This document shows positions 1 through 64,000 of a stretch of DNA of 64,000 nucleotides, piece by piece. This DNA is from Ecdyonurus torrentis. Lineage: Eukaryota; Arthropoda; Insecta; Ephemeroptera; Heptageniidae. Every line of letters begins with the position of its first letter. The first letter of the stretch is position 1. Both the position numbers and the translations under genes were made by a program. The notes under the pieces were generated by a model. That model was not told where the DNA came from. It ran no database searches and saw only the letters and a program-made list of their open reading frames with translations. The stretch is from positions 12,645,700-12,709,699 of the forward strand of contig OX439131.1 of NCBI GenBank assembly GCA_949318235.1, written 5' to 3'.

Positions 1-2450
<2,450 letters not shown>

Positions 2451-2453
2451 CGC

Positions 2454-2490
2454 ATATATAGAAGCGGTGCAAGTGGCGGTGCTCATACCA
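2454..2490 (+). promoter_or_regulatory. Putative core promoter of the secreted-protein gene
   Basis: TATATAG at 2454-2460 is followed, about 31 nt on, by an initiator-like TCATAC with A at 2485. The first ATG of the secreted protein lies about 30 nt further at 2515. Spacing fits a TATA-Inr promoter with a very short 5' UTR. The local GC content is higher than in the flanks. The call is inferred from sequence alone. Confidence 0.5.
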
Positions 2491-2514
2491 GCTTGCGCTC
2501 TTCAACTCTACACC

Positions 2515-16339
<13,825 letters not shown>

Positions 16340-17187
16340 CCCGGCAACTCTTCACACTCGGGTCGGGAGGGTGAAGGTGGTGGTGGGACCGGGAACCATG
16401 AGTCAAAACCTTCATTTTTCTATATATAATTTATTTATTTTTTCATCATTTTGTATCATGCATGTTAATTTATTAAATTATTATTTCAGTTTTTAAGATC
16501 TCATAATTTATTTGGGACTGTAAACAAAATACAAAAATTTATAAGTTCATTTTATTATAAGAGTTTCATCGCATTGTATCTCGTACATTACACCTCTTTT
16601 TGTTTTTAAGTTCATAAGTGATTTTTCAAACAAACATCAAATAAAAATATTTTTTAAATTTAAAATTTTGTGTTTTATTATTTAGAGGCCTATAGTAATA
16701 ATAATATTTGCAGGACAGACTAAAATATATATTTATAAAAGATAAACTATAATGGGAGGCATAAATAAATATCTAATAAAGAGGGAGAAATATCATCGTA
16801 ACAATTTCCATTATGTTAAAGTTGTGATTATTATAGACCTGCGTTCTCTAAATTTATCAAAAATTATATAAACTTATTATGCTTCCTAACATTCGCAATA
16901 TTAATATTATTATAATAATAGGGTAATAGCAGGGTTAGTAGAGGGGTAATAGGATGTGTTACATTTTTCTATTTTGACGGTAGTGGTCAAAATTCAATGC
17001 GTCTATTTCTTTTATTTATTTATTTATTTTTTCTTCATACCATGCACCTACGAATTGAAATCGGAGGGGGCCTATGAAATTTAAAAATCTGTATAATATC
17101 GTTGAATAAAACCTCTATATTGTTTTAAGCATTTAGTTTAATAACTTAATAATTAAAATTACATTAATATATATATATATATATATA

Positions 17188-17361
17188 CAGGGTCGGACTG
17201 GCAATGAAGGGGCCTCGTCCGCAAAAGGGGTGTAACATTCTCTTTAGGGGCCACAAAGGGGGCGTAACATCCTAGTTACGCCCCTTTTTGGGCCTTAGGG
17301 GCCTCTAAACAAGGGGGGCCACGTCCGCAATTGCGGACTTGCTCTTATGGCCAGTCCGAGC

Positions 17362-17364
<3 letters not shown>
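17188..17364. mobile_element. hAT-type MITE inserted in an AT microsatellite
   Basis: The element is 177 bp and much richer in GC than its flanks. It has terminal inverted repeats CAGGGTCGGACTGGC and GGCCAGTCCGAGCCTG and internal hairpins around GGGGCC stretches. CAGGG-type ends and an 8-bp target duplication are typical of hAT elements. Here both sides are TATATATA, which fits but is not proof because the flank is a microsatellite. Confidence 0.8.
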
Positions 17365-17403
<39 letters not shown>

Positions 17404-17962
17404 CCAGGTTTAGTTTTAATACCTAAATAATTTTTAATGTATATATCATTTTATGATAATAATTAATTTTTTGAAATGTATGTAGCTCTAAGCTTTATTT
17501 ATTAAGCTCTGTAAAGTGCAGGTAAATTTGACTCTGAAAATTTTCTCATAAATATAATGACATTTTTTTTCTCTTTTTGAAACGTTATTTTATAAGTATA
17601 TAATATTATATTTTTTATATTCATAATTATACGTATGTGCGTACATGTAAGCTTGCCTCATATATTGTGCTCGCTTTATTTACATATTAATTTTTACTTC
17701 AAATAGCAAAAAGATTGTATCATATAGATAAAAAAAAAATTGTTACTATTTTATAGTAACAAAAGGCATATTTATGTAAGTTCAAAATTCGTGGTTCACT
17801 AATATAACTAAAATAACGATGATCAGGTTTAAGGTGAACAGGAGACACGAATAAAAACGAACAAAAATAAACTGCGGGTTCTTCACTTTAACTCGTAATT
17901 TATTATCGTAGTCGAATAAGTACAATATAATTATAGAGTCTGCTGTGACAAAATAATAATGC

Positions 17963-18119
<157 letters not shown>

Positions 18120-18563
18120 TTGAGCTCACACGAGCAACCTGCTGAGCTGAGCAAACCTATACTGAGCTTTTCAGCTATATGATTGTCTGTCGGTGTGTCT
18201 GTCTCTGACGTGCGTGTGTTTGGCTGGCCAAGCTTTTATTGAGTATTAAAGTAAACATTTACATAAATCATGAGATGACCACAGCGCACAATTTTGGGGA
18301 TGAATCAGTATTCAAAGCTATGATTTTATGCACTTTGAGTATTTACTATTTAAACTTCTCTCACTTCATCATCAATACAAATATGACGTACAATTTCAAT
18401 AACAAGTTTCGACATACAGCAATATTAAACTATACAATTATGAATATTATAGAAATTATAATATAAATCATTTTTTACTATTTTTACCCTAACATATATA
18501 GTGTACGACGCAAAGTGCAATAAATTAATTAGATATCTGTACTCTCTAGGAAGAAATAATCAA

Positions 18564-18693
18564 TGGACCACTTGCAATAAAATGTTTTTAATTCTTGCAG
18601 CAAGTATAAGTGAAAACGATTTTTGCATAAGAAATGCATTAAGAATGAATCAAATTATTTTAAAAAGTTCATTCATTTATTGCAAGTGGTCAA
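18564..18693. mobile_element. MITE-like element, copy 1 of a two-copy family
   Basis: About 130 bp with inverted ends TGGACCACTTGCAATA and TATTGCAAGTGGTCA. The interior contains GTGAAAACGATTTTTGCATA and a GTTCATTCATT stretch, both shared with the second copy at 44895-45022. Confidence 0.8.
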
Positions 18694-19711
18694 TATTATT
18701 TCTAAGGAAAAGAAAAATTCACATTAAAATTAAAAGCATTGGATTTTATAGGCTTTAAATATGGCTCCTCAATATAATTTAACCAGAAAAAAAAATTCTG
18801 CGTTCCATTACTGACAAAACTGACAAATTACTATAATATAAGCTGTGCGGTGAATCTTTGTTTTAGGACGAGTAAAAATTTGCCATATTATATTTTATTT
18901 TTACATTATATTATAATATAATGTATGCAATAGACTTTCTAGTCATGACTACTGCCCACTGCAATGCCTTACACATGTTTTCCAACTGTGTGCACTTTTT
19001 TTAATTCCCCGATTATGGTCAGCGAGTTATCGATGCCTGTCCACGTCCAGAGATAACCGTCCACGTCCATCTCTTGTCTATGCGTCATCCAAAAAGTTTA
19101 AAACTTTTTCGCGCGTAAATTATTCAGTTTCAGTGTTCAGTTGGTATTTTTTGTTTACCAACCTAAGAAAATAAATCAATAAACAGCTGGTTAAAAAGAC
19201 AGATTTTTTTTTCTAAGTTGAAAGGGGTAGTGAATTCAAGTGAATTTTCATAAATTAAAGGAGTGGTAATTATTTTTCATTAATGTAGATATTTGCTAAT
19301 TTTAATGGAGTTACTGTCATAACGTAAAGGTGATCATATTACATTTTAGTATGTATATCATACGAGATACATTACAAGCCGAAATTTTTTAAGTTTTTGG
19401 CCGTCCTTATTGTATGCAAAGCAAAGCTACAAGTGGTAAAAAGGCCCACCATCAATTTTTTTGTTATGTTTTTAATAATATTAGTAAAAGTATAATTTTA
19501 TATGCAGCAAACTTCTCCCATTATATAATATTGTTAGCAATCACGATACATATATACATATTTATGTGCAATTTATTTTTAATAATACTGTAATAAAAAT
19601 CATACTGTTCTATTGTTGTGTTCCTTTATCGTTCTCTCTGCATAAAATTTAATATTTTTTTATTTGATATAGTAATATATAGCTTTATATTTTCAGGTAC
19701 GGTATTATAAT

Positions 19712-22700
19712 ATGGAATCCCGAATGTTTGAAGCTGTGAAGAAAGGAGAAGTTGACAAGTTACGATGCTTACTGGAATGTGGTGGACAGATACTATGTAC
19801 TGATCAAAATTCATCAAATTTACTTCATGTAGCTGTTCATAGTAATCAGGTGAAATGTGCTAAGCTTTTGATGGAAAAAGCTCCAAAGTTGGCACTGGAG
19901 AAAAACTCCTGGGGACGTACACCCCTGATTAGCGCATGCATTCCTATTGTAAATTTGGAAATGATCAAAGTTCTCATACAGAAAAAAGAAACTTTGGAAA
20001 TTTCAGATGATGATGGTCTCCATGTGCCTCTTCATTTAGGTAAAAAAAAAAAAAAAAAAAAAAAAAGAGTTCATTTCCATACTTAATTTTTAATGCTTTA
20101 ATTTATATATTGGTCAAAATGAAACAATACGTACAGTATTAATTAATTTATCTAAACAAAAAAAAAAAAAAGATTTTTGTTTTTGCAATTAAAAAAATAT
20201 TAGAGGTAGGGAGCAAACAATTAAGTTAATTCACTTTAAACTATAACGTAAGATAAAGTCCTCCTCGAGTTCAGTTACAGTACATGTTTTATTACTGCTC
20301 ATTCTTTTCATACTTTGGTCAATCAAGCATTCTTTGTTAAAGTATAATGCAAAACAAGTTGTTTAATTTGTATGTTCCAGTTGCCTCGGATGACGAAGGG
20401 TATGAAGCTACAAAGCTACTTTTGGAAAATGGAGCCACAATCAATGCACTTGATCGCAAAAGAATGTCTGTAATAAACCTGGCAATTAGAAATGGCAATA
20501 AAGCTATTATAGAGTTACTATTACAACATAATGCAGTACTTACAGACAAAGATTTTATGGATGTTGATGTCCGACATTTTTGGTCTATTCTTACACTACT
20601 GCTTAAAGTCAAACCAACTTGTGTTAATGCCAAGAATTTTAATGGTTACTCTTTGTTAATGCAAATTTCCAAGTTTGGAGAAGCTAATCAAGTGAAAGAA
20701 TTACTACGACTGGGAGCAGATATCAGTGCAAAATCTGATTCAGGGGTAACTGCTTTAATGGAAGCAGTTAAGTCAGGAGACTCTGAAGTGGTTAAAGTTC
20801 TTCTTGAAGCTGGTGCAGATCCACTAGCTCAAGATGTCAAAGGAAGAACAATTTTATCTTTGGCTTGCAAATGTGAATATCATGCAGAAGACATGCTCAA
20901 GTTAGTGCTGAATATTGAAGCCTTCAAAAATCCATCATTTAGATTCCAGTCACCTGAAGTTCATCCTCAATCAATAGTTCTACGTAAAAGACGCTCACCA
21001 GTATTATTGAAATTAATTGTAAATTCATACTTAAAAAATCCAACTCTAATAATTAATGAAGAATTTATGAATATTAATTTATTTAAAATATTTGACAGTC
21101 ATAATATGTCATTAGGACCAATAAGTTATTTATTACATAATCCTGAATGTTCTTTATTAACTTCAGATAAAATTACATTCCAACTTCTGAAATTATTAGT
21201 TGAAAATGATTATCCCGTAAATACTGGCCAAAGTTCTGTACCACCCTTGACGATATTATTCAGTTGGGATGTCAATGAAATTGAAGATATGAATGATTTT
21301 ATGAAGATAGCTGATTATCTTATAGACAAAGGAAAGGCAAATGTAAATGATATGTCATTAAATATCGTTGCAACAAAAGAAGAGTGGCCTGTTGTTGAAA
21401 ACTTGCGTCAAGAAACAAAATTACCTGATGCTCTTCTCATGGCATTTCTCTCTCGTAACCTGTCTGCAATTGAACTGATGCTACCTCATTGGTCTGCGCC
21501 TCCTCTTGCACTCCTTCTTCTAGATACAGAAATACAATCCTATGAGGTTGATGCATTGTATGATACTCTGGCTGCCTATGATGTGCCTGTAGGGACACAA
21601 CTTTGCAAAAGACTATCAGTTTTCCTGGAAAGGAAGTGTCATTCCTGCAGCGATGGTGGAGGGCATAAAGAACATTCCTGCTTCAGCAAGGTGTATCAAA
21701 AAACAATAAGTAAGTATAAGAAATTTATTGAAAAGTCTACTATGCGATATGTATAATAATAAAAAGATTTGATAGTAAAACACATAGATAAAGAAAATTT
21801 GTGGAATGGGAGATAGTATGGTCTTAAACTATTCCCCAATTTTTCGTAATCTATCTGTGTGCTTTACTAGCAAATCGTTTTATTATCTTATAAGAAATAA
21901 ATTTGAAAGAAAAGGACAGGAGAAACCAGCAAGGGCCTTACCATAGTGAAGAAAGTCCCATAGTTTGGTGAAAATCTTGCTAGCAAAGATATAAAAAACT
22001 AACACATTGGAAATATTTTGGCAATAAACTCCAATTGAGATGGAGTGTGTTATGTCTTCATCAGTCCTTACCCTTACAATAAATCATTCATAATTTCTCT
22101 CCGAGTCTGCAAGGACTGATAAAGGCATAACACACCCCATCTATCTTGGAGTTTATTGCAGATATATTTCCAATGTATTAGTTTTTTATATCTGTGCTAG
22201 CAAAAATTTTCAACAAACTATGGGACTCTCTTCACTATAGTAAGGCCTTTGCTGGTTTCTCCTATCCCTTACTTTCAAATTTATAATACCTAACCGCAAT
22301 GATTTATTTTTCTTAATATATCTTATGCGTATTAGGAAAAAACCATCGCGGTTAGTATTAATAAGTTTAAAAAAAAAAAAAATTTTTTAGAAAATAGTTG
22401 GTAGAGATTAGAGCACGTTGAATTGAAAATTAATAAAACGCGAAAATTCTCTAATTTAAATAGTAAATTGGGACTAGGGATCAAATATTCTAGCTTTAGC
22501 TAGTTAAAAAGTAGACGTTAAAGGGATGGAGGTATAGTGTCAAAATAAAATACGATGTGCCTAGCATCTCACGTCCTCACACTACGTCAAAGACACAACA
22601 TTATAAAACAGCATCAGACTTACTCTTTGCCTTAGACCGGTTTCGTCCTTTACCTAGGACTCATCAGTAAGGCTCGGCAGAGAGCTCTGTACAGCTAGAG

Positions 22701-25658
22701 ATGGCTCACACCACATCTGCTAACTGACTGAGCTGAGGAAGCAAGTGGCAGTCGCGTTTATATACGCGATGCCCCCGCAGCTGCACGCGCTGATTGGTTA
22801 AAATCGCGCGCACAAACTCGGCTTGCTGTTTAAAACCTCTCATCCTCACATTGTAATATAAAATCGTGTCTAAGAGGGGTGTATAAGACAGGCAGCCAGC
22901 AAGCAATAGTGTCCTCCCTCACTTCCCAGAGTTCCCCAACTCTAGAAAGATCGCGAGAACACTACGCCTACCGACTGCACAGTATCGTGATTCACGTTAG
23001 TTACATCGCTTTATATGTTGACACTGGGGTAGGAAAAGCAAAAAGGAGATAGAGTAGGAGAGATAGAATAAATATTATGCGCTTTGGCATATATAGTTTA
23101 ATTAATTTAGTACGTGCTCTTATTGACGTTGGCAAGTAAAAGGGCCGAATAAAATAAAAATGAAAGAATATTATTTACAAAAGCTTAAAATTAAAACAAA
23201 AAGATCGACTTGGCGATAATATGCGTATTAGGAAAAAACCATCGCGGTTAGTATTAATAAGTTTAAAAAAAAAAAAAATTTTTTAGAAAATAGTTGGTAG
23301 AGATTAGAGCACGTTGAATTGAAAATTAATAAAACGCGAAAATTCTCTAATTTAAATAGTAAATTGGGACTAGGGATCAAATATTCTAGCTTTAGCTAGT
23401 TAAAAAGTAGACGTTAAAGGGATGGAGGTATAGTGTCAAAATAAAATACGATGTGCCTAGCATCTCACGTCCTCACACTACGTCAAAGACACAACATTAT
23501 AAAACAGCATCAGACTTACTCTTTGCCTTAGACCGGTTTCGTCCTTTACCTAGGACTCATCAGTAAGGCTCGGCAGAGAGCTCTGTACAGCTAGAGATGG
23601 CTCACACCACATCTGCTAACTGACTGAGCTGAGGAAGAAAGTGGCAGTCGCGTTTATATACGCGATGCCCCCGCAGCTGCACGCGCTGATTGGTTAAAAT
23701 CGCGCGCACAAACTCGGCTTGCTGTTTAAAACCTCTCATCCTCACATTGTAATATAAAATCGTGTCTAAGAGGGGTGTAAGACAGGCAGCCAGCAAGCAA
23801 TAGTGTCCTCCCTCACTTCCCAGAGTTCCCCAACTCTAGAAAGATCGCGAGAACACTACGCCTACCGACTGCACAGTATCGTGATTCACGTTAGTTACAT
23901 CGCTTTATATGTTGACACTGGGGTAGGAAAAGCAAAAAGGAGATAGAGTAGGAGAGATAGAATAAATATTATGCGCTTTGGCATATATAGTTTAATTAAT
24001 TTAGTACGTGCTCTTATTAACGTTGGCAAGTAAAAGGGCCGAATAAAATAAAAATGAAAGAATATTATTTACAAAAGCTTAAAATTAAAACAAAAAGATC
24101 GACTTGGCGATAATATGCGTATTAGGAAAAAACCATCGCGGTTAGTATTAATAAGTTCAACGTGCTCTAATCTCTACCAACTATTTTCTAAAAATTTTTT
24201 TTTTTTTTTTTTTTTTTAAACTTATTAATACTAACCGCGATGGTTTTTTCCTAATACGCATATTATCGCCAAGTCGATCTTTTTGTTTTAATTTTAAGCT
24301 TTTGTAAATAATATTCTTTCATTTTTATTTTATTCGGCCCTTTTACTTGCCAACGTCATAATAAGAGCACGTACTAAATTAATTAAACTATATATGCCAA
24401 AGCGCATAATATTTATTCTATCTCTCCTACTCTATCTCCTTTTTGCTTTTCCTACCCCAGTGTCAACATATAAAGCGATGTAACTAACGTGAATCACGAT
24501 ACTGTGCAGTCGGTAGGCGTAGTGTTCTCGCGATCTTTCTAGAGTTGGGGAACTCTGGGAAGTGAGGGAGGACACTATTGCTTGCTGGCTGCCTGTCTTA
24601 CACCCCTCTTAGACACGATTTTATATTACAATGTGAGGATGAGAGGTTTTAAACAGCAAGCCGAGTTTGTGCGCGCGATTTTAACCAATCAGCGCGTGCA
24701 GCTGCGGGGGCATCGCGTATATAAACGCGACTGCCACTTGCTTCCTCAGCTCAGTCAGTTAGCAGATGTGGTGTGAGCCATCTCTAGCTGTACAGAGCTC
24801 TCTGCCGAGCCTTACTGATGAGTCCTAGGTAAAGGACGAAACCGGTCTAAGGCAAATAGAGATTAGTTTTACGAGCTGCTATATATAGTTCATACCCGTG
24901 CATACGATGCACTATGTGTCATATTTCGGCCTGGGTTTGAATATTTTTCTCTCTCTTTTGCCGGGTCCCTGAACTAACAAAGCACATTATCTCCCATTCC
25001 CCAAAAATCTTTTACCTCTCTTTTTTATGTGTTTCTATCTATCTTTTAATTATCAACCTATCGCAAAGTCGATTTTTTTTCCTAATTATATAATTATAAG
25101 AAATAAATGTAATTTTTGCTTGTGACAAAATTTGACATACATATACAGAGCAGTTGAATTTAAATAAACAGAACAATTACAATATTTACTATACATACTT
25201 ATATAGACTATAGATACTGTACTTGATTTTGTTTAGTAATAATAATCATATCTTTTATATAAAAAATGGAAATTATTTTCAGGTTTTGTACCAAAATGCA
25301 ATGAAATTTGTAATGCTGCACAGTCAATATTCTCTAGCAGCATGATTAAGTACAAGTTAAGAATTATATTTATCTATAATGACAAGGAAATTTTATTTAT
25401 AAACATATTGATATTTACCCAATTATTTGTGTTTTAGGTCAGCCAAGCAGTCTGCGAGTGCTTGCAAAGTATTGCGTCCGTCAATTGTACTCCAGTGTTA
25501 GTCAGAACTTCATGGAACAGCTAAGGAAGGTTTGCCCTCCTGGTTTAACAAGTTTTCTGCTAATGCAGAAGGACACATGCATGCCAGCAGATGAGGGGGA
25601 TACAGATTCAGCCACAAATACTCCAACAAAACTAGCTGGCAAGAGGCGCAAGATGTAA
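19712..25658 (+). CDS. Ankyrin-repeat and SOCS-box protein, 625 aa, 3 coding exons
   Basis: Coding exons are 19712-20039, 20381-21709 and 25438-25658, total 1878 nt, with consistent phases (1, then 1). Residues from about 3 to 290 form ankyrin-type helical repeats with motifs such as LLHVAVHSNQ, TKLLLENGATINALD, VKELLRLGADISAKS and VKVLLEAGADPLAQD. A region with a Cys/His cluster (KCHSCSDGGGHKEHSC) follows near residue 535. The last exon encodes a SOCS-box-like segment starting PSSLRVLAKYCVRQLY and ending CPPGLTSFLL, then a basic tail ending KRRKM. By family knowledge, SOCS boxes bind elongin B/C and Cullin-5, so the protein is likely a substrate receptor of a ubiquitin ligase. Its substrate is unknown. 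Which ASB subfamily it belongs to cannot be decided here. The final intron carries the ribozyme-bearing insertion. AATAAA lies at 26575-26580. Confidence 0.85.
21755..21887. mobile_element. Small hairpin element in the ankyrin/SOCS-box intron
   Basis: The left arm (AAAAAGATTTGATAGTAAAA, then CACATAGATA) is inverted-complementary to the right arm (TATCTGTGTGCTTTACTAGC, then AAATCGTTTT). It sits directly left of the 15-bp duplication that bounds the large composite insertion. Confidence 0.6.
21888..21902. repeat. Left target-site duplication of the composite insertion
   Basis: TTATAAGAAATAAAT occurs here and again, perfectly, at 25094-25108. The pair brackets the 3.2 kb composite insertion. 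A 15-bp exact match placed exactly at both edges is unlikely by chance, although the sequence is AT-rich. Confidence 0.75.
21903..22316. mobile_element. Snap-back element, part of the composite insertion
   Basis: Long imperfect inverted arms. The left arm holds AACCAGCAAGGGCCTTACC and the right arm its complement around GTAAGGCCTTTGCTGGTT. The tail after the right arm reads CTAACCGCAATGATTTATTT, a decayed version of the shared end motif. Relatives lie at 28279-28534, 43292-43708 and probably 48224-48912. Confidence 0.75.
22325..23220 (-). mobile_element. Tandem ribozyme unit 1 (896 bp)
   Basis: Starts ATGCGTATTAGGAAAAAACC and is followed head-to-tail by a near-identical unit. Judging by its promoter and ribozyme, the RNA-sense strand is minus. 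On that strand the order is promoter (CCAAT, TATATAAA, TCAGT), hammerhead motif, then a body ending in TAACCGCGATGGTTTTTTCC. A 66-residue open frame on the minus strand at 22706-22906 overlaps the promoter and is not considered a gene. Confidence 0.85.
22629..22673 (-). ncRNA. Hammerhead ribozyme motif, copy 1
   Basis: On the minus strand: stem I GCCTTA/TAAGGC (6 bp), core CTGATGA, stem II GTCC/GGAC with loop TAGGTAAA, core GAA, a 3-bp stem III ACC/GGT without a loop, and C at the cleavage position. Cleavage is predicted between 22635 and 22634. All invariant hammerhead residues are present. This is a type I layout with a minimal palindromic stem III (ACCGGT). Motifs of that design in Penelope-like elements and animal repeats are thought to act as dimers. 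Confidence 0.9.
23221..24114 (-). mobile_element. Tandem ribozyme unit 2 (894 bp)
   Basis: Same order of parts as unit 1. Visible differences include loss of TA in the GGGGTGTATAAGACAGG segment, GAAGCAAG changed to GAAGAAAG, and one G to A change in TATTGACGTTGG. It is followed by 43 bp of a third unit before the orientation flips at about 24158. Confidence 0.85.
23525..23569 (-). ncRNA. Hammerhead ribozyme motif, copy 2
   Basis: Identical over 45 nt to copy 1, with all core residues and stems intact. Predicted cleavage lies between 23531 and 23530, exactly 896 nt from the copy 1 site. Self-cleavage of a tandem transcript would therefore release a monomer of 896 nt. Confidence 0.9.
24685..24760 (+). 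promoter_or_regulatory. Internal promoter of the ribozyme element
   Basis: CCAAT at 24685-24689, TATATAAA at 24718-24725 and overlapping initiators TCAGTC and TCAGTT at 24751-24760. The segment between CCAAT and TATA is GC-rich (GCGCGTGCAGCTGCGGGGGC), unlike the rest of the intron. Arrangement and spacing fit an RNA polymerase II core promoter starting near 24748-24757, about 55-60 nt upstream of the ribozyme. The same sequence occurs on the minus strand in units 1 and 2. Confidence 0.6.
24809..24853 (+). ncRNA. Hammerhead ribozyme motif, copy 3
   Basis: Stem I GCCTTA at 24809-24814 pairs with TAAGGC at 24848-24853. Core CTGATGA is at 24815-24821, stem II GTCC at 24822-24825 with GGAC at 24834-24837, GAA at 24838-24840, stem III ACC at 24841-24843 with GGT at 24844-24846. 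The cleavage-site C is 24847, so cleavage is predicted between 24847 and 24848. All conserved positions match the hammerhead consensus. Confidence 0.92.
25094..25108. repeat. Right target-site duplication of the composite insertion
   Basis: Exact copy of the 15-bp sequence at 21888-21902, immediately right of the insertion tail. Confidence 0.75.
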
Positions 25659-27194
25659 ATCTGCACAATTACATCTCACATGGTTAAATGATCATTTTTA
25701 TCATCTCTAGAATGATGATAACTATATCAGCATTTGTTTTCCTTCTTCTTTTAAATGTGTATTAAAGTCAATGTATTTTTTATGTAAATTTACTAACCGT
25801 ATACTATTAATGTATACATTAAAGAATGTCTGGCCTAAAAATGCAATTTTTGCCTATTAATAGATTACTGTGACCTAATAAGACTTATACCACTAAAAAA
25901 ATTGGGAAAAATCCATTAATTAGATATTTTTCTAATTATTAACAAATTTCTTGTGAAGTAGAGGCTACTTCACAGAGAAAGTGCCCAACGGCAATAGCGC
26001 TCCCTATATTGTATACTAGATCTGGTGACTGTCTGATTGGCCTGAGATTCTGCCGTCACCTGAGAAGTGACCACTGAGAAAGGGTTGAAAAAATTACAAT
26101 GCAAGTACCACTAGTACTCGCATTGTTATTCTATATTTCGCACACCTACCAAGATTTGGAGGGGCTAAAATATACTTGTTGCAATGCAAGTATCCTCTCC
26201 ATAATAATAAAATAATGCAGAGTTTTACCTGAGACTGACTGAGGTACATAACTCATTACTTAAGTGTGCAATCAGTATACAGTATATCTGAAAGAGGGAG
26301 AATTCCCCTATTTTTAAAATAAATTTCCCCTGCTTTTTATTATTTCTTCAAAATATTTGCTTCAATGTTGCCGATGTCTGAAAATCTATACTATCTAATT
26401 ATTGGGTTATTATTTATTAATCAAAAAATTGGGATGCACTTTTTTAAATAATTATTTAAAAATAGCTTTCTTTGGTTTACAATGAAAGTTATATATTTTT
26501 TTTATGACGCCAGACATCCTTTAACAATTAATATAAACGCCATCATATAGAATGATGCATTTTATAAAATGTGCAATAAAACACATTTTGTTAAAAATAT
26601 AGTACAGTACAGTATATGTATTGTTAAATTTGAACATAAGATTAATTTTGAAATTAAAAAAACATTGTATGTTCAAATTTCTTATTGTGTACCCCTCTCC
26701 CCCCCCCCCCCCCTGCCCCCATTTAAGCCTTAAAGAAATCTTGCTCTCTACAAATTATTTCCTCCCTATGTGTCTATCTAGTCTATATATACGACACATC
26801 CTTGGTAAGTGTTTCCAAATCCTGCAAATAAAACTATATGAATGTAATACAACAACTGAAAATAAAAATAAAGTTTTATCAAACTTAAATCAACTTTTAT
26901 TTCTATGATACATTATTTTTATTAGTAGGCCTAATAATTAACAGTTATACACTAGCTATGCATTGAAGCTTCATGCATCATTAAACAAAATAATTATACA
27001 GTAGATCTCATACATTTATATATATACTATACCATATGTTAACAAAAATACTATTTGCTCAGTACTAAAGAAGATCAAAAATAAGGAATCTAGTTGTGCT
27101 CTTGAAATTTGTGTTTGTTATTGACAGCATACTTAGTGCTGAAAAGCACATTTAAGTGCACTTAATTAATCTGATCACAAAAATGATTGCATTG
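25659..27194. other. Convergent 3' UTR region between the ankyrin/SOCS-box gene and RAD54B
   Basis: Holds the 3' UTR of the ankyrin/SOCS-box gene, with AATAAA at 26575-26580, and the expected 3' UTR of RAD54B from the other strand. A poly-C run lies at about 26700-26713. No additional gene was seen. Confidence 0.6.
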
Positions 27195-27864
27195 TTACTT
27201 GCTTAGCTCAACCACACTTCGGAAAATGAAAGTAATTGCTTCATGAGCCTCATTCAAGTCCAAGTCCTGAAAAACACGCAATGCAAAAATTAAATCCAGC
27301 AGGGATAATTTTGAACTGCAAAATATTTGTTAATAATTTAGGTTTGTGAAAAAAAAAAAAAAAAAAAAAAAAAGTTATGAACTTTTGACAATTATGCTTC
27401 CCTGATAAATCTCATTGTTCTATAGTAACTTTTATTACACGCAATATTTGTAGTTATATTAAACAATTATTAAATGTTATTGATTTGTTGTATAAAGTAC
27501 ACAAATACAAACTTTGATTGATGAAAAACTTCAAATATCTTTTAATTATAGATTTAAACTCTGCGTCTTGGCAAATATAGACCAATCCCAGCATACTATT
27601 TTCTCACAATCACAATTGAAATTGACAAAAAATGGTAGGTATGGAAATTATATATTGTTTTGTAGAGAGCATCTACTTTTCTTTTTTTATTTTTAAAAAT
27701 AACTTGTCACCCATATATAACATCTTCCTCTCCCCAAAATAAACGTCAGAAATGGATAATGATAATTTTCTTTCTAATAAGAATGTTGTATCAGTAAAAC
27801 ATCATCTCTTATTTGCATCGATCCTTTCATTACTTATTATTAAATCACTGGTTTTTGCCACATA

Positions 27865-27903
<39 letters not shown>

Positions 27904-30900
27904 AGGCCTATAGGCTATATGAGCTGAAATTAGATAATCACAAATACTTACACACAAAAGGCTTTCGTCATAGTCTGGTTTCAGATGCTGCCAGTTCTGT
28001 AACTCATTGATGCCCAAATTGTGATGCTGTTCTTGTTGATTAGCACCTTGGAATGCTCCTTGGTCCTCACTGTTAGTTTCAGGAGGTTGATAGCCATCCC
28101 CAGATCCATCACATTCACACTTAAGCATGACATCATGAGTCAAACTTACATCATCTTCTTGGAAACTAAACAAGTCCTAGGAATCATACACACATTATTA
28201 TTATTATTATTAAATTTCAGTGGCATAAATCAAAAATGGCTACACTGGCAATTTTTGTAATAAACATACACAAAAAAAAGAGGATACAATAACCAGCAAG
28301 GGCCTTACCACAGTAGAAGTTCTATGGAGAGGTCGAAGTCTCGCATGGCACAGTGTTTTGTTATAAAAAAGTTCATTTTATTTTATTTATTTATTTTATT
28401 ATTTTTTTTTTATAACAAAACACTGTGCCATGCGAGACTTTGACCTCTCCATAGAACTTCTACTGTGGTAAGGCCCTTGCTGGTTATTTTATCCTTTTCT
28501 TTAATATTGATCCTAACCGCGATGGTTTTTTCCTTAAATTGACAAAAAATAATAATAATAATAATTCTGACCTTGAGGTCTTCTTTACTCAGTTTGATGT
28601 CCAAATTAGCAGCTGAAACTCCAGGATCACGGTTGACTTTCTGGATCTGTCTCTGAAGGACTTTCTCCTCTAATGTTCCAGCAGTCACAAGTCTAAAAAC
28701 AAAACAAAAATCGGTGTTTCTTGAGAAATACAAAAGATGGAGGAGAATATAAAAAAGTTTTTACAGATTCATTATATAGCAGAACAGCTTGTAACAGAAC
28801 AAACCTGTAAGTGATGACTGGACGTTTTTGGTCTCCTCTCCAGCTCCTGCTCAATGCCTGCTCGTCATGGGCTGGGTTCCAATCCAAATCAAATAGAATT
28901 ACTCTAGATGCCCCTGTCAAGTTCAATCCTGTTCCTCCTGCTTTTGCACTCATCAGAAAAACAACTGATTGAAGAAAAAAAAACTAATTAATAGACCTTA
29001 TACTTAGAAAACAAAAGCACATACAAGACACATGTAGAGAAGGCAATACTTACAAATTCCATTGTCAGTGTTGAATTTGTTGACCATAGGAATACGCTGA
29101 GCAGGCGGTGTGGAGCCGTCCAATCTCATCAATGTGAATTTTTCACTCTCACAAAGCTTTTGCAGCAAGTCAAGAGTCTGCAAATGCAGATAAGAAATTA
29201 GTAACATATTTTATTAGAAGCTCTTTAAAATACTGCAACCCTTTCAATTTTTATACCTGAGTGTAGTATGAGATGAGGAGTACACGATCTCTGCAAGTTG
29301 TGGTGAGACGGGAATGAAGCTGTCTCAGAATTCCAAGCACCACACTTAGTTTGCTTGATGTTTCTACTTTGTTAAGTTCCTGAGGGTTCCAAGCATCAAT
29401 CTTTTTACGTAGCTCACTTCGGACAGCATTCTCCTACATATACACATTGAACGAGTGTGAAACTCTAAATAGCTGCCTTTAGATAGTTTTTCTTTTACTT
29501 TATACCTTATACAAGCTTTCCTCATCTCCACACATTCTTTGACATTTATTTGCTAGCAACTTTGGGTGTGCTCCAATCTGGCGCATGGAATGAATAGCAG
29601 GCAAAGGTTCTGAAACACTGTATTCATCATCCCATACTTTTTCTGCCAAGTAGTACAGCTCCCTCTACAAAGCAGAGAATATAATGTAATATTATTGTTC
29701 CTTCTAAAAATGCAAAGAATGTAATATAATTTTAGATTTTATTAAAGGATACAAATTTTTAATTGCACAGCATGGAGATAAATATATTTGGAAAACAAAC
29801 GAAATAAAATCTAAATAAGAATACATAGTAATATTTTACATTTTTTTTTTTTTTTATAAAAGTTTTTAAATAAATTTATATGCATTAATTATACCTGAAT
29901 ATATGAAGGATTGCACATGATAATGAGGTCTTGTTTAGGAGGTAAGTAGGCAATGATTAGTTCTCGAGTTCTCTTCAACATAAACTGACTTGTCACTTGC
30001 TGTAACTCTCTCCGGCGTTGTAGACCTAGTTCACTTTGTCCTTCAGATGTATCAGTTGGGATCACATATCTCTCCCTGAATTCTGTAAATCCAATATTAT
30101 TGAAATTCTGACAATATCTACACTACAATGATAATAAAAATTATATTACCATACCTTGTTTTGTACCTAGACATCCTGGATTTGCTAAATTAAGCAGTTC
30201 ATAAAACTCCAATAAGTTGTTTTGGATTGGAGTGCCTGTAAGCAAGATTTTGCGTTTGCAAGGTAAATTGCTTATTGCATTAGCCCGACTTGTATCAGCA
30301 TTCTTAAGAACATGGGCTTCATCACAAATCAGCATGTCCCACTCATTCAATGCTTGATCATCACTGGATTGATTGGCATATGTTTCATAAGAAACGATTG
30401 CTACGTGAGCTAGACTTGACTTTGTGTAATTTTTTAAATGTTTTTCCTGATGAAAATAATATAAAAGTTAATTACTTTTTCTTTAATAAAATAACATTTC
30501 AAGATCAATTTGAAAACTTACTTTGCTGTCAACTTTAAAAACTCTAACTCTGGATAATCCAAGCCACCTGTAAATATCCTTTTCCCAGTTGTCAACTAAT
30601 GTTTTTGGAGTCACAATCAGAACTCTGCGGAGCTCTGCACCTGGACCATACAATTTCTGTTTCAGAAGTGTCCTGCAAACAAGTCAAATATTGCCAAATT
30701 CAAAATTTCTCTTTACTATAAAAAAAATGTACTTTCTTAATCAAATCTATTTGATATACACAATTTATTTTTAAATATCATTTATTTCTTTATATAATTT
30801 TTTAAATTCCCCAGCAGTGATATAATTAAAACTGTGTATTATCAAACCTAACACTGGAGTTCTAAAATTTATTTTTCCCACAAATTAAAATATCAAAACT

Positions 30901-33773
30901 GTAAAATGAAACCCAGTTAAGTATCTTACCATATTAATGTAATGCAGGTCAAAGTCTTGCCCAGACCCATTTCATCTGCCAGTACAGCACCCCAGTACTG
31001 TCCAACTTGTGCTCCTCTCATCCCCATCACACATTCGTATAGGAACTGTACTCCTTCTTTCTGATGAGGCCTTAAAACTTTTGCAAGAAAGGGTTCTACT
31101 GCGATGCGGTTCACTGTCTTGGCATTTGGGTTGAATTCCCACTAGAAATTTGACAAAACAAATATTAGTGTTTATATGTTTAATTAATTCTTTTACTATA
31201 CATGTGTAGTTGCCATATTATTTAGCAACTAAATTACTGTTAATATTTAAAAAAAGGGGGGTTTCATTCTCAGAAGCATAAAAATTTATCATTTTGATAA
31301 TAGTTATTGTCTATTGACTAATAAAGGAACAACTGTTTTGAGGCCAACTATAAGCGATTTCGCTCATATCCACTTCTGTTTCGACGTACTGCCCGCATGC
31401 GTAGTAATTAGAAACGGAAGCAGATGTGACCGAAATGGCTTAAAGTTGGCTTCAAAACAGTTGTTCCTTTATTAACAATCATATAATAATAATAAAATGC
31501 ATTTTATCAATATAGTTAAACACAAAATCCTTTATTCAACACTGGATTCCCTCATTATATTGTGACTAGTCTTTACTGTATAACATTGCATTTTCATTAT
31601 ATTTATGCTGTGATTTATTTGTAAAATGATTTATCCCTTTGATATTATTTTCATTATAATTCTACTGGTTAAATCTAAAATATATTAGGGCAAAAACATG
31701 CCGATTACTTTCTAGTTTCTCTATAGGATGATACAAAGAATTTAATTAATTTTCAATCACATTTTTATTTGTTTCCATACAAATTACAAGATACATTATT
31801 ATTATTATTGCAATGACATTTGGCAAGCTAGAAAAAACAAACATGCATAATAATTTTAAAATTACAATATATTATAATAATAATGATAATAAGACACAAT
31901 TTACAATGTTATACTTGCTTGCCTGATGTCACAACTTACTTCATCATGCAAGTTATAATTTGATTTGGAGGTAAAGATAGCATTGAGTTTTTAAAGGAAT
32001 GGAACAGAAATTAAAAAAGGATAGAATAGAACGAGAGAAATTAGAGCACCGTGTATTGAAAATTAATGCAAAGCGAAATTCACTAATTTTGATAGTTTTA
32101 ATAGGACAGGGACTCAAAACAATTCACTAGTCGTAGCTAGGACGTATTTTTGTATGAAAAGAATTTAAAAGGATGGGTTATTCTGTGCAAAAATCAGATA
32201 TTTGGTATGTATGGTTGATTTTTGCACAGAATAACCCATCCTTTTAAATTCTTTTCATATAAAAATACGTCCTAGCTACGACTAGTGAATTGTTTTGAGT
32301 CCCTGTCCCATTAAAACTATCAAAATTAGAGAATTTCGCTTTGCATTAATTTTCAATACACGGTGCTCTAATTTCTCTCGTTCTATTCTATCCTTTTTTA
32401 ATTATCATTAACTGCGATGGTTTTTTTCACATATATAGAATGGAACAGAAAGACAATAAAAGGGAGTGAAAAACTGTGACCACAGTATAGAGATAACTGT
32501 GACATTGTTTATACCTGCACTCCCTGAACACTAAAATGCATATAGGGTATGTAAATACAACCAGATGGGACTAAAAGTTAGACTTCACTAAAAAGACTAA
32601 TTAAAAGTAGTAAATAATGAGCTCGCAATACATACTCCTTAGTAACTTGTAACGTTTACAAATATTTAATTTTAGACTTGGTTAGAATATTTTCTCTCAT
32701 ACATGAAGAAGGCATTCCTGTTAGTAACAGCTCAAGCTCTCTAAAAATTCAATAAGCATTTTTCTTTTAAATATTTTTATAAATTGACTACCGCAAAGTT
32801 GATTTCTTCCATTAATTATCTTATTACGTAGTTTTAAGTTTTTCCAACAAGAGAGTGTTGGATATAACAGTATAAAGGGACAGGAAATTGTTGACTCTTT
32901 AAATGTTGTTAAAATTGTCATGTTTGGAAATTTATATTTTAAAATAATAGGCTTTTTGCAGCACATTGCACTGATAAATAAACAAACACTAATCATCAAA
33001 AAAAATATCATCATCTTTTACCTGATGGGAAGCGCTCGGTGGATTTAATGGAAAGTCATGATATTCTACTCTATTTTTAAAATCTGGTTTGAATTTCTTA
33101 GAAACTGGTTTATCTTCTACACATTGTGGAGGTTGAGGAACAGCTACTGTTACTGTCTCCTTTGACAAGCAACTTCCTAACTGTAAAAGCAACAGATAGA
33201 AATATCAGTGAACAAAACCAAAATATTGTTTTGATTTTTTTATTCATTGCATTTATTATTATTATAATAACAACACAAATTAGATGTATAATATTTTTTA
33301 CTAAATTATACTTTTTTTTTTTTTTTTTTTTTTTTTACCTCCACATCTCGTCCACCAATTGTCAGCTGTGTGCCTTCCTCAAAAACAATTCCAGGTTTCA
33401 CTTTGGAAGCTCGCCCTATTTCCTTACCATCCTCATCCTAAAATTAGAATATTTTTTTAAAATAAGACAATGTTGTTATGACTATTATATTAGTTTATGA
33501 CCCAGATATTATCGATGCCTCCTCGTAAAAAGCGAGCATCTACACTTTCCAGTTTTGGGAAAAAAACAATTATCTACACTTTCAGTCGATGAGCATCAGC
33601 AATGTTAAGTTAATGGCTGCTAGTCGAGTTACAGTGCTGCTCGGAAAATGTAGATACTCCAGTTTTTTTTTTTTTTTTTTTTTGCAAAACTGGGAAGTGT
33701 AGATGCTCTCTTTTGATGCGGAAGCATCGTTTTGTAAATATCCATTTTATAATATTATATTATATAATTATAT

Positions 33774-33835
<62 letters not shown>

Positions 33836-34892
33836 TATATAAAATTAAAAACGAACGTACAAACATTGATGCCTCAATTTCATTTTACCTTTAAAACAGC
33901 ACAGCGACCTGCTACTTCTACTGTGCCATCTCCCTCCCAAGTCTTGTGCTTTTTTGCAGTAAATTTTCTGAAGACTGCTTCAAAAACTCTGAAAATGGGA
34001 ATATGATATTAAAAATAAAGAGCACCTTTAACCAGTATAAAATATGTAACACTATAAAATGCAAATGCTTGTAATAGAGGTACGGAGTGCACGTACTGTA
34101 CGCTTTAGAAAAACTTACAAAACTTTGGATATATATTGAAAAATCATAAATGTAACAACATAGCCACAAAGATAACACAGGTCAAGGTAGAGAACGGCAA
34201 AAAATACACATAAATGCTGTCTTTTGCTTCCTTTGTTTGTAACTTTTTCTGAAGAGCTTTGGTATATGTATACTTTGCATTGCATTCAATCACAAACAAC
34301 TGTGCATCTGCATAAGCAACAAAGACCAAACTCTTATCTTATTGCACATTGTTTTGGACTTTGATGCTTTTGCAGATACCTACACAGTTTGTGCTATAAT
34401 GTGAAGATATGTATAATATATTTTACTAAACATATTTTAATTATATGCACTAAAAATATGCATTCAATTTACAATTTTTTATTAGATGATTCAGCCGACA
34501 AAGGTGGTTCTACTACATCTTGTGGTTTTCTCAAATTGTCTTGGATTGCATTAAACGTGGATGATGGTGTGTTTGTTCCCCGAGGTGCCTCTTGGTCTAT
34601 AGGTTGATTGCTGGAATCTGGAAGTCCATTAAGCAAGCTCAAGATTCGACTTGTTGATCGTACTGCATCTTCTGGAGTTTTAGGACCTGTAACATTCATC
34701 ATTCATACAATGTAATAAATTAAGCATTGTTAAAAATGTGAAGTGAAGATGAACATATGATCGAATGATGCTGATCAAATAGATTTTTCATTTTAACTCG
34801 GTCTTACCAAGAGAGCAGTTTTCTTTGGGAGATCCTTGGGGCTGGACGGTCGCCTTAGTCTTTGAGAAAGAGGGTGCACCAGATCTACGCAT
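27195..34892 (-). CDS. RAD54B: RAD54B, SNF2-family DNA translocase, 845 aa, 16 exons
   Basis: Exons in transcript order: 34808-34892, 34473-34686, 33889-33988, 33339-33437, 33022-33180, 30930-31141, 30522-30672, 30155-30446, 29895-30082, 29506-29664, 29257-29433, 29054-29177, 28805-28964, 28572-28692, 27952-28176, 27195-27266. Phases agree throughout. The N-terminus MRRSGAPS and the [10 protein letters not shown] and IGGRDVE region (residues 100-166) match RAD54B rather than RAD54. Helicase motifs: DEMGLGKT 275-282, DEAH 382-385, TGTPIQN 410-416, [10 protein letters not shown] 659-668 and [10 protein letters not shown] 682-691. Known role: ATP-driven remodelling of RAD51 or DMC1 filaments during homologous recombination. 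Motif VI is unusual, with RGDQ at 696-699 where RDGQ is normal. Human RAD54B is about 910 residues, so this one looks full length. Confidence 0.92.
27879..27899. repeat. Poly-T tract in the RAD54B intron
   Basis: Run of more than 20 T residues, between exons 15 and 16 of RAD54B. Confidence 0.85.
28279..28534. mobile_element. Snap-back element in a RAD54B intron
   Basis: Arms of about 95 bp fold around a short AT-rich spacer. The left arm starts AACCAGCAAGGGCCTTACC and the right arm ends GGTAAGGCCCTTGCTGGTT. After the right arm comes the tail CCTAACCGCGATGGTTTTTT, shared with the ribozyme units. It lies between RAD54B exons 14 and 15. No convincing target duplication was found. Confidence 0.8.
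31321..31472. mobile_element. MITE-like inverted-repeat element
   Basis: Terminal inverted repeats ATAAAGGAACAACTGTTTTG and CAAAACAGTTGTTCCTTTAT, continuing imperfectly inward (GGCCAACT and AGTTGGCT). No coding capacity. Confidence 0.8.
31997..32010. repeat. Left target-site duplication of the palindromic element
   Basis: GAATGGAACAGAAA, repeated exactly at 32438-32451 on the other side of the element. Confidence 0.8.
32011..32437. mobile_element. Palindromic relative of the ribozyme element
   Basis: A 427-bp insertion with arms of about 175-190 bp. The left arm reads ATTAGAGCACCGTGTATTG onward and the right arm is its complement. The arms resemble the body of the ribozyme units (ATTAGAGCACGTTGAATTG in those). 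The tail after the right arm is TTAACTGCGATGGTTTTTTT. A perfect 14-bp duplication flanks it. The part containing promoter and ribozyme is absent. Confidence 0.85.
32438..32451. repeat. Right target-site duplication of the palindromic element
   Basis: Exact copy of the 14 bp at 31997-32010. Confidence 0.8.
33513..33729. mobile_element. MITE-like inverted-repeat element
   Basis: Inverted repeats GAGCATCTACACTTTCCAG and CTGGGAAGTGTAGATGCTC, with shorter outer complementarity (CGATGCCTCC and GCGGAAGCATCG). It lies in RAD54B intron 3 and holds a poly-T run. Confidence 0.75.
33777..33830. repeat. (TA)n microsatellite
   Basis: About 54 bp of TA dinucleotides in RAD54B intron 3. Confidence 0.95.
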
Positions 34893-36150
34893 ATTTTAGA
34901 CTTTGTGTCGCAACAAAATATAAAATTTACACGTACACTACACAGTTTATAACTGCGTCATTAAATTTATGATTTTTAGTGCAAGAAAAAAATGAAAAAA
35001 GTAGTAAAATAAAACCTCAAATACAACACAACCAACCTTGCCCTTTCACAAATGACACCAGCTGACTTTTCCCGCCGTTTCCCGCCAACAGTAATACCAA
35101 CATAATACGCTCTTATTAATTTTCTTCTCAAACTCTAGATACTCAAACTCAACCATAAATTAAATAAAATAAGTACGCATACAATTTATTCTCAATACAT
35201 TATTATTAAAATTGTTTGCAAACATATTACCTTGCCCTAAAAATAAACAAAATCTTACGTGTTTAAGTTGGCCTTCATGTTTGCACTTGTATTTTGAAAA
35301 ATTTGCTGCAGCAAATTGCTTCCCAGTGTTTTCACCTTCCTTCGCCCTATCTGTGTCGCGATACCACCATGCGGCTTCAATGGATACATATAGATAGGCC
35401 TATAATAAGATCAACACCTTGGGACGATATTGCTTGGACACAACTGCCGACAATTAGTAAGTCATTCTAAATTTACATTATCGCACATACCGACACGGAC
35501 ACAAATGTTACGAAGTAAAAGGCAACACTTCAATATATTTTGCCACCCGCTATTTTATCTGTATACCTTGACCTCTGTGTGGACCTGTTTTACCTTTGTT
35601 GGCTATGTTGCTACATTTAATTTTTTTCCATTTATCCAATGTGTCTGTGGTACATAGTACATATATGCCCGTTGAGTGTGACATGATCACGATACATGAT
35701 CATTATTCTATTTTTATTTTTTTAATCAATTTAAAGGATCATATATACAAACAGTATTAAGTATATTATTGCAGATAATTAAATTAAAGAACGACCTATA
35801 TAATGTATTATGGTGAAGTCCCTAGAAGAATTAGGATTAGCTGTATGGTCCTATATTCCGCTTACCTTTTTTATATAACCACCCGTGGCTGTAATAAACT
35901 TCTGATTATATAAATATATACATAGGGTATAGTTCATTCATAGTTTCTTGCTGAGAGTCTGTATAAGGACTATAAAAATAAAGGCAAAATACGCTCCATT
36001 TCTCTTTTGGATTTTAGTACAAAAAAACAATCCAATACTCGTTATTTTTTTATCTCTATGTAATTCCTTTTATTTTAAATTTACCTAAATTATAAAAGAT
36101 TTGATATCAATTACTATCACATAGACGATTTTGTACATGAATATTATCCA
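34893..36150. other. Upstream region of RAD54B
   Basis: Contains the expected promoter and 5' UTR of RAD54B, which reads leftward. A GC-richer patch with CCCGCC and CGCC repeats lies at about 35065-35090. No gene was recognised. It separates RAD54B from the 3' end of its tandem paralogue. Confidence 0.55.
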
Positions 36151-36750
36151 ATTTAGTCAGTTATACAGGACTTGGGGATCAAATGTTCTAGATCTATTTT
36201 TTGATAAAAAGACCTTATTAAAAGGATGGGGATCCGATGTTGTGTCAATAATGCACATACCTATATAGTATCTCATATTCTTAAACTACATCAAAGGCAC
36301 GACATTATTCTTGCCATATTGTGTCATCGAGCTACACCATGCAATCCATAGTCTCGTTAAGACATTGTCTTATTGACAGGCACGGACTTTCCAATAAATG
36401 GAAACTGCACACACGGGCCGGTCACTGTCTAAATATACAGCCCGGCATTCGCCATGACAACCTAGAGAAACCGTGGAAACATCTAGGCAGGCTAGTCGGT
36501 GCAATCACATCTATCATGCACCTCCCGAATGCTGTGCGTTGTCCTGGAATGCATGTAAACAAGCATCGTGAAACGTTTTGTGCTCTCGACACACTTCACG
36601 TATGCACCCAGCAGTGGCTCAAACCTGTACTAGGTGAGGAGTACAGAGTTACGAGTCAGCTGCCTTCACCGCTCTGCCATACCAGCTCAGTAACGACAGC
36701 ATCAGCCTTTCTCATGACCTTAGACCGGTTCCGTTCTTATGATATAATAA
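36150..36750 (-). mobile_element. Longer, broken relative of the ribozyme element
   Basis: The stretch GGGGATCAAATGTTCTAG and the following AAGGATGG match the ribozyme units, as do CTACATCAAAGGCACGACAT and the terminal ACCGGTCTAAGG (minus strand, 36718-36729). Compared with the units it has about 390 extra bp of GC-richer sequence (about 36320-36700). It stops at the ribozyme: the 3' half of the hammerhead survives but the CTGATGA core is gone. A 153-residue open frame on the plus strand (36321-36782) covers the extra part and resembles nothing I know. Confidence 0.6.
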
Positions 36751-36879
36751 ATATAAATAAATTTTTTAAAATCATTATGTGAATTTGAATACGTGTTTTA
36801 ATTTTATTTTAACTTACAAAGGTTATGACTAAATTAGGCCAAAAACATGCAAATCCTGAAGAAATTAATTTAACTCAAA

Positions 36880-39800
36880 CTAATCACAATCCAATGCTGC
36901 ATCAGTTACTGGCGAAACCACACTGCGGAAAATAAAGGTGACTTCCTCAACAGCATTGTTTAGGTCTAATTCCTGCAACACATTTGGAGTACCATAATTA
37001 CACACAACTGCATCTATAAATCTCTTGTGCATTGATCTTTCAAATAGACAACTTGCATGCCATTTTTTTTATAGTCTTAAAAAATTCTTTAGGAAAAATA
37101 AATAATCTTGGTGCATATAAAACTTCTTAAAAAATGCTCCTTCATATTTAAAATAATTTTTGAAATTCAAATCTTATTTGAAGTAAAGACGGTGGCCATT
37201 ACGCCGAAAGACGGTTCGCGTTTCTTTTGCTTTTTAATTGTTGAAATCGTGCATGGCTAGTTCGCAGCAACTGAAGATTTTTTTTTTCAACGGCCGAATT
37301 TTTTTAAACAGCTCTGTTGAAGAAAACACGGATATTTTAGCAAATTTAGCCGTTGAAAAAAATTCTTCAGTCGCTGCGAACTCGTTTGAACGATTTCAAC
37401 AATTAAAAAGCAAAAGAAACGCGAACCGTCTTTCGGCGTAATGGCCACCGTCTTTACTTCAAATAAAATTTGAATTTCAAAAATTATTTTAAATATGAAG
37501 GAGCATTTTTTAAGACATTTTAAATGCACCAATATTATTTATTTTTGCTAGAGAATTTTTTAAGACCATAAAAAAACGGCATGCAAGTTGTCTATTGGCA
37601 AAGGCTTCAATTAAATGGACTTAATTAAATTCAATTTCAAAATGATCACAAAATAGAAAAAAGAAAGCAATAAAAAAATATATATTCATGTAGCATACCG
37701 ATGTTGGGATGCAGAAATGCGACCGATGAGAAAAAATCATGAGGTTTTTACTCATGATTTTTCTCATCGGTCGCATTTCTGCATCCCAACATCGATACTG
37801 TATTTCAAACACAGAAAGAAAATTGATGTATTATTATTACTCTATATATTTAGTTATATATTAGAATTAGTAGAAAATTGGAGGAGGTAAATTGAAGTAG
37901 GGATTATATTATATACTCACGGATAATACGCATTCGTTAAATCGTGGTTTTAAATGCCGCCAGTTTCTCAACTCATTGATGCCTAAATTGTGATGCTGCT
38001 CCTTTGTTACTGGTTTGTAATTTTTCCCAGATCCATCACACTTGCACCCAAGCATGACATCGTGAGTCATGTTCACGTCGTCATCTTGAAAACTAAATAT
38101 ATTCTGCAAACCGAAAACAAACAGTAATATTTAAGTGCTCAATTTATGTCTTACAGTGCTCAGTACATGACTATATGAAAAAGCTACAAATACAGTAGCC
38201 CCAAGAAGCTATAAGAATGCTTCAAGGTCATTTGAAAATAGAACAGTTGATTATGTTTACAATACAACTAGTACGCCATTCTGAGCTATTGTTCAAAAAG
38301 TCGACCTATTGCCCTCGTTGTTAAAATTTCTAGACTTTGGCTAACCGTATACAACAGAGTATGCAACTTTCTAACCTTGAGGTCTTCTTCAGTCAGATTG
38401 ATGTCTAGATTAGCAGCTGAAACTCCAGGATCTTGGTTAATTTTCTGGATTTGTCTCTGAAGTACTTTTTCTTCCAATGTTCCAGCAGTCACCAGTCTGA
38501 AATAAGTTTGAAAATATTAAGTTTGAATGGCAATACTGTAAGGGTTACGTTAAAAAAAATTCTAAGTTCCATAATAAGTGGGGGCCTATGTTTTGTTTTA
38601 GTAATTTTCTGTTCATTATGGTAATCTGGCTAGCCATCAATTGATACCTAAAACAATTAAAGTACCTGGTTCAGTGAGCAATTTGTGGAGGTATAAAAAC
38701 TAAAACTTTTTATTATGTAATGAAATTACTGCTGGTGATAAATAATAATAATATACTATAAAAAAACTGAACAAAGGCGAAGAATGATGCTAATTTATAT
38801 AGGCGTTGCCTTGGTTGGATATACTGTATCATGTGTTAAAAATAATAAAAAAAAAATATATATAATTTTTATTTATTTATTTATTTATTTATTTTGCAAA
38901 TAATCCATTTCCCAGAGTTGAAATACAGTTAGCTCAAGATCCTCGTCTTGTAAAGCTGAAACCTTGTGTTTAAAATTATTCCCTGTGCCTGTAAAATATT
39001 CATTTTTAAAATGAACTATTTATTTATAAGGAATTCCTTATAAATAAATAGTTCATTTTAAAAATGAATATTTTACAGGCATAGGGAATAATTTTAAACA
39101 CAAGGTTTCAGCTTTACAAGACGAGGATCTTGAGCTAACTGTATTTCAACTCTGGGAAATGGATTATTTGCAAAATAAATAAATAAATAAATAAATAAAA
39201 ATTATATATATTTTTTTTTTATTATTTTTAACACATGATACAGTATATCCAACCAAGGCAACGCCTATATAAATTAGCATCATTCTTCGCCTTTGTTCAG
39301 TTTTTTTATAGTATATTATTATTATTTATCACCAGCAGTAATTTCATTACATAATAAAAAGTTTTAGTTTTTATACCTCCACAAATTGCTCACTGAACCA
39401 GGTACTTAAGTAGGGGACCGACGTCGGCCATTAGACTCAAACATTTCTTGTCAAAAAAATCTGAAGTTTTGCACAATGATTCTTCAGCTTGAGACAATTT
39501 CAAATATATAAACAATTTTGGGGCTCACCGTGCAAATGAATTTTATATGATTTTTTGAAACTTTAAGCCCATAAGCCCCATGTTAATTTCAATTTTTTTT
39601 TTTAAGTTTTTCGGGATGGTCAAACATCATGAAATTTTTATCACGGCTAGGTGTGACCCTTGGCTACACAAGGACACCAAATTTAGACCCCAAACACTTC
39701 TAGTTTTTGAGATATAAGGTTGGTACCCTACTCCCTTAATGTCATTGAGGTGTTATGAATTTTTAATTGATTTGGTACGATGGAGGATATGTCAAGAAAC

Positions 39801-42800
39801 TCAAGATCAAACAGGGGGCGGGGAGGGAAAGAAAAGGAGAGAGAGGGAGAGAGAAAAAATAGTTTTCTCAATAAAAAAACACAAAAAAACAACAACTATA
39901 AAACTAAATAATAATAATTATTCCATGAATTGTGAGCACCTTTGTTTGCCAAACATGACATTTTTACCAACACTGGTTTTATAGAAAATAGAGTTTTAGT
40001 TCCAATAGCTCCACATATTTTTTTTTCTGAATGATTTTGCCAATCACACTTCAAATTAATAATAATACATAATTATACTAACTTTTGTAATACAATAGTA
40101 AGAGATTGTGTTGAAAACATACAATTAAAAATAGAAAAACAAACATAAAAAATATATTTTCTGTAATTTCATATTTCAATGTAAATATACAGATAGGCCA
40201 CAGTAAGTTTAGTTTAAGTAACCTGTAAGTGATGACTGGACGTTTCTGATTGCCACGCCAACACCTAGCCAATGCCTGCTCATCCAAAGCTGGATTCCAA
40301 CTTAGATCAAAGAGGATTACTCTTGATGCCCCAGGTAGATTCAATCCTGTACCTCCTGCAGTTGCACTCAACAGAAATACAACTGCAAATAGAATAAATA
40401 ATAGCAACAATTTACTATACAGTAAATGAAAATTTTCACAAAACATACAAAGGGAATTTTTTTTCCTATTTAATTATAGGTATATTATTTTTTTTTAAAC
40501 TTGCCATGTGTATAGCAGTGTGATTAAAGGAACCGTTCAGACCATACAACATGTCTTTTCAATTTATTAAAACAAGAAAGGATTTTCAAAACTACAATTA
40601 TTTTGTCAAAGAACCTAATTTTGATGCCCTAAACATATAATCAAATTTTCAGTTTATGCAACCCACACAACTTTTTCTATTGTATTGTATGTGAACAATC
40701 CTGACGGCATAAATGTTAAAAATTTGTGCATTCTCCTTTACAACTATTTCGCACTCTCTTGTGAGGTTACATTTGAGTAATAGTAAAAATTAAACATGCT
40801 TTTGGGTGTCCCATTTTGTGTTTAATGAATTAAAAGGGCATGTTATTAAGTCTGGACCGTCACTTTAATATAATGCCTCCAACTTTAATTTCTTGGTTAT
40901 CTAACTGCAGTTTAGTTCCCCCCTGCGCTTTAAAATCGGTAATAGGAAGACCCTGCAATGCTAAATAGGATAGGAAAATAGAGGTTCCGTGCTTTTTTCT
41001 AGTTTTCAATCTGATTGATAGTACCATGCCATATATAGTACTGTTCCATATAGTAACAAGCAAGTAAATCATTTAATAGACACTTTTAACAGTAACAGAG
41101 CAAGATCAAGAAACGTAGCTTGTATGTCAATTTCAACAATACAACAAATACACTTACAAATACTCTCATTTTCATTAAAGTCTTTCACTAGCGCAGTACG
41201 TTTTGCATGGGTAGTGGAGCCATCTAAGCAGACAAAACTATATCCTTGATTCCTGCAATGTTTTTGTAGCAAATCCAACGTCTGAAAACAAATACATTTT
41301 TAGAATTCAATGATTTAAAATGAGAAAGCCAAACTGAATTTCAACAATAATGTTTATTTGAGTTTGTTAACACTATACATTTGATCAAGCCTCTTATCAT
41401 ATTACATGCAGTTACCTGTGTGAAGTAAGAGATGATGAGTACACGATCTTTGTAAGCAGTATAGAAACGTTGGTGCAGCTGCTGCAGAATCCCACATAAA
41501 ACCTTCAATTTTCCTGAAGATTCCACTTCATCGCCTTTAACTTGAGATTTCCATAACTGCAGATTCTTACATAGCTCAGTTTTTAAAGCGTCAGAAAAAG
41601 TCAAAGTGTGAGGATCTTGCTCCATGGCCTGGCAAGCACATTTTTTCCCCATTAGTGAGGGGTGTGCCCCAATCAGTCGCATGGTACTGATTGCAGGCAA
41701 CGGTGCAAACCTCTGTTTATTCCACAATTCTGCTGCCAACTCATAAAGCTTTCTCTGAAAAATTAGCTTATATTTTGAACAATGACAAGAATTGTGCTTA
41801 CAATATATTATGTATAGGGAAAAAAATATATATATAACAATAACAACAAAATAGATTTTACTATTATGTATTGCAAATTATTTTCTTAATTACCATAACA
41901 AATGATGAATTACACTTACAATAAATACTTCTATAAAATAACAATTTAATGTGCTTTGGTACATATTTGCCTGATCAAATTATTATTCTATAACATAATT
42001 ATGTTATATTAATGGATTAAAAATTAATGCTACGAAAACAAAAATTGTAAAATTCAGGAGAGGTGGCCCTTTAGCAAAATCAGATGTAATAACTTGTAAT
42101 GGAGAAAAGATAGAGTTTGTAAATTCTTTTAATTATCTGGGGGTTATTATGCAACAGACGGGGAAATCTTTCTCTAAACATATCAAAGAACGCTGTCGAA
42201 ATGCATTGTCATCTTCATTCGCTATCTCAAATCTAAATTCGTTATCTTTGGAAACAGCTATTAAACTGTTTCACCTGAAAATCTCTCCAGTTGCTTCGTA
42301 CGGCATTGAAATTTTCTGGTCATTTATGTCTATAACAGACTTCAAAAATCTAGAATCTGTTAAGTCTCGGTACTTAAAACGGATACTTTGCTTGTCAAAA
42401 TTTACGTCGTCAAGGCTGGTTTACGAGCTAGCAGGGGAGGAGTTATTTGTAACGGAACTACAAGTGAAATTTAAATTGTTAAAAACAGATAATTACATTA
42501 AATTTGTTAAGGATAGACTAAGTAAAACTGAAGATATCAGCCTGGCCTTCTATAATACCCCTGCATTTAATATTAATAATATTAATGGGTGGAAAGGCCC
42601 AAACTGTACAGACAGGCATGTTTTTACCCGTTATGCGGTGCATGGTTTCCACCATGTAATCTGTCAAATTAAAGAATATCACGAGTGTAATGATAAATGT
42701 GTATGTGTATTATGTAGTGGCCTATGTACCAGGTACCACTTACTTCATTGTCCATCTCGGACCCTATCATTAAGTCAATATGCAAAGATGTAGACCTATA

Positions 42801-45588
42801 TAAATATGTATATAAATATGTATAAGTACACCTTGGTGTTTAATAAATAAATAATAAAAATTAATATTATATTAATATATTAATATATAGGTACTTATGT
42901 GTACACAAGACTGCGATAATATATTTTACCATTGAAATCCAGCGCGTGTTTTTCTACAAATTTAGTGTAAGTTTTTGAATGGTAAAATATATATTATCGC
43001 AGTCCTGTGTGCATTAACTAAAAATAGAAGCAAAATTCTGGCAAAAGTAGCCTAGCCCGCCTTCATACCTGAATAAAAGCAGGCTTGCACATAATGATGA
43101 GATCCTGTTTGGGTGGTAAATAATCAATTATCAGTTCTCGAGTTCGTTTCAACATGTACTGACTAGTTAGTTCTTGCAACTCTTCCATTCGCTGTTGTCC
43201 CAATATACTTCGTCTACATGGGATCACGTATCTCTTGCCGAAATCTACTCAAAATCATATAAAAAAAAGTAGTCATTACAAGAAAGAAAAAGATATAAAT
43301 ATAGCAAGGGCCTTACCTCAGTAAGAGTTCTATATGGAGAAGACAAAGAGGTAGAGGTCTCACGTGGCACAGAGTTTTAGTTATAATATTTTTACAGCTG
43401 AGAGAGCTTTCGTCATATCTTAATGATATTATCAATCAAATAATAGATTTACTTGAGCACATCACTGAGCAGTGTGTAGTCTTACAAGACTACAAGCTGC
43501 GCTCAGTGATGTGCTAGAGTAAATTTCTTCTTTGATTGATAATATCATTAAGATATGAGAAAAGCTTTCAGCTGTAAAAACATTAAAACTAAAACTCTGT
43601 GCCACGTGAGACCTCAACCTCTCCATAGAACTCTTACTGTGGTAATACCTTTGCTAGTATTTTCTACCCTTTTCTTTAAGATTGATCTAACTGTGATGTT
43701 TTTTTCCTTGAATTGATGCCATTTCAATAAATATTAATAATAAATATAATAATAATACAATTTACCTAATTTAGTTCCTAGACAGCCTGGGTTTACTATA
43801 TTTAGTAGTTCATAAAATTCCAACAAGGTATTTTGATATGGAGTGCCTGTTAGCAATATTTTGCGAAAGCAGTTCACATTTTTTATTACTTTAGCCACAC
43901 GAGTTTCAGGGTTTTTCAAAATGTGGGCTTCATCACAAATCACCAAGTCCCACTCATTCAAGGCATACTTAGCTTGATGTACCAATGAATCATAAGAAAT
44001 TATTGTTATTTGTGTTGAAGACGTGTGACTTCGTAGGTGGTTCTCCTGTGGTAAATAACAATTTAAAGTCTGCACTTAAATCTTTTATTTATTTATTTTT
44101 TATATATTCAGTTAAAAATTAATTATATAACATTTTAATATTGCACATATATATAGCACTCACTTTTCTGTCGACTTTGAAAACTTCAACCCGTGATTCT
44201 AACCATTTATTTATATCATTTTCCCAATTGTCAACTAAAGATGTAGGAGTGACAATTAAAATGTTGCTTATTTCTGCACCTGGACCATATAGTTTCTGTT
44301 GAAGAAGAGTCCTGCAATATAAATATATAGTTAAATCATCACAGGAGTTGGGTTCAAATCTTTGGTTAATTGAGAAAGTAACACACACACACACACATAT
44401 TATAGGCTATAAAATACTGTGTACTCATAAAAAGATGTTAACGACAAAAATCTTACCACATGAGAGCAATGCATGTCAAAGTCTTTCCCAGACCCGGTTC
44501 ATCAGCTAGCATGGCACCCCAGTACTGGCCAACCTGAGGACCTCTCATCCCCATCACACATTCATATAAAAATAAAACTCCCTCCTTCTGATAAGGCCTT
44601 AAGACTTTTGCAAGGAATGACTCTACTGCAACTTTATTCATTGTCATATGATGAGGGTTGAATTTCAACTAAAAAGTAACAGCCACAGAAAAAGTAAAGA
44701 TGCATTCACGTATTCAGTCATTTATTTATTCTATATTTAAACCGGGCAGAAAAATAATTATTCAAATTTAAAGCAATATCAACTTACTTATAATACATAA
44801 ATGAAAATGTGAATGGACCTTTATTGTTATATAGGGAGCAAATTACTACACTACATTATTATATTTTTAATTCATAAATTTGAAAGCTTTTCAATGGACC
44901 ACTTGCAATGAAATGATTTTAATTGTTGCAACATGCATGTAAGTGAAAACGATTTTTCCATAACAAATGCATTAAGAATATTTCAATTTATTTTAAAAAG
45001 TTCATTCATTGCAAGTGGTCCTTTGTGGAACTTTGTTGAAAATGCAGTTATGGTAAATGTACTAGTTATCGGCAGGCTCTTTTTACGGCGAAAGCAATAA
45101 GTTTATGATATTTTAACTAGAACCAAAACCATCTTAGAATTCCATCTACTTGCCATACCACTGCTTAAAACTCTTTTATCACTAGAGGGGGCCCGAGATA
45201 AATAGGGGTGCCGATAACTGCGGCAGTGTCGGTTTGGCTGCTTTTCTCAACAATACTATAGGAATTTGAACCTTAAAGACCCTTAAGCTGCCGATAACTA
45301 GTCCTGTTACCATACAAGAAAGTACAATAATAGATGCATTCACTTTTTCTTTTTTTTTTTTTTACTTTACGCAGCAAATTATATAATTATTCACTAAAAC
45401 TATGCTACCATATTTTAAAATTCAGTTGCTGCACAAGATACAAGAAATAAATTAATATTATGTGAATGTGCCTTAATGAAAAAAAAAACATGCAATATGC
45501 AAAAACGTTCATACAAGCCAAGCACAAACACAATTATTATTACCTGATGTTCTGCACTTGGAGTTCGCAAAGGAAAATCTTGATCCAT
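36880..45588 (-). CDS. RAD54B-like tandem paralogue, 626 aa, 11 coding exons
   Basis: Exons in transcript order: 45544-45588, 44457-44668, 44164-44311, 43766-44045, 43069-43244, 41416-41754, 41158-41281, 40223-40382, 38376-38496, 37921-38103, 36880-36972. No stop or frameshift interrupts them. It aligns with RAD54B from DFPL before the ATPase to the C-terminus, so about 200 N-terminal residues, including the KKHKTWEGD domain, are missing. The first exon gives ATG at 45588 ([15 protein letters not shown]); an unseen upstream exon is possible. Motif I is DEPGLGKT (71-78) instead of DEMGLGKT. Motif II DEAH is at 173-176. Motif VI is RGNQ (484-487). Exon 41416-41754 equals two exons of RAD54B fused, so one intron was gained or lost after duplication. 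The intact frame suggests a functional, diverged helicase. Confidence 0.85.
37042..37598. mobile_element. Large foldback element, 557 bp
   Basis: Arms of roughly 240 bp. The ends are AATAGACAACTTGCATGCC and GGCATGCAAGTTGTCTATT. Inner parts such as GACGGTGGCCATTACGCCG match their complement CGGCGTAATGGCCACCGTC. A CG-richer core with AACGGCCGAA and TTAGCCGTTG lies near the centre. It sits in the last intron of the RAD54B paralogue. Confidence 0.85.
37695..37800. mobile_element. Near-perfect short hairpin
   Basis: Two arms of about 46-48 bp, differing only at one base near the outer end and in the length of an A run. The outer part reads CGATGTTGGGATGCAGAAAT and the loop is GTTTTTA. Probably a small MITE. 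Transcribed, it would make a long perfect hairpin RNA. Confidence 0.75.
38660..39407. repeat. 748-bp nearly perfect palindrome
   Basis: The centre lies between 39033 and 39034 in AAGGAATTCCTT, with no spacer. Arms of 374 bp align without net indels out to AAGTACCTGGTTCAG and CTGAACCAGGTACTT. Even the ten-A run, the TATATA stretch and the (TTTA)n run match their partners. I saw one mismatch (CCTGTGCC against CCTATGCC). It lies in an intron of the RAD54B paralogue. Confidence 0.9.
39430..39740 (+). repeat. Dispersed repeat family, copy 1
   Basis: Shares AATCTGAAGTTTTGCACAAT, CATGTTAATTTCAAT, GATGGTCA and a final TTTTTATCA segment with copies at 46590-46850 (same strand) and 49780-50065 (opposite strand). 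Its outer ends TAAGTAGGGGACC and GGTACCCTACTCCCTTA are roughly inverted. Superfamily unknown. Confidence 0.6.
42014..42866 (+). mobile_element. 5'-truncated LINE retrotransposon, 3' end only
   Basis: The upstream frame ([18 protein letters not shown], then FNYLGV) is the end of a LINE reverse transcriptase domain. The downstream frame 42149-42793 continues it with [12 protein letters not shown] and a terminal Cys/His cluster (CVCVLC ... CTRYHLLHC). The 3' end is (TAAA)n-rich. TTATATTAAT at 42004-42013 recurs at 42867-42876, a plausible target duplication. It lies antisense in an intron of the RAD54B paralogue and is too short to be autonomous. The domain order fits a Jockey- or CR1-like group, but this is not certain. 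Confidence 0.8.
42903..43009. mobile_element. MITE-like hairpin
   Basis: Inverted ends CACAAGACTGCGATAATAT and ATATTATCGCAGTCCTGTG, continuing as ATTTTACCATT and AATGGTAAAAT. About 107 bp with a short unique centre. Confidence 0.75.
43292..43708. mobile_element. Snap-back element in the RAD54B paralogue
   Basis: Outer arms AGCAAGGGCCTTACCTCAG and its complement near TGTGGTAATACCTTTGCT; inner arms TTAATGATATTATCAATCAA and complement; centre AGTCTTACAAGACT. The tail CTAACTGTGATGTTTTTTTC is a variant of the common end motif. It is a relative of the elements at 21903 and 28279 with a longer stem. Confidence 0.8.
44895..45022. mobile_element. MITE-like element, copy 2 of a two-copy family
   Basis: Same terminal repeats (GGACCACTTGCAATGAA and ATTGCAAGTGGTCC) and interior (GTGAAAACGATTTTTCCATA) as the element at 18564-18693. 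Confidence 0.8.
45061..45302. mobile_element. MITE-like element with ACTAGTTATCGGCAG ends
   Basis: Terminal inverted repeats ACTAGTTATCGGCAG and CTGCCGATAACTAGT enclose about 210 bp of unique sequence. A second inner occurrence of GCCGATAACTGCGGCAG lies at about 45210. Confidence 0.7.
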
Positions 45589-46589
45589 TATTAAGTTTTT
45601 ATCTAATATCTAAAAATTGTTGTTTTATAAATCACAATTTCTTTATTTTGTTTATAACTGTAAATTCGAAACCTAACCTTCCACCACTTGACTTTCCTTT
45701 CAATTGTTGTAAAAATAGACAAGCATGATTATTATTATTTTTTATCTGAATTTAGTCAACATAACTAAAATATAAAATCTGAAGTTGCTTTCATTACCTT
45801 TTTTTTTTACCCTTTTTCTTTTTCCTGTTACTGTGCACAGCAAATAATTGTTTCAAATGAAAATAATCACCTATTATTTGGCTTTTAAAATTTATAGAAA
45901 AAAGGTAAATATATGTACATATGAAAAGTACAAACGCATAAAATTATGTACTTTTACTATAACTAAAATTAATGCAGCCCAATTCTGAAACCCACATGCA
46001 ATGGTTTATTTTACATCAAAAAGCTTCATAGTTATTAAGAAACGTACTTCGTCATATTTGTCTAGTAACAACATACAGCTACCTTGAAATACGTTTTCAT
46101 GTTCAAGGACACCATAAGGCAAATGCAGACCGGAAGTACTTTGCAATACTAATCTTTAACATTTCACCGTTTTGTACTATTTTTTTTTATCATACTCTAT
46201 TAAGAATTAAGAACAAACCCCCACCACCAAATCACAAAGTAATCTATTATCAAAATTTTCTGTTCTCCATACTCCAACTCTGCCTGCATTCTAAATTCTT
46301 GTAAAAGTTAAACAACAGAAAATAAGTTTTAAAAAGTTAAAAAGTAAAAAAAAAAAAAAAAAAAGAAAAGAAAAGAACGAAAGAAAGAAAACGAGAGAGA
46401 GAGAAATAAATAGACTAATTTTCGTGTAGCTCAGACACCTCTCTCCACCTATACATTGATGTCTCTAGATTAAGTCAATTCTATAGTTTATTTACTTCTA
46501 CAAACTGCCTGGTAAATCAAGACTCAAAAATGAGATATGAAGAGATATGACTTTTTTTTTTTTTTTTTTTTTGTCAGGGAAATTTAAGG

Positions 46590-46850
46590 ATAAGGCAACT
46601 CCAAAAATGTGAATATTTTAGGAGTCACCATGCAAAATTTTGAACCACAAATTTACTACCATAAGACCACAACATGTTAATTTTAATTTCTCTCTTCATC
46701 TGATGGTCACAGTTTCTGACATTTTTTATCATAGGTGGACATTACCATTAACTTTCAAATGACAAAAAAAAATAAATAAATAAATAAAATAATAATAATG
46801 ACAATAAATAAAAAAAATATGGGTAACTTTGAAATTCCAGAAATAAGAGT
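46590..46850 (+). repeat. Dispersed repeat family, copy 2
   Basis: Matches copy 3 well: GTCACCATGC, CATGTTAATTTTAATTTCTC, CATCTGATGGTCACAGTTTC and ATTTTTTATCATAGGTGG. Boundaries are approximate. Confidence 0.6.
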
Positions 46851-47211
46851 CACAAATAATCCCTTCCTATCCCTTTCGGGGTTAGCTAACAGTACTTCAC
46901 TTTGACCTAGTGTCATAACAACCCTTAATAAACTTAAATTTTACTATACAATGTGCAATTTAAGAAGTATATCTGCATTCTTCAATCAAATAACCATTCA
47001 TGACAAAACAACCAATGATCAGATAATGAGCTGTTCACAATGACTCGTAAATTCACATAACTTTCACATTAGAATCCAAGTAACATTGATAGTTGTATCT
47101 TCACGAGAGAGTAACCCCAATATATGCATCATTGTATCATTGTGAACAGCCCACAAAATTAGACACAACAATTCAGTTAAAATTAAACTTACAATAATGT
47201 TTTGCATTAGT

Positions 47212-47380
47212 TAGTCTGCGCCAGCTAAGGATGTGACAAATAATAGAGTGTCTATCTAAAAACTCTCCATTTAGTTAACAATACCCTACCTCCTAACAAT
47301 CTTGGGCGCTAGAGTGTTTATTGGCTCATAGCTCAATTTTGATTAATCACAAACATCCTTAGCTGGCGCAAACTGTAGTT
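47212..47380. mobile_element. MITE-like element with TGCGCCAGCTAAGGATGT ends
   Basis: Perfect 18-bp inverted repeats TGCGCCAGCTAAGGATGT and ACATCCTTAGCTGGCGCA around about 120 bp of sequence. Located downstream of RpL8. Confidence 0.8.
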
Positions 47381-47797
47381 GGGTAACCAATAATATAATT
47401 TTTTTTATGCATTAAATAATGGCAAATAAATTAGGCAAAAAAACAACAACTAGTTATAACTTTATAACTGATACATTTTATCTGCCATTTGGCATTAACT
47501 AATTTTCCCTTATAAATGTGACAATATCACAAGTACATCATTTTATTATTTTAACATTATCATTATGAAATTAACAAATTGGAGATTTGCATACACTAAT
47601 GTTACTTCTGTATCTCTGTAAAACACGTATATCTTTTGCCTTTCCTAAACTGAATAAAGTTTATAAATCTTGTACTAGAAAAATAGCTGTAAACTTTTTA
47701 AGCTTCCTTAACTTTTTATTATTAATATTGTTATTTATTACGTTTCCCCAAGGATTATTGTAAGAGAAATACATTTTCATATGTGATGGGAGCAACT

Positions 47798-47803
47798 TTT
47801 ATT
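47798..47803 (-). terminator. RpL8 polyadenylation signal
   Basis: AATAAA on the minus strand, about 50 nt downstream of the RpL8 stop codon. Confidence 0.7.
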
Positions 47804-47850
47804 GCCAACCAATATACAGAAGGAATAATAAAAAGTGGAGATGATGTCGT

Positions 47851-50800
47851 CTAATCGTCCTTGTTTTGGCTTGTCTTTCCTCCACGAATTCTGCCTGTTC
47901 TTCTGGCAGCAATAAGACCAACCTGTAACCAAGCAATACAACATTAATTAACAAAATACAACCTTAATCTAGTAATAGTGGTAATATGTGTTGCAAATAG
48001 TTTGTCTTGACTATCATTTCTAATTTTTATCTTGTCAAACAATACCCCAATTGGATACATATTGTAATAGCAAAAATTTAGCAAACATCTTAGCTTTAAG
48101 TCAAAACAATAAAAACTAAGATATGTTATTTGGTTCAGTTTTTGATTAATTAATTTAGGCAAAATCTGAGCTAGTGACAATAGACTAATAAAAAAATATT
48201 TGGCAGTAAAAAACATAAAATTGAAAATGGGAGATAGTAAGCCTGACGCCAACAGACGATTTGTGAGGTAATTTCTATTCCAGGCAAAAATTAAAGGTAC
48301 TCTCAGCAGTCTCCAAATGTACCCATCAAAGCAGTGCCGCTTTCTTCAGAATGGTCTACCCATCATCTTAAGTGACAGCAGCAATGCTAAACTTATACTC
48401 ACAGAACACCTGCATCTTATCACTAAAGGAGATGCAGGTGTTCTGAGAGAATAAATTTGGCACCACTGCTATCACTTAAGATGACGTGTTGACCATTTCC
48501 TGAAAATAGCGGCACTGCTTTGATGGCTACATTTAGAGACTGTCGAGTTGCATAGCTTAAAGCAAAGGTATGACTAGCTTGGATATATGAAATTGGATCT
48601 TACCAGGGAAATTTTTTTGAGAACATTTTAATTGACCCAATAATACAAATGTGTTAAGTGTCCCTCACTTAAATAATTGCTTAATTTTTTAGCTTTTAAT
48701 TTCACCCTACGTTGGAAATTATTTTCTTTCTCACTAGACAGTTCTGTCAGCTTCTTGTTCGCTATTCCCCAAGTTTGCACATTTATTTTGCTAGCACAGA
48801 AATAATGTGTTCTTTCTTTTCTCTGTGCTAGCAAGATTTTTCACCAATATAACGTCTCTTCGTTATGTTACCAGTTATGCACTTGCTGATTTACTATCTT
48901 TTTCTTTCAATATTTATAACATTAATGAGCTTGAGTCACTGTGTAATTACATGGCATAAAATTTGAAAATTTCAAAATATGTGAACTCGTATGATAAATC
49001 AAAATATCACTTTAAAGGTTTATCCTAACAAGCACTTTCATACACAAAAGTTGATGATAAAAACTAACCTTGCGACCAGCACTTGTTCCTCTCTTGACAG
49101 TAGAGGCCTTGCCAATATGTTGATGGTTACCACCTCCGTGAGGATGCTCCACAGGGTTCATTGCAACACCACGTACCTTAGGCCAGCAGTTACGCTTTGC
49201 CTTATACTTGAAGTATGCACGACCAGCCTTAAGCACAGGCTTGTCAATACGTCCACCTCCTGCTACAATACCTACACACAACAAAAACATCCATTAATAA
49301 TTGAGGAAACTAATAAATTTTAGCCACAAGTGGTAAAATTGGATATTTATGAAGCATAATACTGTAACTGAATAAACTACATTTCTTTGATTCAATTATA
49401 ATGACACTCTCCTAATAATAGTTATTTTGTTTGATTAGTAATTCACAATTAAATGTTATATTGAGTGGGGATTTTATAATTATTATGTGCTGGTAATAGA
49501 TTTTACTCTCCCTGCTTTAATAAATTGTGATTGTTTGAATGTAACTCAAAATTTGTATCGATTGATTAAGGCTTACAATACATTATTTAAGAGTAGGACA
49601 GCGGTCAATTTCTTATCACTTTTAGTCGGATAGGATAAAAAATACGGCTTCCTATTGGTTGATAATACAACTCAACCAATACAAAGCCGTATCGACTAAA
49701 AGCGGTAAGAAATTGACCGCTGTCCTATGCTTTAAGGATTGTATATAGATGTTTTGTATCTCAAAATCTAAAAAGAAAACTTTGAAATTTCATGATGCCA
49801 TTTGAAAGTTAATAATAACAGCTACCTATGATAAAATTTTCAGAAACCGTGACCATCAGATAAGAGAGAAATTAATTATTGAAATTAACATGGGCTCTTA
49901 TGGGACTAAAACTTGAAAAAATCATAATTAAAAATATAGCATGGTGACCCTTCAAAATTTTTACATTTTTGAAGATACCTAAACCTAATGTATCACTGTG
50001 CAAAATTTCAGATTTTTCTGTCTTTACAATTTTTTAGTCAAATCTCGCAGTAGCTGATTTCCCGCCTTAAAGAGGAAGTTCAGGGGTCAGACAAGTATTT
50101 TTTAAAAGCTTCTAATGTTTCTTGTAGAAAAAAATATACCCATTATACTTTTCTGCGCCACTCTGGTAATTAAAGAAAAAATAGCCCAGGTAGCTTGCGC
50201 CCGTAAGTATGACGTACAACTTACGAGACGGCATCACTGCACTCCAGGTAAAGAGGGGGGGGGGGGGAGTTCAAAAATACTACATCACATAAACGACAGT
50301 CAGGGTAGATAAAAATATTACCTTCTCTAAACATTTGACAAATATTTTTACAACTCTTTTTAACAAATCCGTATTGTACGCGTCAGGTGCAATAGCAGAG
50401 ATTTGTATTGGCTGCATGGTTCATTTCTCTCCCGCTTAGTAAGAGAAAATGACATTTACAGCCAATGTCAAATGTATATGCTTTTGCATCTGACTCGTCT
50501 ATACTATGGTACGCCAGGTAGGGCTGTTTTGTTTTGCACATATAATAATATAAAATAGTTATTTATATTTCTATATGTGCTCCACTAAAGCATATTAAAA
50601 TAGGTATTTATAAGCTGTTTGAAAGAAAGACGCGTTACAATTTAATATAATTAATATGTACAGTCGCGGAGGGAAGAAAAATACTGCGCGCCTATAAAGT
50701 ATGCAACATTATGCAAGAGATGAAACTCCTCAAAAATAAAATAAATATGTATATAGTTTTACTCTTTTCAGTATTTTTTTATTGTTCTTTCGACGATATA

Positions 50801-53800
50801 ATAATTAATAATTTGTGTACTAATTTGATAGAGACGTAAATTTTGCGAGTTAGTTAATACTATATTATTATGTGGAGTCGCAACTCGTAACATTTGTTTT
50901 AATTGATGTGACTTTTTGCTAAATTTATTTGTTTACGCGGACATATAAATATCGTATTCAAGTGTGAAAAAAAAAAAAAAAATAGAAATAAAAATGCTTT
51001 GCACGATGATAGAAACTTAAATTTTTTGCTTTATTGGAACTTGTTAAAAAAAAATCTATAGCTTGATTTTTGACCTACCTATTCAATACCTATATTCACG
51101 TAATTTTAGATATTCGATCGAGATGGCATTTATTTTATACTTATTCAAATATACTTATTATTATTTATTGCTCGCGTTTCCGCAAGAATTGTAAGAAAAA
51201 GAGCGATGTATCGACGAAAAAGTCTAGTTTTTTTTTTTTTTTTACATATTTATTTTTGGCTGAAAGTTATTATTATTTGTACTTCGATATTACGAACTTT
51301 CGTTATAATGGGATTTGCCAATGATTTTATATGTAAATTTCAGCGGGACCGGCGAAATTACTTCGCTATAATGAAATTTCGCTACATCGAGGTTTTACTG
51401 TATTAGTTTACTCTACTTTTATTTTACCAATATTATGATATAAGTACAAACACATAAATAAAGATGTTTAATTTATATGGTTATTGAATTTATTTGTATA
51501 TTTTAATAAAATACGAAATCATATATAATAATGGTATATGATAATAATATTAGTTAAATAATAATTATTGTAAATAATGATTTGTTTTTATTTTTGTCAC
51601 AATTTGTGCTTATGCTTTTCATTTTACCTGGAAGTATCTCCTAACGGCATGCAGTCATACCTTTTTTCTCTCTCTCTCTCTTTCTCCCTATAGTATCTAC
51701 CTCGCGCTGTTGCCGAATATTTTTATCGCAATAGGCGTTCAAATTTTTAATTACGAATAAAAATTAGAATATGTAAAAAATTTATGAAATTTTGGTTTAA
51801 AGCTACTGTTTGTAATACTTCTCAAAACATTTCAATAGTTTTTGAACCCCTGAACTTCCTCTTTAATGCATTATCTCATGTTTTCATATAACTTCACATT
51901 TAAAAATAATTATGGCATTTGCACCATGAAAAGGTTATATACAGGTATCCTTGCCCCTGTTATATTTTTAGATATTTATATCATTTTAAAATTTAATTTA
52001 ATACTTATATTGTTGGAAAAATAAGTTATGGTATTCACACCTATTCTCAGCTAGCTAACCAAAATTTTGGCATTTTAGTCCACAAATTACCAAGAGGAAA
52101 AAAAAAAAAAAAAAAAAAAAAAAAACATTTAGAAATAAAAAAAATGGCATAAGTATGTAAAATTATAAATAAAAAAAATGCTTTTGTACATTTTGCACAG
52201 CAACAAATAAATAATAATCAGCCAAGAACAGACATGAATACCATCCACCTTAATCAATTACCCATTGTACTTACCAACCATAGCACGGTTATTGGAAGGC
52301 ATAACTTTCTTAGCGCCTGAGGGCAGCTTAACACGTGTCTTCTTTGTGTCGGGGTTGTGTGCAATGATGGTAGCATAGTTGCCTGATGCTCGGGCCAGCC
52401 GACCTCGGTCACCAGTCTTCTCTTCAAGATTACATACAATGGTGCCTTCAGGCATCTGTCCTACTGGCATAACATTGCCAATCTGCAGGGTAGCTGTTAA
52501 CAACAATAAAATATTAATATCATGTTTCACTATCTTAAACATAAACAGACACTGTGCCATAAAATTTTACTTTATTGTCTTATGAAAATACTCATACATT
52601 TACTATATTGATTTTGTTCTGAGCAATATGTGTAACTCGTTTTTATCACGCGAAGCAATATGTATAAGTTGAGCGCCATATACATACATAATGTTCGGAA
52701 ACGACTTACACATTTTGCTTAGCTTGCCAAAAAACGAGTTACACTTATTGCTACAACGACTTACACATTTTGCGTTGCATGCCAAAAAACGAGTTACACA
52801 TAATGCTTGCAACAACATTGATATACATGACTCCAATTAATGTAATGTTTTTTATAAATGCGGTATGTGGCATTTTATCAGGGCAATGTAATAAAATTTT
52901 ATATCACTGTGTGTGTGTGTGAAAAAAATAAATAGGTGCCTCTGCAAGTATTACAGCTTTCTTAACTATCTTGTCAATGACAAAATACAATAATTGTTTT
53001 TCTGGGGGGGGGGGGGGGGGGGGGGTAATAATAACACAAATATGTATTAATGGCATGGATATTTTTAATTCTGCAATGATTTCTATAGGTACCTACTGAT
53101 ACCTGTACATTTATAGCGTCTAGCGTCAATAATTTTACTTCTAATAAATTCATCATAAAAATATAGTGATACATAATAATAATGAGACTCAAACAAACCA
53201 ACAAAATTTTCTAGAAACTTATCATATCATCAATGTTGTAAAACCAATACAGACCTACATAACTGATAGTAAGTACCGGTAACAAAAATGTAATTGGAAC
53301 TCACCTTTCTTGCCACAGTAGAGGAATTGACCAGAGTACATTCCCTCAGGTGCAATGAATAACTCCTTGCGTGTCTTGAAGCGGTAAGGGTCACGGAAGT
53401 GAACCACTGCAAGGGGAGCTCCGCGGCCAGGGTCGTGGATAATATCCTGTAATTTATGCATACAGAATTAATTACGAGAATAACAACCAATCATAAGTAA
53501 ACAATAATGTAAGTTGTTTCGGCAATGACAAGAGCTGTCAAGTTACCGGTATAGATATAGTTGTATGTAGTGATGCTTGCAAGCCAACACCAACAATCCA
53601 TGTAACACTCCGCAACTCGTGTTGACATTTTACGATGACATCAAAGCCACTGTGGTATTTACCGTTTTATTAATATTAAACTCGTATGTACATACCTTAA
53701 CGACTCCTTTGGTGTATCCATGACGTTCGGCAAAATCTAATGCCCGAAGTCTAGGAGCACCCTTTCGGTGCTTAGTGTGAGAGCGGAAAACGCTTCCCGC

Positions 53801-53833
53801 ACCCTTTCTCTGTGCGCGGATTACTCGCCCCAT
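47851..53833 (-). CDS. RpL8: Ribosomal protein L8 (uL2), 257 aa, 5 coding exons
   Basis: Exons in transcript order: 53696-53833, 53305-53446, 52275-52493, 49069-49271, 47851-47922. The phases agree and give 257 residues, the same length as human RPL8. Sequence landmarks are the start [60 protein letters not shown] and [12 protein letters not shown], all highly conserved in uL2. The protein is part of the large subunit near the peptidyl-transferase centre; its conserved histidine lies in the [12 protein letters not shown] loop. A non-coding first exon likely precedes it: a CTTAG acceptor is two bases before the ATG and a GTATGT donor lies near 54088. Introns hold several transposons, including a 1.8 kb element. 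Confidence 0.97.
48224..48912. mobile_element. Foldback element in the last RpL8 intron
   Basis: Central hairpin 48290-48553 pairs GTCTCCAAATGTACCCATCA with its near-complement GATGGCTACATTTAGAGAC; at its core GAACACCTGCATCTT pairs with GATGCAGGTGTTC. The outer part resembles the 21.8-22.3 kb element: GGGAGATAGTA at the left, and TGTGCTAGCAAGATTTTTCA at 48823-48842, which matches TGTGCTAGCAAAAATTTTCA at 22193-22212. Outer ends are approximate. Confidence 0.6.
49594..49728. mobile_element. MITE-like element with TAGGACAGCGGTCAATTTCT ends
   Basis: Inverted ends TAGGACAGCGGTCAATTTCT and AGAAATTGACCGCTGTCCTA, 20 bp perfect, total about 135 bp. Located in an RpL8 intron. Confidence 0.85.
49780..50065 (-). 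repeat. Dispersed repeat family, copy 3
   Basis: On the minus strand it matches copies 1 and 2: AAAAATCTGAAATTTTGCAC, GGGTCACCATGC, CATGTTAATTTCAAT and ATCTGATGGTCACGGTTTCT. Edges are approximate; it ends beside the TTAA-flanked element. Confidence 0.6.
50067..51866. mobile_element. TTAA-flanked non-autonomous DNA transposon, 1.8 kb
   Basis: TTAA at 50067-50070 and 51863-51866 directly flanks terminal inverted repeats AGAGGAAGTTCAGGGG and CCCCTGAACTTCCTCT. The interior has no transposase frame. TTAA duplications are typical of piggyBac elements, although piggyBac ends usually begin CCC, so the superfamily is uncertain; a TA target with longer repeats is an alternative. The element sits in an RpL8 intron and contains a possible nested fragment at 51342-51402. 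Confidence 0.7.
51342..51402 (-). mobile_element. Possible pogo/Tigger-type transposon end
   Basis: The minus strand begins CAGTAAAACCTCGATGTAGC and continues GAAATTTCATTATAGCGAAG. CAGT plus AACCTCGAT is characteristic of pogo/Tigger terminal repeats. Only one end is clear; no partner end was found. Confidence 0.45.
52616..52815. repeat. Cluster of CGAGTTACACA-type short repeats
   Basis: AAAAAACGAGTTACAC occurs twice in direct orientation (near 52731 and 52785) and once inverted (GTGTAACTCGTTTTT near 52629). CGACTTACACATTTTGC also occurs twice. The outer copies make an inverted pair, so this may be a decayed MITE built of internal repeats. Confidence 0.6.
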
Positions 53834-56581
53834 TCTAAGACAAAGAGAAATAAATATTTAACATTCACTGAACTTCAATAAACTTGTCGCACTTTCAAGC
53901 AGCAAGCATGTTTTGCTACGCCGCTTTAACACTCAAAATATTCACTTGTCAGACAATAATTGCTAAAAATTAATGATGAAATACGAAAGTCCAATATCAA
54001 AAGAATAATATTTGATAACAATAATTGCTCGATGGTTATTAAATTATGAAATATCCACTGATAAAAATAAATTATTTTCTTTACATACCTTTTACACGTT
54101 TACGTGTTTTCAGGAGCTTGCGATTAATCGAAATTTGCTTGATATCGATTTTACGATTTTTAAAATTGGATATTCAATTTAAGCGGGAAAATGTTGAAGT
54201 TTAAAAAGTTTTATAATGTCTTCGTCCACAGTAGATGGTACAGTAGTCCATCTCCTCCTATAGCGGGAATGTCAGATTGAATGCGCGCCATAATTCCGAC
54301 TGGGTGAAGGTGACAGAACTAGAAGCCGTAATTTGAAGTAATGTTACGTGTAGTTCTGACAACTTCACCCAGTCGGAATTATGGCGCGCATTCGATCTGA
54401 CATTCCCGCTATAGGAGATGGACTACGTATAATATACTGTGGTCTTCGTCAGGTCTTCGTCACTTACAGTGACTAGCAACCAAAACTGCAAAGCACATTT
54501 CAAATTTATAGGGTGCTTGCATAATATATAGTGCTAGCGCCATATTTGAGAATATTTTCTTACTGAGCAGCATATGAATGTATTTTTCATTAGCTAATTT
54601 TTTATGGAAAATCAAACACGATTTAAGGGTGTATGCGGATGACGTCATATTTATTGCGCTTGGAGGCCATACTGGAGTAGTGAATAACATTGCTCAGCAT
54701 AGGACAAACTTCATTTAAGCCAATTTTCTTTGGGAAATCGGTTCATTTTTTTGTTATTGTTATTTTTCTCACATACTTGAGATACTAATTCAACATATTT
54801 ACACCATCAATGCTCTCAAAAATATTGCATAGTGGTTTTAAACTGGCAAAATGATTTATTTTCCTATGCCACCCATGTTATTGAGTTATCCAACATGGCG
54901 TCGACTTTAACATGAATGCATAGACCCTTTATATTATATTATTTTTCTCTGGTTCAAAAACAGGAATAACAATAAACTTAAAAAAAAAAATCTCGGGATA
55001 TATAATTTGGTATTTTGTCTTTGACTAAAAATGAGATTTTTCGTTGATAATCATTTTATTTTTTCTTACATATATGGCGACAAAGCGCCTCAAATCAGTA
55101 TAAGTACAGTATGTTTGTCATGTATGCATAATTGTCAAAATTTATGTGTCACTGCCTCTGAATTAAAGGAAATAAATTTTATAACTCTTTTTATAATAAA
55201 AATTAAACGAGTAACTCATGTAATATAATATGAAAGTAACTTTTCCGTGTTATTCTTTAATTTGCGTTGAAAAAAAAAAAAAAAAATCTAAAAATGATAT
55301 AAAACGTGGGACAGATACTAAATAATAAAATATTCCCTTCTAATTTTTGTGTTTCTTTATTTTTGTAATATATATAATTTTATGACTCTATGATACAAAT
55401 TATTTTGATATACAAAAATATTTTCAAAGACAATATAGCCGCAGGCAAAAATAAAAATAATATAATAATTAATTCACAAAAAAAATCCAAAATGTTTACA
55501 GAAAAAGTGCTTCGCATAAAAAATGGTTAACAAGAACCTAAAGTACAGATTCCACACACTTTTAGATATACATATAATCAAACCCAACAAAATAAGCAGA
55601 TCAATTATATGTTCCACAGTTTGAGATATTTGGCTAACTAGAAATTAATTTACATGTATAATAATATAGTCTTATTTTATTGATAACCCATAAATATGTC
55701 CGAGTTCACTAGAAAATGTGGACAGCCTTTTTAAAATTAAAAAATTAAAAAAATTAAAAAAATAAAAGGAAACAAAGGAAACAAAAATAACTTGCCTATA
55801 ATGTCAGTCCAACTAGACTAACTGCCGAATTAAATTATAAAAAAATCATTATTATATTTCTCAATGCTGCAAATAAAAAAGGTCAGTCTTGAAAAAGGCT
55901 CAAATACAAATAATAATAATAAACTTTTTTTTTTTTGTGTAAACAAAGAAATTATTCAAAAACCACTTTTCCTTTGAATTTTCCAGAACTTTAAAATGAA
56001 ACAAGTAAATATTAAAAGTGATGTATGAAAATAAGGAAAAAAAAATATCTACAAGAACACAACAAAATGCTATAATATACGTATATTGAAAAGGTGTAAA
56101 AAAAAACAATCATTTTTTTAAAAAAACAAAGTAGAAAATCTATAAACTTCTAATTGTATCTACAATACTTTTAAATATATATTGAAAAAAGAAATAAATT
56201 TAATATATATTTATTTTAAGTTACAGTATTATGTAACTATAAAATATTGGTCACACATTTTGATTATTTTCAGAAATAGCCCTTTTACAAGAAATGCATA
56301 TTAAGCAGTTTTCACATCACACAAATATTAATTTAATATATTTCATTTAAACTGGAAAATACATAAAATTTTTGAGCACACACACAAATACGTTAATTAT
56401 ATTTAGGCATTGAATCTAATTTTTTTTTTACATTACCACATTAAACAATTGTAACATACCAGTTTTTTTTTTCACACAATGAAAATACAAAATGGAATTA
56501 TTCAATTTGATAAGAAGAATTTGTAGCATTATCATTCTAATATGTACAATGATGATATTAAGAGGTAGGTATATATTATAG
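53834..56581. other. RpL8 upstream region and hunchback 3' flank
   Basis: Contains the presumed non-coding first exon and promoter of RpL8 (about 54085-54125, minus strand), a palindromic MITE, and the long AT-rich 3' UTR or flank of hunchback. No other gene was found. Confidence 0.55.
54244..54425. mobile_element. Palindromic MITE with arms of about 65 bp
   Basis: Left arm TAGTCCATCTCCT, then ATAGCGGGAATGTCAGAT, then GCGCGCCATAATTCCGACTG; the right arm is its complement, ending GGAGATGGACTA. Arms differ by a 3-bp indel and one substitution. Inserted close to the RpL8 promoter. Confidence 0.85.
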
Positions 56582-60423
<3,842 letters not shown>

Positions 60424-61221
60424 CTTAACACCCTATTAGCATCACCAGTCTACTGAAACAAAAACACAGAAATTTTCTTAGTCACCTGATATAGAATTTT
60501 ATGTATGATATTATTGATAATCTCACTCAAAGTGGATTGGAAAAATAAAATCAGATTTTTTTTTCATATCAAAATATAATTTTTTAAATATTGACTTACA
60601 TTAAATTGATAGAAGTTTTATGTGGACGATTTCTGCAATACGTTTCAAATTTGCCTATATAACTTTGCTAGTATTATGATATCTGATATCTTTATTATTT
60701 TTATATTTCATTATATGCTATTATTTTTACTGGCATAATTATTTTATTGGTCACACATCAAAATCATTTCAATTACTTTTTATTAAAAACGAAAAAACTT
60801 TATAGCAAAATATTTTTTTGGAAAAGAAACGAGTTCGAAAATTGAATCGCTTAATATTTTGGTATATTATATAACATAGCATGATACAATTTAAAATAGC
60901 TAAAATTGCATTTTTTTTTTTTATGTGCACCAGCACACACACATTCATAAAATAAATAAATCAGTGTTGTAAATTAATGTATCAATGAATAATATATAAT
61001 CCGCCCGATTACAATCATATGTTTATTTACTTACTGAAATTCAAAACCTTACTTTTATATTCATACTCATAATTTGTAAATATATTTAAAAAATATTTAC
61101 TATAAATTTTACTGGTTAATTTTATGGTTAACCATAATAAAAATAATAATTTTCCATTGTCATTATTATGCATACCTTATAAAACAATAAAATAATTCCT
61201 CACTGTTTCGAACACTTACTA

Positions 61222-61320
61222 ACGATAAATTGACACTCTGACACTACTACTTTCTTGCTAAACGTCTGGAGCAGAACTGAGTTGTTGCACTCTCTCTGCA
61301 TGCACTGAACTGCGGAGTGC
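61222..61320 (-). promoter_or_regulatory. hb: Putative hunchback promoter and first non-coding exon
   Basis: On the minus strand, a GTAAGTG donor at about 61222 closes a possible non-coding exon. Upstream of it are TTCAGTGC, an initiator-like match, and GC-richer sequence with GAGAG elements. The AT content drops sharply here compared with both sides. There is no transcript evidence, so this is inference. Confidence 0.4.
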
Positions 61321-61642
61321 GGAGGTGCCGTGCTATACTGAGCATAGACTCCCTCTTCCCCCCACCCCTCCACTACGAGGATATGGAACTTGAACCATTC
61401 ATGTGCGCGGCCCTCAAGCTTCCCGCTAGCCTCAAACCCAATAATAACCCTCTCGTCAACTATATTATTTGACTTTGTCGATGATCAAACTGAAAAAAAT
61501 ATAAACTTTGACGACAAATCAATAATAAAATATATGACGGGCACATTTCATTATATTATTGCTATATGTATTGATAATTTCAAATTTATTTTTATCAATA
61601 GATATTTCAGTTTTTAAGTTTTTCAATAAAATGAAATTGTTC

Positions 61643-61643
<1 letters not shown>

Positions 61644-61687
<44 letters not shown>
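61644..61687. repeat. (CT)n microsatellite
   Basis: About 42 bp of CT dinucleotides, upstream of hunchback. Confidence 0.95.
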
Positions 61688-61688
<1 letters not shown>

Positions 61689-62559
61689 ATAAAAGAGCAA
61701 ATTCTCACCACTCTCTCTATCATCAGGATCAGGATTTCAAATTTAATATTATCATTATAATAATTAATTAGATTAAAGAAAATTAAAATAATAATAATAA
61801 CATTATTTGGAGGCAAAACTAAAAGAAATTTAATTTAATTTAGTTTTTTTTTTTTTTTTTTTTTTCCCAAAAAAACGATCCGTCTTTCTTTTAGACTATT
61901 AAATGAAATGATATATTTTTTGTCTTTTTAATTTGTCATTTTTTATTTATTTAATTGAATTTAAAAACATGTAAACAGTAATGCATTATAATCATTATAT
62001 ATTATTGAGCATCAGTGAGGGAGGAATAACTTTATACTAGAAAAATTAGTTATCTTGGATATTTATCCTCAAATCAAAGGGACCAATTTTGTTATTATTA
62101 TTTTTTTTCTATGTTTGATATAATTATGCAATAATTGTTGGAGCTTAAATTTCTCCAAATTCAAAAACAGACGGCTATGGTTTCCAAACTTAAAAATGAT
62201 TTTTACACTTCTTAGAAAGTTCAAACTAAATCATTTATAAAAGAGCTATAGCCAGAAAAAAAAAAGTGTAAAGGGGTTGAGTTTCTGCAAGGCAAATACC
62301 GTTTTTGGGTTCCTTCCCAAAAACTTTGTTTACAGAACTAGTGTAAAATAAGCATGACTGCAATGGCTCAATATTATTGTTCCGTACATGGTTCATGTTT
62401 GGAGACAAAATAAAGAACTCGACAACAACAAAGTCCATGCAAAGAAAGTCTCACCTCTCTCGATCTTCTGCATAAAAATCCATTGAAATGAATCTTAATT
62501 AAGCTGTCAGATAAACCTCTTTTCTTCATAAAATATTCATCTTCTTTAAGAAGTAAGTT

Positions 62560-62560
62560 G

Positions 62561-62655
<95 letters not shown>
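62560..62655. repeat. (AT)n microsatellite
   Basis: About 95 bp of AT dinucleotides. Confidence 0.95.
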
Positions 62656-62657
<2 letters not shown>

Positions 62658-63859
62658 GCAAAAAAAAAGGTTTTTATATTATAAAAGTAACGGGGCTTAT
62701 ACAAACTTTTAGGGTATAAAGTTTTAAGGGGTTAAAAAAATTTAACACATAACCTTAGGCAATATAGTTTTTTTGTTTGACTTTTTCTTCTTCATATACG
62801 GTGCAATATTGTGATACAATAAAATGTAGCGAAAAGGAGGTTTCAAAATTAACCCCACTACCGTTAGTTTTTACATCAAAACTTGCAGGGTTGAAGTTTT
62901 TTTTTTTAACACACGTACTTTCTTACATATTGAACTTTTTTTTTTTCTTTTTACAGCAGTGATTTAGTGCAGCAATCAACCCTTGCTTGCCTCGTGGTAA
63001 AAAAGAGGTGTATATTGCCTATCACTCCATGGCAGAAAATTCTTTTTAATAAAAAAAAAAAAAGAGGGTGTGATTTTTGTTATCCCGTTAGTCAGGCACA
63101 AAGTTTTACTACATATGTTTAATATTTAGGTCAGTTTTATAAAAAAGTAAGAAAAAAAAAACAAAATGTAATAAAAAAAAAGGGGGAAAGCACCCGTTAA
63201 AGGTCAAGTTTTATTGTTTTTCAAAATATTGGAAATTTTCAACTTTTGTGAAAAAGGAATTTTATTTTATTATATAATAATGCAATATCAAAACTTCTTT
63301 GTTATTTTTTTTTCAATGCTATTATCCAAAAGAAAGTTTTTTAATCTTCTTAAATTCAATAATAATTATAACGATATGCCTATAATAATTTTACCATAAT
63401 AACGTATACTATAACACTAGCGTTTCTTTATACTGTAAATTATTTAAAAACAGTATGACTATTTATTATTTGAGTATTTTGAGTGTATATTGTGTGTGTC
63501 TGACATCGTAACTAAAAAATAGTTACTGTGATAAATATTCTGGATGATAAATGCTATACAACTGAACAGCAAAATTCACCTCTTTGCAAAAATTGTAAAG
63601 TACATAACAAATACCTTGCGAAAAATAGAAGAATAGAAAAAATAAATAAAAATTAAACCCTTTTATTTTTTAAAACGCTGTACTATATTTATATACTACA
63701 GTATATATTTTACTAATAAATTAGTTACATTTTTTTTTATACACTGTACAATTATTATATTTTTCTGTCAGAAAAAAAAAATCTATTATAAAATGTTATT
63801 CATCTACTTTATAGAAAAAATATATTTATATTTAGAAAATATAACCATAAAAAAAACTC

Positions 63860-63890
<31 letters not shown>

Positions 63891-64000
63891 CTTTTTAATA
63901 ATTTTTTAAATAATTTTTATGATATTTCAGCTTGATCATGTGATGATTTGTCACCCCAAATCTTAGTTACAAAATTTGTATCTTGTTTGCACATGAAAAG

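Follow-up and report, generated by a model that had tools for sequence, protein, structure and literature searches.

The window analysed here, a 64,000-nt stretch of the Ecdyonurus torrentis genome, contained an ankyrin-repeat ORF (20347-21756), a zinc-finger ORF (56582-58486) that presumably encodes hunchback, and an insertion made of repeated units with hammerhead motifs (Table 1). The first-pass annotation had placed this insertion inside a gene intron, a location that was not confirmed, the ankyrin-repeat ORF being present but the exon-like stretch at 25440-25655 having no Pfam match over the cut-off. The repeat arrangement it described was recovered, that is, a tandem pair 896 nt apart and an inverted third copy, with 300-nt repeat pieces matching at 100% and 99% and inverted arms of 501 nt at 100%. 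Private changes were present in the window copy, and its right arm ended at unit position 9. As for the polymerase II promoter of its own that had been attributed to the unit, it amounts to a TATA match at unit position 767, a candidate element.

Table 1. Features of the hammerhead-element insertion and of the adjoining sequence (window coordinates; unit positions refer to the complete unit at 22635..23530)
Feature	Position	Strand	Remark
Whole hammerhead-element insertion	22324..24856	both strands	Two arms fused at 5' ends
Minus-strand arm	22324-24160	-	More than two laps
Plus-strand arm	24161-24856	+	Less than one lap
Head-to-head junction of the arms	24160..24161		Between the 5' ends of the arms
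Complete unit, cleavage site to cleavage site	22635..23530	-	896 nt; reference for unit coordinates
Hammerhead copy 1	22629..22673	-	RF00163, 30.0 bits; predicted cut between 22635 and 22634
Hammerhead copy 2	23525..23569	-	RF00163, 30.0 bits; predicted cut between 23531 and 23530
Hammerhead copy 3	24809..24853	+	RF00163, 30.0 bits; predicted cut between 24847 and 24848
Left outer end with tail (end B, unit 273-311)	22324..22362	-	End point recurs in many other insertions
Internal copy of module shared with Penelope-like element (unit 273-333)	23198..23258	-	81% over 63 nt with L048 3506-3567, E 4e-8; coordinates converted from unit positions
Shared module, plus-strand arm	24224..24284	+	Coordinates converted from unit positions
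TATATAAA, possible promoter element (unit 767-774)	22757..22764	-	Sequence only
TATATAAA, possible promoter element, copy 2	23653..23660	-	Sequence only
TATATAAA, possible promoter element, copy 3	24718..24725	+	Sequence only
Probable old end of second hammerhead family, window element inside it	24900..25090		By eye, against L067
Older neighbouring insertion, inverted arms	21897..22323		Inverted repeats; adjoins the element; tail-like CTAACCGCAATG at 22290

The three 45-nt hammerheads proved identical to one another and contained all the conserved core residues named before. Each segment matched the full Rfam model RF00163 (Hammerhead_1, model positions 1-45; E 9.5e-5 with 2.6 kb searched), but the score fell below the curated cut-off of 34 bits, and none was listed in an Rfam scan of the whole window at the gathering threshold. 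A pattern to which stem III had to contribute three bases found no match, as only two are left by the stem III present here. Weak Rfam matches to MIR390, MIR167, and rli24 appear to be due to chance, the DNA being palindromic or AT-rich. Stem III consisted of the loopless palindrome ACCGGU (ACC/GGU) and therefore cannot close within one copy. The preferred predicted fold of a single 45-nt copy was a non-hammerhead structure (-14.7), and the minimum-energy structure of two cofolded copies was a double hammerhead (-31.9 kcal/mol) with the 6-bp palindrome as stem III, which agrees with the dimeric action suggested by the first reading. These hammerheads are candidate self-cleaving ribozymes. In 30 other insertions of the family (see below), the 45-mer, located by a flank anchor, was identical at 68 of 69 hammerhead junctions and had a single change in the remaining one; since the copies are young, such identity alone is no proof of selection.

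Dispersed units and the anatomy of their insertions

In the 503 Mb of genome searched, the best 40 of 1331 first-look candidates for a 502-nt query all matched at 99-100%, and a query downstream of the hammerhead gave 42 listed matches (40 of 1438 candidates scored) with identities of 95-100% over most of the query, except for one short piece. Both lists comprise best-scoring places only and thus favour young copies. Seventeen insertions from the first list, 13 from the second, and that of the window, 31 in all, were compared. The expected further genomic copies were thereby found, as a high-copy dispersed unit of ~890 nt; the length of 896 nt holds for the window copy but not for the family, in which 25 of 34 complete units were 886-890 nt long (range 886-920 nt; 39% G+C). 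The longest ORFs in the window copy were of 64-66 aa. An ORF scan of the 17 first-set loci found none of 110 aa or longer within their unit arrays, nor the ORF for reverse transcriptase and GIY-YIG nuclease that an autonomous Penelope-like element (PLE) has within the element. Judged by these sequences, the ~890-nt unit is a retroelement that is non-coding and young and occurs dispersed in high copy number, and the earlier assignment to a non-autonomous retroelement of retrozyme or Penelope type is supported by the dispersed tandem non-coding units together with the insertion anatomy.

Twenty insertions were complete and head-to-head (L009, L010, L011, L013-L017, L019, L020, L023, L025, L052, L054, L056, L057, L060-L062, and the window), seven ran in one direction (L012, L018, L021, L022, L024, L051, and L053), and four were cut by the fetched stretch (L055, L058, L059, and L063). 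The complete insertions consisted of two tandem arms, each from a small part of a unit to about five laps long, with the 3' ends outward and the 5' ends meeting at junctions where microhomology was slight or absent. A tail of ~35 nt, CTAACCGCGATGGTTTTTTCC, was present at exactly one outer end, so that the Penelope-type arrangement of head-to-head arms, tailed on one outer side, was seen in 20 of 20. The tailed end lay near unit 311 (end B) in all except L013, where it was ~20 nt further, and in 17 of the 20 end B was accompanied by an untailed end at unit ~249-279, i.e. at site A or just before (the untailed end of L061 was taken from the BLAST coordinate). Atypical ends were those of L009 (untailed, unit 134), L013 (the longer tailed end), and the window (untailed, unit 9). 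There are hence two preferred 3' start points, ~35 nt apart, one per arm.

Strings of at least 12 nt were repeated in both flanks of 17 of the 20 complete insertions, the exceptions being L010, L061, and the window. These strings lay in simple repeats in L009, L017, and L060 and in low-complexity sequence in L020 and L054, and some included element bases; as sequences, they look like short target-site duplications. Among 24 central junctions, 11 had an overlap of 1-4 nt, four were blunt, eight had 1-58 nt left unaligned by BLAST (partly element sequence in L010, L013, and L056), and one, in L014, had a foreign piece of 668 nt. This piece (L014 2740-3407, between the two arms) appeared LINE-like by eye. 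At nine of the 24 junctions (L009, L010, L016, L020, L055, L056, L057, L061, and L063), both arms stopped within ~10 nt of one unit position, and in L010 and L056 the stop of one arm coincided with the predicted cleavage site, that of the other lying 8 nt upstream of it. Counted by hand in the first set, 22 of the 31 arms had their 5' end within unit 1-350, a figure on which no weight is placed. Many arms continued across intact hammerhead junctions, indicating that the copied RNA was either uncut or re-joined.

Substitutions were counted between 34 complete units from 18 insertions. The 23 within-insertion pairs showed 0 substitutions, the mean between insertions being 3.63, and in 5000 shuffles of the labels no value this low occurred, with or without the unit of the window. 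This comparison supersedes a smaller one (21 units from 12 loci, 0 substitutions in 14 pairs). Poly-T length differed within arrays. The lack of substitutions within insertions indicates that both arms copy one sequence, and such a record of one template would be fitted equally by an RNA circle and by a multimer transcribed from a homogeneous array.

The resident Penelope-like element and the shared module

The only PLE ORF seen in the scan of the first-set loci was one of 124 aa in the flank of L014, belonging to a separate insertion and presumably, as read by eye, encoding a GIY-YIG nuclease; in a comparison with Pfam, this nuclease end reached only E 0.12, with a family of GIY-YIG-type restriction enzymes. 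In the genome the nuclease end had at least 150 matches (the best 150 of 634 candidates), all but one at 100%. A full ORF of 1003 aa was found in L048; it matched RVT_1 at E 1.2e-5, short of the Pfam cut-off, and contained the motifs LPKIHKPG, DVTSLYTNI, MGTRMAPSYAN, and FIDDIF, which we take to be of Penelope type. A Pfam GIY-YIG genome scan did not pick up this resident PLE; one of its two matches (L026 and L027), L027, was rejected as another ORF and not this PLE. That locus (G000:C10:48232488-48235694) holds a 1496-aa open frame in which, besides the GIY-YIG match, an OTU-like stretch was noted by eye. Neither the PLE protein nor its nuclease end had a relevant match among PDB sequences.

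The PLE unit was 3638 nt long, and, among the PLE loci read, in all 11 distinct insertions with both outer ends (L014, L017, L018, L029, L031, L032, L039, L046, L048, L049, and L050) the tail was at exactly one end. The similarity between unit 273-333 and the PLE defines a shared module of ~63 nt that spans the tail and ~25 nt beyond (Table 1). With the module masked, unit and PLE had no match better than E 0.4, and local alignment of the surrounding 165 nt had a score of 105, whereas 1000 simple shuffles reached no more than 86, by which weak similarity may extend beyond the module. The host Penelope reverse transcriptase with matching repeats that the first-pass annotation had proposed to look for was thus found in part, as a PLE in the genome with the tail module and the same insertion anatomy but without matching long repeats. 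No hammerhead was listed by Rfam in the PLE. A degenerate hammerhead-like segment in L048 (~3346-3400, ~110-150 nt before the tail), with two short stems, GAA, and a palindromic AGCU but with the core changed and one nt longer, could, as judged by eye, be no more than a relic. Folding did not favour a tail hairpin.

These data bear on whether the unit might be the pLTR of another, autonomous PLE, the loci being its solo or tandem pLTR arrays. Minimal hammerheads have been reported in PLE pLTRs, and the unit has a PLE tail with perhaps some similarity to the resident PLE past the module, yet that PLE has only the module in common with the unit, and an ORF of 110 aa or more is lacking from the unit arrays of the first-set loci. 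This explanation is considered unlikely.

Other hammerhead and tailed insertions

In a genome scan with RF00163, 74 of 32802 candidates were scored and 32 matches listed, 27 of them over the cut-off. The ACCGGU-hammerhead family was absent from the listed matches, its score being too low for the E-value limit. The five loci read (L064-L068) represented a second dispersed hammerhead family above the Rfam cut-off, the stem III of which, ACAGCUGU, is a loopless 8-nt palindrome; 20 listed places with the same 39.2-bit score are probably members of the L067/L068 family. L067 (sense 1151-2367) had inverted outer ends, like the window element.

Other insertions were observed in the window and elsewhere. 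An inverted-arm insertion at 28274-28535 had the PLE tail on its right side only, and an older one at 43283-43710, related to the terminal region of the PLE, had a tail-like end on one side. An old head-to-head relative of the unit (~67%) at 31955-32445 carried a tail-like AACTGCGATGGTTTTTTT on one side, and a diverged unit piece (~66%) was located at 36139-36308. In L045, 753-933 was a 79% relative of unit 696-870 (TATA region to hammerhead start) in which CTGATGA was kept and the rest was not. L041 and L042 contained PLE copies flanked by unit relatives of 68-75%; these flanks, together with the neighbours in the window, suggest insertion near older tails.

Mobilisation and comparison with known elements

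The element is probably a retrozyme moved by the protein of the PLE in the same genome, a reading drawn from the one-sided tail, the shared module, the same anatomy in the PLE, and the use of one template per insertion. In the mechanism proposed, the unit would be transcribed from the TATA region, and paired hammerheads would be able to cut the multimers. The PLE protein would bind the module, nick both target strands, and prime one strand at each start point, with the same RNA being copied. The template RNA, either an uncut multimer or a re-joined circle, would be copied for a fraction of a lap to several laps, and the two cDNAs would then be end-joined. The nine junctions with near-equal arm stops would also fit self-priming at palindromes.

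The identical units in both arms, the differing lap numbers, and the scattered 5' ends allow a more specific but tentative reading, that a ribozyme-made RNA circle is copied lap after lap by the Penelope protein (rolling-circle target-primed reverse transcription), the two nicked target strands using different start points on one and the same circle for priming. A linear multimeric RNA would be the alternative template. Since intact junctions occur in the copied RNAs, cleavage was either unused or followed by ligation. Since the presumed helper PLE has no detectable hammerhead, the ribozyme may serve the unit and not the insertion step, and the sequences suggest that it does so perhaps through monomers, circles, or stable RNA.

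LINEs or PLEs have been named in reviews, among them one of 2024 (PMC11722881), as possible helpers of metazoan retrozymes, and a LINE-type reverse transcriptase could in principle have moved the unit, with the head-to-head arms arising by twin priming. This is improbable in view of the fixed one-sided tail, the module common to the resident PLE, and the same anatomy there, and no poly-A 3' end was found among the insertion ends inspected. Least credible of all is a tandem satellite or segmental duplication with a non-functional relic hammerhead, for although copies are tandem and inverted, arms often run through intact junctions, and ribozyme activity is a prediction, a satellite or recombination origin is disfavoured by the dispersal of the insertions, by their fixed ends, and by the strings repeated in their flanks, as well as by the nearly invariant hammerhead, young as the copies are.

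The proposed mobilisation by the PLE protein can be compared with what has been described for PLEs with pLTRs and a tail (PMC3846280, PMC11167929). The likeness to these comprises the minimal hammerhead, head-to-head arms, a one-sided tail of ~31-40 bp, and short target-site duplications; the difference is that the unit here has no ORF and only the tail module in common with the resident PLE. As reported in PMC11167929, both target strands are cut and extended by a PLE protein in purified form, which starts at two neighbouring internal sites on the RNA; the genomic tail corresponds to the sequence between these sites. Insertion was unchanged with hammerhead mutants in that report. The start site was there described as no different between strands, which does not match the use of one start point per arm observed here. 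According to PMC3846280, copies are mostly head-to-head, only one of the two inverted pLTRs has the tail, and pLTRs can be mobilised in trans; the replication route was left open, with self-priming favoured. Both papers describe the PLE integration route as unresolved. The minimal hammerheads of PLEs are reported to lack helix III and possibly to act as dimers, and in the small dimeric ones (Lunse 2017; Cervera 2014) stem III is reportedly too short for one copy, as it is here, which leads one to expect a dimer.

Plant LTR retrozymes (PMC4918200) are likewise non-autonomous, with a hammerhead in the repeats and a similar size (circRNA of 600-800 nt), but are described with a type III hammerhead and LTR features in place of the type I hammerhead and Penelope features found here. 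Closer are the metazoan non-LTR retrozymes (Cervera and de la Pena 2020, PMC7229834), which are reported to be 170-400 nt long, to have canonical type I hammerheads, and to form circular RNA. Like these, the present units appear from their sequences to be non-autonomous, tandem, and dispersed, with a type I hammerhead, low G+C, and no LTR; they differ in their length of ~890 nt, outside the 170-400-nt range, and in having a minimal hammerhead with a loopless stem III instead of a canonical one.

Metazoan retrozymes are described in the literature as depending on another element for their movement, and PLEs have been called a strong candidate helper (PMC7229834), the argument given in the papers being type I hammerheads, tandem occurrence, and co-existence in the same genomes. 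A link between retrozymes and PLEs had until now been mostly a proposal, for which the present sequences give evidence, and a limited literature search by titles and the starts of abstracts found no report of a retrozyme sharing a PLE start module. The helper of the metazoan retrozymes was only a proposal; here the start module and the insertion scars point to a PLE. In one genome, a retrozyme-like family and a PLE, both young, have only the start-point stretch in common and leave the same scars, by which the helper question for retrozymes becomes directly testable. The many young insertions, moreover, would provide a readable record of PLE integration, with one start point per strand, one template, and end-joined cDNAs. 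The relation of the unit to the PLE may be likened to that of a SINE to its LINE.
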